Assembly (NCBI GenBank): GCA_003278535.1
Contig: QCEG01000001.1
Location: 62,001 to 126,000, forward strand
Direction: 5' to 3'
Length of the DNA stretch: 64,000 nt
Origin: Prochlorococcus sp. AG-355-N18
GTDB taxonomy: Bacteria; Cyanobacteriota; Cyanobacteriia; PCC-6307; Cyanobiaceae
Both the position numbers and the translations under genes were made by a program. A model generated the notes under the pieces. The model had not been told where the DNA came from and did not search any database. It saw only the letters and a list, made by a program, of their open reading frames with translations. Below, piece after piece: positions 1 to 64,000 of the stretch (position 1 is its first letter; every line of letters begins with the position of its first letter).

Positions 1-1
1 A

Positions 2-877
2 GTTACTCAAAGAAATAGATTACTAAATAAAGGAGAAAATACTAACTTGTTATCAATGACCGCAACACCAATTCCAAGAACTCTTGCGCTTTCTATTTAT
101 GGTGATTTAGATGTGAGTCAAATTACAGAACTACCTCCTGGGAGAGTTCCCATAACAACAAAAATAATTTCAGAAGAGGATTTAACTAACTTGTTCAAGA
201 TTGTTGAAGATGAGATTAATAAGGGAAAGCAAGCTTATGTGATTTTGCCACTTATAGAAGATTCAGAAAAAATGAATTTAAGCTCCGCAAAGAAAACATT
301 CAAACATTTATCGGAAGAGGTCTTTTTTAACAAAAAAGTTGGATTACTACATGGTAAATTAAGTTCAGAAGAAAAGAATGAAGTAATTAATTCTTTTTTA
401 AAGAATGAAATTAATATATTGGTTTCAACCACTGTAATTGAGGTTGGCATTGATGTGCCTAACGCCACAATTATGATTATTTACAATTCGGACAGATTTG
501 GATTGTCCCAGCTACATCAATTAAGGGGGAGAGTTGGTAGAGGATCAACAAAATCTTTTTGTTATCTGGTAACCTCCGATAAAAATGGATTAGAAAATAA
601 ACGACTTTGTGTTTTACAAAAATCTAATGATGGCTTTTATATTGCTGAAAAAGACTTGGAGCTTAGAGGACCAGGCCAGATTTTAGGATATAGGCAATCC
701 GGATTGCCTGATTTTGTACTGGACAATTTACCTAACAATAAATTTCTTATTGATAAGGCTCGTGAAGAGGCTATTAAGATTGTTAGTGCTGATCCTGATT
801 TAAAAGAAAATATTGTTTTAAGGAATATACTTATTGATAATTCTGATAATAAATTCATTCATGATTTCTTAAATTGA
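2..877 (+). CDS. recG: ATP-dependent DNA helicase RecG, C-terminal part (5' end outside window)
   Basis: RecG remodels stalled replication forks and branched DNA using ATP. The reading frame is open from base 2, so the gene begins before the window. Visible are helicase motif III (TATPIPRTLALSIYGDLD), the second RecA-like domain with a VSTTVIEVGIDVP block, motif VI (QLRGRVGRG) and the RecG-specific C-terminal DLELRGPGQILGYRQSGLP signature. Mfd shares the helicase part, but YGDLD followed by ITELPPGR and the RQSGLP tail are RecG features. The N-terminal wedge domain is not in view. The next gene, on the same strand, starts about 57 bases later. Confidence 0.95.
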   Translation, partial: VTQRNRLLNKGENTNLLSMTATPIPRTLALSIYGDLDVSQITELPPGRVPITTKIISEEDLTNLFKIVEDEINKGKQAYVILPLIEDSEKMNLSSAKKTFKHLSEEVFFNKKVGLLHGKLSSEEKNEVINSFLKNEINILVSTTVIEVGIDVPNATIMIIYNSDRFGLSQLHQLRGRVGRGSTKSFCYLVTSDKNGLENKRLCVLQKSNDGFYIAEKDLELRGPGQILGYRQSGLPDFVLDNLPNNKFLIDKAREEAIKIVSADPDLKENIVLRNILIDNSDNKFIHDFLN

Positions 878-934
878 AAACTATCATTGTAATTTTTGAT
901 ATTTATGCCACTATAAATCAATAGCAAATTTCAA

Positions 935-1618
935 TTGAAAATTTGGAATAAAATACCAATTAAAGATAATGGGGATAATTTAATAGCTATACCTAGCTGC
1001 CTAAAGTTTTTAGATCCCCACCCTTACTCTCATTTAGGAGCACCTTACAAAGATAAAACTTCTATTTGGAAATTAAGAGAGGAGGTCGTAAATAGATTAG
1101 TAAAAGTAAATGATTATTTGATATCAAAGAGTAGTTTTAACCTTTTAATTTATGACAGTTGGCGACCTTTAGAAGTCCAGGAATTTATGTTTAAAAGAGC
1201 ATTTTTACTAGAGTGTGAAAAATCTGATATTGATATCTCTTTGGAGAAAATAAAATCATATCCATCCATTTTAAAAAAAGTTGAAAAATTTTGGGCATAT
1301 CCTTCTTGTGACACTAAGTGTCCTCCCCCTCATTCAACTGGGGGTGCATTGGATGTTTGTTTAGCAGATAAAGACGGAAAACTTGTTGAAATGGGAAGCA
1401 TGGTTGATCAAATGGATGAGACATCAAATCCTTATTTTTATGCAAACATAAAGAATGAAGAAGCAATTATTTGGAATAGTAGAAGAAATTTATTAAGGGA
1501 AATTATGACTAAATTCGGATTTGCTCAACATCCTAATGAATGGTGGCATTTTAGTTATGGTGATCAATTATGGGCTTGGAAAAATAAAAAAGAAAATGCC
1601 TTTTATGGAAAAATTTAA
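935..1618 (+). CDS. D-alanyl-D-alanine dipeptidase, VanX family
   Basis: Predicted zinc metallopeptidase (M15D) that cleaves D-Ala-D-Ala, probably in peptidoglycan dipeptide recycling. The 227-residue product has the substrate-binding YDSWRP segment, the zinc motif HSTGGALDV (about residues 132-140) and the catalytic/zinc motif EWWHFSYGD (His about 205), in family order. Translation apparently starts at a TTG; no in-frame ATG lies close by. No signal peptide is visible, so it is probably cytoplasmic. In a resistance operon VanX would be with VanH/VanA; neither is here, so this is a housekeeping version. The convergent sir gene ends 4 bases downstream. Confidence 0.88.
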   Translation: MKIWNKIPIKDNGDNLIAIPSCLKFLDPHPYSHLGAPYKDKTSIWKLREEVVNRLVKVNDYLISKSSFNLLIYDSWRPLEVQEFMFKRAFLLECEKSDIDISLEKIKSYPSILKKVEKFWAYPSCDTKCPPPHSTGGALDVCLADKDGKLVEMGSMVDQMDETSNPYFYANIKNEEAIIWNSRRNLLREIMTKFGFAQHPNEWWHFSYGDQLWAWKNKKENAFYGKI

Positions 1619-1621
1619 ATT

Positions 1622-3409
1622 CTATTGGTTTTCATTTAGTAAATTCAATATATAATTTTCATCTTGAGTATTTATAAAATCTCCGAAATCCAAATCCAAA
1701 TTACTCTTCCAATTATCAAATAATGGTTGAAGAGTTTTTTCTAAATCGTTAAGTTCCATTCTTTGTAAAAATGGCTTAGCAAGCCTTTGTAGATTTTTAC
1801 TTCCCCCCAACCATAATTGGTATTTGTTTTGCCCACTTCCAACAAGTGCTAATTCGGCCATATAAGGCCTGGTACATCCATTCGGACATCCTGTCATTCT
1901 GAATAATATTGTCTTTTGTATTTTTAGATCCAATAGTAAATTTTCAATCCTTTTTAGTACATCAGGTAATATTCTTTCAGCTTCAGTCATTGCAAGACCG
2001 CAAAGTGGTAAAGCAGGACAAGCTAAAGCGTGTCTTTGTATTTCATTAATGTTTTCTAAATTTTCGTATCCAATTTTTGATAGAGATTTTTGAATTTCAT
2101 CTTTATTTTTATTGGCGATATTACAAAGTAAAATATCTTGATTTGGTGTGAGTCTTAAATCTAAATTATATTTTTTAACAATACTTGTGATGGTATTCTT
2201 CTTATCTCCAGATAATCTCCCTGACAATAATGGTAAACCTACGAAATGGGAGGTTTTATTTTGTTTATGCCAACCTAGGTAATCAATAAGAACTTTATCA
2301 GGTTCTTTTCTAATTTTTTTAATTTCTTTTTTGAAATACTTATCAGAAAGTATCTTTTTGAACCATTTAATACCTTTTCTATGAAGAAGATATTTCATTC
2401 TCGAATTTTTTCTTGATTTTCTATCACCATAATCTCTTTGAATAGCCACAATGCTTTGTATTAATTCATAAACATCAGGTTCTTCAACATATCCAAGTGG
2501 ATCTGCAATTCTGGCAAAGGTCTCTTCATTATTATGTGTGCGACCCATCCCACCTCCAACATAGAAGTTGCATCCTTCTAAGTTTCCATCTTTAGAGGTA
2601 AAGGCAACTATTCCTATGTCATTGGTAAGAAGATCAACTGAATTGTCCCCAGGAACTGTAACAGCACATTTGAATTTTCTCGGTAAATAAGTTGAACCAT
2701 AAAGGGGCTCATCTTTTATCCCACTAAAAACATTATCTTTGAATTGGAGCTTCCTAATTGCTTCAATATCTTTGTCAGGCTTTATGGTGTACTCTAAATC
2801 TCCATCAGCCCAAAGCTCTAAAAAAGTGCCTTGGCCAGCCATTGGGGTGAGAAGATCTGCAACTTTTTTTGCCAATGCTCTTGCAATATTATAATCTGGC
2901 GAATCAAATGGAGCCGCGGGTGCCATAACGTTTCTATTTATGTCTCCACATGCAGCTAATGTGGAGCCCATTGAATTTACTATTGTTTGAATTACTTGCT
3001 TTAGGTTCTCCTTTCTAATCCCATGCATTTGAAAGGCTTGTCTTGTAGTGGCCCTAAGTGTTCCGTTACCTAGTTTGTCAGATAATTCATCTAATGCTAA
3101 AAATAATTTCCCAGGGACTTCGCCTCCAGGATTTCTTAACCTAAGCATCATTTGCCAATCTTTACTTTTGCCGGGCCTTCTATTTTCCCTATTATCTTGT
3201 TGATAACTACCATGAAATTTTAATAACTGAACTGCGTCATTGGTAAAATGATCGCTCTCATTGACTAATTCCTTAGCAAGTGGCTCCTTAAGAAATTGGC
3301 TACTTTTTTTAAAATTTTCAAATTTAGAAACTTCCAGTCCATTTGCCAGACAAACAGTTTCCTCCTTGGCAGGATCTTTTTTCTTTTTTACTTTCTCAAC
3401 TTTGATCAA
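1622..3409 (-). CDS. sir: Ferredoxin-sulfite reductase
   Basis: Catalyses the six-electron reduction of sulfite to sulfide with ferredoxin as donor, the last reductive step before cysteine synthesis. The 595-residue length is typical. The siroheme/[4Fe-4S] ligands are visible as two Cys pairs: C464 and C470 in ACPALPLCGLA, and C508 and C512 in TGCPNGCTRPY. The N-terminal half carries the ferredoxin-nitrite/sulfite reductase domain, including the TTRQAFQMHGI segment. Nitrite reductase has a similar architecture; the length, the neighbourhood (glyS, chlP) and the motif context favour sulfite reductase. It is divergent from glyS. Confidence 0.93.
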   Translation of the reverse strand: MIKVEKVKKKKDPAKEETVCLANGLEVSKFENFKKSSQFLKEPLAKELVNESDHFTNDAVQLLKFHGSYQQDNRENRRPGKSKDWQMMLRLRNPGGEVPGKLFLALDELSDKLGNGTLRATTRQAFQMHGIRKENLKQVIQTIVNSMGSTLAACGDINRNVMAPAAPFDSPDYNIARALAKKVADLLTPMAGQGTFLELWADGDLEYTIKPDKDIEAIRKLQFKDNVFSGIKDEPLYGSTYLPRKFKCAVTVPGDNSVDLLTNDIGIVAFTSKDGNLEGCNFYVGGGMGRTHNNEETFARIADPLGYVEEPDVYELIQSIVAIQRDYGDRKSRKNSRMKYLLHRKGIKWFKKILSDKYFKKEIKKIRKEPDKVLIDYLGWHKQNKTSHFVGLPLLSGRLSGDKKNTITSIVKKYNLDLRLTPNQDILLCNIANKNKDEIQKSLSKIGYENLENINEIQRHALACPALPLCGLAMTEAERILPDVLKRIENLLLDLKIQKTILFRMTGCPNGCTRPYMAELALVGSGQNKYQLWLGGSKNLQRLAKPFLQRMELNDLEKTLQPLFDNWKSNLDLDFGDFINTQDENYILNLLNENQ

Positions 3410-3496
3410 AGGACCAAAACATATCTCTTTTTATACATTAGCGAAAAGCTTATTTAACTGGTAGTAAATTATAGTAAGTAAAGTTATATTTTTTTC

Positions 3497-5659
3497 TTGT
3501 CTAAATATTTACTTGAGATAGGAACAGAAGAGTTGCCAGCAAAATTTTCTCATTCTGTTCTAGAGCAATTTAAATCTCTAATAGAATTTGAATTGGATAA
3601 AAAGTTAATCAAATTCGAACATATAGATGTTACCTCCACACCAAGGAGGATAGTTCTACTTCTTGAAGGTTTAGTTGATTATGCAGAAGATAAAATAATA
3701 GAAAGAAAAGGGCCTAAAGCAAATTCATCTTATTTAAATGGATGTCCTACTAATGCTGCTTTAGGATTTGCTAATAGCCTAGATATAGATGTTGGGGAGC
3801 TAGAAATAAAAAGTACAGAAAAGGGTGATTTTGTATTTGGAAAAAAAATTGAGAAAGGACAATCAACAAGAATTTCTTTGTCTTCGATTATCCCAAAATT
3901 AGTAAAGAGTCTTCAAGGCCCTCGATTTATGAAATGGGGTGCTGGGAACATAAAATTTTCAAGGCCTATTAGATGGATTGCCTCTATTTATAATGATGAA
4001 ATTCTTGATTTTGAATTTGATGAATGTGATCCAAAAATTCAAATAAGTAATAAATCAAAAAGTCATAGATTAATAAATGAAGTTTTTGAAGTTAAGCATG
4101 CTAATAATTTCTTTGAATTATTAGAACAAAATAGAATTATAGTTAAACGACATGAAAGAAAAGAAAAAATAGAAAGTTTAATAAATCAGGCATCTAAATC
4201 TTTAAATCTGAAACCTGACCTTTCAGATGGATTACTAAATGAACTAACTGATTTAGTTGAATGGCCTGACTTAATTATTGGCAATTTTAGTGATGAATTT
4301 CTTGATCTTCCAGTTGAAGTTCTTTCAACAGTTATGAAAAGTCATCAGAGATACGTTCCTCTTTTATTGAAAAACAAAAGCTTTTCTAAACTAGATTTAA
4401 GCTCAGAAAAAAATATTAGTACAACTTTCTGCATTATTTCAAATGGTCTTGAAGAATCAAGGAATAATATTGCCAAAGGTAATGAGAAAGTATTGAGGGC
4501 AAGGTTTTCAGATGCAAAGTTTTTCGTAGAAAGTGACAAAAAAGTTGCTTCAATCGAAAGAAATGAAAAGCTTAAATCTGTTTCCTATTTGAAAGGACTT
4601 GGAAATATATTTCAGAGGGTAGAAAGGATAGAGGAAGTTACTAAAAAAATTCTTAATTTTTTAAATGATAAATCTTTAGAAGAAAAAAAAATAATAGAAG
4701 CTGCTAAATACTGCAAAAACGACTTATGTAGCGAAATTGTTTTCGAATTCCCTGAGCTGCAAGGAATAATGGGTGGTAAATATCTTAAACATGAGGGATT
4801 TTGTGAGAATGTTTGCTTGGCTGTCGCTGAACATTATTTACCTTCTTTTTATAAAGATGCTTTGCCTTCCACAAAATATGGTGCAATAGTTTCTATAGCA
4901 GATAAGGTCGAAACTTTAATAAGTATATTTATTTCTGGTAAGCGGCCCAGTGGATCGTCTGACCCTTATGCTTTAAGAAGAAATTTAAATGGAGTGATTA
5001 AAATAATTTGGGATTATGAACTTGATTTACCTTTAGATAAATTATTTAACGAACTTATTGATTTTTGGAAAATCGCATTTCCGAATTTAAATTTCTCAAG
5101 AGAAAAAGTATTTAATGATTTAAATGAATTTTTAGTTCAAAGAATTGTTAGTCATCTAGAAGAAATATCACTAAGTAAAGAATTAATAAAGGCCGTTTGC
5201 TCTTCTGATGAATTATCTCAAAAAAGAGTATTGAATATTGTTGATCTTAAAAATAGGATTAAATCTATTATGAACTTTAAAGAAAAGGAAAATTTTGTTG
5301 AAATCCAGAAGGTAATTACTAGGGTAAGCAAATTAGCTATTAATAGTGATCTTTCCACAGACGTTCTCTCAACAATAGATTATGTAGATACAAAACTTTT
5401 TGAAAAAGATTGTGAATTGAAAGTTTTGGAATTTATTAAAGAATTAGAAAAACTTTTTTCAGAAGGTTATTGCAATTATTTAGAGCTTCTAAATTTGTTT
5501 GAGGTTAATATAAAAACGATCGAGGATTTATTTGATAACGAAAAGGGAGTCCTAATAATGTCTGAGGATTTAAAAATAAGAAGTAATAGACTCAATTTGT
5601 TGAGCTTAATTAAAAATTATTCTCTAAAAATAGCCGACTTTACACTTTTGAACTCTTAA
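3497..5659 (+). CDS. glyS: Glycyl-tRNA synthetase beta subunit
   Basis: The beta chain of the bacterial alpha2beta2 glycyl-tRNA synthetase, needed for tRNA(Gly) recognition and aminoacylation. The 720-residue product begins with the family's LLEIGTEELPAK signature and contains LQGPRFMKWG and the FPELQGIMGGKYLKHEG segment, plus the YALRRNLNG region of the C-terminal part. The start codon is TTG. The alpha subunit gene (glyQ) is not in the window. The last 20 bases overlap the 3' end of the convergent chlP gene. Confidence 0.96.
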   Translation: MSKYLLEIGTEELPAKFSHSVLEQFKSLIEFELDKKLIKFEHIDVTSTPRRIVLLLEGLVDYAEDKIIERKGPKANSSYLNGCPTNAALGFANSLDIDVGELEIKSTEKGDFVFGKKIEKGQSTRISLSSIIPKLVKSLQGPRFMKWGAGNIKFSRPIRWIASIYNDEILDFEFDECDPKIQISNKSKSHRLINEVFEVKHANNFFELLEQNRIIVKRHERKEKIESLINQASKSLNLKPDLSDGLLNELTDLVEWPDLIIGNFSDEFLDLPVEVLSTVMKSHQRYVPLLLKNKSFSKLDLSSEKNISTTFCIISNGLEESRNNIAKGNEKVLRARFSDAKFFVESDKKVASIERNEKLKSVSYLKGLGNIFQRVERIEEVTKKILNFLNDKSLEEKKIIEAAKYCKNDLCSEIVFEFPELQGIMGGKYLKHEGFCENVCLAVAEHYLPSFYKDALPSTKYGAIVSIADKVETLISIFISGKRPSGSSDPYALRRNLNGVIKIIWDYELDLPLDKLFNELIDFWKIAFPNLNFSREKVFNDLNEFLVQRIVSHLEEISLSKELIKAVCSSDELSQKRVLNIVDLKNRIKSIMNFKEKENFVEIQKVITRVSKLAINSDLSTDVLSTIDYVDTKLFEKDCELKVLEFIKELEKLFSEGYCNYLELLNLFEVNIKTIEDLFDNEKGVLIMSEDLKIRSNRLNLLSLIKNYSLKIADFTLLNS

Positions 5660-6980
5660 CTTTAATACCTCCCTTTATTGAATAATTTTCTAGCATTTTT
5701 TCTACTTCTTTATTTTCCCTAACAGCACTATCAACAGGTTTGTATTTTAGAGGTGCGAGAGCTTTCCCTCTTAAAATCGAACCAAGTGTAAGCATTGTAA
5801 TTTTAAGTTGCTGTAATGGTTTCATGGCGACAACTCTTTTATATAAGTAACTATCAAAAGTAAGTCTTTGTACATCCATGTCATCACACATCTCAACGAA
5901 TGCTTCTCTTGCAGAATCATTTCGGTAGAAAATATTTTGAAGGATTTCTAACACCTTATAAGTTGTGCCATATTTTTTATCCCATTTTTTAAGATAGTTT
6001 TTTAAATCTTTTTCTGTTGGAATTACTTGACCGTTTTTTGATGCTTCAACAATTTCTTCAGCACACATTCTTCCGCTTTTTGCCGCAAAATAAATACCCT
6101 CTCCAGAACTTTTTGTAACATAACCAGCTGCATCGCCAACCAATGCCATTCTCCCAACTACTCTTCTTGGCCTTGGATGCTCAGGGATAGGATGCGCTTC
6201 TACCTTTATTACTTCACCATTTACAAGTCTTTTCTTTGCCCTATTTCTTACACCCTCTTGAAGTCCTTTAATTAATGACTGATTTTTCTGCATGGTTCCA
6301 GTGCCCACAGCAACATGATCATATTTAGGAAATACCCACCCATAAAAATCAGGAGAAACATCAGTTCCGACATACATTTCAGCAAGATCTTCGTAGTAAC
6401 CCATTTCTTCTTTAGGCAATTTAATTCTTTCCTGAAATGCTATAGCAACTTTGTAATCTCCTGCATCCATTGCTTTTGCGACTCTGCTATTAGCTCCATC
6501 AGCTCCGATCAAAAGGTCAACAGTAAGTTCTTTGAGTTCCCCTTTTTTATCTCCATTCGTAAAATCCGAGTAGGAAAGCTTATATGGCCCTTGATTATTA
6601 TCGCCAGTATCAATAGAAGTAACTAATCCATTTATTAATGTAGCCCCAAGATCTGATGCTCTGTTGCGCATAAAGGCATCCATAACTTCTCTTCTACACA
6701 TTCCAATAAACTCATTATCACTTTTCCCATAAACTCTATCTAAACTTATATCTACCTCTCTATTTGATGGAGATATCATTCTCATATGCCTTACTTTTCT
6801 ATCAATAATTGACTCAGGTAAATCAAATTCTTCGACCATGCAAAGTGGAATTGCTCCTCCACATGGTTTTGCATTATCTAATTTTCTCTCGAAGAGCCAA
6901 GTTTTTATTCCAGCTTTAGCAAGTATTTCTGCAGCACATGAACCACTTGGCCCTCCACCAATAACAGCTACCCTCAACAT
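5640..6980 (-). CDS. chlP: Geranylgeranyl reductase
   Basis: FAD/NADPH enzyme that reduces the geranylgeranyl chain to phytyl for chlorophyll and tocopherol. The 446-residue product begins with the dinucleotide-binding motif VAVIGGGPSGS, followed by KPCGGAIP near the flavin site and a second FAD motif ALVGDAAGYV. It acts at the thylakoid membrane, although no membrane span is obvious. The 3' end overlaps the convergent glyS gene by 20 bases. Its presence marks the organism as phototrophic. Confidence 0.96.
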   Translation of the reverse strand: MLRVAVIGGGPSGSCAAEILAKAGIKTWLFERKLDNAKPCGGAIPLCMVEEFDLPESIIDRKVRHMRMISPSNREVDISLDRVYGKSDNEFIGMCRREVMDAFMRNRASDLGATLINGLVTSIDTGDNNQGPYKLSYSDFTNGDKKGELKELTVDLLIGADGANSRVAKAMDAGDYKVAIAFQERIKLPKEEMGYYEDLAEMYVGTDVSPDFYGWVFPKYDHVAVGTGTMQKNQSLIKGLQEGVRNRAKKRLVNGEVIKVEAHPIPEHPRPRRVVGRMALVGDAAGYVTKSSGEGIYFAAKSGRMCAEEIVEASKNGQVIPTEKDLKNYLKKWDKKYGTTYKVLEILQNIFYRNDSAREAFVEMCDDMDVQRLTFDSYLYKRVVAMKPLQQLKITMLTLGSILRGKALAPLKYKPVDSAVRENKEVEKMLENYSIKGGIKVKSSKV

Positions 6981-7092
6981 ATGAAAAAAAATAATACTGT
7001 ATATAAAAACTACATCTTTTTTGCTTATAAAAGTGCATTTCGTAAAATAATAGTTAATATCGAAATATGTTTTCTAGGTTCACCTATAAATA

Positions 7093-7806
7093 TTGGAACA
7101 AAACAAAGACTTTAATCAATTTGAAATACCTCTAGCCAAAAGAATCTACTTAAATAATTCCAACTCAATATTATTTAAAAAATTATTAATATTTTCTCCA
7201 TTTCTTTGTCTCTTTTTTTCTCTCTTTGTATTGCGATTAATTAGAAATATAGAAATAGGATCTCTTGGCAATATCAATTTTCAGGCTCAGATTAATCATG
7301 ATCATAGAATATTAGGCCATTTACCCTATGCGGAAATTCCTAGGGAGAAACTAGTTTTAATTGAACCCAATATTCAAGTTCATATTGATATGCGTGATTC
7401 TTTGATAGAGATGAGGGATGAAGCAAAAAAGAATGGGATATACTTAGTTTTCTTGAGTGGTTATAGATCAATAAATTTGCAAAACGAAATCTTCTATTCT
7501 CTTAAATCTTTTAGAAAACAGGATGCTGCAGAAAGAGCTAGAGTTTCAGCCCCCCCTGGATATTCTGAACATAGCACTGGTTTTGCAATTGATATTGGTG
7601 ATGCTACTCAAAGAGAAACAGACTTTGAGACCGAATTTGAAAATACTGACGCTTTTAGATGGTTAATAAAGAATGCAGCTAAATTTCATTTTAAGTTATC
7701 GTTCACCAAAGATAATAAATTTATAGATTATGAACCTTGGCATTGGAGATATGAGGGATCAATTGAAGCTTTAAAAATTTTTGAAAGTTCAAACAGAAAA
7801 TCATAA
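7093..7806 (+). CDS. D-alanyl-D-alanine carboxypeptidase, VanY family, membrane-anchored
   Basis: Predicted zinc DD-carboxypeptidase (M15B) trimming pentapeptides of peptidoglycan. The 237-residue product has a single hydrophobic segment at about residues 28-48 (LLIFSPFLCLFFSLFVL) that would anchor it with the catalytic domain in the periplasm. The catalytic domain shows SGYRS, the zinc motif SEHSTGFAIDIGD and the C-terminal EPWHWRYEG. Translation apparently begins at a TTG. It is the second M15 peptidase within 6 kb: the VanX-like protein upstream lacks an anchor and would act on dipeptides inside the cell. Confidence 0.9.
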   Translation: MEQNKDFNQFEIPLAKRIYLNNSNSILFKKLLIFSPFLCLFFSLFVLRLIRNIEIGSLGNINFQAQINHDHRILGHLPYAEIPREKLVLIEPNIQVHIDMRDSLIEMRDEAKKNGIYLVFLSGYRSINLQNEIFYSLKSFRKQDAAERARVSAPPGYSEHSTGFAIDIGDATQRETDFETEFENTDAFRWLIKNAAKFHFKLSFTKDNKFIDYEPWHWRYEGSIEALKIFESSNRKS

Positions 7807-7934
7807 ACCTAATTAATAAATAAATTATTCAATATGATTATGTTTTTCAAAGTCTTAAAGAGAAAATTCTCATAATAAGCATTCTTTAGGTTAGCCTTAA
7901 TAAAGTCAATCTACTATTTATATAAAATTTATAA

Positions 7935-9731
7935 ATGTCATCTTCGATAAAAGAAATTAGGAATGTTGCAATTATTGCCCACGTAGATCATGGTAAGACA
8001 ACTCTTGTAGACGCGTTGTTATCTCAGTCAGGAATATTTAGAGATAATGAAGTCATTCCTACATGCGTAATGGACTCGAATGATCTAGAAAGAGAAAGGG
8101 GAATAACAATACTCTCAAAAAATACAGCAGTGAACTATAAAGATACCAGAATTAACATTATAGATACACCCGGACATGCAGATTTTGGAGGAGAAGTAGA
8201 AAGGGTTTTGGGCATGGTTGATGGTTGTCTGCTTATCGTTGATGCAAATGAGGGGCCGATGCCTCAAACAAGATTTGTTTTGAAAAAAGCATTAGAAAAA
8301 GGACTGAGGCCTATAGTTTTTGTAAATAAAATTGATAGGCCAAGAGTAGTCCCAGAAATAGCAATTGATAAGGTATTGGATTTGTTTTTAGAATTAGGAG
8401 CAGATGATGATCAATGTGATTTTCCTTATCTTTTTGGAAGCGGCCTTTCTGGCTTTGCAAAAGAAGAGATGGAATCTAATAGTGACAATATGATGCCTCT
8501 TTTTGAAGCTATTATTAGACATGTTCCACCTCCAGTAGGTGATGCAAATAAGCCTCTTCAGCTACAAATAACTACTTTGGACTATTCTGATTTCTTAGGC
8601 AGAATTGTAATTGGGAAAATTCATAATGGAACTATAAAAAATGGTCAACAAGCTAGTTTAATTAAAGAAAATGGTAAAACTATTAAAGGAAAGGTTAGTA
8701 AATTACTTGGATTCGAAGGATTAAAAAGAATTGATATAAATGAGGCATTTGCAGGGGATATCGTTGCAGTTTCTGGTTTCGATGACGTTAATATTGGTGA
8801 GACGATAGCATGTCCCGATTCTCCCCATCCACTTCCATTAATCAAAGTTGATGAACCCACCTTAAATATGACTTTTGTTGTTAACGATTCTCCATTCGCA
8901 GGTAAAGAAGGGAAATTTGTGACTAGTAGACAACTAAAAAATAGATTGGAAAGGGAACTTTTAACAAATGTTGCCCTAAGGGTTGAAGAAACTGATTCTC
9001 CTGATAGGTTTTCAGTCTCAGGAAGAGGGGAGTTACATTTAGGTATATTAATTGAAACTATGAGAAGAGAAGGGTTCGAGTTTCAAATCTCACAACCTCA
9101 AGTAATTTTTAGAGAAATCGATAATGTTGAATGTGAACCTATAGAGACTTTGGTCCTAGATGTACCTGAAGTATCCGTTGGTTCTTGTATAGAAAAACTT
9201 GGATCTAGAAAGGCAGAGATGAAAAATATGCAGACAAGTTCAGATGGGAGATCTCAATTAGAGTTTCTTGTGCCATCAAGAGGACTAATTGGATTTCGTG
9301 GTGAATTTGTTCGGTTAACAAGAGGTGAAGGTATCATGAGCCACTCATTTCATGAATATAAACCTAAAACAGGAGATTTTGAAACCAGAAGAAATGGAGT
9401 CCTTATAGCTTTTGAAGAAGGTGTGGCCACATTTTATGCATTAAAGAATGCTGAAGATAGGGGAGTCTATTTCATTAAACCTGGAGTTAAAGTTTATAAG
9501 GGAATGATAATTGGAGAGAATAATCGACCTCAAGATCTAGAATTAAATATATGTAAAACTAAGCAGTTGACTAATATGAGGTCTGCAGGGGCAGAAGAAC
9601 TTGATACTTTGCAGTCACCTATTGATATTACCCTTGAAAGAGCACTTGAATATATTGGACCAGATGAAATGTTAGAGGTAACACCCGATTCAATTAGAAT
9701 GAGAAAAATAATTAAAAAGAAAAGAAATTAA
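7935..9731 (+). CDS. typA: Translational GTPase TypA/BipA
   Basis: Ribosome-associated GTPase of the EF-G/LepA group, involved in ribosome assembly and stress or cold adaptation. The 598-residue product has G1 [11 protein letters not shown]2/G3 RERGITI and [10 protein letters not shown], and G4 NKID, then the beta-barrel, EF-G-like domains and the TypA C-terminal domain ([16 protein letters not shown]). Length and motif order are typical. The ATG start directly precedes a well-conserved N terminus. The DUF309 gene follows after 11 bases on the same strand. Confidence 0.97.
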
Positions 9732-9742
9732 TAATTAGTTGC

Positions 9743-10111
9743 ATGAACGAAGAAAGTACAAAAAGTTTAAGGGATTCTCTTTTTACGGCTTTAAATCTTT
9801 TTAATAATCATGAATGGTATGAGGCTCATGATGCTTTTGAAGAAATATGGAATTCCGTTGATGGTGATGAGAGACAAGTTATCCAGGGAATTTTACAAGT
9901 ATCTGTTTCACAGTTTCACTTAAGTAAAGGTAATTTAAATGGAGCTACTATTTTGCTTGGAGAGGGTTTAGGCAGAATAAAAACTAGAACTAAGATTAAT
10001 TTAGGAATTGATCTTGAATCCTTCTGCCAATGTTTGGAAGATTTATTGAGGAAATTACAATATAAGGAGTTATTAAATGAGGACGATAAGCCTTTTTTGA
10101 AACCTCTTTGA
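9743..10111 (+). CDS. DUF309 family protein
   Basis: A 122-residue, all-alpha protein with the DUF309 signature NNHEWYEAHDAFEEIW and a following QGILQVSVSQFHLSKGN stretch. The family is widespread in cyanobacteria and Gram-positive bacteria; its biochemical role is not established to my knowledge. The conserved His-Glu pairs (HEWYEAHDAFEE) look like possible metal ligands, which is inference. It lies 11 bases after typA, and its TGA stop overlaps the ATG of a 32-residue reading frame, suggesting translational coupling. Confidence 0.85.
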   Translation: MNEESTKSLRDSLFTALNLFNNHEWYEAHDAFEEIWNSVDGDERQVIQGILQVSVSQFHLSKGNLNGATILLGEGLGRIKTRTKINLGIDLESFCQCLEDLLRKLQYKELLNEDDKPFLKPL

Positions 10112-10209
10112 TGAATATGTATATATCCTTATCTTTAGTGAAATTATTATTTTCTATTCCAATTTTTTTTCAAGAAAACAAGAAAACTAATCGATCTCAG
10201 GAAAAATGA
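10111..10209 (+). CDS. 32-residue open frame between the DUF309 gene and lptB, possible lptA remnant
   Basis: Begins MNMYISLSLVKLLFSIPIFF and continues with a short polar tail. Its ATG overlaps the DUF309 stop (TGATG) and its TGA overlaps the lptB start (ATGA), so it fills the gap in a fully coupled way. The N terminus looks like a signal peptide. In other bacteria the gene just before lptB encodes the periplasmic bridge protein LptA/OstA, which also begins with a signal peptide. This could be a residual leader of a deleted lptA or a small membrane peptide. No homologue is recognised; coding status is uncertain. Confidence 0.4.
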   Translation: MNMYISLSLVKLLFSIPIFFQENKKTNRSQEK

Positions 10210-10934
10210 ACCTAAAGATTCATAATGTATCCCTTTCAATTAAAGGAAGACAAATCGTAAATGATGTTTCCTTAACTGTAAATCCAGGAGAAGTTGTAGG
10301 TTTGATGGGACCAAATGGTGCAGGGAAAACCACAACTTTTAATCTTGCCGTTGGGAATATAAAACCTGATAAAGGTCAAATTTTAATGAATGGAAAAAAT
10401 ATAACCAATCTTCCTCTCCCAATCAGATCAAGACTTGGGTTGGGTTATTTAACTCAAGAAGCGAGTATATTTAGAGACCTAACTGTCAAGGATAATATAG
10501 ATTTGGCTTTACAGAATTCACCTTATAGTAGAGCTGCAATTAGAAATAGAAGAGAACAATTAATTAATGAATTTAATTTGAATAACTTTGTAGATAATTA
10601 CGGTTATCAACTTTCAGGAGGAGAGAGGAGGAGGTGTGAAATAGCCAGGGCTCTCACTGTAGGTAGAAAAGGACCTAAATATTTGTTATTGGATGAACCG
10701 TTTGCTGGGATCGATCCTCTGGCTGTTAATGATTTAAAGAAACTAATTATTAAATTAAGAAGTGATGGGGTTGGGATTCTTATTACAGATCATAATGTGA
10801 GAGAAACACTTTTAATTACTAACAAATCATATGTATTAAGTGAAGGAAAAATTTTAGCTAACGGTTCATCAAGTGAATTAGCTGATAATCCAATAGTCAA
10901 AAAGTATTATCTAGGAGATAATTTTAAACTTTGA
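10206..10934 (+). CDS. lptB: Lipopolysaccharide export ABC transporter ATP-binding protein LptB
   Basis: ATPase that powers transfer of lipopolysaccharide from the inner membrane. The 242-residue product has Walker A GPNGAGKTTTF, signature LSGGERRRCEIARAL, Walker B YLLLDEPFAGIDP and the switch His in LITDHNVRET. The LptB-type LTQEASIFRDLTV segment separates it from branched-chain amino acid ATPases. Its membrane partners LptF/LptG and LptA are not beside it: only a 32-residue frame lies upstream, and ccsA follows downstream after 117 bases. Confidence 0.9.
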   Translation: MNLKIHNVSLSIKGRQIVNDVSLTVNPGEVVGLMGPNGAGKTTTFNLAVGNIKPDKGQILMNGKNITNLPLPIRSRLGLGYLTQEASIFRDLTVKDNIDLALQNSPYSRAAIRNRREQLINEFNLNNFVDNYGYQLSGGERRRCEIARALTVGRKGPKYLLLDEPFAGIDPLAVNDLKKLIIKLRSDGVGILITDHNVRETLLITNKSYVLSEGKILANGSSSELADNPIVKKYYLGDNFKL

Positions 10935-11051
10935 AATCTTTTTTTAAAATAAATTAAAACTTAATTATTAAAGATTTGATTTACTCATAAAGGAATGATT
11001 TAAATTATTATTTGTTTGTCATAGAATATTAAAATCGAATAAATTTCTTGG

Positions 11052-11981
11052 ATGTTACTAGATAATCTTTTTAAAAATTTTATATATGACCCAGTTTCAG
11101 CCTTAGGTCTTTTAGCCTTTTATTTTTTATTAATTAACTTACCAATATCATTAGTTGCAGTTTTCAAAAAACAGTCTTCTCTTACTGTAAAAATCTTAAC
11201 TATTTTAGTGAATTTATTAATATCATTTCAATTACTTTCTAGGTGGTCAATTTCTGGACACTTTCCTGTCAGCAATTTGTATGAATCTCTCTATTTTCTT
11301 GCTTGGGGGATCACAATGGGACAACTATTGATTGAAAGGGAATATCAATCTCCAATAATTCCCTTAATTGCCATAACTATTGAGTTGCTGACTGTTGCCT
11401 TTGCTTGTTTTGTGTTACCTGAAGATTTGAAATTATCATCCAACTTGGTTCCAGCTTTAAGATCTAGTTGGTTAGTCATGCACGTTAGTGTAGTAATGCT
11501 TAGTTATGCGGCACTAATAATAGGTTCTTTACTTTCAGTTTCTGTTTTGTTCATTAATAAAAATAAGCCGCTCCAAATCAGAAGTAGTTCTACAGGTATT
11601 GGAGGGTTTAAAATTTCTAGTAATTATCCTTTAAATGATTTAGTTGAACCTATTGAATTCTCTCATTCAGAAGAATTAGATACATTAAGTTATCGCTCTA
11701 TATTAATCGGCTTTGTTCTTTTGACTCTTGGTTTGATTTCAGGCGCGGTTTGGGCTAATGAGGCTTGGGGTACATGGTGGAGTTGGGATCCAAAAGAAAC
11801 ATGGGCATTTATCTCATGGTTATTTTATGCCGCTTATCTGCATATGAGAATAAGGAAGGGTTGGCAAGGACGCAGACCAGCATTATTAGCATCTACAGGT
11901 TTTTTAGTGGTTTTAGTATGTTATTTAGGAGTAAATTTCTTAGGAATAGGGTTGCATAGTTATGGCTGGATATTTGGATGA
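11052..11981 (+). CDS. ccsA: Cytochrome c biogenesis protein CcsA (ResC)
   Basis: Integral membrane component of System II cytochrome c maturation, which presents heme on the lumenal/periplasmic side for attachment to c-type cytochromes. The 309-residue product has about eight hydrophobic segments and the tryptophan-rich WWD heme-handling domain, ANEAWGTWWSWDPKETWA, near residues 235-255. Conserved histidines flank it (MHVSVVM and HMRIRKGW). The partner Ccs1/ResB gene is not in the window. The convergent rpe gene ends 24 bases downstream. Confidence 0.95.
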   Translation: MLLDNLFKNFIYDPVSALGLLAFYFLLINLPISLVAVFKKQSSLTVKILTILVNLLISFQLLSRWSISGHFPVSNLYESLYFLAWGITMGQLLIEREYQSPIIPLIAITIELLTVAFACFVLPEDLKLSSNLVPALRSSWLVMHVSVVMLSYAALIIGSLLSVSVLFINKNKPLQIRSSSTGIGGFKISSNYPLNDLVEPIEFSHSEELDTLSYRSILIGFVLLTLGLISGAVWANEAWGTWWSWDPKETWAFISWLFYAAYLHMRIRKGWQGRRPALLASTGFLVVLVCYLGVNFLGIGLHSYGWIFG

Positions 11982-12005
11982 TTTCTTAATTACCAAGAAT
12001 ATTTA

Positions 12006-12761
12006 TTAAGGTTCTGAAAGAACATTACCTTTTTGTGCTTCTTGTGCAACTTTTCTCAAGTCATCACATCCTTCTTTTAATGTTGGGTAAGCAAACATTC
12101 CACTACCTGCAATAAAACAATTAGCACCAGCATCGGCACATTGTGAAATAGTCCAATTTGCTTTTATTCCCCCATCAACTTCAATGTCTACATTTAAGTT
12201 TTTTTCGATAATAAAGTTTCTTATCTCTCTGATTTTATTAAGCATTGTTGGTATATAAGCTTGTCCACCAAAGCCTGGATTAACTGTCATAACCAAAACA
12301 TGATCAACCATATCCATAATGTTTTTAATCATTTCAAAAGGAGTATGAGGATTTAAAGCAACAGAAGGAGATCCTCCTAAATCTCTTATTCTTCCTAAAA
12401 CTCTATGCAAATGAATATTTGCTTCGGCATGAGCTATTACCACTCCTGGTTCACCATTAGCCCCTTTTGTAGCTTTTACATAAGATTCAAGCATGGTTTC
12501 ACAGTTGTATTGGCTCACCATTAATTGAGTTTCAAAAGGGACATTGCAATATTTCCGGCATGCAGCAATCATTTCAGGACCGAAAGTAAGATTTGGTACG
12601 AAATTTCCATCCATTACATCAAATTGAATTCTATCTACTCCAGCCTCCTCGAGCTCTTTCACACATGCCCCCATATTTGCCCAATCTGCTGGTAAAACTG
12701 AAGGAATTATTTGAATTGGTCTAATAGCACCAGAAAGATTTGCTTGATTTGACTCAGTCAT
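12006..12761 (-). CDS. rpe: Ribulose-phosphate 3-epimerase
   Basis: Interconverts ribulose 5-phosphate and xylulose 5-phosphate in the Calvin and pentose phosphate cycles. The 251-residue TIM-barrel product shows IIPSVLPADWANMG, the metal-site FDVMDGNFVPNLTFGP, VMTVNPGFGGQAY and the phosphate-binding DGGIKANW and AGSGMF segments. The ATG start leaves a roughly 16-residue extension before the barrel, common in cyanobacterial versions. It neighbours the Calvin-cycle bisphosphatase gene glpX, which is divergent. Confidence 0.96.
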   Translation of the reverse strand: MTESNQANLSGAIRPIQIIPSVLPADWANMGACVKELEEAGVDRIQFDVMDGNFVPNLTFGPEMIAACRKYCNVPFETQLMVSQYNCETMLESYVKATKGANGEPGVVIAHAEANIHLHRVLGRIRDLGGSPSVALNPHTPFEMIKNIMDMVDHVLVMTVNPGFGGQAYIPTMLNKIREIRNFIIEKNLNVDIEVDGGIKANWTISQCADAGANCFIAGSGMFAYPTLKEGCDDLRKVAQEAQKGNVLSEP

Positions 12762-12795
12762 TTAATTTTTAAAATATTTAATAAAGATACTATAT

Positions 12796-12885
12796 TTAGT
12801 TGTTTATTCCTAATTTCAAGTCACGGCCTGATAAAGTAACAGCTGTAAAGAGTAAAAAAAAGCTTACTAGCATAATAATTCTCAT
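12796..12885 (-). CDS. 29-residue hydrophobic small frame upstream of rpe
   Basis: Reads MRIIMLVSFFLLFTAVTLSG followed by a nine-residue polar tail. It has one predicted membrane span of the size of the smallest photosystem or cytochrome b6f subunits, but I do not recognise it as any of them. It ends 34 bases before rpe, and its start codon lies inside a perfect inverted repeat. Coding status rests only on the open frame, the hydrophobic profile and its position, so this is tentative. Confidence 0.35.
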   Translation of the reverse strand: MRIIMLVSFFLLFTAVTLSGRDLKLGINN

Positions 12886-12907
12886 AAAAAATGTTATTTT
12901 TTATGAG
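12881..12907. repeat. Perfect 12-bp inverted repeat with 3-base loop, rpe-glpX intergenic region
   Basis: CTCATAAAAAAT and its exact reverse complement are separated by GTT. It lies 41 bases before the glpX start and covers the ATG of the 29-residue frame on the minus strand. The arms are AT-rich with no run of T after them on the plus strand, so it does not look like an intrinsic terminator. It could be an operator for the divergent rpe/glpX pair or a cruciform-forming element. Confidence 0.6.
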
Positions 12908-12948
12908 ATCATACTCAAAACCTTTTAGAAAATCCTCAAAATTTAATT

Positions 12949-13950
12949 GTGAATCAAACTTTAATTCAAGAAATTCTCGAAGTTGTCGAGCAGGCTGCTA
13001 TTGCCTCAGCAAAACTAACAGGACTTGGTCAAAAAGATGAAGCTGATGCTGCAGCTGTCGAAGCGATGAGATTGCGAATGGGAAAAATAGAAATGAAAGG
13101 GAAAATTGTTATTGGAGAAGGTGAAAGAGATGAAGCACCTATGCTTTATATAGGTGAAGAGGTTGGTAGTGGAAGTGGTCCAGGGGTTGACTTTGCAGTA
13201 GATCCTTGTGAAGGAACTAATCTTTGTGCGAATAATCAAAGAGGATCTATGGCTGTTTTAGCTGCCTCTGATACGGGTGGTCTTTTCAATGCTCCTGATT
13301 TTTACATGAACAAATTAGCAGCGCCTCCTGCTGCCAAAGGTAAAGTTGATATTAGAAATTCAGCTACTGAAAATTTGAAGATACTAAGTGATTGCTTGGA
13401 TCTTTCTATTGATGAGCTTACTGTTGTTGTAATGGATAGAACAAGGCATAAAGATTTAATTAAAGAGATTCGAGGATGTGGTGCAAAAGTCCAACCAATT
13501 TCTGATGGTGATGTTCAAGCTGCAATTGCATGTGGTTTTGCAGGAACTGGAACACATTGCTTGATGGGTATTGGTGCAGCTCCTGAGGGTGTTATTTCAG
13601 CTGCTGCGATGAGAGCTCTAGGCGGACACTTTCAAGGACAACTAGTTTATGATCCAGCAATAGCTCAAACTTCTGAATGGGCTGATTATACAAAAGAAGG
13701 AAATATAAAACGTCTTAATGAAATGGGTATAACCGATATAGATAAAATCTATGAAGCTAATGAATTGGCATCTGGAGAAAATGTTGTATTCGCTGGAAGT
13801 GGAATAACTGATGGATTACTATTTAACGGAGTTAAATTTGAAAGGGATTGTGTTAGGACAAGCAGTCTAGTTATTAGTACATTAGATAGTACTGCAAGGT
13901 TCACAAATACTGTTCACATAAAAGATGGCGCTAAGAGTATCAGCCTTTAA
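12949..13950 (+). CDS. glpX: Class II fructose-1,6-/sedoheptulose-1,7-bisphosphatase
   Basis: Dual-specificity GlpX-type phosphatase that in cyanobacteria serves both bisphosphatase steps of the Calvin cycle. The 333-residue product has the [19 protein letters not shown] metal site, [13 protein letters not shown], and [15 protein letters not shown]. The apparent start is GTG, giving the expected N terminus. It is divergent from rpe and separated from it by a perfect inverted repeat. hemA follows 18 bases downstream on the same strand. Confidence 0.96.
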
Positions 13951-13968
13951 AAATTCATTGTTGATATT

Positions 13969-15279
13969 ATGCATATTGTTGTCGTCGGACTGAGTCATCG
14001 CACGGCACCTGTTGAAGTGCGTGAGAAGTTAAGTATTCCTGACCAATCCATAACAGAATCATTGGAAGCATTAAAAACTTTCTCTGATGTATTAGAGGTA
14101 TCAATCCTAAGTACTTGTAATAGACTGGAAATATATGCACTAGTAAAGGATAAAAATACTGGAATTTCATCTATAAAAGAATTTATATCGGAATATTCTG
14201 GAATTATTTTTGAAGATTTAAATCCACATCTTTTTTGCTTTAGACAGGAAGAAGCAGTTTTGCATTTGATGAAAGTCTCGGCAGGACTCGATAGCCTCGT
14301 TTTAGGAGAAGGACAAATCCTTTCGCAGGTAAAAAAAATGATGAGATTAGGTCAAGAGAATCAATCTACTGGACCGATTCTTAATAGATTATTAACTCAA
14401 TCAGTTAGTACAGGTAAAAAAGTAAGATCAGAAACAAATTTAGGAACTGGAGCCGTATCAATTAGTTCAGCAGCGGTAGAACTTGCCCAATTAAAAATTG
14501 GACAAGAAAAGGGTTTTGATACTCTTGTAAGTTTGGAATCAGAGAACGTTCTTGTTATTGGTGCCGGACGAATGAGTAGGCTTTTGATAACTCATTTAAA
14601 ATCAAAAGGATGTCATAAACTTATCCTTTTAAATAGAAATATTGATAGAGCATTAAATCTTGCTCATGACTTCCCTGATTTAGAGATTGTGTGTAGAGGG
14701 TTAAACGAATTAGAAGAAAACATATCACTATCTTCCATTGTTTTCACCAGTACTGCTTCTGAAGAGCCAATTATTGATCTCGCAAAAATTGAAAAATTAA
14801 ATTTGAGTAATAGACTAAAATTTATTGATATCGGTGTACCTAGAAATATATCTAATGATGTCAAACAACATGAATTTGTAAAATCATTTGATGTTGATGA
14901 CTTACAAGAAGTCGTTTCAAGAAATCAAGAATTTAGACAGAAAATAGCAAAGGAAGCAGAATCTTTAGTAGAAGAAGAAAGGATCATTTTTCTAGAGTGG
15001 TGGGCAAGTTTAGAGGCCGTTCCAGTTATTAATAAACTTAGATCAGATTTGGAGTTAATTAGAAAAGAGGAACTGCAAAAAGCACTTAGCAGAATGGGAC
15101 CAGATTTTTCGGCTCGAGAAAGAAAAGTTGTTGAAGCTCTGACCAAAGGAATAATTAATAAAATACTTCATACGCCTGTTACCAAGTTGAGAAGTCCTCA
15201 ATCAAGAGAAGAAAGACAAGTATCTTTGAAAATCGTTGAAAAATTATTTTCTTTGGTAGAAGAGGATAAAAATAACTAA
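13969..15279 (+). CDS. hemA: Glutamyl-tRNA reductase
   Basis: First committed enzyme of C5 tetrapyrrole synthesis: reduces glutamyl-tRNA(Glu) to glutamate-1-semialdehyde, feeding chlorophyll and heme. The 436-residue product has the catalytic Cys in LSTCNRLEIYALV (about residue 50), the GLDSLVLGEGQILSQVK motif, the NADPH-binding LVIGAGRMSRLL segment and a C-terminal helical dimerisation domain. It starts at an ATG 18 bases after glpX and may be co-transcribed with it. Confidence 0.97.
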   Translation: MHIVVVGLSHRTAPVEVREKLSIPDQSITESLEALKTFSDVLEVSILSTCNRLEIYALVKDKNTGISSIKEFISEYSGIIFEDLNPHLFCFRQEEAVLHLMKVSAGLDSLVLGEGQILSQVKKMMRLGQENQSTGPILNRLLTQSVSTGKKVRSETNLGTGAVSISSAAVELAQLKIGQEKGFDTLVSLESENVLVIGAGRMSRLLITHLKSKGCHKLILLNRNIDRALNLAHDFPDLEIVCRGLNELEENISLSSIVFTSTASEEPIIDLAKIEKLNLSNRLKFIDIGVPRNISNDVKQHEFVKSFDVDDLQEVVSRNQEFRQKIAKEAESLVEEERIIFLEWWASLEAVPVINKLRSDLELIRKEELQKALSRMGPDFSARERKVVEALTKGIINKILHTPVTKLRSPQSREERQVSLKIVEKLFSLVEEDKNN

Positions 15280-15409
15280 TTTTTTTCGATTTATATTAAG
15301 TTTTCCCAGTGATTTATCGAAATACCTTTGTAAACTGACCATTTGTATTTCTAAATATGCCCATAATCAGTTACTTTAAGTAGTTGTATAGCTACCTCCA
15401 TTAAATTGA

Positions 15410-16705
15410 ATGAAGCGTGTGTTGGCAATTATCCTCGGAGGGGGAAAAGGTTCTAGACTTTACCCTCTAACAAAAATGAGGGCTAAACCTGCCGTGCCAT
15501 TGGCAGGTAAGTATCGTTTGATAGATATTCCGATTAGTAATTGTATAAATTCAGGTATTGAAAAAATGTACGTATTGACCCAGTTCAATAGTGCATCTCT
15601 AAATAGACATATAGGAAGAACCTATAATTTAAATGGCCCGTTTGGCCAAGGATTTGTGGAGGTTTTAGCGGCACAACAGACTCCTGATAGTCCGAAGTGG
15701 TTTGAAGGCACTGCTGATGCTGTAAGAAAATACCAATGGTTATTTCAAGAATGGGATGTTGATGAATATTTAATATTGTCAGGTGATCAACTGTACAGAA
15801 TGGACTACAGTTTATTTGTTCAACATCATAGAGATAATGACTCTGATTTAACTGTAGCAGCTTTGCCTGTTGATGAAGCTCAAGCAGAAGGTTTTGGCCT
15901 CATGAGAACTGATGATGTAGGAAATATAAAAGAATTCAGTGAAAAGCCTACCGGAGAGAAGTTGAAGGCAATGGCAGTTGATACTTCAAAATTTGGATTA
16001 AGTAAGGAGTCAGCTGTAGAAAAACCATATCTAGCCTCTATGGGTATCTACGTTTTTAGCAGAAATACTCTTTTCGATCTTCTAAATAAATTTCCTAATT
16101 ATACGGATTTTGGCAAGGACATAATTCCAGAAGCTCTCAATAGAGGCGATACCCTTAAAAGTTATGTATTCGACGATTATTGGGAAGATATCGGCACCAT
16201 TGGGGCATTCTTTGAGTCAAACCTTGCATTGACTGAGCAACCAAAACCTCCATTTAGTTTTTATGATGAGAAATTTCCAATTTATACAAGACCTAGATTT
16301 CTCCCTCCTTCTAAACTGGTAGATGCTCAAATTACTGATTCAATAGTTTGTGAAGGTACAATCTTGAAGTCATGCAGTATTTTACATTGTGTTTTAGGCG
16401 TAAGAAGCAGGATTGAGAGTGATTCGGTTCTTGAGGATACTCTTGTTATGGGTGCCGATTTCTTTGAATCTCCTGAAGAGAGGATTGAATTAAGAAAAGG
16501 AGGCGGAACGCCTCTTGGAGTAGGTGAAGGAACCACTGTTAAAAGAGCAATTCTTGATAAGAATACAAGAATTGGTGATAATGTCGTGATCATTAATAAA
16601 GATCGAGTAGAGGAAGCAGATAAGCCAGAATTAGGCTTTTATATCAGAAATGGAATTATTGTAGTAGTTAAAAATGCAACCATTGCAAACGGAACTGTTA
16701 TTTAA
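15410..16705 (+). CDS. glgC: Glucose-1-phosphate adenylyltransferase
   Basis: Makes ADP-glucose from ATP and glucose 1-phosphate, the rate-limiting step of glycogen synthesis. The 431-residue product has the nucleotidyltransferase motif [29 protein letters not shown] (first part), GTADAVRKY, the substrate site EKP, the YWEDIGTIG segment and a C-terminal left-handed beta-helix with hexapeptide repeats. It starts at ATG. The upstream gap of 130 bases is the largest nearby and probably holds its promoter. Confidence 0.97.
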
Positions 16706-16800
16706 ATCTTTTCGATCATTTTTCGCTGACATATGTATTTTTTTTGAGCAATTTTGTTGAGTTGCAGGCACACTATATTTATTGAGCTTTTTAAATTTTT

Positions 16801-18219
16801 ATGTCCAAGGCACATTTTGGTTTGATAGGTCTTGGTGTTATGGGCGAAAACTTAGTTCTTAACGCAGAGAGAAATGGATTTTCTAGTGTAGTTTTTAATA
16901 GGACTTACTCAAAAACTGAAGAATTTTTACAAGGTCGTGGCCTTGGGAAGAATATAGAAGGAGCTGAAACTCTTCAAGAATTTGTTAATAAGCTAGAGAG
17001 ACCTCGAAGAATTCTAATGATGGTAAAAGCTGGACCCGCAACAGATGCTGTTATTGATAATATTTCTGGATATCTCGAGGAAGGAGATTTATTAATAGAT
17101 GGCGGTAACTCTCAATTTAAAGATACAGAAAGAAGGGTTAATACTCTTGAAAGTAAAAGCTTTGGATACATTGGTATGGGAGTCTCTGGTGGTGCCAAAG
17201 GAGCTCTAGAAGGACCGAGTATGATGCCTGGCGGGACTAAGGTTTCATATGATGCTATAGAAAGCTTATTAACAAAAATGGCTGCCAAAGTTGAAGACGG
17301 ACCATGTGTTGCATATGTTGGACCAGGCGGGTCAGGTCATTTTGTAAAAACTGTTCATAACGGAATCGAATATGGAATTGAACAAATACTCGCAGAAGCT
17401 TATGACCTTATGAAGAGAGTAAAAGGCATGAATGGTAAGCAGATGTCAGAGGTATTTGGTATTTGGAATAATACTGATGAATTAGCATCTTATCTTGTTG
17501 AGATAACAGAGATTTGTCTAAATACAAAAGATGAGATAACTGGAGAGGATATCGTGGAGAAAATATTAGATAAAGCTGGCCAGAAAGGTACTGGCTTATG
17601 GACTGTTGTAAGTGCTTTAGAATTGGGGGTATCAGTCCCAACTATTTATGCATCTTTAAATGCAAGAGTAATGAGTTCTTTAAAAGAGCAACGTAGTGAG
17701 ATTGAAAAAACTATTCCATTTAAAGAGATAGAGGATTTTGATTTAGGAAATATATCAGATGGAATGAAACCTTTATTAGATGCTGTAGTCCTTGCCACAA
17801 TTGCTAGCTATGCCCAAGGTATGGATATTTTAAGAGAAGCATCTGCAGTATACAACTATGGTTTGAATATGCCGTCAATTGCTCAAATATGGAAAGGTGG
17901 TTGCATTATTAGATCAAAATTATTAAGTAAAATTCAAGATGCTTATAACAAAGACCCTAATCTAAAAAATTTAATCTTTGATGATTGGTTCAATAATGAA
18001 ATTGCGACTAGATTAGATAACTTAGCTAAAGTAGTTTCTTTATCCACAAAAGCTGGTATACCAGTCCCATGCCTATCCAGTACTTTAGATTATTTGAATA
18101 GTTATAGAACCAATAGACTTCCCCAGAACCTTGTTCAGGCAATGAGAGACTGTTTTGGCTCTCATACGTATGAAAGAATTGATAAGGAAGGTAGTTTTCA
18201 TACTGAATGGATGAAATGA
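16801..18219 (+). CDS. gnd: 6-phosphogluconate dehydrogenase, decarboxylating
   Basis: NADP-dependent conversion of 6-phosphogluconate to ribulose 5-phosphate and CO2, the main dark source of NADPH. The 472-residue product has the Rossmann motif GLIGLGVMGENL, IDGGNSQ, the catalytic GPGGSGHFVKTVHNGIEYG and the C-terminal helical domain. Its stop overlaps the start of the 6-phosphogluconolactonase gene by four bases (ATGA), so the two consecutive pathway enzymes are coupled. Confidence 0.97.
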   Translation: MSKAHFGLIGLGVMGENLVLNAERNGFSSVVFNRTYSKTEEFLQGRGLGKNIEGAETLQEFVNKLERPRRILMMVKAGPATDAVIDNISGYLEEGDLLIDGGNSQFKDTERRVNTLESKSFGYIGMGVSGGAKGALEGPSMMPGGTKVSYDAIESLLTKMAAKVEDGPCVAYVGPGGSGHFVKTVHNGIEYGIEQILAEAYDLMKRVKGMNGKQMSEVFGIWNNTDELASYLVEITEICLNTKDEITGEDIVEKILDKAGQKGTGLWTVVSALELGVSVPTIYASLNARVMSSLKEQRSEIEKTIPFKEIEDFDLGNISDGMKPLLDAVVLATIASYAQGMDILREASAVYNYGLNMPSIAQIWKGGCIIRSKLLSKIQDAYNKDPNLKNLIFDDWFNNEIATRLDNLAKVVSLSTKAGIPVPCLSSTLDYLNSYRTNRLPQNLVQAMRDCFGSHTYERIDKEGSFHTEWMK

Positions 18220-18944
18220 TTGAAAAGGTCAAAAATGGATATTCACTTAACATTTACAAAGACAATTTAGAGCTATCTACAGCGGTTTTTAAGTTTATTG
18301 AAAGTCACATTATTCATACTTTAAAAAAGAAAGACAGGTTCAAATTTTGTGTAAGTGGAGGTTCAACTCCTAAATCTGTCTATAAGCTTTTATCAAAAAG
18401 TGATCTTAGATGGGATATGGTTGATGTCTTTTTAGGGGATGAAAGATGTGTTGATCCAAATTCAGAATTGAGTAACTCGTTAATGTTGAAGAATTCATTG
18501 TTAACTAATTTTGGATCTAAAGCTTATTTTTATGAAATTTTCAATGATTTAACTGCTGCTGATGAGGCTACAAAAAATCAATTTATTTCTAAATTATTTG
18601 AAAAATGCGGATCAAACCATCCAAATTTTGATTTAACATTATTAGGTCTTGGAGACGATGGTCATACAGCTTCACTATTTCCTTATCAAAAAAATAATAA
18701 TGTAGATGATTTTGTTATTTTTAATGAAGGTAAAGGTTTAAAAAGAATTTCATTAACTCCAAAGGTTCTTTCAGCTTCTTCAAAGATAGTATTTTTAGTT
18801 AGTGGAGCTTCTAAAAGAATTGCTCTTGAGAGGTTATTAGATGAAAAAGAGCCACCAGATAGAACACCTTCAAAATTAATAAAATCTATTAATCAAATTT
18901 TAATATTTTGTGATCAGGAATCAGCAAAAGAATTAGAAATTTAG
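18216..18944 (+). CDS. pgl: 6-phosphogluconolactonase
   Basis: Hydrolyses 6-phosphogluconolactone to 6-phosphogluconate, directly before Gnd. The DevB/SOL-type fold is shown by CVSGGSTPKSVYKLL (about residue 47), FLGDERCVDP and the active-site LLGLGDDGHTASLFP. I prefer the ATG at 18216, which gives a four-base overlap with gnd; an in-frame ATG at 18207 would add three residues. Length about 242 residues is normal. Confidence 0.95.
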   Translation: MIEKVKNGYSLNIYKDNLELSTAVFKFIESHIIHTLKKKDRFKFCVSGGSTPKSVYKLLSKSDLRWDMVDVFLGDERCVDPNSELSNSLMLKNSLLTNFGSKAYFYEIFNDLTAADEATKNQFISKLFEKCGSNHPNFDLTLLGLGDDGHTASLFPYQKNNNVDDFVIFNEGKGLKRISLTPKVLSASSKIVFLVSGASKRIALERLLDEKEPPDRTPSKLIKSINQILIFCDQESAKELEI

Positions 18945-18974
18945 TTAAAGTCTATTAATAATTTAAATTATTTA

Positions 18975-19523
18975 ATGAGTAAGAAAAAATTTTTATTTCA
19001 GAAAAAGGAGTTCGATGGTTGGGAAACATTAAATGATACTGTTATGGGCGGATCAAGTTCAGCTTTTTGTGAAATTTCAAATTCGGGTTTGATATTAAAG
19101 GGTAATATTGTCGAGAAAGCAGGAGGATTTGTTAGTTGTAGATCGTCTATATATAAACCGTTTTTAAATGTATCTGAGTATTCATTCTTTGAATTAAATA
19201 TTGATGGACAAGGAAGAACTTTTAAATTTGCTGTCGCTTGTGAAGATGATCTGCTAGGACTAACCGAATTTATTCCGGGTGGACTTAGATGGATTAAATC
19301 ATTCCCAACAAAAAAATTCGGGACAACAAATGTTCAAATTCCTTTTAGTGAGTTAAAACCTTCAGTAAGAGCTAATAAAGTACGTTTCCCATTTAAATTC
19401 AAGCCATCTAAAATTAAAAGATTGCAACTACTACACTCTAAGTTCGGTGATGATGGATTACTTAATAATGAGTTTAAACAGGGTTCAATAAAAGTTTTAA
19501 TTAAATCAATAAGTGTTATTTGA
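18975..19523 (+). CDS. CIA30-domain protein
   Basis: A 182-residue protein with the complex I intermediate-associated protein 30 fold: DGWETLNDTVMGGSSS at the N terminus, FFELNIDGQGRTFKF, and a beta-rich body ending IKRLQLLHSKFG. In mitochondria CIA30 helps assemble complex I. Cyanobacterial members could serve NDH-1 assembly or carbohydrate binding, which is inference. It follows pgl after 30 bases and overlaps the next hypothetical gene, so the four genes gnd-pgl-CIA30-unknown may form one transcript. Confidence 0.8.
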   Translation: MSKKKFLFQKKEFDGWETLNDTVMGGSSSAFCEISNSGLILKGNIVEKAGGFVSCRSSIYKPFLNVSEYSFFELNIDGQGRTFKFAVACEDDLLGLTEFIPGGLRWIKSFPTKKFGTTNVQIPFSELKPSVRANKVRFPFKFKPSKIKRLQLLHSKFGDDGLLNNEFKQGSIKVLIKSISVI

Positions 19524-19899
19524 AAATCCACCTAAAAATATAGATAGCTTAATCGCTAAGTCAGCAGATTTAACAAATAAACCTTTTGTTCATTCTGTAG
19601 TAAAAATAAATGGTGAATACGAATTCGAAGATGAAGATATTGATTTAACACTCAATATCTTATGTCGAGATAAAGAAGGTAAAAGATTAGAAATTTATGA
19701 TCTTGAATTAGAACTTTTTAAATCAAATAAAGAGTTGGTTTTAGTAATCTCTAAGCTTAATTTCCCTGATGAACCAATATTATGGTGTGGAGTTAAAACA
19801 TTATGGATGGATAGCAATAATGGGGAAAAATGCAACTCACCAAAATACAGCGCTAGATTGGAAAATTTAGCAAATAGGATAAAAAGTTTTATTGATTAA
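19513..19899 (+). CDS. Conserved hypothetical protein, 128 residues
   Basis: I do not recognise a named domain. The product is acidic and predicted mixed alpha/beta with no signal peptide; notable is the central EPILWCGVKTLWMD segment. The GTG start overlaps the CIA30 gene by 11 bases, so translation is probably coupled. The convergent ilvD gene ends 21 bases downstream. Confidence 0.75.
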   Translation: MLFENPPKNIDSLIAKSADLTNKPFVHSVVKINGEYEFEDEDIDLTLNILCRDKEGKRLEIYDLELELFKSNKELVLVISKLNFPDEPILWCGVKTLWMDSNNGEKCNSPKYSARLENLANRIKSFID

Positions 19900-19920
19900 G
19901 AAAATAAAATTTGAGCTGAT

Positions 19921-21594
19921 TTATAAATCAGTAACAGCTCCTAAACTTGATGTGCTTACTATTTTCGAATATTTTGAAAGAATTCCTCTTTTGTATTTTT
20001 GCATAGGTTTTACCCAATCTTTTTTTCTTTTTTCTAATTCTTCGTCAGATAAATCAACTTCAATTAGTTGTTTTACTGCATCTACTGTAATTAAATCACC
20101 TTGTTTTATTAGAGCAATATTTCCTCCTACAGCAGCCTCTGGAGCTATGTGACCCACAACAAGACCATAGGTACCCCCGCTAAATCTGCCATCGGTAATT
20201 AAAGCCACCTTCTCTCCTAGCCCTTGACCGACAATCGCAGATGTTGGAGCTAACATTTCTCTCATGCCTGGACCTCCTACAGGACCTTCGTTTCTAATAA
20301 CAACAACATCACCAGCTTTGATATCGTTATTTAATATCGATTTTAAACAATCCTCTTCACTTTCGAAAATCTTTGCGGGACCTGTTAATACAGGGTTTTT
20401 TACTCCGCTAATTTTGGCTACAGAACCTTCGCTGGCTAAGTTACCTTTTAATATCGCTAGATGTCCTTTTTTATAAAGAGGGTCATCTATGTCTCTTATG
20501 ACATTTTGATTTGTTGGAGGCTTATCTGGAATATTCTGTAAGTATTCTGAGATGGTTTTGCCTTCAATGTTTTTGCAATCGCCATGAATTAATCCTGCAT
20601 TCAAAAGTATTTTCATTACTTGTGGAATCCCACCTGCCTTATGAAGATCCACCGTCACATATTTACCACTCGGTTTAAGGTCACAAATGACGGGTACTTT
20701 TTGTCTGATTCTCTCAAAATCATTAATATTGATATCTATTCCTGCAGTATTCGCGATAGCTAAGATGTGTAATACCGCATTTGTTGATCCGCCAATTGCC
20801 ATAATTACTGATATTGCATTTTCAAATGCTTTCTCAGTCATTAGGTCTAGAGGTCTTATATCTTTTTCTATTGCAGAGACTAATATCTCAGCACTTTTAT
20901 CTGCACTTAGTTCTTTTTCAAGATCTTCAGCAGCCATAGTGGAACTGTGAGGAAGACTTAACCCTAATACTTCAATAACCGCAGACATTGTATTCGCAGT
21001 AAACATTCCTCCACAGCTACCAGCACCAGGAATACAATTTTTCTCAACTTGGATTAGCCTCTCTTCATTAATTTTGCCTGATGTTAATTGACCAACAGCT
21101 TCAAATGCACTAACAACAGTAAGATCTTCTCCATGCAATTTCCCAGGCTTTATGGTCCCTCCATAAATGAAAATTGAGGGAATATTCATTCTTGCAATCG
21201 CAATCATGGCACCCGGCATATTTTTATCACATCCACCTATAGCAAGTACACCATCCATACTCTGAGCATTGCATGCTGTTTCAATTGAATCAGCAATAAC
21301 TTCTCTTGAAACGAGAGAATATTTCATGCCCTCTGTTCCCATAGAAATCCCATCACTTACTGTTATCGTCCCAAACATCTGAGGCATCCCACCTGATCTT
21401 TTTATTGACTCTTCAGCTTTTAGGGCTAATTTATTTAAACCCATATTGCATGGTGTTATGGTGCTGTATCCATTTGCAACTCCAATAATAGGTTTATTAA
21501 AATCTTCATCATTAAATCCAACAGCTCTTAACATCGATCTGTTAGGGGATCTTTGCACACCTTGGGTTATTGCAGATGATCTGAGTTTATTCAT
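19921..21594 (-). CDS. ilvD: Dihydroxy-acid dehydratase
   Basis: Iron-sulfur dehydratase of branched-chain amino acid synthesis, converting dihydroxy-isovalerate or -methylvalerate to the 2-keto acids. The 557-residue product has [19 protein letters not shown], the cluster ligands in GGCDKNMPG and [15 protein letters not shown], and the C-terminal [20 protein letters not shown] start. Its stop codon lies within a 16-base palindrome (19916-19931) between convergent genes. Confidence 0.97.
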
Positions 21595-21617
21595 ATTATT
21601 TGAGAACCTTTTTTATT

Positions 21618-21908
21618 CTATTGCCCCAACTCTTCAAGTTGCTTCCTCACATCAGCAATTGCAGAATTAAGTTGCTCAACTTTCTTCTCCAGATTCTCTC
21701 CTTCAACTTCATTTATATTTTCATTTGAATCAATCGCTTCTGAGCCGTCTTGAATTCTGGAGGAATACATCATCGCTTTTTGTTTTTTTTCCTCCTTTCT
21801 TTTGTCTGCTTCGGATATTAACCACCAAGCTAGACCTGCTGCTCCAATAAAAGCACCGCTTATTAATGATAAAAGATTATTTGAAGACGAATCTCTGTAT
21901 TCAGACAT
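21618..21908 (-). CDS. Small membrane-anchored coiled-coil protein, 96 residues
   Basis: Unrecognised family. Residues about 12-31 (LLSLISGAFIGAAGLAWWLI) form one membrane span, followed by a charged KRKEEKKQK stretch and a C-terminal predicted coiled coil (LEKKVEQLNSAIADVRKQL). This architecture suits a scaffold or spacer in the thylakoid or plasma membrane. It lies between ilvD and the UPRT-like gene on the same strand. Confidence 0.75.
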   Translation of the reverse strand: MSEYRDSSSNNLLSLISGAFIGAAGLAWWLISEADKRKEEKKQKAMMYSSRIQDGSEAIDSNENINEVEGENLEKKVEQLNSAIADVRKQLEELGQ

Positions 21909-21937
21909 TGGTAAAAAATTTACTCCTATATTCTATA

Positions 21938-22555
21938 TTAGTTCTTATCTTGAAATATAGTACTTAAACGCGATAGAGGATTCCCAATACCCGGTACTAA
22001 TAATTGTGTTTTTTCGTCTTCCTCATCTATGCAAGAAGTGTAAATTACCTGATTGGGGAGTAATTTCGCAATTTCATTTAACCCTTTATTTGAGCAAATG
22101 GCAGTTATTACAAGAATCCTATTTGAATCAACACCTAATTCCTTTAATTTAATTAAAGTTTCTAATGTTGCTGATTTTGTCGTTATTTGTTCTGAATAAA
22201 ATATAACTCCTTCATTTGATCCAATGGTTTTAGGAAGTTCTCCTAATGAGAGGGTTGAATTAGGAATTATTTCTTTAGATCCAAACCAAAGAGATAACCC
22301 TTCGGGCGACATTGCGAGCACTTTGATTGGATAATCATTATTAATAAAGAATCCATCTGCGTCTCCATTATCAGTATTTACTATTTCTTTTTTATATGGC
22401 AGCCAATTGCGTAATGCTTCATATGTAAGCCATTTTCCTAATTGCTCATATCCTGTTGAGTACAAAATATTTGGAGTATTTTTTTCTCGCAATATTGAAA
22501 GCCAATGTTTTATTAATGGATGAGGAGGAACAATAACCTTTAGTGACACTGCCAT
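21938..22555 (-). CDS. Uracil phosphoribosyltransferase-like protein, active-site motif not conserved
   Basis: The 205-residue product aligns by eye with UPRT: the N terminus VIVPPHPLIKHWLSILREK, then LTYEALRNWLP, match its HPLIxHKL and YEA blocks. However, the PRPP-binding loop expected as DPMLATGGS is replaced by SEQITTKSAT (residues 121-130), and the uracil-binding GxGDAGDR region reads GIGNPLSRLS. The fold is probably kept, but salvage activity is doubtful. Databases would likely call it upp. It is divergent from the pentapeptide-repeat gene. Confidence 0.75.
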   Translation of the reverse strand: MAVSLKVIVPPHPLIKHWLSILREKNTPNILYSTGYEQLGKWLTYEALRNWLPYKKEIVNTDNGDADGFFINNDYPIKVLAMSPEGLSLWFGSKEIIPNSTLSLGELPKTIGSNEGVIFYSEQITTKSATLETLIKLKELGVDSNRILVITAICSNKGLNEIAKLLPNQVIYTSCIDEEDEKTQLLVPGIGNPLSRLSTIFQDKN

Positions 22556-22618
22556 ATATTTTCCTTTAAGATACTCTTACAAACTTTAAATACTTAAGTT
22601 CTAAAATACAGTCTTATT

Positions 22619-23131
22619 ATGATTAAATCAATTGTTTTCCCCTCACTAAAGAATGCATTAATTACTTTGTTATTCGTTGGGATTTTATTTTTTAATTCTG
22701 TAAATTCTGCATGGGCTAAAAGACCTCCTGAGATTAGAAACCAACAAGACCTTAATTTAGAGCCAGATATGCATGGTCAAGACTTGAGCGGTAACGAATA
22801 CGTTAAGTTTGATTTGAATGGGTTTAACTTCAGTGAAAGTAATTTAGAAGGGGCGGTATTCAATAATAGTAAATTGCAAAACTCAAAGTTTACTGGAGCA
22901 AATTTAAGAGATGCACTAGCTTATGCAACAGACTTTACAGATGCTGATCTTTCGGATGTTAATTTTACTAATGCTTTATTAATGGAGAGTAATTTCGAAG
23001 GTGCGAAAATAGATGGTGCAGATTTTACTGATGCTGTTCTTAGTCGTACACAACAAAAACAATTATGTTCGATTGCTAATGGCACTAATAGTTCTACAGG
23101 AGAAAGTACAGAATATAGTTTAGGTTGTTAA
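22619..23131 (+). CDS. Pentapeptide-repeat protein with signal peptide
   Basis: A 170-residue protein with an N-terminal signal sequence (hydrophobic ALITLLFVGILFF, then SVNSAWAKR, a likely Ala-x-Ala type cleavage region). Residues about 55-150 consist of tandem pentapeptides of the A(N/D)LXX type, for example FTGANLRDALAYATDF, which form a right-handed quadrilateral beta-helix. Such proteins occur in the thylakoid lumen of cyanobacteria and plants; their function is mostly unknown. Two cysteines near the C terminus could form a disulfide. Confidence 0.88.
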   Translation: MIKSIVFPSLKNALITLLFVGILFFNSVNSAWAKRPPEIRNQQDLNLEPDMHGQDLSGNEYVKFDLNGFNFSESNLEGAVFNNSKLQNSKFTGANLRDALAYATDFTDADLSDVNFTNALLMESNFEGAKIDGADFTDAVLSRTQQKQLCSIANGTNSSTGESTEYSLGC

Positions 23132-23140
23132 TCATTAAAG

Positions 23141-24205
23141 GTGAAAAAAAAAATACCAGTTATAGTTGTTTCGGGATTTCTTGGTTCAGGTAAAACAACT
23201 TTTCTAAGATATCTATTAAAAGAGAGTAATAAAAAGTTTGGTTTAATAATTAATGAATTTGGTGATGTTGGAATTGACGGTGATTTGATTAAAAATTGTG
23301 ATAAATGTGATGAATCTGAAGACGACTGCGTAATTGAATTAAACAATGGATGTTTATGTTGTACTGTTCAAGATGATTTTGTTCCATCAATAAAAGCTCT
23401 CCAAGAATTTAATCCTCCTATCGAATCAATAATTATCGAAACAAGTGGCTTGGCACTACCAATTCCTTTAATTCAAGCACTTAACTGGCCTGAAATTAGG
23501 TCTTCCATCTACCTTGATATTGTTGTTGGTATCGTTAATGGAGAATCAATGCTTAATGGTTCACCAATTAATGATTTAAATAAAATAACAAAACAATATA
23601 ATGAAACAGATAAGATTGATCACAACACCACTATAGATGAACTATTTGAGGAGCAACTAGAAGTTTCTGATATCGTTTTAGTCTCTAGATCAGATATTTT
23701 AAATGATGATCAGCATGACTTTGTAAAAAATAAAATTCAAGGAAGACTAAATTCATCTAAACCAATCCTTAAATCCAAGAATGGCAAAATTGATTTAAAT
23801 TATCTATTGGATTCTAATTTTAAAAAAGAGACTTATAAAGGATTTTTAACTGAAAAACATGACCATAATCATGTTGAGCTTGTATCAGATTCATTTAAAT
23901 TAAATTATTTCCTTGAAAAAAATGACTTTGAAAAGGAGATGTCAAAAATCTTGGATGAATTAAACATTCTTCGAATAAAAGGACGTATTTGGATACCAAA
24001 CAAATCATTGCCTTTACAAATACAAATTGTTGGAAAGAAAATTAATACTTGGTTTGAAGAAGCGCCAAACAATTGTTGGAGACCAAATGATAATGCTGGG
24101 CTTGAATTAGTAATAATTTCCTTTGATGAAAAATCTATAAAAACTTTCTATAGAAAAATTAAAGAGAAATTTAAGATTTTAAGTGACCCAAAAATAGCAA
24201 TTTGA
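23141..24205 (+). CDS. CobW/COG0523-family metal-handling GTPase
   Basis: The 354-residue product has Walker A GFLGSGKTTFLR, the metal-binding CxCC motif within NNGCLCCTVQDDF, IIETSGLALP and a C-terminal CobW_C domain. Extra possible metal ligands are CDKCDESEDDC near residue 50 and a His cluster HDHNH near residue 240. The family delivers Zn, Co or other metals to client proteins. Neighbours do not reveal the metal. The start is GTG, nine bases after the preceding stop. Confidence 0.88.
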   Translation: MKKKIPVIVVSGFLGSGKTTFLRYLLKESNKKFGLIINEFGDVGIDGDLIKNCDKCDESEDDCVIELNNGCLCCTVQDDFVPSIKALQEFNPPIESIIIETSGLALPIPLIQALNWPEIRSSIYLDIVVGIVNGESMLNGSPINDLNKITKQYNETDKIDHNTTIDELFEEQLEVSDIVLVSRSDILNDDQHDFVKNKIQGRLNSSKPILKSKNGKIDLNYLLDSNFKKETYKGFLTEKHDHNHVELVSDSFKLNYFLEKNDFEKEMSKILDELNILRIKGRIWIPNKSLPLQIQIVGKKINTWFEEAPNNCWRPNDNAGLELVIISFDEKSIKTFYRKIKEKFKILSDPKIAI

Positions 24206-24251
24206 CTTTATAGTTAGCTGTCGGGATACTTACTACAGTAAACAGCCCAAG

Positions 24252-24416
24252 ATGGAAAATCCAAAAATTGCTTTAAAACAAATAATCTCTGACGACGTTG
24301 CTTCAATTGATAAAATTAAATGTTCAAAATGTGGAGGGTCAGGAAATTTTAAAACACATGAAAATTCAAGAAGAACTTGCTTAGTTTGTTTTGGTAGAGG
24401 CTACATAAACATTTAA
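24252..24416 (+). CDS. 54-residue protein with DnaJ-type zinc finger motifs
   Basis: A small reading frame carrying two CxxCxGxG motifs, CSKCGGSG and CLVCFGRG, separated by a short basic stretch. Together they could bind one zinc in the manner of the DnaJ cysteine-rich domain, and of plastid factors such as BSD2, without a J-domain. The rest is a roughly 28-residue N-terminal helix. It lies between the CobW-type GTPase and purS on the same strand. Function unknown; redox chaperone or assembly factor is inference. Confidence 0.8.
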   Translation: MENPKIALKQIISDDVASIDKIKCSKCGGSGNFKTHENSRRTCLVCFGRGYINI

Positions 24417-24516
24417 TAACTCAGAAAACCTTAAGGTAAAAAAATATTAGTTTATTAATCAATAGTACTTTTTATAAAAATTTAAACTAATCTTCTAGTA
24501 GAAATTAATTTTTTAA

Positions 24517-24771
24517 TTGGACCAATTTGCTGTAAAAGTTATTGTAAGACTAAGACCCTCAGTTTTAGATCCAGCAGGGGAAGCTACTAAATCTGCTTCT
24601 GTAAAACTTGGAGCCGAGGGAATAAAATCATTACGTATAGGAAAAATGATTGAGGTGAAAATAGAAGGTAATGGTGAAAACGAAGTAAGAGAAAAAATTG
24701 ATTTATTGTGTGATAGGTTATTCGCAAATACAGTTATTGAAGATTATGAGTATTCACTAGAAAAATTATAA
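24517..24771 (+). CDS. purS: Phosphoribosylformylglycinamidine synthase subunit PurS
   Basis: Small structural subunit that joins PurL and PurQ in the three-part FGAM synthase of purine synthesis. The 84-residue product has the typical [17 protein letters not shown] start and the [13 protein letters not shown] core. The start is TTG. It is directly followed by purQ with one intervening base, so the two are co-translated. Confidence 0.95.
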
Positions 24772-24772
24772 G

Positions 24773-25438
24773 ATGGATAACTTTACTGTAGGAGTTGTGG
24801 TCTTCCCTGGTTCTAATTGTGATCGTGATGTTTCATGGGCATTGGAAGGTTGTTTAGACATAAGAACAAAATACTTGTGGCATGAGTCTTCAGATTTAAG
24901 TGATGTAGATGCAATAGTTTTACCTGGAGGATTTAGCTATGGTGATTATTTAAGGTGCGGAGCAATTGCGAGATTCTCTCCATTAATAAATGCCTTGGAT
25001 GAGTTTGTTAAAAGTGGGAAAAGAGTTTTAGGAATTTGTAATGGGTTTCAAATTTTGACTGAATCAGGTTTTTTGCCTGGTGCTCTTGTTGCAAATAAAA
25101 ATCTTAATTTTATCTGTGATGACGTTGAACTGGATATTGTTTCTTCAAAAGGAGGTTGGTTTAATAATGGAGATGAAAAACAAACTATTAAGTTGCCAAT
25201 AGCTCATGGGGAAGGAAGATATCATTGTGATTCTGATACTTTAAAAAAACTTGTAGATAATGAATTGATTGCTTTGAGATATAAAAATAATCCTAATGGG
25301 TCCTCATTCGATATCGCAGGCATAATTAATGAAAAGGGAAATGTTCTAGGTTTAATGCCTCATCCAGAGCGAGCATGTGACGAGACAATTGGAGGGACTG
25401 ATGGTCTCTTTACATTAAAATCATTAATATTGAAATAA
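24773..25438 (+). CDS. purQ: Phosphoribosylformylglycinamidine synthase subunit PurQ
   Basis: Glutamine amidotransferase subunit supplying ammonia to PurL. The 221-residue product has [12 protein letters not shown], the [14 protein letters not shown] oxyanion strand, the nucleophile Cys in [10 protein letters not shown] and the catalytic His/Glu in MPHPERA. purL is not adjacent. A symmetrical terminator follows immediately after the stop. Confidence 0.96.
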
Positions 25439-25471
25439 AAAAAGACCCCCAATTTTGGAGGTCTTTTTTAT
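25438..25471. terminator. Bidirectional intrinsic terminator between purQ and the class II aldolase gene
   Basis: A hairpin AAAGACCcc...ggaGGTCTTT is flanked by A on the left and T on the right, so it can end transcripts from both convergent genes (purQ on plus, the aldolase on minus). It is the clearest intrinsic terminator in the window. Confidence 0.85.
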
Positions 25472-25487
25472 TTAATTTGGGAAGGAA

Positions 25488-26561
25488 TTAAACAGTAGCT
25501 TTTACTTTTGGATCTAAATCACCTTTTGCGTAAAGATCAGCAAAGTAATTTGTGCTGTTTTGTTTGATCTTACTTGCTTGACCTTCGCACCAGAACTGCT
25601 TGTATCTATCAAGACAAACTTGCTTCATGTATTTTCTAGCAGGTTTGTTGAAATGTCTTGGGTCAAAGTTTGCCTTATCAGCAAATGCTGCCTCTCTAAC
25701 CGCGGCAGTGAAAGCAAGTCTGTTATCGGTATCAATGTTGACTTTCCTAACTCCATTTCTTATTCCCTCTTGAATCTCTTCAACAGGAACACCATATGTT
25801 TGAGGAATTTCACCACCATATTTGTTAATGATATCCAACCATTCTTGAGGAACTGAACTAGATCCATGCATTACAAGATGAGTATTTGGAAGTGCTTTAT
25901 GAATTTCAGCAATTCTGCTTATTGCAAGAACTTCTCCTGTAGGTTTTCTTGTGAATTTATAAGCACCATGACTTGTACCTATAGCAATAGCTAATGCATC
26001 AACTTTTGTTTTAGCAACAAAATCAGCAGCTTCTTCAGGATCAGTCAAAAGCATATCTGTAGAAAGTTCACCTTCAAATCCATGACCATCTTCTGCTTCA
26101 CCTTTCCCTGTTTCTAATGAACCTAAGCAACCTAATTCTCCTTCGACACTAACCCCAACTGAATGAGCAAAATCTACTACTTTTTTAGTAACTGCGACAT
26201 TATATTCGTAACTAGCAGGTGTTTTTGCATCTGCCTCTAGAGAACCATCCATCATTACTGATGTGAAACCATTTATTGCTGCTGAATAGCAAGTTGATGG
26301 CTCATTACCATGGTCTTGGTGCATTACTACTGGAATATTAGGATATGTTTCTGTAGCGGCAAGTATTAGATGACGTAGGAAAATCTCTCCTGCATAATTT
26401 CTTGCCCCTCTTGATGCCTGGAGGATTACAGGACTATCAGTTTCATATGCTGCTTCCATGATTGCTTGAACTTGCTCAAGGTTATTAACATTGAAAGCTG
26501 GAATACCGTAACCATTCTCAGCAGCGTGATCTAAAAGTAGTCTTAGTGGAACGAGGGCCAT
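25488..26561 (-). CDS. fbaA: Class II fructose-1,6-bisphosphate aldolase
   Basis: Zinc-dependent aldolase of the Calvin cycle and glycolysis, also making sedoheptulose 1,7-bisphosphate. The 357-residue product has the zinc-binding HQDHGN, the metal site EGELGCLG and HGSSSVP, and [10 protein letters not shown]. This is the CbbA type usual in cyanobacteria. ATG start. A class I aldolase gene lies next to it upstream on the same strand, 147 bases away. Confidence 0.96.
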
Positions 26562-26708
26562 AATTAAAATTAGTTAAATGCTATGTAAAGCATATGTTTC
26601 CGCGAGTTTAGTATAAAGAGGTATCAAATGTCACGTCATTAGATATACAAAATACTAAATTAAAGAAACTAATTTTATGACCCAGGGTATATTTTTAGAA
26701 TTTTTTTG

Positions 26709-27776
26709 TTAGTAAGTGTAGCCTGCTACAAACAATTGCTCATCAGATGAAGGTTGAGATCCTGCTACATAGGCACCTTTTGAAGCTTCAGAGTTTGCTT
26801 GAGCTCTTGCTATTAATGCTTTTTGACCTCCTTCAACGTCGCTTCCTTTCCAGGCCTTTAAACATGAGTGCTGTAATGCTCTTCCATAGGAGAATGAAAC
26901 ATTCCACAAAGCTTTCCTGTAAAGAGTGTTCATATTATTTAAATAAACAGTAGCAGCTTCTTCGCTTAACCCTCCTGATAAGAAAACTATTCCAGGAACA
27001 GATGCAGGAACACATCTTTCCATAGTTCTGATTGTCATTTCAGCAACTTTCATATGATCAGCCTTTGTTGGACAATCTGCTCCATTAACAGTCATAGAGG
27101 GTTTTAATAAAGTGCCTTCTAGAAAAACTCCATTTGCTTGACAGGCAATATAAACCTGCTTAATTACCTCTTCTTGAACTTCAGCAGTTTTTTCAATAGT
27201 ATGATCCCCGTCCATTAAGATTTCAGGTTCAATGATTGGTACCAACCCAGATTCTTGAACTGATCTTGCATACCTTGCGAATCCCCATGCATTCTCTTGA
27301 ATTGATAGTTTTGAAGGACAACCATCATCTGTAATTTGCAGAACTGCTCTCCACTTTGCAAATCTGGCACCTTGTTCATAATATTTTGCTGCTCTTTCAA
27401 CTAACCCCTCTAGGCCAGAGCAGAAAGTTTCTACATCTCCTCCTCCTGGAAGTGGATTTAGGCCTTTATCGACCTTTATACCTGGAATAATGCCTAAATC
27501 TTTTAGTTTCTTAACCATTGACTCACCATCCTGGTGATTCTGATAAAGAGTTTCTTCGAAGAGGATTGCTCCACTTATATATTTGCCAAGACCTTCTGTA
27601 GTAAAAAGCATTCCTCTATATGCCTTCCTATTTTCTTCAGTATTCTCAACGCCAATTCCAGCGAGTCTTTTACCTACTGTTTTAGTGGATTCATCTACCG
27701 CTAATATCCCTTTTCCTTTAGAAGCTAGTAATTGAGAATTTTCTTTAAGCTCATTTTTGTAATAATTTAAAGCCAT
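26709..27776 (-). CDS. Class I fructose-1,6-bisphosphate aldolase
   Basis: Schiff-base aldolase of the eukaryote-like class I family. The 355-residue product has KGILAVDESTKTVGKRL, the conserved KWRAVLQI, the Schiff-base lysine in EGTLLKPSM, and ends in Tyr (FVAGYTY), the catalytic C-terminal residue of this family. It is unrelated in sequence to the adjacent class II enzyme, so the two are non-homologous isoenzymes, perhaps used under different metal or light conditions (inference). Confidence 0.95.
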   Translation of the reverse strand: MALNYYKNELKENSQLLASKGKGILAVDESTKTVGKRLAGIGVENTEENRKAYRGMLFTTEGLGKYISGAILFEETLYQNHQDGESMVKKLKDLGIIPGIKVDKGLNPLPGGGDVETFCSGLEGLVERAAKYYEQGARFAKWRAVLQITDDGCPSKLSIQENAWGFARYARSVQESGLVPIIEPEILMDGDHTIEKTAEVQEEVIKQVYIACQANGVFLEGTLLKPSMTVNGADCPTKADHMKVAEMTIRTMERCVPASVPGIVFLSGGLSEEAATVYLNNMNTLYRKALWNVSFSYGRALQHSCLKAWKGSDVEGGQKALIARAQANSEASKGAYVAGSQPSSDEQLFVAGYTY

Positions 27777-27880
27777 TCTTTAATAATTCAGTTCAATTGA
27801 TTTTTCCAGAATATGAAAAAAAAAATAAAATCAATCCAATACTTTATCAGGTGATAATTGCTACGTATAAATGTATAGCC

Positions 27881-28978
27881 TTAAATTTTGATACTTAATC
27901 CACTTTTCGAAGATTCTTTTATGGCTTCGCAAACTTTATGACTAGCAAGTCCCTCACATAAGCCTGGGATTACAGGTGTTCTATTAGTTATACTCTGAGC
28001 CCATAAATTTTGAATTCTCAAAACTGGAGCGATTCTCCCATCAGTCCATGTTTTTTCAAAATTAAAACTTGAATCTGCAGTTAGATTTTGTATTTTATTT
28101 TCATTGTTTGAATATTTCAAATTAAAACCATGTACGTAATCTTTTTGGTTTTCGCTTTTTAGAATAAGTGAACCGCCGCTTCCATATATTTCTAAACTAA
28201 ATCCTCTACCATTTTTAGAAATCGATGATAAAGATACCTGACATGGAATAAGATTCTGGCTATTGTTTGATATTTCTACGTTGGCTAAACATACGTCTTC
28301 ACTCGTAACATCATTTAAATCAAATGAATTAGGTAAAGGTCTTTTTTTTATTGATGTTGATAACTTGCCAGACACGTTTATTGCTTCTCCAAAAAACCAA
28401 TTCAACATATCGAATGCATGAGTTCCTAAGGCGCCAATAACTCCTCCACCTTTTTCTTCTAATGAATACCAATTCCAGGACCTTTTGGGGTCAGATCTAC
28501 TGCCCATTAACCAATCTAATTTGACTAAATATATATCTCCTAAGATGTTTTCATCAATAAGTTTTTTTGTCTGAAGGAAAAGAGGTACTGCTCTATATTC
28601 AAAATCAACACATACGCTTAAATTATTAATCAAAGATATTCTCTGAAGCTCTTCAATTTCTGAGGAGGATATTGAAACGGGTTTTTCTAGAAGTAAATGT
28701 TTATTGTTCTCAAGTGCGCTTTTGGCTAATTTAAATCTTGATTCAGGAGGGGTAGCAATTATAATTCCATCAATTTTTGGAGATTTAATTAAGTCATCCC
28801 AATCATGAAAAAAATCTAAGCGCGTTTCTTTTTCTAATATCGATTTTTGTTTTTTCTCGTAATGATATATAGCTACAGGAGTTAAGTAATCAGATTCTTT
28901 TAATGCCTCTAAATGAACTTTTTTACCAAACCCTAGTCCTGCGATTGCTATTTTTAATTTTTTATTTTTAGAATTCAT
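27881..28978 (-). CDS. Gfo/Idh/MocA-family oxidoreductase
   Basis: NAD(P)-dependent sugar-type dehydrogenase of unknown substrate. The 365-residue product has the Rossmann motif IAIAGLGFGKKVH, the family signature LLLEKPVS with the catalytic Lys about residue 97, and the second-domain GGGVIGALGTHAFDML containing the active-site His. The gene is three bases downstream of the secreted protein gene at 28982-29374 on the same strand and may share its transcript with accD. Confidence 0.88.
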   Translation of the reverse strand: MNSKNKKLKIAIAGLGFGKKVHLEALKESDYLTPVAIYHYEKKQKSILEKETRLDFFHDWDDLIKSPKIDGIIIATPPESRFKLAKSALENNKHLLLEKPVSISSSEIEELQRISLINNLSVCVDFEYRAVPLFLQTKKLIDENILGDIYLVKLDWLMGSRSDPKRSWNWYSLEEKGGGVIGALGTHAFDMLNWFFGEAINVSGKLSTSIKKRPLPNSFDLNDVTSEDVCLANVEISNNSQNLIPCQVSLSSISKNGRGFSLEIYGSGGSLILKSENQKDYVHGFNLKYSNNENKIQNLTADSSFNFEKTWTDGRIAPVLRIQNLWAQSITNRTPVIPGLCEGLASHKVCEAIKESSKSGLSIKI

Positions 28979-28981
28979 TTC

Positions 28982-29374
28982 TTATCTATTAATAAACTCT
29001 GAACAGCTATTTTCAATAACAATATCTATGAGTTCATCATTATTAGAAGTTTGCCATTTTGAATTGAATTGAGGTATTCCATTTATGGAAGTATCTTTGA
29101 ACTTTTTTTTATCGCAATTAATTCTCATTACATAAAGTGATAACTCTCCATCATTATCTGAATTAGTTGGATTTTTAAAGAACTTTGTTAAGACACTTAT
29201 TTCACCTTTTGGAAGAGACTTAATACTACCTTTATCAAGCCATTCTTTACCTTCATTATTCTCTTTTAGTAGGACCCAGTCAACATTTCCTATTCCATAA
29301 GAATATTGAGCAAAATTTAAAATAAAAAATAAAAGGCCTAAAGAAAAATAAAAGAAATTTGAAATAATTCTCAT
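28982..29374 (-). CDS. Secreted small protein, possible adhesin-E-like fold
   Basis: A 130-residue product with a clear N-terminal signal peptide (FFYFSLGLLFFILNFAQYSYG). The mature part has the pattern WVLLKENNEGKEWLDKGSI, an INCDKKKF segment and a final Cys, reminiscent of surface-adhesin-E-like domains with two cysteines. That match is by pattern only. It lies one base after accD and just before the oxidoreductase gene, so the three may be co-transcribed. Confidence 0.65.
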   Translation of the reverse strand: MRIISNFFYFSLGLLFFILNFAQYSYGIGNVDWVLLKENNEGKEWLDKGSIKSLPKGEISVLTKFFKNPTNSDNDGELSLYVMRINCDKKKFKDTSINGIPQFNSKWQTSNNDELIDIVIENSCSEFINR

Positions 29375-29375
29375 T

Positions 29376-30257
29376 TTACATATTTGCTTTTACAAGTTCT
29401 TTTACACCATGAATTTTTAAAATTTTAGTCAAAGTATCCTTGAGATCTTTCCTTTTAACTATTACATCAACAAAACCATGCTCAAGCAGATATTCAGCTG
29501 TTTGAAAATTATCGGGTAATTTTTCTCTTAATGTTTGTTCTATGACCCTTCTTCCAGCAAAACCAATAAGAGCTTTGGGTTCCGCCAAAATTAAATCACC
29601 TAACATTGCAAAGCTTGCTGTTACCCCTCCTGTGGTTGGATGAGTTAACAAGGGCGTATAAAGAAGATTTTTTTCTTTATGTTTTTTTAGTGCTCCAGAT
29701 ATTTTTGCCATTTGCATGAGACTTAACATACCTTCTTGCATCCTTGCCCCTCCTGATGCGCAAACAATAAGAATTGGAAAATTTTCTAAAGTTGCTTTCT
29801 CAATTATCCTTGTAATTTTTTCACCAACTACTGAACCCATGGATCCTCCCATAAATCGAAAATCCATAACAGCTAATGCTAAGGGCATAGAATTTACAGA
29901 ACAGATACCTGTTACGACTCCATCTCTTAAACCTGTACCTGCTTGACTTTCTTTAATTCGATCAGCATACGCTCTTCTATCTTTAAAACCTAAAGGATCT
30001 GTAGGACTTAGTGAACTATCAAACTCCTCGAATGAATTTTTGTCAGCAATTATACTTATCCTTTCATCGCTATTAATCCTATTGTGGTGTCCACAATTAC
30101 TACAAACATTGAAATTTGAAATGAGGTCTTTTCTATAGGCTACTTGCGAACATTCTGAACATTTAACCCACAAACCATCTCCCTCATCTGTATCTTGCGA
30201 AACTTTCCCAACAAATTGATCTTTACGCCTTGCGGCAAACCAGTCGATTAATGACAC
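29376..30257 (-). CDS. accD: Acetyl-CoA carboxylase carboxyltransferase subunit beta
   Basis: Transfers the carboxyl group from biotin to acetyl-CoA, the first step of fatty acid synthesis. The 293-residue product has the N-terminal four-Cys zinc ribbon (CSECSQ and CSNCGHHNR, about residues 33-55), the crotonase-like core with MEGMLS-type [16 protein letters not shown], and [17 protein letters not shown]. accA is not adjacent. Confidence 0.96.
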
Positions 30258-30397
30258 AACGTTTTCTGTTTTTTCTATTTAAATCTAAATTAGGTACTTT
30301 TATCAAGAAAGATATATAAAAATTTGAAATCCTTTAGATTAAAAACTCTTCAAAGTAAAAAATTTAATGATTTGAGTTGATAATCCAAAATTAAATA

Positions 30398-31294
30398 TTA
30401 TTTATTTTTCTCCTCAATCATTTTATGAATTATTGGAGTGAGAATTAGTTCCATTGCAAATCCCATTTTCCCTCCATTTACAACGATACTTGTTGGACTT
30501 GACATAAATGAATCGTTAATCATTCCAAGCAAGTATTGAAAATCAATCCCCCATTTCTCTCTTGCACCTTTTCTGAAATGTATGATCACAAAGCTCTCAT
30601 CAGGAGTTGGGATATTCCTGCATATGAAAGGATTAGAGGTGTCAATTGTGGGAATTCTTTGGAAATTAATATCGGTTTTGCTGAATTGTGGGCATATGTG
30701 ATTTATATAATCAGGCATTCTTCTCAATATAGTATCCACAATGGTTTCAGCTGAGTAACCTCTTTCTGCGTTATCTCTATGGATTTTTTGAATCCACTCT
30801 AAATTTGTTATTGGAACAACACCAACAAGTAAATCAGCATAAGAGGCAACATTGTATCCATCACCTTCTACCCCGCCATGCAAACCTTCATAAAAAAGTA
30901 CATCTGTTCCCTCAGGGATATCTTCCCATGGAGTAAATTGTCCAGGTTCTAAGGAAGTCCCAAGTCTTGTATTATGTTCTTCTGCTTCTTCAAGACTATG
31001 TAGATAATATCTTTTCTTTCCTCCTCCAGTTTCACCATAGATTTTAAAAAGTTCTTCTAGCTTGTCAAAAAGATTAGCCTCTGGACCAAAATGAGAGAAA
31101 TTTTCACCTTTTGAAAGAGCGTCTGCCATAGCTTTTTTCATGGGCATTCTTTCAAATCTGTGGTAACTATCACCTTCTACAACTGCAGGAACAATATCTT
31201 CTCTGGCAAAAATATGCTCAAAGGCTCTTTTTACTGTACTTGTTCCTGCTCCTGAAGATCCTGTTACAGCAACTACTGGATGACGTTTTGACAT
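30398..31294 (-). CDS. prk: Phosphoribulokinase, proteobacterial (class I) type
   Basis: Phosphorylates ribulose 5-phosphate to the Rubisco substrate. The 298-residue product begins with the P-loop VTGSSGAGTST (residues 10-20) and contains EGDSYHRF, FYEGLHGGVEG, INLEWIQKIHRD and SQTDINFQR-like SKTDINFQRIPTIDTSNPF. These match the octameric proteobacterial enzyme such as that of Rhodobacter. The usual cyanobacterial/plant enzyme has a GDSGCGKST P-loop and paired regulatory cysteines, not seen here. So thioredoxin/CP12 control of this protein is doubtful. Confidence 0.93.
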   Translation of the reverse strand: MSKRHPVVAVTGSSGAGTSTVKRAFEHIFAREDIVPAVVEGDSYHRFERMPMKKAMADALSKGENFSHFGPEANLFDKLEELFKIYGETGGGKKRYYLHSLEEAEEHNTRLGTSLEPGQFTPWEDIPEGTDVLFYEGLHGGVEGDGYNVASYADLLVGVVPITNLEWIQKIHRDNAERGYSAETIVDTILRRMPDYINHICPQFSKTDINFQRIPTIDTSNPFICRNIPTPDESFVIIHFRKGAREKWGIDFQYLLGMINDSFMSSPTSIVVNGGKMGFAMELILTPIIHKMIEEKNK

Positions 31295-31383
31295 TTTTTA
31301 AAAACAATATCTCATGATTCTGACAGGTCATATGCCAACTTTATGTTTTACTTTAAAATATTTTTTTATTTATTAATTTTATT

Positions 31384-32457
31384 TTAAATTTCATCCATTA
31401 TTTTATCTCCGATTTCACTGCAAGATAAAACTTCAGAAGACCCATCAGCTAAATCTGCTGTTCTAAATCCTTTTGATAAAACTTTATCAATGGCAGTTTC
31501 TAAATTTTCTGATGCTTTTTCTTCATTTAATCCAATTTTTAACATCATGGAAGCAGATAAAAGCATTGCTATAGGATTTGCTATGTTTTTACCTGCTATA
31601 TCAGGAGCCGAACCATGAACAGGTTCAAAAACTCCTGGACTATTATTGTTTAGAGAAGCAGATGGAAGCATACCAATAGAACCAGTTAACATTGCGGCTA
31701 AATCGCTTAAAATATCTCCAAATAAATTACTTGTTAAAATTACATCAAATTGACCAGGATCTCTAACTAATTGCATCGCTGCATTATCAACGTACATATT
31801 GCTTAGAGATATATTTTTATCTTTTGAAGTGATATTTAAAACTGTATCTCTCCACAATTGACTAACCTCAAGAACATTTGATTTATCAACTGAACATATT
31901 TTTTTATTTCTTTGGTTAGCAATTTTTATTGCTATTTCAGTTATTCTCTCTATTTCGGCCGAATCATAAACCATCGTATTGAAAGCTTTTGGGATTTTTG
32001 TATTTGTTATATGTCCTCTTGGTTTTCCAAAATAAATTCCCCCTATTAATTCTCTTACAACAATAAGATCTACATGCTCAACGATTTCTTTTTTTAATGT
32101 ACTTGAATCTAATAGAGATTTTCTTATTTTGACAGGCCTGATATTTGCGAAAAGGTTTAGGGCAGATCTTAACTTTAGTAACCCACTTTCTGGCCTTAAT
32201 TCTCTTTCAAGAGAGTCATATTTAATATCTCCAACACATGCTAAAAGTACAGCATCACTTTTTTTGCATTGATCTAGTGTCTCATCTGGAGCAGGAGTCC
32301 CATATTTTTCATAAGCTATCCCTCCAAATAATTTCTCAATAATCTCAATATCGAAATTATGAATTTTTGAAAGCTTTTTTAAAACTTTTTTTGAAACTTC
32401 TGAAATTTCTGGTCCAATTCCGTCACCTGACAATAAAACAATTTTATATTTCTTCAT
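31384..32457 (-). CDS. leuB: 3-isopropylmalate dehydrogenase
   Basis: NAD-dependent oxidative decarboxylation in leucine synthesis. The 357-residue product has LLSGDGIGPEI, the LRPESGLLKLR substrate loop, VVRELIGGIYFGKPRG, the metal-site DNAAMQLVRDP and the NAD-binding EPVHGSAPDIAGKNIANP. Isocitrate dehydrogenase is related, but RELIGGIYFGKPR is the LeuB signature. lpxD lies immediately upstream on the same strand. Confidence 0.96.
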   Translation of the reverse strand: MKKYKIVLLSGDGIGPEISEVSKKVLKKLSKIHNFDIEIIEKLFGGIAYEKYGTPAPDETLDQCKKSDAVLLACVGDIKYDSLERELRPESGLLKLRSALNLFANIRPVKIRKSLLDSSTLKKEIVEHVDLIVVRELIGGIYFGKPRGHITNTKIPKAFNTMVYDSAEIERITEIAIKIANQRNKKICSVDKSNVLEVSQLWRDTVLNITSKDKNISLSNMYVDNAAMQLVRDPGQFDVILTSNLFGDILSDLAAMLTGSIGMLPSASLNNNSPGVFEPVHGSAPDIAGKNIANPIAMLLSASMMLKIGLNEEKASENLETAIDKVLSKGFRTADLADGSSEVLSCSEIGDKIMDEI

Positions 32458-32485
32458 TTAGATTTTTGTTTAATAGAACAATAAA

Positions 32486-33520
32486 TTATTGCTTGTCTAA
32501 TTGTCTAAGTTTTTTTGCTAATTCGGGTAATTTTTTAAAAATACTTGAACTCCTTAGCCATGATTTATTTTCCATCGCAGGGAAACCACTAATTACCTTG
32601 CCATCTTCTATGTCACAATGAATTCCGCATTTTGAACTCGCTATGACATTATTACCAACTTTTACTCTATTATTGACTCCCACTTGCCCTGCCAAAATAA
32701 CACCATCCCCAATATTTGCTCCTCCAGCGATACCAACTTGAGCTGCAAATGCACAATTCTTTCCAATTTTTACTCCATGACCTATTTGTATTAAATTATC
32801 CAACTTTGTTCCCTCATCAATAAATGTAAATCCAACTGCAGGTCTATCGATACAACAATTCGTTCCAATTTCTACGAAACTCATTATTTTTACACCACCT
32901 TTTTGAGGCATTTTTACCCATTTGCCATTTTTAGGAATAAAACCAAATCCCTCTGATCCAATAACAGAATTTGAATTAATTACACAATTATTTTTTAGAG
33001 TGGTATTTTCGTAAATTACACAATTTGGATGAATTATATTATTATTTCCTATTCGAACATTACCTAAAATTGATGATCCAGGAAGAATATGATTATTGTC
33101 TCCAATTACAGTATTTTCTCCAATATAGACATTGGGTCCAATATGGCAATCTGCTCCAATTATTGCTGTTCTATCTATAACCGCTGAAGCGTGAATTCCT
33201 GGTTTGAAATTGATAGTTTTATATAAACAATCCAATACTTCTGCAAATGCAATTCTTGGATTTTTAACGATTACGTTTGATATATTGAGTTTCTTTAGGG
33301 CACTAACGATTTCATCGTTGTTAGTAGTTATTATTGCTGATGCTTTAGTTTGATCTAATTTTTCTTTAAGGATATTGTTTTCTTCTAAAAAAGATATTTG
33401 ATGCTTAACTGCAGCATCTAATGAGGCAGCATCATCTATATTTAAATCTTCGAAAATATTGGCACTAATAAAATTTGAATTTCCTTTTTTTATTAGATCA
33501 ACTAAATCACTTAAAAGCAT
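32486..33520 (-). CDS. lpxD: UDP-3-O-(3-hydroxyacyl)glucosamine N-acyltransferase
   Basis: Third enzyme of lipid A synthesis. The 344-residue product has an N-terminal uridine-binding domain and a left-handed beta-helix of hexapeptide repeats (for example GPNVYIGENTVIGDNNHI), with the catalytic His in IQIGHGVKIG. ATG start. With lptB elsewhere in the window it shows that an outer membrane with lipid A is made. Confidence 0.95.
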   Translation of the reverse strand: MLLSDLVDLIKKGNSNFISANIFEDLNIDDAASLDAAVKHQISFLEENNILKEKLDQTKASAIITTNNDEIVSALKKLNISNVIVKNPRIAFAEVLDCLYKTINFKPGIHASAVIDRTAIIGADCHIGPNVYIGENTVIGDNNHILPGSSILGNVRIGNNNIIHPNCVIYENTTLKNNCVINSNSVIGSEGFGFIPKNGKWVKMPQKGGVKIMSFVEIGTNCCIDRPAVGFTFIDEGTKLDNLIQIGHGVKIGKNCAFAAQVGIAGGANIGDGVILAGQVGVNNRVKVGNNVIASSKCGIHCDIEDGKVISGFPAMENKSWLRSSSIFKKLPELAKKLRQLDKQ

Positions 33521-33539
33521 TTTTCAGTTTTAATTTTTT

Positions 33540-34622
33540 CTAAGAGAGAGCAAGAACATCTCTGTGTACGACAATTATCGAGGAGTTGTTATTTTCTTTA
33601 TTATTCAAGATACTTCTTAATTTGTCGCTACTTATTGATACTAAACCTTTTGCAACTTCTTTATCATTTGTATTTACGATTTTAACTGCCTGATTAATCG
33701 TAAAGTTTCCTTCTACATTCTTAACACCAACCGCCAAAAGTGAGGCACCTTTTTTTTTAATTGCAAAAGAAGCGCCATCATCTAAAGTAATTTTCCCTAC
33801 TGTTTGAATTGCGTGTGAAAGCCAACTTTTTTTGTTTCCAATAGGTTTTTCTACTGGATAAAATAAAGTCCCAATTTTATTATCATTAAATATTTCAATT
33901 AAGTTTTTTTTATTAGTTCCATCAACTAGTTGGACTTCGACTCCTCCTTTTGTTGCTATTTCTGCAGAAATTAATTTTGTAGAAATTCCTCCTGTTCCCC
34001 ATTCATTATTTGAGTTTTGAATATTTTTATCTTTAATTTCCTTTAATTCACTATTATGAACTTCTTTAATAGGTTGCGCATCTTTATTATTACGTGGATC
34101 TTTTGAGTATAGATTTTCAATATCGGTTAATAAAATAAGCTTGTTAGCATTTATAGCCAAGGAAACTAAAGCAGAGAGGGTATCATTATCTCCATATTTA
34201 AGCTCTTCATTTGCTACGGTATCATTTTCATTTACTATTGGAATAACATTCAAATCGATTAATCTTTTTAAAGTTTTAGAAGCGTTATTAAAGGATTCTC
34301 TTGAATTGAAATCAGCTTTAGTTATTAAAATTTGAGCAATATTAAGACCTAATTTATTAAATACTTTATCGTATAAGGACATTAAATTAACTTGACCTAC
34401 TGCAGCAGTAGCTTGAAGGGTACTTAAATCATTAGGTCTTGTTTTAATATTTAACTTTTGGCAACCTAATCCAACGGCTCCACTAGTTACTAAAATTAAC
34501 TTGTTTCCTTTTGAAAGAAAACTTGTAAAGGATTTAGAAAGGTTTTCAATAACTTCTTCTGTAGATGTTTCCTCTGTTCCTCTTAAAATACTAGTACCAA
34601 TTTTTATAACCCAAGTTTTCAT
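33540..34622 (-). CDS. proB: Glutamate 5-kinase
   Basis: Phosphorylates glutamate for proline synthesis. The 360-residue product has the kinase motifs [30 protein letters not shown] and [11 protein letters not shown], and a C-terminal PUA domain (about residues 280-360). The ATG overlaps the stop of the upstream YqeG-like HAD gene by four bases, indicating coupling. Confidence 0.96.
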
Positions 34623-35113
34623 TTTATAAAATGAGAAATTAATTTTTCTATTGTCAAAGTTAAATTAAATTTTATAGGCAGGCCATCTCTATTTAATCTC
34701 TTAACTAATATTGTTTTTATATCACATCTATTCCCAACAATAATATCTGTAAAAATTCTGTCGCCAATAATTGCTATATTTTTTGGCTCTCTGCCAATTT
34801 CTTTGATAGCAGACAAAGTTACTTTTTTTCTAGGTTTTGATGCATTGTATTTATACCTTAAATTTAATTCTTTCGCTATTTTTTCGATTCTTTTTTTTGA
34901 TGGATTATTACTTATTAGATATAAGGAGAAAAGTTTTTTAGATTCTATGATCCAATTTTTTACAGCTTTTGGGATCATATTTGATTTTCTATTTACTAGA
35001 GTACCATCCACGTCTAGCAATAAAGAATTAATTCCTTTTTTTTGCAACTCAGATTGAGAAATATTATATATTGGTAAGTTTGAATCCCAATTGACATTTA
35101 GGATAGATCTCAT
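34619..35113 (-). CDS. YqeG-family HAD phosphatase
   Basis: A 164-residue haloacid-dehalogenase-type protein with motif [11 protein letters not shown], motif II LISNNP, the motif III Lys in ASKPRKKVT and motif [10 protein letters not shown]. The YqeG/GEP4 family includes phosphatidylglycerophosphate phosphatases, so a role in phosphatidylglycerol synthesis, complementing pgsA in this window, is plausible but inferred. Four-base overlap with proB. Confidence 0.85.
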
Positions 35114-35118
35114 TTATT

Positions 35119-35655
35119 TTAAGAACTACTTTTTTCAAGCTCAGTTTCAATCAAAGGTTGAATTTTATCGAACTCATCATCTTCAACTAATAAGGCACCT
35201 TTGTCTTTTAATTTACCCACAATAAAAAAAGGATCTAGTGGTATATATAAGCCATATTCTTGGTCAAAAAGATTAAAATTAACTAGCAATTCATAACTCT
35301 CACTATCATCATCGACGTAATCTTCTTCTAATTCATCGTAAATTGGTTCTTCAAGTTCTCCTGATACTGTTAATGTAACTGCTGATCTGATAAGTCTTAA
35401 ATCATGTTCTTGAAGGACTGCTTCAGCATTTTTTAGTATTTGTTCATTTTTATCTATTTTCTCAATTAATTCAGGTTCATCTTTTTCATTTATCTTAAAA
35501 AGACTTACTGGTGTATCAACTGGCGTTAATAAAGCATATTCTTGGCCTTCAACACTTACTAATTGTTCAAGATAACAAAATAGCTCGTTTCCATTTGAGT
35601 CATTTAATAAAAGAGTCTGTGCATCATAATTATCATTTGAATTGGCTTCTTTCAT
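35119..35655 (-). CDS. DUF3727/DUF1292-type conserved protein
   Basis: A 178-residue acidic protein with an N-terminal LLLNDSNGNELFCYLEQLV-VEG beta segment of the DUF1292 type and a second similar unit (YELLVNFNLFDQEYGLYIPLDPFFI) that marks DUF3727 of cyanobacteria and plastids. An acidic linker (EELEEDYVDDDSES) joins them. Function unknown. It sits five bases upstream of the YqeG gene in the ruvX-to-proB run. Confidence 0.8.
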   Translation of the reverse strand: MKEANSNDNYDAQTLLLNDSNGNELFCYLEQLVSVEGQEYALLTPVDTPVSLFKINEKDEPELIEKIDKNEQILKNAEAVLQEHDLRLIRSAVTLTVSGELEEPIYDELEEDYVDDDSESYELLVNFNLFDQEYGLYIPLDPFFIVGKLKDKGALLVEDDEFDKIQPLIETELEKSSS

Positions 35656-35681
35656 TTAAAAATTATCTATCCTTTTTAATA

Positions 35682-36143
35682 CTAATATTTTATCTGACGT
35701 TTACCAGCTATTTCTTCTAATTCAGGACCTTCTTCGATCCATTGTTCAAGTATTATTTTTGCTGAAAAACTATCAATCAATCCGGATTTATCTTTTTTTA
35801 TTCCAAATCTTTCTGAAGATTCCCAAGTTGAACTATGTTCGTTGACATAAGAAAATGGAAGCTTTAATTCATTTGAAAGTAATTGACCGTAATTTTTACA
35901 GTCAATAGCTTGAGTGGTCATTTTACCTTCCTCATCTAGCGGAATACCCACAATAAAACCAGTCAAATTAAATTCATTTATATAATTTCTAATGATTTTT
36001 AACTCTTGATTATTTTCAAATCGTTTTACTGCTGGAAGTATATTTGATGTGATGCAGAGGGGATCACAATAAGCTAATCCTATTCTTTTGGTACCTATAT
36101 CCAAACTCAAAATTGACTTGGGTTTGGGTTTGCAAAATTTCAC
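35682..36143 (-). CDS. ruvX: YqgF/RuvX-type RNase H-fold protein
   Basis: A 153-residue putative Holliday junction resolvase or 16S rRNA 5'-end processing nuclease. It has the first catalytic Asp in [27 protein letters not shown], the Glu in YVNEHSST and a C-terminal acidic site. The GTP-like start context is an ATG overlapping the stop of the upstream GNAT-like gene by four bases. Confidence 0.9.
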
Positions 36144-37195
36144 TTTGTTCTTAATGGAAAAGGAGATGGATATGGATTACCTTTTGGACTTAATTTTTCA
36201 AAGATTGATTCCAAAGATTGATTTATTATATTTACTTGTTTGGCTTCATTCTTAATTATTGTGTTCCTAATAAGAATTATTGCTTGATTTTTTTCTTTGA
36301 TATTACATTCTTCAAGAAAAAAATTTAATTGAGAATTTTCTTTATAGGTTTTTAAATATGAAACAGGTGATTTTTCAAAAAATCTTTTTATAAATTCTTT
36401 TAAAATAGAATTGAATCTCTTATCCCAATATCTACTTATAGTTAAAGTATAAATTTCCTCATTTTGATAATTAATATCTTTTAAAATTGTACATAAAACT
36501 GAATTTTCATATATTAAAGCACCACTCTTAGAGTTATTTCTTTTAAGAATGTCGTCTTGATCAAAATCTAAAATATTTCTTATTAAGGGAGATTGATTTG
36601 ATCTTATGAAATTAACTATTTTTAATATATTTTGTTTATTAATGTTTTGGAATTCATTAATTAATGTATAGGCATTGGTATTTTGATTTTTAGGTTTATT
36701 TAGATCAGAACCATCCCAAAGGATTATCTCCCCTAAGGGTTGAAAGCCTAATTCTCTTGCGTTTGATATGAGGTCAACATTATTTAAATCTGAATTAATT
36801 ATCCAACTTGAAGTTTTGATTTCTTTTATTGAGATGGATTTTTTTATCAATCCTAAAGTTAATTGTTTGTCGGTTAAAGAACACTTGCTATTAATCAACT
36901 TGGGCTTAGATATTTTTAAGCAAGTCTCTTTTTTGTTTAAAGGAAAAATATTCAAATAACCAATAATTTCGTTTCCATATATAGCAATTATGCATTTATT
37001 TTTATTTTTCTTAAGATTATTCAAGAAGATTTTTAAGTCATCAAAAGTATTGATAATTGCCATCTTTAAAAACCAATTATTCAATTCCTTATTTTTAATA
37101 TCTATTAAAAGATTAATGTGCCGTATATGGAGTTCTTCAAAAGTTACTTCCATTCCTTTTTTAGATTGAAAAGTATAAGAGGTATCTTTTTTCAT
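36140..37195 (-). CDS. Hypothetical protein with GNAT-like N-terminal region
   Basis: A 351-residue Lys-, Ile- and Asn-rich protein. The pattern [19 protein letters not shown], then [16 protein letters not shown], resembles the opening strands of N-acetyltransferases, and a second similar unit may lie in the C-terminal half. No clear acetyl-CoA loop (R/QxxGxG/A) is visible, so activity is unsure. It is directly between the CofE-like gene (adjacent, no gap) and ruvX. Confidence 0.65.
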
Positions 37196-38362
37196 TTACT
37201 TTTTTTCTCTTATTAATACTATAGGGGTTTTTTCATCTCCATTGCCAGCTGGATTAGATAATAAGTTTTTTTTAAGTATTTTATTTACTTTTTTATTTGA
37301 ACTTGCTAAGACTTTCACACCTCCAAGATCATTAACATCGACAACTGCAACATCAATATTTAGATAGTTCGAGACCTCCTTACAAAATAAATCCGCATTG
37401 AGAGGACCCATAACTATACTCTTGTCGTAAGGTGTAACTGTGCCGCTTATATCATCAATGAGGGATGATTCTGAACTAGTTAACCTATAAAACATACCTT
37501 TAATCCCAACTAATTTGAAGAGATATCCAACAAATAGTGCAAAGGTTATTCTTGTGACTCCTATTTTATTTATTAATAATTGCATCCCGCAAGCTGTTGC
37601 GAGACTGCTTGTAGGGTGGAAAAAATAACATAAAGCTTTCGAAAATAAACTATATTCTAAATTTTGAGGGGAAATATATCTATTTTGCATAATCGCTAGC
37701 GGACTCTCACCGATAGTTAAAATATCATTTTTTTCTACAATTCCTTTGCAGTATTCAATAACAGTATTTACTGGGTTATCAAAGCAACCAAGTAAATCAG
37801 TTTCAATAGCAAAAGCTTTATATTTATTATTTATTGGAATTTCAAAAACTTCTTTCGGCCTTTGTTTTTGACCATCTAAATTAATTAAGAAACAATCCTT
37901 ATTATTTGAAATACCAAAATGTCCATAGTTCTCCCAATATATTTTTAACCATAGATATTTTATTTTTTTTCTAAAATTATCATTGCTAAATTTATATATG
38001 ATTCTTACAAATAATTCTGAATTTGACTTGATAATTGTTGTTGGCCAGTAATTATTTAAATTCTTAATTTTATTATTTTCATATATGTAAATATCTTGTT
38101 GATAATTAAAATTTTGGCAATATTCGTTACCTTTACTTTTAAAACAATCTAACTCAAAATTTATATTAGAAACCATCGTCTCTTTAGCTTTACTTTTATT
38201 AGTTATTTTTAAATCAATAATTAATTCGTTTAAACCATCCTTTTTTTTGATTTTGTAATTTATAGGTACCAGATTCAACTTTGATTTGGGTGAGTTTTTA
38301 ATATATAAATCTGAAATAATTAAAAAAATTAAAAGAACTAAGAAGATATTTATTAATATCAT
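37196..38362 (-). CDS. Membrane-anchored CofE-like (F420-0:gamma-glutamyl ligase domain) protein
   Basis: A 388-residue protein: one N-terminal membrane span (residues about 1-20), a beta-rich domain up to about residue 155, then a C-terminal region with AIETDLLGCFDNPVNTVIEYC, TIGESPLAIMQNR, GAIMGP-like SIVMGPLNADLFC and DVNDLGGVKVL, which fits the F420-0:gamma-glutamyl ligase superfamily. No other F420 gene is seen here. A different amide-forming substrate is likely (inference). Confidence 0.7.
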   Translation of the reverse strand: MILINIFLVLLIFLIISDLYIKNSPKSKLNLVPINYKIKKKDGLNELIIDLKITNKSKAKETMVSNINFELDCFKSKGNEYCQNFNYQQDIYIYENNKIKNLNNYWPTTIIKSNSELFVRIIYKFSNDNFRKKIKYLWLKIYWENYGHFGISNNKDCFLINLDGQKQRPKEVFEIPINNKYKAFAIETDLLGCFDNPVNTVIEYCKGIVEKNDILTIGESPLAIMQNRYISPQNLEYSLFSKALCYFFHPTSSLATACGMQLLINKIGVTRITFALFVGYLFKLVGIKGMFYRLTSSESSLIDDISGTVTPYDKSIVMGPLNADLFCKEVSNYLNIDVAVVDVNDLGGVKVLASSNKKVNKILKKNLLSNPAGNGDEKTPIVLIREKK

Positions 38363-38370
38363 TTTTTTAA

Positions 38371-38919
38371 TTAATTTTTGTTTTTAGTTTTTTTTTCAGA
38401 AATGATACTGTTGTATTCATTAAAACTTTCTACAGAAAATGTCGTTTCTTCTATATCAATTCCCTTTAGTTCTCCAATAACTTTGTTTAATTCATCGATA
38501 TTAATCATTCCATTTTTATCAAATTTAACTTCACCATCACTATTTAAAATAATGGTTTGTGGAATTAATCCGTTCCAATAATAATTAGGTTCATTCCTAA
38601 GATCAGACTTTTCTTTATCCTGTAATTCATCAGTAGTTAGAGCAATGATATCTATATTATTTCTCCATATCAAATCTAAACCTGATATTATCGGAGCCAT
38701 AGCTTTACTATCCGAGCTGTCGTCAAGATAAAAAAATAAAACTGCAACTCTTTTATTTTTTAATGATTCCTGAAGAGTTGTCTGGGGAGGAACTATAGCC
38801 CCATTACCTGCGTATATTGGGAAAATGTTGCCATCGTAACTATCAGTATCTCTAGAGGCATTTGCTTTAAATGGGCTTAAGAAAATTAATGCTATCAGGA
38901 TCCATTGAATTATTTTCAT
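38371..38919 (-). CDS. Exported thioredoxin-fold protein without CxxC
   Basis: A 182-residue protein with a signal peptide ending about FKANAS. The mature part follows a thioredoxin-like pattern: VAVLFFYLDDSSDSKAMAP where the redox site would be, then IIALTTDEL and the cis-Pro-like LIPQTIILNSDGEV. The CxxC pair is absent (DDSSDS), so it should not be a thiol oxidoreductase. Location would be thylakoid lumen or periplasm. Confidence 0.7.
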   Translation of the reverse strand: MKIIQWILIALIFLSPFKANASRDTDSYDGNIFPIYAGNGAIVPPQTTLQESLKNKRVAVLFFYLDDSSDSKAMAPIISGLDLIWRNNIDIIALTTDELQDKEKSDLRNEPNYYWNGLIPQTIILNSDGEVKFDKNGMINIDELNKVIGELKGIDIEETTFSVESFNEYNSIISEKKTKNKN

Positions 38920-38933
38920 TAAAGTTTAATAAC

Positions 38934-40550
38934 TTACTTTGAACTTGATCTTCCTAATCCTTGAAGGATTCCTTTCCCCACTAAACCGATAGCTTTACCA
39001 ACGACCTTTGTAAGGAAAGTTACGAAAAGATTACCGATATATTTTACAGCAACTTCTAACTGCGGTGCTACGGCATCTCTTATCTCAACTAACAATGTAA
39101 CTTGTTTTTGTAGCCATTCTAGATTCTCTAATTCTTTCTCCCTATTTTCATTTTTAAAGTAACGGGTAAATTTTTTATCGATAATATCAATATATTCTCT
39201 TTTACTCTCATACAAGTAGATAGGCATATAAATATATTCATGCCAGCGATTGTAGTTATTAATATTATTTCTAAATCTTTCAAAATTTCTTGTCGATTGT
39301 AATTCGGGATTTATAAGTACAGTTCTTAATTCAGGCCAAGAAGAACAAATATTAAAGATTTCAGAAGCTAATAAATTACAGTTCCTTATTGTCCAGTTTG
39401 AAATAATATTTTCAAGGATCAAAAACGATTTTGTTTCATATAGAGGGAGTAATTTCCCATCATAGTCAAGAGCTTCATTTTTAATAATTGGCTCAATAAA
39501 AATAATTGATTCATGTGATTCTCTATCTATCTCTTCGCAACTTACCTCACTATAAATAAAATCATTTATTGAAATAGATTCGCCTCCTTTTTTTAATCGA
39601 AAATAACTGTCTGTGATATTTGAAATTGTATTAACTTTAAGTTCTTTTATAAGAGAATTTAAATCATCTTTAAAATCTTTCTCCTTATAGTTTTCCTTAA
39701 TATTTTTGACTAAATTATCTAACTCATCTAACATTTTGCAAATTAGTCGCGAAATGAATTCTTTCTTTATTCCAGAGAGAATTATTGATGAATTATTAAA
39801 TTCAACCTGTAAGTTAGTTGAGCTATACCTTTCTTTTAGTCTATCTAAAATCAAATTCCATATTTCTGCGGTGTTTTTATCTTTAATGAAAACAGTGTTC
39901 TTATTTTCAAGATTAATTTTATTTTCAGTGTAAACTGCCTCTGTATAAAGTTCTAGTGAATTACCCCATAAGAAAATTAGAAAAGATTTTGCAGTAATAA
40001 GTTCTCTTAATCTTCCTTTTAAAATGAATTTATAAAATTCTGGTGTTGAATCGGAATTGACATATTTGAATATATAGTTAATTTCAGAATCTATTTGTTT
40101 AAGACCTGAAGTTAGAATTTTTTGACTAAAAGAGAGAGGCTTATTTTTGTTTAATTGAACTCGGGAATTATTTTCAATATCAAATACCCTTCCTCCATTT
40201 AAAATGGTATCAATAGATTCGAGAACTTTTTCTGCGCTGGGATTTATAAGAAAACCTTCAGCATTTAACGATGGGGGGGTATTTGCTTCATAAACAAGTT
40301 CGCCAGAGAGAATTATAAGAAACTTTGACTCATCATATCTTTCTCTTAATTTTAATAATTCTAACCTTATGAGATCTTCTGATTGGAAATTAAGAACATT
40401 CCATATAACTAAATCTGGAGTTTTATCACCTGTTCCATTATTAAAATTAATTTCTAAATTTTGGTCTAGTGATGTTAACTTAAGCGATAAAGATTCCGCA
40501 ATTAAGCTTGGAGCAATAATCAATATCGATTTTTTTGAAATTAATTCCAA
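38934..40550 (-). CDS. DUF3685 (Ycf55-related) protein
   Basis: A 538-residue cyanobacterial/plastid conserved protein. The N-terminal roughly 120 residues resemble a response-regulator receiver fold (SILIIAPSLIAESLSLKL, LVIWNVLNF, FLIILSG, GFLINPSAEKVLESI), but the phospho-acceptor Asp is not in the usual context. The rest is alpha-helical and ends with a Gly/Lys-rich amphipathic tail (KAIGLVGKGILQGLG). Function unknown. Confidence 0.7.
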   Translation of the reverse strand: MELISKKSILIIAPSLIAESLSLKLTSLDQNLEINFNNGTGDKTPDLVIWNVLNFQSEDLIRLELLKLRERYDESKFLIILSGELVYEANTPPSLNAEGFLINPSAEKVLESIDTILNGGRVFDIENNSRVQLNKNKPLSFSQKILTSGLKQIDSEINYIFKYVNSDSTPEFYKFILKGRLRELITAKSFLIFLWGNSLELYTEAVYTENKINLENKNTVFIKDKNTAEIWNLILDRLKERYSSTNLQVEFNNSSIILSGIKKEFISRLICKMLDELDNLVKNIKENYKEKDFKDDLNSLIKELKVNTISNITDSYFRLKKGGESISINDFIYSEVSCEEIDRESHESIIFIEPIIKNEALDYDGKLLPLYETKSFLILENIISNWTIRNCNLLASEIFNICSSWPELRTVLINPELQSTRNFERFRNNINNYNRWHEYIYMPIYLYESKREYIDIIDKKFTRYFKNENREKELENLEWLQKQVTLLVEIRDAVAPQLEVAVKYIGNLFVTFLTKVVGKAIGLVGKGILQGLGRSSSK

Positions 40551-40629
40551 GACTAGATTTCTTATCTCTTATACAAAATTAACTAACAATTACTGCAAAC
40601 ACCAGCCTTAAATCAATTTTTATGCTCTT

Positions 40630-41397
40630 TTAAGCGTAGTAATTTGTGTTTAAATCAATGTCATTTAATCTCTCTGCTGACAATACATTATTCGCTTCGT
40701 TTATCGTGAATTTATTTTCATATAGGGCTTTACCTACTATTACTCCAAATAGTCCAGAGTTTTCAAATTTTACTAAGGATAATAAATCAGAAATTGAACC
40801 TACACCTCCTGAGGCTATTACTGGAATATCTGTAATTTCAAGTATGCTTTTTATGAATTCTTCATTTGTCCCTTCTAAAGTCCCATCTGTATTTATATCT
40901 GTAACAATAAAACTAGCAATTTTAAATGAAGAAAACTCCTTTACTAGATCTTTGGCAAAAATATTAGATTGCTCAAGCCACCCCCTTGTACTAACTTTTC
41001 CATCTTTTGCATCTATCCCAACAATTATCCTTCCGGGAAATTTATTTGATAAGTCTTTAACTAGTTCTTTATTTTCTATTGCAGAGGTTCCCATGATAAC
41101 TTTCTCAATACCATAAGAAAATAATTGTTCTATCCTTTCTTGAGACCTTATACCCCCACCTATTTGAATTGGTATGTTTACTGTTTTTGCAATCTTTTTT
41201 ATTGATTTATCGTTTGTTGGGGATCCAGTTTTTGCAGCATCCAAATCAACTATATGTATATATTTTGCTCCTTCGCTTTCCCAAAATTTAGCTTGCTCAT
41301 GAGGCTCTTTTGTGAAGTTTTTTCTTTTATTAAAGTCACCTTTAAAAAGCCTTACACACTTACCATTCATTAAATCAATTGCTGGTATTAGGTCCAT
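40630..41397 (-). CDS. hisA: Phosphoribosylformimino-5-aminoimidazole carboxamide ribotide isomerase
   Basis: TIM-barrel isomerase of histidine synthesis. The 255-residue product has the first catalytic Asp in LIPAIDLMNGKCVRL, IHIVDLDAAKTG, QIGGGIRS, the second acid in VTDINTDGTLEG and the phosphate site ASGGVGS. hisF is close in sequence, but IDLMNGKCVRL with two phosphate loops fits HisA. Other his genes are not adjacent. Confidence 0.95.
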   Translation of the reverse strand: MDLIPAIDLMNGKCVRLFKGDFNKRKNFTKEPHEQAKFWESEGAKYIHIVDLDAAKTGSPTNDKSIKKIAKTVNIPIQIGGGIRSQERIEQLFSYGIEKVIMGTSAIENKELVKDLSNKFPGRIIVGIDAKDGKVSTRGWLEQSNIFAKDLVKEFSSFKIASFIVTDINTDGTLEGTNEEFIKSILEITDIPVIASGGVGSISDLLSLVKFENSGLFGVIVGKALYENKFTINEANNVLSAERLNDIDLNTNYYA

Positions 41398-41489
41398 AGA
41401 ATCATCCTTTTCATTAATTACTTATTAGTAGTACTATTCAATATGTAATTCTATTTAAGATTACTACTTCAGTTAAATATTTTTTGAAT

Positions 41490-42410
41490 ATGAAAATTCT
41501 TGTAATGGGTGGCACTAGATTTGTTGGCAAGTCTTTGGTTGGAAAGTTATTAAGTAAAAATTATGATATTGATATTTTCACGAGAGGTAATAAAAGTAAT
41601 CCTGAAAAAACAAATTTAATTAAGGGTGATAGAAATAATTCAGAAGATATCGTCAAGCTAAGAAATGAAAAGTATGATGTTGTTTTTGATATTTCTGGAC
41701 GAGAGTTAGAACAAACCAAACTTCTTATAGAAAATTTAGATAACTCTTTCCAAAGATATATATATGTAAGCTCTGCAGGTGTTTATAAAGATAATTCTGA
41801 ACTACCCTTATCCGAAGTTGATCCAATTGATCCAGAAAGTAGGCACAAAGGAAAGTTTGAGACAGAAAATTGGTTAAAAAAACAAAAAATTCCTTTTACA
41901 AGTTTTAGACCTACTTATATTTATGGACCAGGAAATTATAACAAAATTGAAAATTGGTTTTTTGAAAGGTTATTTACTAAAAAATCTATACCAATCCCTG
42001 GTGACGGTTCTTTAATTACTCAGCTAGGCCATGTTTCGGATCTAACTGATGTAATGATTAGGTGCATAAATTTTGAAAATTCCAGAAATAATATTTACAA
42101 TTGTTCAGGTGAAAAAGGAGTAACAATCAAGGGTTTAATCTTTTCCTGTGCGAAAGTTCTTGGATTAAACCAAAATGAGATTTCTCTAAGAACATTTGAT
42201 TATCAAAAATTAGATCCTAAGTCTCGAAAGGGATTTCCAATTAGATTAAATCATTATCAGACTGATATCTCTAAGATAAAAAGTGATTTAGAGTGGGCGC
42301 CAACTTTTGATTTATTTAACGGTCTAAAGGATAGTTTTGTGAATGATTTTAATAATAAAAAGAGTGAGGAGTTTGATGAAAATTCAGATAATATTCTTTT
42401 TAATTCTTAA
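41490..42410 (+). CDS. CSP41-like atypical short-chain dehydrogenase/epimerase family protein
   Basis: An approximately 306-residue extended-SDR protein with the nucleotide motif ILVMGGTRFVGKSL, YVSSAGVYKD in place of the normal YxxxK site, FRPTYIYGPGNY and GHVSDLTDVM. This pattern matches the plastid CSP41/cyanobacterial family implicated in RNA binding and ribosome/transcript stability. I take the ATG at 41490; a TTG two codons earlier is also open. The 3' end overlaps the convergent pgsA gene by 27 bases. Confidence 0.85.
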   Translation: MKILVMGGTRFVGKSLVGKLLSKNYDIDIFTRGNKSNPEKTNLIKGDRNNSEDIVKLRNEKYDVVFDISGRELEQTKLLIENLDNSFQRYIYVSSAGVYKDNSELPLSEVDPIDPESRHKGKFETENWLKKQKIPFTSFRPTYIYGPGNYNKIENWFFERLFTKKSIPIPGDGSLITQLGHVSDLTDVMIRCINFENSRNNIYNCSGEKGVTIKGLIFSCAKVLGLNQNEISLRTFDYQKLDPKSRKGFPIRLNHYQTDISKIKSDLEWAPTFDLFNGLKDSFVNDFNNKKSEEFDENSDNILFNS

Positions 42411-42923
42411 ATAGCCTAATAAAGTCACTAAGGTCAGGATGAATCCTAACCAATAAAAAATTAAAGCCAAATTATTCAATAAGGTAATTTTTAATGGTGT
42501 AAAGAAGGTAATTACTGAAATAAAAAAGAAAAATGTTTTATATTTTCCTAACATTGATGCTGGCAAACCGTCTTTTGTAGAGTTCCTTAGGCTAGAGATA
42601 ATTAATTCTCTAAATAAAATTAATGACAAAGACCAGAAGGGTATAAAATTATTTTTACAAAGGAAGGTCAAAGGAATTAAATAGAATACTTTATCGCTTA
42701 AGGGATCAAGGATAGCTCCTAATCTGGTTTTAAGATTAAATTTCCTTGCAATTAACCCGTCAAAATAATCAGTTAAACCTCCAATAATAATCAATATAAA
42801 GACATAAAAAGGTCTGTTAATTTCTAAAAAAAGTATTAATGGAAATACAAGGAAAAGGCGAGATATCGATAATAAATTGGGAATATTCAATGCCAAATTT
42901 TTAAGATTTTTTCTTAATAACAA
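42384..42923 (-). CDS. pgsA: CDP-diacylglycerol-glycerol-3-phosphate 3-phosphatidyltransferase
   Basis: Membrane enzyme making phosphatidylglycerol phosphate, the precursor of the only phospholipid of thylakoids. The 179-residue product has four to five membrane spans and the complete CDP-alcohol phosphotransferase motif: D52, D55-G56, A59-R60, G69, D73 and D77 (in DYFDGLIAR and GAILDPLSDK). ATG start. The 3' end overlaps the convergent CSP41-like gene. Confidence 0.94.
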   Translation of the reverse strand: MLLRKNLKNLALNIPNLLSISRLFLVFPLILFLEINRPFYVFILIIIGGLTDYFDGLIARKFNLKTRLGAILDPLSDKVFYLIPLTFLCKNNFIPFWSLSLILFRELIISSLRNSTKDGLPASMLGKYKTFFFFISVITFFTPLKITLLNNLALIFYWLGFILTLVTLLGYLRIKKNII

Positions 42924-43107
42924 ATTAGTTTTTGTATATAAAAAATATATTACACTCTGAACAAGCTTAAATTTTAATTAAAAAATTTAAATGGTTTTTG
43001 ATGCAAGATTCTAAAATTTAATTTAAATCTTAATCCTAAAGATTATAAACTCAACTTCTCTTTATGAATGATGATGTTTTATATTACAAAATTATTCCTT
43101 ATATCTA

Positions 43108-43719
43108 ATGCAGCCTCATAGCCTAAAGCTATCTCCAGAATCTGATTTGATAAATTCAATTAAAGAATATTCTTTATCGAATAATTTATACGGGTATGTT
43201 TCTGGAGTGGTTGGTAATCTTAGAACAGTTTGTATTCAATGCCCAGGTAATCAAGAGATAAATAAATTTGAAGGAAATCTAGAAATAGTTTCTTTAAATG
43301 GACATTTTAATAAAGGAGATGTTCATTTACATTTGAGTTTTGCAGATGAGGGATGTAATGTGTTTGGCGGGCATCTAGAGGAGGGATGTATTGTAAAAAA
43401 AGGTACTGATATATTTTTACTTTCTTTTGAACAGAAAATTATTAATATCTCAAATCATGATTTAATCACTAATGAATCACGTGTAAAAGCATATATTTTA
43501 AAGGATTGTCCTTGGTCTAAAAGAGCAATTAGATTGCTTAATTCTTTATCTATCCCTCATGAAGTTACTCTAATAGACAATGATGAGAGCTTTCAAAAAA
43601 TTATGGCTCAAAGTAGCCATAATACTTTCCCTCAAATATTTTTGGATAATAAATTTTTTGGAGGATATGATGAACTTTCAGAACAAGCAAAATTGGATAA
43701 CTTAATTTCATTTAAGTAA
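43108..43719 (+). CDS. DUF296 (PPC domain)-glutaredoxin fusion protein
   Basis: A 203-residue two-domain protein. Residues about 1-120 are a DUF296/PPC domain with SGVVGNLR, EIVSLNGHFN and the VHLHLSFADEG...GGHLEEGCIV signature (metal-type His at 73, 75 and 89). Residues 125-203 are a glutaredoxin fold: KAYILKDCPWSKRAIRLLNS with active-site C134-P-W-S137, and the cis-Pro and GSH-binding TFPQIFLDNKFFGGYDEL. The second active-site Cys is Ser, so it would act by a monothiol mechanism. The upstream gap of 184 bases shows no other gene. Confidence 0.85.
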   Translation: MQPHSLKLSPESDLINSIKEYSLSNNLYGYVSGVVGNLRTVCIQCPGNQEINKFEGNLEIVSLNGHFNKGDVHLHLSFADEGCNVFGGHLEEGCIVKKGTDIFLLSFEQKIINISNHDLITNESRVKAYILKDCPWSKRAIRLLNSLSIPHEVTLIDNDESFQKIMAQSSHNTFPQIFLDNKFFGGYDELSEQAKLDNLISFK

Positions 43720-43729
43720 TCTAAATTTT

Positions 43730-43918
43730 TTAACTATCGCGATTAGTAAGCTTTTCAGCAACTAATTCGTCCTCTAACTGCTTTATTAATCTTGATACAA
43801 GACTTTGAAATTCTGGTTGACAACCTTTAAATGCAGCTTTATGTCTTATTGGCTCATTTCTAGTTCTTAAATCAGTAAGCATTAATTGTAATGCGTCAAT
43901 TTTGGGATTTATTTTCAT
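43730..43918 (-). CDS. Conserved small hypothetical protein, 62 residues
   Basis: A helical, charged protein (LQLMLTDLRTRNEPIRHKA in the first half and SRLIKQLEDELVAEKL in the second), with no signal peptide or membrane span and a single Cys. I recognise no named domain. It lies on the minus strand between the DUF296-glutaredoxin gene, 10 bases away and convergent, and the SDR gene. Confidence 0.7.
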   Translation of the reverse strand: MKINPKIDALQLMLTDLRTRNEPIRHKAAFKGCQPEFQSLVSRLIKQLEDELVAEKLTNRDS

Positions 43919-43944
43919 AGTTTTAATTAATATATTTACATCTT

Positions 43945-44604
43945 TTAAATCATTTGCATAGCTTTTTTAAAAGATATCTTTTTACTATCATTTGAACTTG
44001 TAACTTCTATTAATTTATTTATGGATTCTTTGCTTTTTAAAGAATCTATACAACATCGCGCAACTAATCTTCTTGGAATTGATCCATTAACTTGAGTATC
44101 TTCTTTTGAATAATTTATATTTTCTGATTTAATATCTTCATTTTCCTTTAATCCTCCAGGTCTAATAATAGTCCATTCAAAATTTGAATTGCGTAGAAAG
44201 TTTTCACCTAATTTCTTCCAAATAAGAATTAAACCAAATAAGTTTAATGGATGAAATAATTTACCAGTACAAAGGGAACTAACTAAAATAACTCTTTTAA
44301 TACCAACTCTTTTGCAGCTCTCTAATTGCCTGTATACACCTAATGCATCAACCTTGGCAGGACCAGTTAAATCTAATGATGCTCTAGCTCCAGTCGCAAT
44401 TATCAAAGCTTCAATATCTTTTAAAGCTTCATCAAGTTCCCCTTTTTTGTCTAAAGAAACCCTAATTGTTTCTAAACGCTCTAGTCCTGCTGAAAGTTTT
44501 GAATTCTTTCTGATGATTTGCCTTACTTTATATCCTTTCTTAACTGCTTCTTCGGAAATTCTATAACCTGTTTTCCCCGATGCACCAGAAATTGCTATTT
44601 TCAT
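43945..44604 (-). CDS. NAD(P)-binding SDR-family protein (NmrA/SDR_a5 type)
   Basis: A 219-residue atypical short-chain dehydrogenase: ISGASGKTGYRI nucleotide motif, a SLCTGKLFHP segment, WTIIRPGGLKE and a C-terminal region typical of the Ycf39/Tic62-like group. There is no YxxxK catalytic pair, so a regulatory or chaperone-like role tied to NADPH binding is possible. It ends 26 bases upstream of the small conserved gene and lies downstream of nth. Confidence 0.82.
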   Translation of the reverse strand: MKIAISGASGKTGYRISEEAVKKGYKVRQIIRKNSKLSAGLERLETIRVSLDKKGELDEALKDIEALIIATGARASLDLTGPAKVDALGVYRQLESCKRVGIKRVILVSSLCTGKLFHPLNLFGLILIWKKLGENFLRNSNFEWTIIRPGGLKENEDIKSENINYSKEDTQVNGSIPRRLVARCCIDSLKSKESINKLIEVTSSNDSKKISFKKAMQMI

Positions 44605-44639
44605 GATTAAAAAACTAATTTTAATATTATATAAATTTC

Positions 44640-45293
44640 TTAAGGCTTTTTACATATAAATTTCTTTTTTCTTTTGGGATAAAGAGTGCGACATAAATAA
44701 CATTTTGTTCCATCACAGCCTCTTGCTGTACAGTATTCTCTGCCATAAAAGATTATTTGCAAATGTAAATTATTCCAATCATTAACAGGAAATATTTTTT
44801 TTAGGTCTTTTTCTGTTTGAACTACGCTATTGCCATTTGATAGGCCCCATCTTTGTGCCAACCTGTGTATGTGAGTATCGACTGGGAATGAGGGTATTTT
44901 AAACACTTGAGACATTACAACTGATGCTGTTTTATGACCTACCCCTGGAAGAGATTCAAGCTTCTCAAAAGAATCTGGGACCGTACCATTATGCTTCTCA
45001 AGTAATAATTTAGATAAATTAAAGATGTTCTTTGATTTTTGATTGGATAGACCTAGAAATTTTATGTATTCGTAAATGCCATTAATACCTAGCTGCATCA
45101 TCTTTTCTGGATTATCTGCAACTTTAAATAAGCTTTTTGTTAATTCATTAACTTTTTTATCTGTTGATTGTGCACTTAAAACTACGGCTACCAGAAGAGT
45201 ATATGCATTTGTATGATCAAGGGGTATTGGAGGCGATGGATATAGCTTTTTGAGTTCCTTGCGTATTATTTCTGCTCTTTCAGACTTTCTCAT
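44640..45293 (-). CDS. nth: Endonuclease III
   Basis: Base-excision-repair glycosylase/AP-lyase for oxidised pyrimidines. The 217-residue product has the helix-hairpin-helix LESLPGVGHKTASVV with catalytic Lys, the catalytic Asp in FPVDTHIHRLAQRWG and a C-terminal cysteine cluster. Those cysteines (188, 193, 198, 201, 214) do not show the C-x6-C-x2-C-x5-C spacing of E. coli Nth, so the cluster ligation differs in detail. Confidence 0.94.
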   Translation of the reverse strand: MRKSERAEIIRKELKKLYPSPPIPLDHTNAYTLLVAVVLSAQSTDKKVNELTKSLFKVADNPEKMMQLGINGIYEYIKFLGLSNQKSKNIFNLSKLLLEKHNGTVPDSFEKLESLPGVGHKTASVVMSQVFKIPSFPVDTHIHRLAQRWGLSNGNSVVQTEKDLKKIFPVNDWNNLHLQIIFYGREYCTARGCDGTKCYLCRTLYPKRKKKFICKKP

Positions 45294-45370
45294 TAATTTT
45301 GAAAAATAAATGGTGTATAAAATTATACATGGGATATTTTAGGTGAATATTTTCTGCTAACTTAATATAT

Positions 45371-46447
45371 TTGAATAAGAAGAACTTAGTGAAAAATGAT
45401 GCGTTAATAATTGATGATTTGCATCATAAATATGATAAGCGCGAATGTTCAAATTGGATATTAAACGAAATTAACCTGAAAATTGAAAATGGCGAATTGT
45501 TAGGGTTGCTTGGTCCTTCTGGTTGCGGAAAAACTACTCTTTTAAGATTAATCGCGGGGTTCGAATATCCCTCTAAAGGGAGAATTTCTCTAAATGATGA
45601 GGAAATTTCAAATAAGCAAAAAATTCTTAGTCCTGAGAAAAGAAATATTGGTATGGTTTTTCAAGACTATGCACTTTTCCCTCACTTAACTGTTTTGGAA
45701 AATGTAATTTTTGGTTTGAAAAACAAAAAAGACAGATCTAGAGTTAATTATTTATTGAATGTTGTTGGTCTTGATAGTTTTGTTGAAAGGTACCCACATG
45801 AACTGTCTGGAGGCCAGAAACAAAGACTCGCAATTGCGAGAGCTCTTGCTCCAGGTACAAATTTTATTTTATTAGATGAACCTTTTTGTAGTCTTGATAT
45901 GCATGTCAAACTAAAATTGAGAAGTGAACTCCCTAATATCCTTAAAGGTTGTAATGCAAGCGGATTGATGGTTACTCATGATCCGGAAGAAGCGATGTCA
46001 ATTTGCGATAAGGTCGCCGTTATGAATGATGGGAATATACATCAAATTGACACGCCGATAAACCTTCTAAATAATCCCAAGACCATATTTGTTAGTAGTT
46101 TTATTTTGGGTAATAATATTATTAATCTCAAAAAAAATGGTAATTCATATATTTCTTGTTTAGGTGAAATAAATTGTTCAGAGTATTTGAAAAATAAAGG
46201 TATCACAAGCATGTCAATTTCGCCTAAATTTATTTCAATAAAAAGATCAGAATCTGGTGATGCGATTGTTATATCTAAAGAATTTCTTGGAGAATTTCTT
46301 ATATATAAAGTATCTATTAATGGAAACATATTGCGGGTTAGAACTGATATTAATAATCTTCTAAATAATGGTGATAAATGTTCTCTTACTATAAATAAAA
46401 ATAGTTATTATTTTTTATATCCTGGAGCACATAAGGTATATATATAG
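45371..46447 (+). CDS. futC: ABC transporter ATP-binding protein, probable ferric iron importer
   Basis: A 358-residue importer ATPase of the FbpC/PotA/CysA class: Walker A GPSGCGKTTLL, Q-loop GMVFQDYALFPHLTV, signature LSGGQKQRLAIARAL, Walker B FILLDEPFCSLD, switch THDPEEAM, and a C-terminal TOBE region. The FbpC-like short form and the nearby ferritin suggest Fe3+ uptake, but spermidine/sulfate specificity cannot be excluded; no permease or binding protein is adjacent. Start TTG at 45371; a GTG six codons later is an alternative. Confidence 0.8.
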   Translation: MNKKNLVKNDALIIDDLHHKYDKRECSNWILNEINLKIENGELLGLLGPSGCGKTTLLRLIAGFEYPSKGRISLNDEEISNKQKILSPEKRNIGMVFQDYALFPHLTVLENVIFGLKNKKDRSRVNYLLNVVGLDSFVERYPHELSGGQKQRLAIARALAPGTNFILLDEPFCSLDMHVKLKLRSELPNILKGCNASGLMVTHDPEEAMSICDKVAVMNDGNIHQIDTPINLLNNPKTIFVSSFILGNNIINLKKNGNSYISCLGEINCSEYLKNKGITSMSISPKFISIKRSESGDAIVISKEFLGEFLIYKVSINGNILRVRTDINNLLNNGDKCSLTINKNSYYFLYPGAHKVYI

Positions 46448-46587
46448 AATTTATTTAAAGGCAATTACACTTGCCTCCCTTCCAATTAGAGCATTTTTTC
46501 TTTTTACATTTCTTTTTTTTACTTTTATATATTTTTTTAGTTAATAGCAGTTCAGAAAAACTGTACTCTGAATTCATTTATAGTATT

Positions 46588-46606
46588 GCGAGTGATTTTC
46601 ATTATC
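46588..46606 (+). promoter_or_regulatory. Putative Fur box upstream of ferritin
   Basis: GCGAGTGATTTTCATTATC matches 14 of 19 positions of the Fur consensus GATAATGATAATCATTATC by hand alignment, including the whole TCATTATC half. It is 84 bases before the ferritin start. The same TCATTATCAT decamer recurs in the box near 48180. Confidence 0.5.
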
Positions 46607-46690
46607 ATATTATTTAATTTAATTTAAAGGATTTATTAATTACTAATTTATACAAAATGTTGTATTATTTATCCAGATACTTTTCGGAAA

Positions 46691-47245
46691 ATGAATGAAA
46701 ATAATCTAAAAACAAAGAAATTAATTAATTTTGGTCCATCTGGAAGAGCTGTCGCTCAACCGATAGATAATAGTTTATTGGATAACATTTTTGAACATCT
46801 AACAATGGAAAGATATGCCAATGTTCAATATTTTTCTATGTATCTATGGTTTCAAGAACGTGATTTAAATGGATTTGCCTCTCATTTTCTTAGTGAATCA
46901 AAAGGCGAAATGGAACATGCTCAGAAATTTGCAGATTACTTAATCGCAAGAGGACAAAGCGTAAAATTAGATGAAATTCCTGCACCTGTTCAAACATGGG
47001 ATTCAATAGAGGAACTTATTTCTTATTCTTTTAATATGGAAGCGGATTTAACTTCATCTCTTCAACAACTTTATTCCATATCAGAAAGAATTTCAGATAC
47101 AAGAACTAACGTATTTTTAGATCCTATTATAGAGGCTCAAACAAAATCAGAAGATGAATTTGCGAACATACTGGGCAAGGTAAAGTTTGCTTCTAATCAA
47201 CCTTCGGCAATATTACTAATAGATAGTGATTTAAAGAAAAAATAA
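46691..47245 (+). CDS. Ferritin
   Basis: Iron-storage protein that oxidises Fe2+ and stores it in a 24-subunit cage. The 184-residue four-helix product has ERYANVQYFSMYLWFQERDLNG (first helix, ferroxidase Glu), the ESKGEMEHAQKFADYLIARG motif with the ExxH ligands, and EAQTKSEDEFANI with the last acidic ligands. No bacterioferritin heme Met is evident. The 243-base upstream gap carries the Fur-like box. The 3' end overlaps the convergent small gene by 15 bases. Confidence 0.92.
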   Translation: MNENNLKTKKLINFGPSGRAVAQPIDNSLLDNIFEHLTMERYANVQYFSMYLWFQERDLNGFASHFLSESKGEMEHAQKFADYLIARGQSVKLDEIPAPVQTWDSIEELISYSFNMEADLTSSLQQLYSISERISDTRTNVFLDPIIEAQTKSEDEFANILGKVKFASNQPSAILLIDSDLKKK

Positions 47246-47518
47246 ATTACTTTCAAATTTATTTTCATTCAACGTCCTTTTGGTTATTTCAAAAAGTAAA
47301 TTCGAAAAGTTAATTTTCTCATTATTTTTATTTAAGAGTTCAGCTATTTTATGAATCTCATTAACTCTTTTAAAAATATTTTTATTTTCAGCAAATAATC
47401 TTACCTTCAATGCTTTATTTTCTGTAGTTTTATAGGATTGCTTGATATTTCTGAGTCTATTCGATAAAACATCAACTTCCATTAACAAGTTGTTTGTAAG
47501 TGATTGTGATTCCTGCAT
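47231..47518 (-). CDS. Small helical protein downstream of the Crp-family gene
   Basis: A 95-residue Lys-, Asn- and Leu-rich protein, predicted helical/coiled-coil (NLLMEVDVLSNRLRNIKQSY). I take the ATG at 47518, four bases after the regulator stop; the longer open frame would overlap that gene by 56 bases. No known domain. Its position suggests co-transcription with the regulator. Its 3' end overlaps the ferritin gene by 15 bases tail to tail. Confidence 0.65.
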   Translation of the reverse strand: MQESQSLTNNLLMEVDVLSNRLRNIKQSYKTTENKALKVRLFAENKNIFKRVNEIHKIAELLNKNNEKINFSNLLFEITKRTLNENKFESNLFFL

Positions 47519-47522
47519 GTTT

Positions 47523-48110
47523 TTATAGCGGTGATGTTTCAATAAAAGAAGGTGCAACACTAACTGTTTGTGTTCCAATAGGAGCTATTAATAACTCAGA
47601 TGATCTTAATTTAGAAATTAATCTTGTTGACGTTACACGAGTAGAACCGATTAATTCACCAATTCTTTCATGGGTTAACCTAAAAGGTAACTCACACCAT
47701 TGCCCACATCTCCTACCTAAACGATTTACTAGTATTGAAAACAACGCTTGTAATCTCTGTTCTGCATTTCCTGAGTGTCTAATCCTAAGGAGTTGCAAAG
47801 TCCATTCATTTACTGCATCGAAACCAATATTCTCATCAATATTTACGTTGCTGTGAAAAGATAAATCTGTAAGTGCTTCAACACAGACACCTTCGCTACA
47901 TAAAAGGTCCGTTCTTAATTGATCTCCTGATTGTAAAAATGCGAGTGTCATTCCTTCAGTTTCTTCACAAGGGCAATAAACTCTAGCAATTCCACTTTCA
48001 ACTTCTAGGCATGTCCCCTTTGGTCTTGAGGAGGGATCTATTAATACAGATTGTCCAGTTATGATTCTTACTGATTTTGAGGGAGATTCTCCATAACTAT
48101 GGAAATTCAT
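47523..48110 (-). CDS. Crp/Fnr-family transcription regulator
   Basis: A 195-residue regulator: N-terminal cupin-like sensor domain with CLEVESGIARVYCPCEETEGMTL, and a C-terminal winged helix LTHERIGELIGSTRVTSTRLISKL. The sensor lacks a clear cAMP-binding arginine motif, and the CPC pair might respond to redox or metal. I prefer the ATG at 48110 because the longer frame (from 48143) would run through a Fur-like box at 48123-48141. It may be the iron-linked Crp regulator of this cluster (inference). Confidence 0.85.
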   Translation of the reverse strand: MNFHSYGESPSKSVRIITGQSVLIDPSSRPKGTCLEVESGIARVYCPCEETEGMTLAFLQSGDQLRTDLLCSEGVCVEALTDLSFHSNVNIDENIGFDAVNEWTLQLLRIRHSGNAEQRLQALFSILVNRLGRRCGQWCELPFRLTHERIGELIGSTRVTSTRLISKLRSSELLIAPIGTQTVSVAPSFIETSPL

Positions 48111-48122
48111 TAATTTAAACTT

Positions 48123-48141
48123 GATAATGAGAATTATTGTC
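48123..48141 (+). promoter_or_regulatory. Putative Fur box 12 bases upstream of the Crp-family gene
   Basis: GATAATGAGAATTATTGTC agrees with GATAATGATAATCATTATC at 16 of 19 positions by hand count. It lies directly upstream of the chosen start of the Crp-family gene on the minus strand. Its first 12 bases recur as a reverse complement at 48175-48186. Confidence 0.65.
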
Positions 48142-48173
48142 AATTATGCACTAAAAAATTACTTATTGCAATA

Positions 48174-48188
48174 GATTCTCATTATCAT
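48174..48188 (-). promoter_or_regulatory. Second Fur-like half-box, inverted relative to the first
   Basis: GATTCTCATTATCAT contains the exact reverse complement of GATAATGAGAAT. Together with the box at 48123 it makes a dyad with arms about 40 bases apart between two divergent genes (Crp family and zinc-ribbon protein). Confidence 0.5.
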
Positions 48189-48263
48189 CATATTTCTGAA
48201 GTTTTTCTTTACAAAGTATTTATTAATATAATTTAGGTAGAATTTCTAAATGATTTATTTTAA

Positions 48264-48452
48264 ATGAGTGTTAATAGAGTTTGCTTTAATTGTGGATGTT
48301 CTTCATTCGTCTCAGACCGATCTTTAGGAGGTAAGATTGTCTGCTCTAAATGTGGATCTTCTTCATTTAAAAATAAATCCTCTTCATTTTTAAAAAGTAA
48401 AAAATTAGTATTTCTTGCTATTGCGATAGTTATTTTTATAATTGTTATTTAG
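48264..48452 (+). CDS. Small zinc-ribbon protein with C-terminal membrane span
   Basis: A 62-residue protein with two CxxC-type pairs (CFNCGCSSF and CSKCGSSSF) forming a zinc ribbon at residues about 7-34, a Ser/Lys linker, and a C-terminal hydrophobic helix (LVFLAIAIVIFIIVI). This tail-anchored arrangement could tether a metal or redox sensor to the membrane. It faces two Fur-like boxes upstream. The last 8 bases overlap the convergent ModF-like ATPase gene. Confidence 0.75.
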   Translation: MSVNRVCFNCGCSSFVSDRSLGGKIVCSKCGSSSFKNKSSSFLKSKKLVFLAIAIVIFIIVI

Positions 48453-49233
48453 ATAATCTGTTTATATTCCAAAGTCCATTATTATTAGTTACCTCTACTT
48501 GAATACCAAATAACTTACTAAAATTTTCACTATTCATAACCTTATTTTGATCTCCATCAGCGATTATTTTGCCATCTTTTAGCATTATGACCCGGTTATA
48601 AATTTTGGTAATCGTTGAAATATCATGAGTGACGCATAAAATTTTCGTATTTAATTTTGATAATTCATTAACCTTATCAATTACAAAAAACTTTGATTTA
48701 TAATCTAAATTTGCAATTGGTTCATCTAAGATTAAAATCTCCGGTTTTTTGATTAATGCCCTTGCAATGAGAGAAATTTGTTTTTCTCCATCTGATAAAT
48801 AGGAAAAATTCTTTTTAGATAAATTAGAAATATTCATTTTCTTCATGATTTTTTCCACCTTATTAGAATCTCTTTCAGATTTTTTTTGTATATAACAATA
48901 TCTTCCATATAGTCCACTTAAAATTAAATCAAAAACTTGTAAATTTGGATTTATTCTATTTTTTATATCATTATTTACGGTACTTATTTTATTTCTGAGT
49001 TCCCATAAATTTACAAGTTCTTTGTCAAAAATCTTTAGTTTCGATTCATTAGTTACTACAGGGTATAAGTTTCTATTAATTATTTCAATTAGAGATGATT
49101 TACCTGAACCATTTGGTCCAATTAATATTACATTTTCTGAATAAGATATCTTTAAATTTAAATCTTTAATTACTCTAAAGCCATTTTTAAAACAAGTTAT
49201 ATTTTTTGCGTCAAACCAAAATTTATTAAACAC
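48445..49233 (-). CDS. ModF/PhrA-like ABC ATPase
   Basis: A 262-residue ATP-binding protein: Walker A GPNGSGKSS (residues 39-47), the family segment NLWELRNKISTV...LQVFDLILSGLYG, a non-standard signature LSDGEKQ (Asp for the usual Gly), Walker B ILILDEP and switch CVTHD. This fits COG1119. The start is GTG, overlapping by one base the stop of the 33-residue peptide. No permease or solute-binding gene is nearby, so substrate and even transport role are unknown. Confidence 0.82.
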   Translation of the reverse strand: MFNKFWFDAKNITCFKNGFRVIKDLNLKISYSENVILIGPNGSGKSSLIEIINRNLYPVVTNESKLKIFDKELVNLWELRNKISTVNNDIKNRINPNLQVFDLILSGLYGRYCYIQKKSERDSNKVEKIMKKMNISNLSKKNFSYLSDGEKQISLIARALIKKPEILILDEPIANLDYKSKFFVIDKVNELSKLNTKILCVTHDISTITKIYNRVIMLKDGKIIADGDQNKVMNSENFSKLFGIQVEVTNNNGLWNINRLSK

Positions 49234-49334
49234 TAAAACTTATTACTCCAAAATATAATCAATTGAATCGAGCTTAAGATAAATATAAAGAGATAAAGCC
49301 AATTCAACCATGAAGGTCTATCTACTTTCTTCAT
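49233..49334 (-). CDS. 33-residue membrane peptide between Rieske oxygenase and ABC ATPase
   Basis: Reads MKKVDRPSWLNWLYLFIFIL, then SSIQLIIFWSNKF: a positively charged N terminus and one hydrophobic helix. Its ATG is three bases after the Rieske oxygenase stop and its TAG shares one base with the ATPase GTG, so it sits in a tight, translationally coupled operon. I do not recognise it; the size suits a small subunit or anchor. Confidence 0.65.
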   Translation of the reverse strand: MKKVDRPSWLNWLYLFIFILSSIQLIIFWSNKF

Positions 49335-49337
49335 GGA

Positions 49338-50660
49338 TTATATTATTAACATAAAAAATATGAGCGGAGCAGCAAATCTTACAAATGTTTTTCTAATAAT
49401 ATCTATATTATTTACAATTTCTAACTTCTTTATCTCAGGAGGATATTTCAATATAACTTTGTCATATACATCTAGATTTTGGGTTTTGTTAATATTTTTC
49501 CATGGTTCATCTTTTTCTTCAGACTTCTTGTACCACTTCCAAAAATAATTAATTATCCTATCTTCTCCCAATAATTTTATTTCATCCTTACTTATAAATC
49601 CCATATCGTGATTATATGTTTGTGTTTTTAAAATCATATAATCCTCATTGAATATCTTATAAAAAATCTTTCTTTGAGTCTCTTTAAATAATAAGAGATT
49701 CTTAAGCAGTTTATTTTGTAGAAATTTCCTGTAGTGTCTTACTATCACTCTTGCTTTGTTGTTTCCTAGAGGGATATGATCTAAAACTTGTAAATATCTT
49801 GATGAGGAAGGATCGTCTTTGTAAATTAATATCCTTCCTGGAGGGATATACTTTATCCGAATGAATTCTTTTGTAGGGTCATTCTTGTAATAATAAATAC
49901 TTTCAATGTATGAGGGATTAATATTAATTTTCTGGTTAAAACTAACTAATACGTTTTTATTCACATCTTTATCTGGGATTGTATCGCCATGAACCCAAAA
50001 GATATGAAGGATATCTAGGTGATTTTCAATAATCCTTGACCAATCACATTTGAAGTCGACTAATACCTCTTCAAAGACATAATCCTTATGAGAAAAACCA
50101 TTTTCATATAATTCATAGTTACTTATAGGTCTATCTTCATTTATATTATTTAAATCAGTCTCAGATTTTTTAGAAAAATGTACAAAAATATATCCATTTT
50201 TTTCTGAAGTTTTGTATTGAGATAAATGAATCCTTTTGGCGTAGTTATCGTAGTTATTATCAACTATATGGCGACATGTTATTCTGTCGAGATTTTGGCA
50301 ACTTCCTCCAGATGAAAACTTAGCGCCATGATATGGGCAGGTTATTACTCCATCTGATAATGTCCCTCCAAAAAAGGAGGCCCCTCTATGTGGACAAATA
50401 TTTTTAATGCACCTAACGTTTTTATTTTCATCTCTATAAAGAACAAGAGGCTCATCATAAAGTGAAAAATAATATAGCTTATTTTTTTTTAGTTCTTTAG
50501 AGGGACAAATTGCATACCAACCAAATAAACCTATATTTAAATCTTTTTGAGTTTCTCTAATATCAAACGAGTCAATTTTTACTACCGTTCCTTTTTTAAA
50601 TGGCTTAAGAACGGTATTAAAGTCTTTTGATTTAAAAAAATTAATTTGTCTGTTTTCCAT
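49338..50660 (-). CDS. Rieske non-heme iron oxygenase, possible chlorophyllide a oxygenase
   Basis: A 440-residue oxygenase with the Rieske cluster ligands C89 and H91 (CPHRGASFFGG) and C108 and H111 (CPYHGAKF), the mononuclear iron site N213, D216, H219 and H224 (ENHLDILHIFWVH), and a C-terminal hydrophobic helix (about residues 426-440). The layout, with a C-terminal membrane anchor, resembles the PaO/TIC55/CAO group. Prochlorococcus makes chlorophyll b with a divergent CAO of this type, so this is a candidate; the specific assignment is inference. It leads a three-gene operon. Confidence 0.8.
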   Translation of the reverse strand: MENRQINFFKSKDFNTVLKPFKKGTVVKIDSFDIRETQKDLNIGLFGWYAICPSKELKKNKLYYFSLYDEPLVLYRDENKNVRCIKNICPHRGASFFGGTLSDGVITCPYHGAKFSSGGSCQNLDRITCRHIVDNNYDNYAKRIHLSQYKTSEKNGYIFVHFSKKSETDLNNINEDRPISNYELYENGFSHKDYVFEEVLVDFKCDWSRIIENHLDILHIFWVHGDTIPDKDVNKNVLVSFNQKININPSYIESIYYYKNDPTKEFIRIKYIPPGRILIYKDDPSSSRYLQVLDHIPLGNNKARVIVRHYRKFLQNKLLKNLLLFKETQRKIFYKIFNEDYMILKTQTYNHDMGFISKDEIKLLGEDRIINYFWKWYKKSEEKDEPWKNINKTQNLDVYDKVILKYPPEIKKLEIVNNIDIIRKTFVRFAAPLIFFMLII

Positions 50661-50818
50661 AAATTAATTTCTTTTTTTAAATGACTGTTTATCTTTCGGA
50701 ACTATAACCCAAGTAAATAATCAATTTCTTATAAAAAGAAAATTCTCTATTATTTGTAGCAATAATTATGTATTTATCGAAAAATATTGAGTGTGTATCG
50801 TATCTATGTATATTTATT

Positions 50819-51013
50819 TCATGTTTTTTGTATCTTTTGTGATTCTTTCAAATTTTTTATGTAATCAATAGCATCATCAATATTTTTGTGGAAATTACAT
50901 TGGCCCAAGTAACAACCTATAAATCTTAAAAATTTTCTCTTGCCACCACTAATTTCATATCTATGTATTGTTCCGCCATCTATAGGAGCATAAATAAGTT
51001 CTGGTAGTGCCAT
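50819..51013 (-). CDS. Hypothetical protein, 64 residues
   Basis: A small soluble basic protein with a GGTIHRYEISGGKRKFLRF beta-hairpin-like segment and a C-terminal helix (NIDDAIDYIKNLKES). Two cysteines at about 34 and 39 (CYLGQC) form a CxxxxC pair. No known family recognised. Isolated on the minus strand with 158 bases separating it from the Rieske gene start. Confidence 0.6.
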   Translation of the reverse strand: MALPELIYAPIDGGTIHRYEISGGKRKFLRFIGCYLGQCNFHKNIDDAIDYIKNLKESQKIQKT

Positions 51014-51379
51014 ATTAATTTTGTATTTAATACTTAATTAAACAATAATTCATGTCTAAATACATTTCCATAGCTCAATCCATATATTTAATAATTAATT
51101 TACTTATTTTTATATAATTATTTATTGAATACCCATGTATTATTTGTTATCTATTAATTATTAATATGGATTTTTTATTATGCCAAAAGCATTTAGGCGT
51201 TTTTTAAAAAAATTACCAAAAAAAATTCAAACTATAAAATACTCATTTAGAGAGTTTTTATCATCCAAAATATGAAATAGCTGTTCTGGTTAATAAATAT
51301 AATTTCTATAATTTTTAATAAAACATAGTCGGCAGAGTTAAATTTTAAACTATATTAAATCTGCAATTTTTGAAATTTT
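51014..51379. other. 366-base gap with only tiny frames
   Basis: Very AT-rich. Besides the 31-residue frame at 51180-51275, there is a 21-residue hydrophobic frame at 51052-51117 on the plus strand. I see no RNA gene, repeat or strong terminator in it. Confidence 0.5.
51180..51275 (+). CDS. Very basic 31-residue frame
   Basis: Encodes MPKAFRRFLKKLPKKIQTIK and an RSFREFL-like tail ending in SSKI, with about ten Lys/Arg. Amphipathic helix is plausible, of the antimicrobial or membrane- or nucleic-acid-binding type. No ribosome binding site is evident and no homologue is recognised. Tentative. Confidence 0.35.
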   Translation: MPKAFRRFLKKLPKKIQTIKYSFREFLSSKI

Positions 51380-51721
51380 ATGATCAAAAGGTTTTTTGCG
51401 ATATTCACTTTAACTTTGCTTTTTCTATTTATTAGTCCAGTTTACTCATTAGATACTTCTTCAAAAACTCTTGAAAAGTATACTAAAAAGATTTCTAGCA
51501 AGTTTACTAGAACTTACTGCAACACTACCAACTTCGGTATTTCTTATGAAGGAGCTTTGGCATTTGCTATTGGCGAAACTAATAAGGAATTTAAAAATAA
51601 TAAACTCAATAAGTTGATAGATTATTCTCTACTAAAAAATTCAATAGTTAATGATTTAGAAAATAATTGCCAGGTTTATGATTTCGATATTAGTAATTTA
51701 GAAAATTTGAAGTTTAACTAG
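51380..51721 (+). CDS. Secreted hypothetical protein, 113 residues
   Basis: N-terminal signal peptide (residues 1-23: RFFAIFTLTLLFLFISPVYS) and a mature Lys/Asn-rich part with two cysteines (CNTTNFG and NNCQVYDF) about 45 residues apart that may pair in the periplasm. The GISYEGALAFAIGE motif may be diagnostic, but I recognise no family. ATG start. Confidence 0.65.
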   Translation: MIKRFFAIFTLTLLFLFISPVYSLDTSSKTLEKYTKKISSKFTRTYCNTTNFGISYEGALAFAIGETNKEFKNNKLNKLIDYSLLKNSIVNDLENNCQVYDFDISNLENLKFN

Positions 51722-51742
51722 AAAATGTATATTGTATGAGTC

Positions 51743-51925
51743 TTATTTTTTACCTATCCAATCATTTGGTTTCTCCATCATCCATTCGAAAACTCCCTTG
51801 GCATCAAGGTTTTTAGAAGCATAAACAAATAAAATTGGAAATATTAAAATTACTGCGCCAATAACTGCTAACTCTATTTTACCGATCCCCATCTCAGTAA
51901 CTGTTAAAGCAAAATAATTAATCAT
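51743..51925 (-). CDS. Small membrane protein, 60 residues
   Basis: One strong membrane span (residues about 16-36: KIELAVIGAVILIFPILFVYAS) then a polar tail ending EKPNDWIGKK with a Trp-rich EWMMEKPNDW. The size and architecture are like thylakoid accessory proteins. Function unknown. Confidence 0.6.
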   Translation of the reverse strand: MINYFALTVTEMGIGKIELAVIGAVILIFPILFVYASKNLDAKGVFEWMMEKPNDWIGKK

Positions 51926-52098
51926 TGATATTTATTGAATTAAAATTTATTTCTACATAATTTATGAAAAAAATTGTATCCATTCACTTTTTTATAAAAT
52001 ATCTTAATTTTTTATAGTGAAGGATATTTGTATAAAGTACCTATTTCATTGATCCAGAAATTTTAATAATTTAAATAATAGGCTTCTGTTTGATGGTT

Positions 52099-52242
52099 AT
52101 GAGTCATGAAATTATTATTTTCGCTCCTATTTTTGCAGTATTGATTGGATTTATAGCCTTTACAATTTTAAAAAAAAGAAAGAGATCAGCTAAAAGTATT
52201 TATAAATTAATAGATGATTTGGAAAAAAAATACATATATTGA
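52099..52242 (+). CDS. 47-residue single-span membrane protein
   Basis: N-terminal hydrophobic helix (EIIIFAPIFAVLIGFIAFTI) followed by a basic LKKKRKRSAK stretch and an acidic-basic C-terminal helix. Positive-inside rule puts the tail in the cytoplasm. An in-frame ATG at 52093 would add two residues. Too short to assign; supported by hydrophobic profile only. Confidence 0.45.
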   Translation: MSHEIIIFAPIFAVLIGFIAFTILKKRKRSAKSIYKLIDDLEKKYIY

Positions 52243-52263
52243 TTTCTTTTGTAAGAACAAAGA

Positions 52264-52560
52264 TTAATCAAATTCTATTCCAACTTCTTCTTTTAAATTT
52301 CTTTCCAAATCTGGAAGATGAGGTTCAACCCAATGATCTTTGTTATCAATTCCTGCTGAATTTACATAATTCATAATATGTTGATCTACTTGCTTGTAAA
52401 GATCATGCAAATTTAAATCCATACTAATATCATGTGCAATTTCAGAGACTTGTTTTTCTGTTAGACAATGATCTGGATGAAGTAAATCACAACATGGGAT
52501 TCTCTTCTCGATCAATTCATTTAGATTGATTTTTATTTCGTAATCTTGATGGACAGTCAT
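52264..52560 (-). CDS. Hypothetical protein, 98 residues
   Basis: A soluble acidic helical protein rich in His, Asp and Glu, with a PCCDLLHPDHCL cluster (three Cys and two His, possible metal site) and DHWVEPHLPDLERN near the C terminus. I do not recognise a family. ATG start. Confidence 0.6.
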   Translation of the reverse strand: MTVHQDYEIKINLNELIEKRIPCCDLLHPDHCLTEKQVSEIAHDISMDLNLHDLYKQVDQHIMNYVNSAGIDNKDHWVEPHLPDLERNLKEEVGIEFD

Positions 52561-52653
52561 TAATTTTATATCATTATAATTATTTTAATAATTTTTAAGG
52601 TTTTGTATATCTTTAGTCAAGAAACAAAGTTCTTTAATGCATATACGGTAATT

Positions 52654-52803
52654 TTAAATAAATAGATCTTCCAAATCTTTATACAAATCATCATTCTCTT
52701 TTTGGTTTTCTATAAATTCATGGTGATCTAGTGAAAGTTCTTTTTTTGAAGTATAGAAAAGATATCCAAGGGCTCCTAAGAGTAATGTTGTTGGTAAAAT
52801 CAT
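52654..52803 (-). CDS. 49-residue small membrane protein
   Basis: Begins MILPTTLLLGALGYLFYTSK, a single membrane span, followed by an acidic polar tail rich in Asp and Glu (DHHEFIENQKENDD). An ATG two codons earlier (52809) is possible. Codes opposite to and just upstream of the 52880 gene. Unrecognised. Confidence 0.45.
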   Translation of the reverse strand: MILPTTLLLGALGYLFYTSKKELSLDHHEFIENQKENDDLYKDLEDLFI

Positions 52804-52879
52804 GAGCATTAAATTGACTTATAATGAATATAGTGCAACACTTATTACAGTCAAGTGCTGAACTTTAATTAATTTTTAA

Positions 52880-53278
52880 ATGCCTACCAAGAAAAAAAGA
52901 GTTGGTTTTATTCCTAGAGAAGATGTTATGAGAATAATTGAAATGTTGAGCACAGAGAACAATTTAAGTAATTCAAAAATAATAAGTATTTTGGTAGAAG
53001 AAGCACTTTCTATAAGAGGTATATTTAATAAAAAAAATGGTAAAGTAACTAAATCATATCAATCAAATGACGATAATTCAAAAAACTTATTTGATAATTC
53101 TGGTGACTTTAAAGATAATGCAAAACTCTCAATTGATACTAACTTAGGAAATCATTTTATTTCTAGTAAATCAACCCATTTAAATGAAGAGAATAACGAG
53201 GCTTTTGACTTGCAAACTTATAAAAAGTTTTTATCATTCCTAAAATTTCAGGAAATGATGGACAAATATAACACATAA
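52880..53278 (+). CDS. Ribbon-helix-helix-like N terminus with low-complexity tail, 132 residues
   Basis: The N terminus KKKRVGFIPREDVMRIIEML...NNLSNSKIISILVEEAL resembles a ribbon-helix-helix DNA-binding domain: one beta strand and two helices with a basic strand. Residues 55-115 are Asn-, Asp- and Ser-rich and probably disordered, then a short helix. It could regulate the surrounding small-gene block; this is inference. Confidence 0.6.
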   Translation: MPTKKKRVGFIPREDVMRIIEMLSTENNLSNSKIISILVEEALSIRGIFNKKNGKVTKSYQSNDDNSKNLFDNSGDFKDNAKLSIDTNLGNHFISSKSTHLNEENNEAFDLQTYKKFLSFLKFQEMMDKYNT

Positions 53279-53404
53279 GAAGGTGTTGCTAAGTGACTCA
53301 CTGTGCGTTAAATTTAATTGGTATATATTGGAGGTTCGCATATTAGGATTATCTTTCATCATTTAAAAACCTAAATTTAATTAATCTATAAAATATTTAT
53401 TCCT

Positions 53405-53719
53405 ATGAATTCACCTCTCCCAGTTTTATCTTTAAATCTCCTCCCACCAGAAAAGTTATATTGTAATTTTAATTATTGGAGTTCTTTGTTCTCTCAGGAT
53501 ATGCAAATTTTATGGGATAGAGCTCATGGAGTACCTCTAGAAAAATTGCCAAAAGGGGTTTCTGATATGATTTTTCCGTATTTATTGCTTGCACTCTCAG
53601 ACTATAAAACTTCGCAAATAAATAAAATGAATGGAATAGGATTAGACAATCTATTAAGCCTTTGGTTTGATAAGTACTTATTAAATAAAAATGGTTACTT
53701 CGAGCTAATTAAAAAATAA
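53405..53719 (+). CDS. Hypothetical protein, 104 residues
   Basis: A soluble, Leu-rich helical protein with SLFSQDMQILWDRAHGVPL and LLLALSDYKTSQINKM segments. No motif or membrane span is recognised. The 126-base gap before it contains no clear feature. Confidence 0.6.
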   Translation: MNSPLPVLSLNLLPPEKLYCNFNYWSSLFSQDMQILWDRAHGVPLEKLPKGVSDMIFPYLLLALSDYKTSQINKMNGIGLDNLLSLWFDKYLLNKNGYFELIKK

Positions 53720-53848
53720 TATTTAAAATTAGCTATTAATATCAAATTTGATTGGTAAAAAATTTATTGCGTTTAAAAACTGTTTAAGTGATTCTTTAGG
53801 AATTGGCACATCAATAGTCTTGCTATAAATATATTAAATGGTTTGATA

Positions 53849-53941
53849 ATGAATTCTTTAAGTTACTCTTTAGCAAATATGTTTTTTGTCGTTTTGATAA
53901 TGCTATTTAAGAGGGATATAAAACTAAGAAAAGTTAGATAA
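53849..53941 (+). CDS. 30-residue hydrophobic frame
   Basis: Encodes MNSLSYSLANMFFVVLIMLF followed by a basic tail KRDIKLRKVR. Single-span peptide. Its stop is directly followed by the ATG of another tiny hydrophobic frame. Coding not proven. Confidence 0.35.
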   Translation: MNSLSYSLANMFFVVLIMLFKRDIKLRKVR

Positions 53942-54013
53942 ATGAAATTTAATTCAAAAACTTTAAGCTTGATGTTAAATCTATTATTTTGGTTGTTTAT
54001 ATTTATTATTTAA
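53942..54013 (+). CDS. 23-residue hydrophobic frame
   Basis: Short peptide with a Lys/Ser N terminus and a C-terminal hydrophobic run (LLFWLFIFII). Begins one base after the previous frame's stop. The pair could be an accident of AT-rich DNA. Low confidence. Confidence 0.2.
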   Translation: MKFNSKTLSLMLNLLFWLFIFII

Positions 54014-54120
54014 TTTTTTAATCTTTATGGATTAATTTTAAATGAATTCAAAATCAATATTCAAATTTGGTTGACTTTTTTTGTTAATGCAATGATAATA
54101 ACAAAAATAAATTTTGAATT

Positions 54121-54294
54121 GTGAATCTCCTTTCAGATACTTTTGATGATTTTGTTGATGATCTACTTTCATCGGATATTAATTTGTTGAAAGGAGAACT
54201 TGATTTTCTGCTTATGCAACATTTATTTAATTCTGTAGATTTGAAGCGTATTAATAAAACTGAAATTGAAGATAACGAATCATTAGCTGCTTAA
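54121..54294 (+). CDS. 57-residue acidic protein
   Basis: GTG start at 54121. Highly acidic helical product (DTFDDFVDDLLSSDINLLKG at the N terminus; about a quarter Asp+Glu). No membrane span. Unrecognised. Ends six bases before another small frame starts. Confidence 0.45.
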   Translation: MNLLSDTFDDFVDDLLSSDINLLKGELDFLLMQHLFNSVDLKRINKTEIEDNESLAA

Positions 54295-54300
54295 CTTTTT

Positions 54301-54411
54301 ATGAAATTTTTTTATGAAAAGTTTTGGGTTCCATTTTTTGGTTTCATTTTATCAAAATTTGTTTTTTTAATAGAAGGTGAAAAGCAAGATTCTAAAAATA
54401 AAAAAAAATAG
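54301..54411 (+). CDS. 36-residue membrane-associated peptide
   Basis: Aromatic-rich hydrophobic N-terminal half (FFYEKFWVPFFGFILSKF) with a Lys-rich polar C terminus. Located six bases after the acidic 57-residue frame, so the two could be a pair. Tentative. Confidence 0.35.
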   Translation: MKFFYEKFWVPFFGFILSKFVFLIEGEKQDSKNKKK

Positions 54412-54552
54412 ATCAATTACTTTTGTTCTTTATAAAGTATTTTTAAATACATAATTTAAGTAAATATATTTTGATAACAACAAAAGTAGTGCTTTAGATT
54501 TATTAATATATGCATGGTTGAAATATAAGTAATTGATTTTTAGCGATTTAAT

Positions 54553-54732
54553 ATGGACAAAAATAATATGTTAAAGCCATATACAGTGCATTACCGTGAT
54601 TTTCAAAATATAAGATTAGAAAATTGTTTTTATGCTTTTGACGCTTACGAGGCTAGAACACTAGCAATGGAATTTAATAAGTATATTAATGAGCATCCAA
54701 ATAGTATAGACCTTATAAGATGCGAAAAATGA
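54553..54732 (+). CDS. 59-residue hypothetical protein
   Basis: A soluble small protein with YTVHYRDFQNIRLENCFYAF and a C-terminal helix (AYEARTLAMEFNKYINEH). The pattern of strand-strand-helix looks like a small compact fold of the kind found in several Prochlorococcus small proteins. Function unknown. The urt operon ends 36 bases downstream, on the opposite strand. Confidence 0.5.
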   Translation: MDKNNMLKPYTVHYRDFQNIRLENCFYAFDAYEARTLAMEFNKYINEHPNSIDLIRCEK

Positions 54733-54767
54733 ATAAAGTTTTTTATTAATTTAAAATAATAATCTAT

Positions 54768-55478
54768 TTAAACACTCAAGAATTTATCAATAACTGCTTG
54801 ACTCAACTCACTGGTATTTCCGCTAGCAACAATACCTCCTCGTTGCATGGCATAGTATCTATTGGCTTGTCTTACAAAATGCAAGTGTTGTTCAACTAAT
54901 AAAACTCCGATTCCTGTATCTCTAATTATCTGATTGATTGCATTTTCTATGTCTAAAACTATATTTGGCTGAATACCCTCTGTTGGTTCGTCAAGTAGTA
55001 GCAGTTGAGGTTTGCCCAGCAATGCTCTTGCAATAGCTAGTTGCTGTTGTTGTCCTCCACTAAGATCTCCCCCTTTCCTTTGTAGAAAATCTTTTAGTAT
55101 TGGGAATAGATCATAAATAAATGGATCTATTTTCTTGTTCTTTGATAATCCACCTGGCAGAGACTCCATTCCTAACATAAGATTCTCCTCAACTGAAAGA
55201 TATGGAATGATTTCTCGCCCTTGAGGAACGTAAGCCATTCCCTTTCTTGCTCTCTGATGAGGTGCTTTTCTATTGATATTTTCGCCAATCAAATAAATAT
55301 CACCTTTTTTTTGTTTTAACAAACCAATAAGTGATTTCAATAAAGTTGTTTTACCAACTCCATTTCTTCCAATCAAACAAACCATTTCTCCTGATTTAAC
55401 ATTTAAATCTACATCTCTAAGAATATGACTCTCGCCATAATAAGTATTTAATGATTTTATTTCGAGTAAATTTTCCAT
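54768..55478 (-). CDS. urtE: Urea ABC transporter ATP-binding protein UrtE
   Basis: Second ATPase of the high-affinity urea importer (LivF-like). The 236-residue product has Walker A GRNGVGKTTLL, signature LSGGQQQQLAIARAL and Walker B LLLLDEPTEG; the VEQHLHFVRQ switch region is LivF/UrtE-like. Starts two bases after urtD. Last gene of the urt operon. Confidence 0.96.
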   Translation of the reverse strand: MENLLEIKSLNTYYGESHILRDVDLNVKSGEMVCLIGRNGVGKTTLLKSLIGLLKQKKGDIYLIGENINRKAPHQRARKGMAYVPQGREIIPYLSVEENLMLGMESLPGGLSKNKKIDPFIYDLFPILKDFLQRKGGDLSGGQQQQLAIARALLGKPQLLLLDEPTEGIQPNIVLDIENAINQIIRDTGIGVLLVEQHLHFVRQANRYYAMQRGGIVASGNTSELSQAVIDKFLSV

Positions 55479-55480
55479 AA

Positions 55481-56230
55481 CTAGTCCTCAGGTCTTCCTA
55501 AATAAACATCAATAACTTTTTGGTCTTTTTGTATGGTTTCCATCGTTCCCTCACATAATACAGTGCCCTGATTTAATACTGAAACATTACTATCAAGTCT
55601 CCTTATAAATTCCATATCGTGATCTATTACCACTACTGTATTTTCACCTGATAAAGATTTTAATAAATCAGCTGTAAGATCAGTTTCTTCATCAGTTAAA
55701 CCAGCAACAGGTTCATCTACTAACATTAAGTCTGGCTTCTGTCCTACTAACATTGCTATTTCTAGCCATTGTTTTTGGCCATGTGATAAAGATCCAGCTT
55801 TAGAATCAACTTTTTGAGCTAAATTAACAATCTTCATAAGACGTTCAATTTCATTAAGCTGCTCATCCTTAATACTTTTATTTATTAGGTTGAGGGGACT
55901 TTTAGGAGTTGTCACCGATATTTCAAGATTTTCTTTAACTGTTAGATTTTCAAAGATTCTTGGACTTTGGAACTTTCTTCCAACTCCAAGTCTGGCTATT
56001 TTATGCTCCTTTCTACCTACTAAAGATTTTCCTTTAAAAATCACTTCTCCTTTTGTTGGCTTAACCTTTCCAGTTATTACATCAAGAAATGTTGTTTTAC
56101 CTGCGCCATTGGGTCCTATTACAGCTCTTAATTCTCCTTTCTTCAAATTTAAATTAAGTTTGTTTAGAGCTAAAAAACCCTCGAAACTAACAGTAATATC
56201 TATTAAATTTAGAAGATCTTTATTATTCAT
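55481..56230 (-). CDS. urtD: Urea ABC transporter ATP-binding protein UrtD
   Basis: LivG-like ATPase. The 249-residue product has Walker A GPNGAGKTTFLD, signature LSHGQKQWLEIAMLV, Walker B LMLVDEPVAGLT and VVIDHDMEF. The signature LSHGQ in place of LSGGQ is usual for LivG/UrtD. Overlaps urtC by 8 bases. Confidence 0.96.
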   Translation of the reverse strand: MNNKDLLNLIDITVSFEGFLALNKLNLNLKKGELRAVIGPNGAGKTTFLDVITGKVKPTKGEVIFKGKSLVGRKEHKIARLGVGRKFQSPRIFENLTVKENLEISVTTPKSPLNLINKSIKDEQLNEIERLMKIVNLAQKVDSKAGSLSHGQKQWLEIAMLVGQKPDLMLVDEPVAGLTDEETDLTADLLKSLSGENTVVVIDHDMEFIRRLDSNVSVLNQGTVLCEGTMETIQKDQKVIDVYLGRPED

Positions 56231-57353
56231 TATTCCCCTCCTTATTTGTAACTTCTAAGCTTGGATAGGTTTCAATCTTCCTTTTCAAACCAAATCTTTG
56301 GAGGAGATTCCTAGGACCATCTCCTTGAATCCATCCTAAAACTCCTTCTGGTAGAGCTGTTACAACTAATATGAATAATCCTCCTTGAATAAACATCCAA
56401 CTAGCAGGTAATGCTTCACTTACAAGACTTTTTGCATAGTTGATGAAAACTGCTCCTAGTATTGCTCCCAATAAAGTTCCTCTTCCTCCAACCGCAACCC
56501 ATATAACCATTTCTATAGAAAAGGGAACCGTCATAAATTGAGGGGATACTATTCCAGACTGAACGGTATATAAAGCTCCCGAAATTCCAGCTAGACCTCC
56601 AGCAATAGAAAATATTATCGTCTTAAATATCACTGGATTGTATCCTGTAAACCTAACTCGTGGTTCATCATCTCTGATCCCAATAAGAATATTCCCAAAT
56701 CGCCCTTTAACTACCCACTTTGCAAAAAACCATGCTGCTATTACTAGGATGGAAGTCACCCAAAAAAATAGTCTTTGCATGGACTCAGAACCTACCATCT
56801 GACCAAATAATTGTGTTACATCTGTTTTTAATCCATTTGTTCCGTTAATAAGTTTTTGTTGCCCATTAAAGAAATTAAAGAATACAAGAAGAGAAGCTTG
56901 AGTAAGTATAGAAAAATAAACCCCTTTGATTCTATTCCTGAAAACAAGAAATCCAAGCAGCCCTGCGACTAATGCAGGTATAACCCAGATGGCAAATAAA
57001 CTAAATATTGGGGATCTAAATGGCTCCCAGAAGAAAGGTAAATTATCAACTCCATAAAGTCCAAAGAATTCTGGAATATTGTTTGGGAATTCAGAAGAGC
57101 TCGTTATTTGTAGATACATTGCTGCACAGTAACCTCCAAGGGCAAAAAATATACCTTGTCCTAAGCTAAGTAGGCCAGTAAAACCCCAAATGAGATCAAC
57201 TCCAAGAGCTACTATTGCTAGGGATAAATATCTACCAAGAAGATTTAGTCTGAATACAGGAAGTATTTCTGGCGCTGCTATGACGAAAGCAATTATTACA
57301 ACCCATACAATAAAAGTTGTTTTTTTGCTTAGTTTTAAATTTTTAAATTCCAT
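56223..57353 (-). CDS. urtC: Urea ABC transporter permease UrtC
   Basis: Integral membrane subunit (LivM-like) of the urea importer. The 376-residue product has about eight to ten spans and the family motifs GLLSLGQGIFFALGGYCAAM and GAILGAVFINYAKS. Its start overlaps the urtB stop by one base and its end overlaps urtD by 8 bases. Confidence 0.96.
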   Translation of the reverse strand: MEFKNLKLSKKTTFIVWVVIIAFVIAAPEILPVFRLNLLGRYLSLAIVALGVDLIWGFTGLLSLGQGIFFALGGYCAAMYLQITSSSEFPNNIPEFFGLYGVDNLPFFWEPFRSPIFSLFAIWVIPALVAGLLGFLVFRNRIKGVYFSILTQASLLVFFNFFNGQQKLINGTNGLKTDVTQLFGQMVGSESMQRLFFWVTSILVIAAWFFAKWVVKGRFGNILIGIRDDEPRVRFTGYNPVIFKTIIFSIAGGLAGISGALYTVQSGIVSPQFMTVPFSIEMVIWVAVGGRGTLLGAILGAVFINYAKSLVSEALPASWMFIQGGLFILVVTALPEGVLGWIQGDGPRNLLQRFGLKRKIETYPSLEVTNKEGNNE

Positions 57354-58507
57354 TAACTTTCAACCATCCTACCTTTTTGAGGAAATAAACCTGTAGGTTT
57401 AAACTGTAAAAATATAACTATTAATGCAAATATCATTACCCTTGCCATACTTGTCGTTGCAAAAAAGTTGATTGTGTTTGAAAGAGGTAAAGGCATATCT
57501 GGCCAAATAGATAAAAGTCGACCAGCGCCAATTAAATCAGTCATAATTCCTATTCCAAAGGAAGCAAATACTGTTCCTAATAAATTTCCTACTCCTCCAA
57601 GAACTACAACCATAAAGCATCCAACTATATAGTTACCTCCAACATTTGGACCAACAGATCCCAGTAGTGATACTGCAACCCCTGCTACTCCTGCCAATCC
57701 AGAACCAATTCCAAAAGTAAGGACGTCAACTTTTTCTGTTGAAATGCCAAGACAATCACTCATTTCTCTATTTTGAGTTACTGCTCTTATTCGCATTCCC
57801 CATGCACTTTGATTAAGAAATAATGTTATCGCTATTACAGAAATCAGTGTAATTATAATTATCATTAATCTTGTCTTTGGGAAGGCCGTTCCAAGAATTT
57901 CAACCTGACCTCTCATCCATGCTGGAGCTGTTACATCAACATTTCTAGCGCTTGCTCTACTAAGTTTACTTACCGAGGATGAAATTAAGTTACCAGTTAG
58001 AACTCCAGTTAAAGCAGCAAATATCCATGAACTAAATTTGAAATATTTGAAATTGATTGATTCTTTTATTTTTAAAGAAAATGTTGCTGGTAAAAATAAA
58101 CCAATTATTAGACTTATAACCAAACCCGTACCATAGGCTAAAGGCACACTTCTAACGAACTGTTGAAGGATTAAGCTTACTCCCCATGTTGCGAGTAAAG
58201 TTTCTAGAGGACTTCCATATAATTTTCTAATCACTGTTTTTTCTAAAAGTATTCCGACTATTCCGCTTACAATAAATGCCAGAAAAATTGAAACTATAAC
58301 GTATGCGTCATAGTATGGTTTTAATAATGGGAGTTTGAAAATTAGTTGGGTAACATATGTAGTGTAGGCTCCAAGCATCATTAGTTCACCATGAGCAAGG
58401 TTAATTACACCCATCAAACCAAATACAATAGCTAATCCTAATGCAGCTACAAGTAAAACTGATCCAATCGCCACGCCGTTAAATAGACTATCAAGAAGCA
58501 ATTCCAA
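57353..58507 (-). CDS. urtB: Urea ABC transporter permease UrtB
   Basis: LivH-like permease pair of UrtC. The 384-residue product has GVINLAHGELMMLGAYTTYV, MRIRAVTQNREMSDCLGI and a glycine-rich FMVVVLGGVGNLLGTVFAS motif. It follows urtA after an 81-base gap that contains a strong hairpin. Confidence 0.96.
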   Translation of the reverse strand: MELLLDSLFNGVAIGSVLLVAALGLAIVFGLMGVINLAHGELMMLGAYTTYVTQLIFKLPLLKPYYDAYVIVSIFLAFIVSGIVGILLEKTVIRKLYGSPLETLLATWGVSLILQQFVRSVPLAYGTGLVISLIIGLFLPATFSLKIKESINFKYFKFSSWIFAALTGVLTGNLISSSVSKLSRASARNVDVTAPAWMRGQVEILGTAFPKTRLMIIIITLISVIAITLFLNQSAWGMRIRAVTQNREMSDCLGISTEKVDVLTFGIGSGLAGVAGVAVSLLGSVGPNVGGNYIVGCFMVVVLGGVGNLLGTVFASFGIGIMTDLIGAGRLLSIWPDMPLPLSNTINFFATTSMARVMIFALIVIFLQFKPTGLFPQKGRMVES

Positions 58508-58539
58508 TTTAAAAGAAAAATATTATGGTGGATATAAGA

Positions 58540-58562
58540 AGAGGAGGCATATAGCCTCCTCT
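58540..58562. repeat. Strong 9-bp hairpin between urtA and urtB
   Basis: AGAGGAGGC-ATATA-GCCTCCTCT, a perfect GC-containing stem in an AT-rich region. The T-run follows only on the plus strand, so for the minus-strand urt transcript it is not a classical terminator. It likely stabilises the 3' end of urtA mRNA or lowers read-through into urtBCDE, giving more binding protein than permease (inference). Confidence 0.8.
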
Positions 58563-58588
58563 AGATTTTTTAAGACTAAGCATTGAAA

Positions 58589-59878
58589 TTAAAGCTTATA
58601 TCTTTCTCCTTTAGATGGGTCTGTCCAGTCACATGCATATCCTTTTGAACTTGGTTCAAATTGGTTCCATGCTTGTGGGTATACAACTCCATCAGTTTCT
58701 TCAAGAATCTCGAATCCACCTTCTGGCTTAATTAAACCAATTCTTACTGTTTGAGCAAGGTGATGGTTAGGCATAACTTCAACTGGTCCTTGAGGTGCGT
58801 CAAATTTTTGACCTACAAGAGCTTTCCTTACGGCACTGTTCTCAAATGTACCAGCATCTTCTACGGCTTGTTTCCATAAATAAACCATGTTGTATGCAGA
58901 CTCTTGTGGATCAGCAACTACTCTGTCGCTACCATAGAGAGCTTTGAAATCAGCTGCAAATTTCTTAGATTCAGGAGTATCAATAGACATCATGTAGTTC
59001 CAAGCTCCATAGTGGCCCTCTAAAAATTCAGGTCCAATAGTGCTTATTTCTTCCTCTGCAATTGAATAGTTCATAACATAATATCCATTGCTTGGAGTAA
59101 TTCCCGCATCCTGAATTTGCTTAAAGAAAGCAACGTTCTGGTCACCATTAAGTGTGTTGATAATTACTCCACCACCAGTTGGTGATAAGGCTTTCTTGAT
59201 CTTAGAAATAATAGGAGCAACTTCAGTATTTCCTAAAGGTAAATAATCTTCACCTACAACTGTTCCACCAAGAGATTTAAGTTGTTCTTTTGTAATTGTA
59301 TTTGATGTTCTTGGGAAGACGTAGTCTGAACCAACTAAGAAAAATGGTTTTCCGGCTGCAGGAGACCTCTTGAACATGAAGTCAGTTGCTGGTTCTGATT
59401 GTTGGTTTGGTGAAGCACCAGTATAGAAAATGTTGTTTGAACATTCCTGTGCTTCATACTGAATGGGGTAGTAAAGGAATGCATCTTTTGATTCATAAAC
59501 AGGTAGCATTGCCTTTCTACTAGCAGAAGTCCATCCACCAAAGACAACGGGTACACCATCTTGATCGATTAACTTTTTAGATTTCTCAGCAAATGTTGGC
59601 CAATCAGAAGCTCCATCTTCTACGATGTATTCAATTTTGTAGCTTTTGCCGTCTACAGTTACACCGCCAGCAGCGTTGATTTCTGCAATAGCCATTTTTT
59701 CAGTATCAACAAGAGTTGATTCAGATATAGCCATTGTTCCTGAAAGGGAATGTAAAATGCCAACAGTCACAGTGTCATCGAAACTTCCGGAAGTACTTGA
59801 ACCTCCTCCACATGAAGTTGCTGTAACGGCTAGAGAGGCAGTAGCTAATCCTGCCAAAATACGCCTTGAAATTCTCAT
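58589..59878 (-). CDS. urtA: Urea ABC transporter substrate-binding protein UrtA
   Basis: Periplasmic urea-binding lipoprotein (LivJ-like). The 429-residue product has a lipoprotein signal peptide with lipobox LAVTATSC followed by GGGSSTSG, then the type I binding fold: VGILHSLSGTMAISE, FGGWTSASRKAMLPVYE and PQESAYNMVYLWKQA. The first gene of the operon, with an NtcA-like promoter upstream. Confidence 0.97.
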   Translation of the reverse strand: MRISRRILAGLATASLAVTATSCGGGSSTSGSFDDTVTVGILHSLSGTMAISESTLVDTEKMAIAEINAAGGVTVDGKSYKIEYIVEDGASDWPTFAEKSKKLIDQDGVPVVFGGWTSASRKAMLPVYESKDAFLYYPIQYEAQECSNNIFYTGASPNQQSEPATDFMFKRSPAAGKPFFLVGSDYVFPRTSNTITKEQLKSLGGTVVGEDYLPLGNTEVAPIISKIKKALSPTGGGVIINTLNGDQNVAFFKQIQDAGITPSNGYYVMNYSIAEEEISTIGPEFLEGHYGAWNYMMSIDTPESKKFAADFKALYGSDRVVADPQESAYNMVYLWKQAVEDAGTFENSAVRKALVGQKFDAPQGPVEVMPNHHLAQTVRIGLIKPEGGFEILEETDGVVYPQAWNQFEPSSKGYACDWTDPSKGERYKL

Positions 59879-59927
59879 GAATTAGGATAAATTAGGTAAT
59901 TAACCCTCATTAGGGTGATAAATTAAA

Positions 59928-59968
59928 AGTTATTAACGAGTGAGATTTAGTTTTGTAGCAATAGTAAC
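59928..59968 (-). promoter_or_regulatory. NtcA-type promoter of urtA
   Basis: On the minus strand GTTACTATTGCTAC (59955-59968) fits the NtcA site GTA-N8-TAC with one mismatch (GT-N10-AC intact). Then 22 bases downstream comes TAACTT, a TAN3T -10 box (an alternative, TAATAA, is 19 bases away). This spacing is that of NtcA-activated promoters, so urt would be induced under nitrogen limitation. Confidence 0.65.
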
Positions 59969-60012
59969 ATTTTGTTGAATCCAAGATAAAAACTTAGGGT
60001 TTTTTAGTGAAT

Positions 60013-60618
60013 TTAAAATTTTGCTATTTGAGCTTTTAAAAATTTAGTTACTTCTTCAACTCCTATGCCGCTACTTAGGTTGGTAAAAAACCATGGTTTA
60101 CCTTTTCTCATAAATTCAGTATCACTTTTCATAATATTTAAATCTGCACCAACCATATCTGCTAAATCAATTTTGTTAATTAATAATAAATCTGATCTTG
60201 TTATCCCAGGCCCTCCTTTTCTAGGAATTTTGTCTCCGGCAGATACATCAATCATATATATTGATAAATCTACAAGTTCTGGACTAAAACTAGATGCTAA
60301 ATTATCACCTCCACTTTCTACAAAAACAAAATCTAAAGGATTATATTTATTTTCTAAATCTAAAACTGCATTTTTATTTAAAGAGCAATCCTCTCTTATC
60401 GCTGTATGAGGACAACCTCCAGTTTCTACACCAATAATCCTTCCCTCCTCTAAAACTTTTTTATTTATTAGAAAATTAGCATCCTCTTTAGTGTAAATAT
60501 CATTGGTGACAACTGCTATCTCATAATTTTTTTTCAGGCTTAAGCATAGAGTCTCTACTAATGCAGTTTTCCCTGAACCTACGGGCCCGGCAACTCCTAC
60601 TCTCAACTTGCTACTCAT
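60013..60618 (-). CDS. ureG: Urease accessory protein UreG
   Basis: GTPase that drives nickel insertion into urease. The 201-residue product has G1 [11 protein letters not shown], the nickel-site motif [13 protein letters not shown], the SGGDNLAS switch and [10 protein letters not shown]4. Three bases after ureF. Its promoter may be shared with ureE and ureF. Confidence 0.97.
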
Positions 60619-60621
60619 AAA

Positions 60622-61308
60622 TTAATTTCTAAAAAGTTTTGTATAAAGGTCATTATGATTTTGTTGTGCCATAGCTAAACCTACATTGCCAAAATAGATG
60701 TCATCAATTTCTTTGTCCATAATTTCTTTAGAAACTTTTGAAATTATCGCTAATAAATCTCTCTGAATTAACTGCGCTTTTGTTGAACCAATAGGAATAA
60801 TCCTTAATGCTGCACTAAGTTGGTTTGCACTCCAAGCGTAGAAAAAATTTTCAACCATTTCTAACTTCGTAATTTCAAAACAGTAACAAGCCCAACTCCA
60901 CGCTAAAGGCCAGGAATTTTTTTTATTATTTTTATAAAGATATTCAAATCCAAATTCATTGGTTAAATCAAAGAGAGATTTTGCCATTTGGACTTGTTGT
61001 TCTCTAATTTCGACAGAGTCTTTTGATGAGAGGATCCATTTATCTAAACTCAATAGCTTATGCAAATTACTTTTTAAATTTTTGCCGTAGTTTAACTCAT
61101 TGAAAATATCAAAAAAATCTAATAGCAATCTTGCATCTAGTCTGATCTGGCCAATTTTTAGTTCGCTTATGATTAATTCTTTTACCGAATTTGAGTCTTT
61201 TAAATTTTTAGTAATTAGGTAACTCTCCAATCCCTCTGAATAACAAAATCCTCCAATTGGTAAGTTAGGGCTTATTAATAAATATTTTAATAAGTGACTT
61301 TTACTCAT
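60622..61308 (-). CDS. ureF: Urease accessory protein UreF
   Basis: Helical accessory protein that links UreD and UreG during urease activation. The 228-residue product has the N-terminal NLPIGGFCYSEGLESYL and ALRIIPIGSTKAQLIQRDL blocks typical of UreF. Overlaps the end of ureE by 8 bases. Confidence 0.94.
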   Translation of the reverse strand: MSKSHLLKYLLISPNLPIGGFCYSEGLESYLITKNLKDSNSVKELIISELKIGQIRLDARLLLDFFDIFNELNYGKNLKSNLHKLLSLDKWILSSKDSVEIREQQVQMAKSLFDLTNEFGFEYLYKNNKKNSWPLAWSWACYCFEITKLEMVENFFYAWSANQLSAALRIIPIGSTKAQLIQRDLLAIISKVSKEIMDKEIDDIYFGNVGLAMAQQNHNDLYTKLFRN

Positions 61309-61750
61309 GACTATGAGCTCCTCTTTCCGGAAAAAATTTTTTCTGTGTATTTACGATATCAACATTAAAATTTTTAAGCATATTTTCAATTACGTAATCA
61401 CTTTTTGTTAGTAGAATGTCTTCTTCAATTTCTACTTCTACATGCCTATTTCCTAGATGATAAGCAGTTTTAATAAGTTCAATTTTAGAATTTGAACTTA
61501 TTTCAATTAAATTTTCTGTTTTGGCAATTATCTCTACATAAAAATTGGACTCATTAGTTGAAAGAATATCTCCATCATTTAATTTGCCCTCTCTAGGCAA
61601 TTGTAAAATTATTTCTTGATCACAATCAGTTAATCTTTTACCTCGCAAGATTCTTCTTTCATCTGAACTTAAGGTAAGTTTTAAAAATGAACCTAATTTC
61701 GGTTTCTCCTTAATCCAATCAGTTACAACAATTTGTTTATTCATTCTCAT
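61301..61750 (-). CDS. ureE: Urease accessory protein UreE
   Basis: Nickel metallochaperone. The roughly 149-residue product has GSFLKLTLSSDERRILRGKR, the AYHLGNRHVEVEI nickel-site core and a C terminus ending AHSHE. That His tail is very short compared with His-rich UreE of enterobacteria, so it would bind few nickel ions. I take the ATG at 61750 (61744 is equally possible); a TTG at 61756 is less likely. Divergent from ureD with 48 bases between. Confidence 0.92.
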   Translation of the reverse strand: MRMNKQIVVTDWIKEKPKLGSFLKLTLSSDERRILRGKRLTDCDQEIILQLPREGKLNDGDILSTNESNFYVEIIAKTENLIEISSNSKIELIKTAYHLGNRHVEVEIEEDILLTKSDYVIENMLKNFNVDIVNTQKKFFPERGAHSHE

Positions 61751-61798
61751 AATCAAAATTTTTAGTTACTTTAATTTAGTAATTAAAGAAAACAATTT

Positions 61799-62701
61799 AT
61801 GATTAAAACTTCATGGGAAGGTAATTGTTTCTTAAATTTTTTCAATAATAAAGCAAGTTTAGGAAATGTTGATAAAACAATCTTTAAATCTAAATCAACT
61901 TCTCCTTATAAGTTATTAAAGTCTACTCATGATCAAGAGGGCAGATGCATTTTGCCTGTTCTACACACTGCAGGGGGATTGGTAGGAGGTGATTTACTTG
62001 AGTTTGAGGTAAATCTTGAAAAAAACTCTAAGGTTTTGTTGACTACCTCTTCAGCTCAAAAAGTATATGGATCAGTTGGAAGATCTAAAATCAATCCAAA
62101 AGGAAGTTTTTCAAAGCAAAAGAATCTCATAAGCATTCTTGACAATTCTCATTTAGAGTTTCTTCCCCAAGAAACAATCATCTTTGCAAATGGTTTGTAT
62201 GAGCAAATTTTTAAAGTATCTATTTCAGAAACTTCAAGTTTTTTATTTACAGATTTAATAAGACTTGGAAGATCTTCATCCGGAGAATCTATTGAGAATG
62301 GAGTTTTTAGGTCTAAATTAGAAATTATGAGAAATAATGATTTACTTGATGATTGGGAATATGTTGATCAGATTGAATTATCTAAGGCAAGTTTTGTGGC
62401 TAAGTCGGGCATGGATTACATGCCCGTTTTTGGATCCTTAATTTGGATTTGCGAAAAAGATTTCTCCAAGTCAAAAATAAATAATCTTGTAGGAAATATA
62501 AAAAAGATTTTCGATGAAACTAATAATAATTTATCTATTGGAATCCTTGAAAATGGAATCTCTGTAAGATTCCTAGGAAGTTCTTCTCAAGATGCTAGAA
62601 AATGTTTTTTTTGTATTTGGAAACAAATTAGGTCTGTTTGTGGATTTTGTGAGCCAAAATATCAAGGTGTATGGCCTTTACAAGATTCTATGAATTATTA
62701 A
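61799..62701 (+). CDS. ureD: Urease accessory protein UreD
   Basis: Scaffold of the urease activation complex. The 300-residue product has [29 protein letters not shown] and the LRLIPQ-like [14 protein letters not shown]. First gene of the divergent plus-strand ureDABC operon. Confidence 0.95.
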
Positions 62702-62751
62702 TTATGTTCAGAAAGAACCTTTTTTAAGAATTTATAGATTAAGTTTTTATT

Positions 62752-63054
62752 ATGCATCTTTCACCTCAAGAAAAAGATAAATTATTGGTTTTTTCTGCTG
62801 CGCTCTTAGCTGAAAGAAGGCTCAGTCGAGGTCTTAAGCTTAATTATCCTGAAACAATTGCTTTTTTAAGTTTTCAAATTCTTGAAGGAGCACGAGATGG
62901 GAAAAGTGTAAGTCAATTAATGTCAGAGGGAACTACCTGGCTTTCAAAATCACAAGTTATGGAGGGCATTCCTGAAATGGTTGATGAAGTTCAAATAGAA
63001 GCGGTTTTCCCAGATGGGACTAAATTAGTTACTATTCACAATCCGATTAATTAG
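62752..63054 (+). CDS. ureA: Urease subunit gamma
   Basis: Smallest structural subunit of the trimeric urease. The 100-residue product starts [14 protein letters not shown] and has [18 protein letters not shown] and [20 protein letters not shown]. Two bases before ureB. Confidence 0.98.
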
Positions 63055-63056
63055 TT

Positions 63057-63377
63057 ATGAGTAATTTAATTCCTGGCGAAATAATTCCTGAAGAAGGTGA
63101 AATCGAACTAAATCTTAGTAAGCAAGTTAAAACAGTAACGGTCTCTAATTCTGGAGATAGACCTGTGCAAGTTGGATCTCATTATCATTTTTATGAAGCA
63201 AACAAGGCTTTAATTTTTGATCGAGAAATAACAAAAGGAATGCGTCTTGACATTCCTGCTGGAACAGCAATTAGATTTGAACCGGGTGATACGACAGATG
63301 TCAAATTAGTTCCATATACAGGTTTAAGAAATGTATATGGTTTTAATTCATTAATTAATGGTTCTTTAAATAGTTAA
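63057..63377 (+). CDS. ureB: Urease subunit beta
   Basis: The 106-residue product has [32 protein letters not shown] and the [17 protein letters not shown] block. Follows ureA and precedes ureC by 4 bases. Confidence 0.98.
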
Positions 63378-63381
63378 AATT

Positions 63382-64000
63382 ATGTCCTATAAAATTGATA
63401 GAAATACTTATGCTCAAACTTACGGACCCACTATCGGGGATAGAGTAAGGCTTGCTGATACCCAACTTTTTATAGAAGTAGAAAAGGATTTAACTACATA
63501 CGGAGATGAAGTTAAATTCGGAGGAGGTAAAGTTATTCGAGATGGTATGGGACAGTCTCAAGTAACAAGAGGAGATGGAGCTGTAGATACCGTAATAACT
63601 AATGCACTGCTGGTAGATTGGTGGGGAATAATTAAAGCTGATGTGGGTATAAAAGATGGCATGATTTTTGAAATTGGTAAAGCTGGTAATCCAGATATCC
63701 AGGATAATGTAAATATTGTTATAGGTGCATCAACAGAAGTAATAGCTGGAGAGGGCCATATTCTAACTGCAGGTTCTATAGATACTCATATACATTTTAT
63801 TTGTCCCCAGCAAATTGAGACAGCACTAGCCTCCGGAATTACAACCATGCTGGGAGGAGGAACTGGACCTGCAACTGGTACAAATGCCACTACTTGTACT
63901 CCTGGTTCTTTTCATATTTCAAGAATGCTTCAATCTGCAGAAGCATTTCCCATGAATTTAGGTTTTTTTGGAAAAGGAAACTCCACAAACGAGAGCAATC
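63382..64000 (+). CDS. ureC: Urease subunit alpha, N-terminal part (cut by the window end)
   Basis: Catalytic subunit hydrolysing urea to ammonia and CO2. The first 206 residues are visible: [35 protein letters not shown], and the nickel-ligand pair in [15 protein letters not shown]. The nickel-bridging carbamylated Lys lies beyond the window. ATG at 63382, 4 bases after ureB. Confidence 0.97.

Follow-up and report, generated by a model that had tools for sequence, protein, structure and literature searches.

Do three tightly packed genes in a Prochlorococcus genome encode the parts of a single chlorophyll b machine, or is an enzyme of known kind simply expressed together with two genes that have lives of their own? 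No known phototroph is more abundant than Prochlorococcus, whose hallmark pigment is chlorophyll b. From the work of Satoh and Tanaka in 2006, an enzyme named PcCao is reportedly the chlorophyll b synthase of this genus. The window analysed here, a stretch of 64,000 nucleotides from the 1.66 Mb genome of Prochlorococcus sp. AG-355-N18, carries a Rieske oxygenase gene followed head to tail by a gene for a 33 amino acid peptide (designated PEP) and a gene for a lone ABC ATPase (Table 1). A preliminary description of the locus put the oxygenase forward as a candidate for the divergent chlorophyllide a oxygenase (CAO) of Prochlorococcus, in which case the peptide may be a subunit or anchor of that enzyme and the ATPase, likened to ModF, a partner in pigment or cofactor handling.

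The cao locus

The arrangement of the three minus-strand genes, their lengths and their coordinates are as first described: three bases separate the oxygenase gene (cao) from that encoding PEP, and the TAG stop codon of the latter overlaps the GTG start codon of the ATPase gene by one base. The LSDGE signature of the ATPase and the hydrophobic C-terminal tail of the oxygenase are likewise present. A complete ABC transporter would have a permease gene directly beside that for the ATPase; in the window the adjoining genes are instead those for PEP and a small zinc-ribbon protein.

Table 1 Features of the cao locus, with positions numbered along the window
Feature	Position	Strand	Properties	Basis
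cao (PcCao, almost certainly), Rieske oxygenase	49338..50660	(-)	440 aa, C-terminal hydrophobic helix	ORF, PF00355, orthologue pattern, elimination, Rieske-oxygenase fold
PEP	49233..49334	(-)	33 aa, one hydrophobic span	ORF, conservation in high-light types, dN/dS, profile A2
Lone ABC ATPase	48445..49233	(-)	262 aa, GTG start; GPNGSGKS, LSDGE, LDEP, VTHD	ORF, PF00005
Small zinc-ribbon protein	48264..48452	(+), convergent	62 aa, C-terminal hydrophobic tail	ORF; weak Pfam matches below cut-off
Crp/Fnr-family regulator	47523..48143	(-)		PF13545; tblastn matches in many loci; conserved neighbourhood
Ferritin	46691..47245	(+)		PF00210; iron-related neighbourhood
ABC importer ATPase, presumably FutC-like (iron)	45371..46447	(+)		Pfam/NCBIfam models

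Zinc-ribbon proteins of 62–83 amino acids with a C-terminal hydrophobic tail are frequent neighbours of the ATPase, LLIV-like genomes (see below) included; besides the window gene, examples are found in L064–L083, L074, L076, L253 and L255. A 60–76 amino acid protein (GGTIHxYE...LGCYLG.C.F) with no curated family match is encoded by the gene immediately preceding cao at two loci, the window (50819–51013) and L065 (6982–7167), and near cao in L069 (750–932) and L080 (9931–10161).

Identity of the oxygenase

The oxygenase scores 78.6 bits against the Pfam Rieske domain model PF00355 and 17.1 bits against the PaO model PF08417, the latter being under the curated cut-off of 27. The Rieske CxH...CxxH motif, a downstream ENHxDILH and an EDY motif are all present, and residues C89, H91, C108, H111, H214, H219 and D340 are invariant in an alignment of 16 diverse oxygenase sequences; we take these conserved positions to be the iron ligands. 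The predicted structure (mean pLDDT 66.9) displays a Rieske-oxygenase fold with a helix predicted at residues 411–439. Its best fold match is dicamba monooxygenase (Z 23.0 over 308 residues), which, together with SxtT/GxtA, shares the fold of residues ~43–388 with Z scores of 21.6–23.0 at 14–17% identity. These are soluble enzymes, however, and the alignment ends at residue 388, before the C-terminal helix of the window oxygenase. None of the fold matches listed is a CAO, PaO or TIC55 chain, which has no bearing on whether such structures exist.

Relatives of cao scoring above 400 bits were found in 90 of 300 Cyanobiaceae genomes and pieces of the gene in two more (G210 and G172), after which scores fall to 63.6 bits at best. 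Among the genomes lacking a strong match are the larger ones, along with several that are small and for the most part incomplete. Names could be attached to the best 80 of 234 relatives, 78 of which are from Prochlorococcus and two from uncultured Synechococcaceae; on this evidence (90 of 300 genomes, genus names from 80 loci) cao is present across Prochlorococcus and absent from Synechococcus. The closest named relatives include those of Prochlorococcus MIT 9401, MIT 9314 and MIT 9201, which we take to be high-light types. In the cao tree, which is midpoint-rooted, the high-light branch is long. Among viral contigs, 25 stretches fitted the search pattern and none is related to cao, disposing of the idea of a phage-borne copy.

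The number of Rieske proteins per genome is also informative. In 22 chosen near-complete cao-bearing genomes, six of them of the window's genus, the Rieske model identified exactly two loci in every case: cao and a second with a frame of 179–217 amino acids that is taken as PetC. In the source genome (G000) the PetC-size gene adjoins petA, encoding cytochrome f. The source genome also encodes a third Rieske protein beside an ABC system: an extra oxygenase (L002:1417–2439) located directly after an ABC permease-like frame and a nitrate/sulfonate-type ATPase. This protein was considered as the CAO and rejected, there being no third Rieske locus in any of the other 22 cao-bearing genomes.

The identification of the window oxygenase as PcCao, the already known Prochlorococcus chlorophyll b synthase, is almost certain, since the phyletic pattern and elimination among the Rieske proteins both lead to it, as do papers naming PcCao; the original suggestion that this is the divergent CAO of Prochlorococcus is supported. 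Passages of one paper, which cites Satoh and Tanaka (doi 10.1093/pcp/pcl026), treat PcCao as the Prochlorococcus-specific chlorophyll b synthase (PMC3441193), and passages of another list PcCAO, CK_2331, as the predicted synthase (PMC10284923). For MED4 the Rieske protein listed is PMM0808, probably encoded by the same gene as that in the window. The window oxygenase shares with PcCao its restriction to Prochlorococcus, and no other Rieske oxygenase of the genomes examined qualifies as a candidate; no difference between the two was found, the likeness being drawn from phyletic pattern and elimination. With the CAO of plants and of Prochloron/Prochlorothrix it has in common the Rieske and mononuclear-iron architecture and presumably the reaction, but it falls below the PaO Pfam cut-off and a common sequence family is not implied here.

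That same PaO score, and the fact that the nearest solved structures are aromatic- and saxitoxin-type oxygenases, would suit a non-pigment Rieske monooxygenase, with another enzyme acting as the true chlorophyll b synthase. We consider this highly improbable: the window-type gene encodes the only Rieske oxygenase common to the 22 genomes, its phyletic pattern matches that of chlorophyll b, and PcCao is reported as the synthase in the passages cited above.

A family-wide membrane peptide

PEP is a real protein. Its 33-residue frame, hydrophobic over residues 10–28 (mean Kyte–Doolittle value 2.06), is present in all 102 readable high-light loci of the 104 tried, these being drawn from two collections that share some genomes (e.g. 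L120, L008) and so not all independent; the loci left out are L025, missed by the search pattern, and L123, which is too short. The distance from cao to PEP is 3 nt in 93 of the 102, and the exact -1 overlap with the GTG codon is seen in 95. A dN/dS of 0.085 was obtained from 70 distinct coding sequences, all of the one length that 96 of the 102 loci share, with 21, 3 and 26 of the 33 columns being variable at codon positions 1, 2 and 3, respectively. The conservation of the frame between strains that the preliminary description had asked for is therefore borne out, and a chance ORF is ruled out by its presence in 102 of 102 readable loci together with this dN/dS.

Peptides related to PEP, 33–37 amino acids in length, are encoded directly after cao in many low-light types, and residues R6, P7, W9, N11, W12, L15, F18, S22, L25 and W29 are invariant in 23 PEP sequences. 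A profile built from 23 peptides (A2) matches 123 of 151 Cyanobiaceae genomes and 88 of the 95 good ones, cao-less genomes included, some of the contributing genomes being among those scored and matching by construction. PEP is single copy in 122 of the 123, the exception being G133. A search with a single sequence at the loose limit of E ≤ 1 matched 263 of 300 Cyanobiaceae genomes. When the profile was applied to a sample of the phylum, 13 of 13 Cyanobiaceae were among the matches listed, and the 181 genomes from outside the family gave two weak matches (E about 0.007–0.008). Genomes with no strong cao match that nonetheless encode PEP include G034, G075, G101 and G123. The matches across Cyanobiaceae rule out a protein found only in Prochlorococcus: PEP is a near-core membrane protein of ~36 amino acids in the Cyanobiaceae and is not specific to CAO.

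Up to E = 10, the peptides tried had no match in the Pfam and NCBIfam releases and a composite peptide query found no solved chain, though short sequences are easily missed in such searches. No paper on PEP or on a cao–PEP–ATPase operon was noticed among the open-licence PMC papers listed. PsbM, PetL and NdhP are small single-span subunits of photosystem, cytochrome b6f and NDH complexes. PEP resembles these and similar subunits in its length of ~30–40 amino acids, single span, single copy and family-wide occurrence, but differs in being without a match to solved chains or to Pfam or NCBIfam models. In the Synechococcus-like loci L174, L175 and L177–L179, PEP lies near a protein of ~100–130 amino acids (e.g. 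LETFLKRAQQRFGDQFDYSGIQW in L174).

The lone ABC ATPase

The ATPase scores 98.5 bits against the Pfam ABC_tran model (PF00005). Its description as ModF-like holds only loosely, the ModF model NF008186, whose cut-off is 459 bits, giving it 91.5; among NCBIfam models it scores highest with that for an HmuV-type heme-transporter ATPase, at 132.7 against a cut-off of 261. In a search of the PDB, two-domain ABCB-type exporters gave the top scores (up to 194.5 bits), the best single-domain chains being 4hzi (184.2 bits) and 2ihy (174.1 bits), which we take to be orphan/COG1119-type ABC ATPases. Both are single-domain proteins like the window ATPase and are matched over nearly its full length, but as they are outscored by the two-domain exporters their kinship with it is unproven.

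The cao-linked ATPases, the unlinked ones of LLIV-like genomes and the lone ones of Synechococcus-like genomes form one clade (99/99) against four other ABC ATPases in a tree that is otherwise poorly resolved. When ten genomes were scored with a family profile, members reached at least 354 bits and the other ABC ATPases listed no more than 133. Five of the ten encode a member and five (G031, G052, G073, G034 and G045) do not. In G073 neither cao nor PEP nor the ATPase is strongly matched, perhaps owing to an assembly gap. Two genomes that each consist of a single contig, G031 and G052, retain cao and PEP and lack the ATPase, and the ATPase is therefore not needed for keeping cao. Outside the Cyanobiaceae, no match at 1e-50 was obtained in 97 genomes of other families (a phylum sample in which part of the candidates were scored). 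FecCD permeases were rejected as partners, their matches being weak and none lying near the ATPase. The protein is best explained as a dispensable orphan ABC ATPase.

Linkage of the three genes

Linkage beyond the high-light types was followed in 67 cao loci from 66 genomes, those of G270 and G152 having been left out of the 69 listed as high-light. The ATPase gene follows cao within 3 kb in 60 of these, so the conserved linkage that had been expected of it does exist. PEP follows within ~900 nt in 37 of the 67 and is joined in the cluster by a downstream flavodoxin gene (isiB) in 14. In 25 loci the ATPase gene follows cao and PEP is not within ~900 nt; PEP is present elsewhere in seven such genomes (G056, G003, G060, G086, G110, G130 and G146) and was not found by the profile in the drafts G019, G040 and G041. 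Two loci have PEP and no ATPase gene after cao.

Five cao loci belong to genomes of 1.8–2.6 Mb in genus g29, to which we give the label LLIV-like (G029, G071, G120 and two of G098); here PEP, ATPase and flavodoxin genes are all absent downstream. The gene after cao is mfd in both G071 and G029, where PEP is found away from cao, preceding isiB by ~660 and ~330 nt, respectively. That low-light types carry the peptide gene ahead of isiB rules out the notion that the high-light peptide simply replaces isiB. At one G098 locus the ATPase gene lies ~1 kb upstream of cao on the opposite strand. The two cao genes of this draft (L252 and L253) are diverged, being 55% identical, and the assembly may be mixed; one lies before mfd and the other near an ATPase/zinc-ribbon pair. 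The LLIV-like state may have come first in the assembly of the cluster, or dispersal may have come later.

The wider neighbourhood is recognisable in many loci, with pcb, ferritin, Crp-type regulator and zinc-ribbon genes around cao, the flavodoxin and Pcb neighbours exceeding their NCBIfam cut-offs. In G003 (L187) the relocated PEP gene is flanked on both sides by antenna-type genes (PF00421); it is also immediately preceded by an 85 amino acid frame. At least 21 of the 67 loci have a gene for an ABC exporter ATPase that is transcribed divergently from cao, and in L067 (7205–9812) this gene is followed by genes for two ABC-2 membrane proteins (PF06182). The exporter carries its own ATPase and may, in those non-high-light loci, be the membrane partner of the lone one. 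It was not seen upstream of cao in two high-light loci with long flanks (L081 and L082).

Parts of the enzyme or partners in expression?

What, then, are PEP and the ATPase doing beside cao? The near-invariant packing of the three genes in high-light types and the adjacency of cao and the ATPase gene could reflect a functional partnership. In its strongest form this would be a three-component chlorophyll b machine, PEP being a subunit or anchor of CAO and the ATPase loading or moving pigment or cofactor. The translational coupling in all 102 readable high-light loci and the linkage elsewhere (PEP in 37 and the ATPase in 60 of the 67 loci) are what such a machine would predict, but an obligate CAO subunit should occur only with cao, and PEP does not: most related cyanobacteria have PEP without cao, so it is probably not just a part of CAO. 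PEP was moreover not found after cao in the 25 ATPase-keeping and five LLIV-like loci, the ATPase occurs in cao-less Cyanobiaceae and is missing from the cao-keeping G031 and G052, and cao has a predicted C-terminal helix of its own. Both proposals of the preliminary description, PEP as subunit or anchor and the ATPase as pigment or cofactor partner, are weakened by these observations. We regard the three-component machine as distinctly unlikely; PEP and the ATPase are probably not obligate parts of CAO.

The cluster is conserved, and it brings together an oxygenase of known kind and two genes that also exist without cao. We are reasonably confident that the oxygenase is PcCao and that PEP and the ATPase are older Cyanobiaceae genes that have joined cao in a co-expressed iron/antenna cluster, the ABC-2 genes beside the exporter ATPase gene lowering this confidence slightly. 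In line with the known chemistry of CAO, PcCao would act on (divinyl) chlorophyll(ide) a, oxidising its C7 methyl group to give the formyl group of chlorophyll b by means of a Rieske [2Fe–2S] centre and a mononuclear iron. Reduced ferredoxin or flavodoxin may serve as electron donor, and the enzyme would be held at the membrane by its C-terminal helix. PEP and the ATPase were probably brought into the cao transcription unit, and in this cluster chlorophyll b synthesis would be co-expressed with antenna and iron/electron-carrier functions. PEP itself most likely resides in the photosynthetic membrane, judging from its co-location with the genes for CAO and flavodoxin and, in a single genome, with those for antenna proteins. 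From these arrangements we infer that the genes are expressed together to serve antenna and iron economy, and a thylakoid role for PEP.

A sharper form of this explanation, compatible with the identity of PcCao, makes PEP a docking or assembly factor for flavodoxin/ferredoxin or for antenna or photosystem complexes, linked to cao because both require reduced carrier at the membrane. The separation of PEP from cao and its position ahead of isiB in G071 and G029, the 14 loci with cao and isiB in one cluster and the placing of PEP between antenna-type genes in G003 all point this way, but photosynthetic neighbours were not seen around PEP in the cao-less Synechococcus-like loci inspected and no solved chain matches it. 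We hold this reading tentatively, as possible rather than likely. Bolder still, and in our estimation rather unlikely, is the proposal that the photosynthetic membrane of picocyanobacteria has in PEP a subunit, common to the whole family and so far undescribed, by which flavodoxin/ferredoxin (or antenna in the course of assembly) is docked at the thylakoid, and that in Prochlorococcus its translation is tied to that of the chlorophyll b synthase.

Concluding remarks

The findings are mostly annotation: the oxygenase is almost certainly an already known enzyme, and PEP is an unnamed membrane protein. They place the chlorophyll b synthase of Prochlorococcus in an iron/antenna neighbourhood, with flavodoxin in some lineages, and they bring out a strongly conserved Cyanobiaceae membrane protein to which nothing in the searched releases of Pfam and NCBIfam corresponds. 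In marine Synechococcus, which lacks cao, CAO cannot explain the presence of PEP, and it is the PEP family that deserves work at the bench. Should PEP prove to be a docking subunit tied to cao, pigment oxidation would receive its electrons where the antenna is built.
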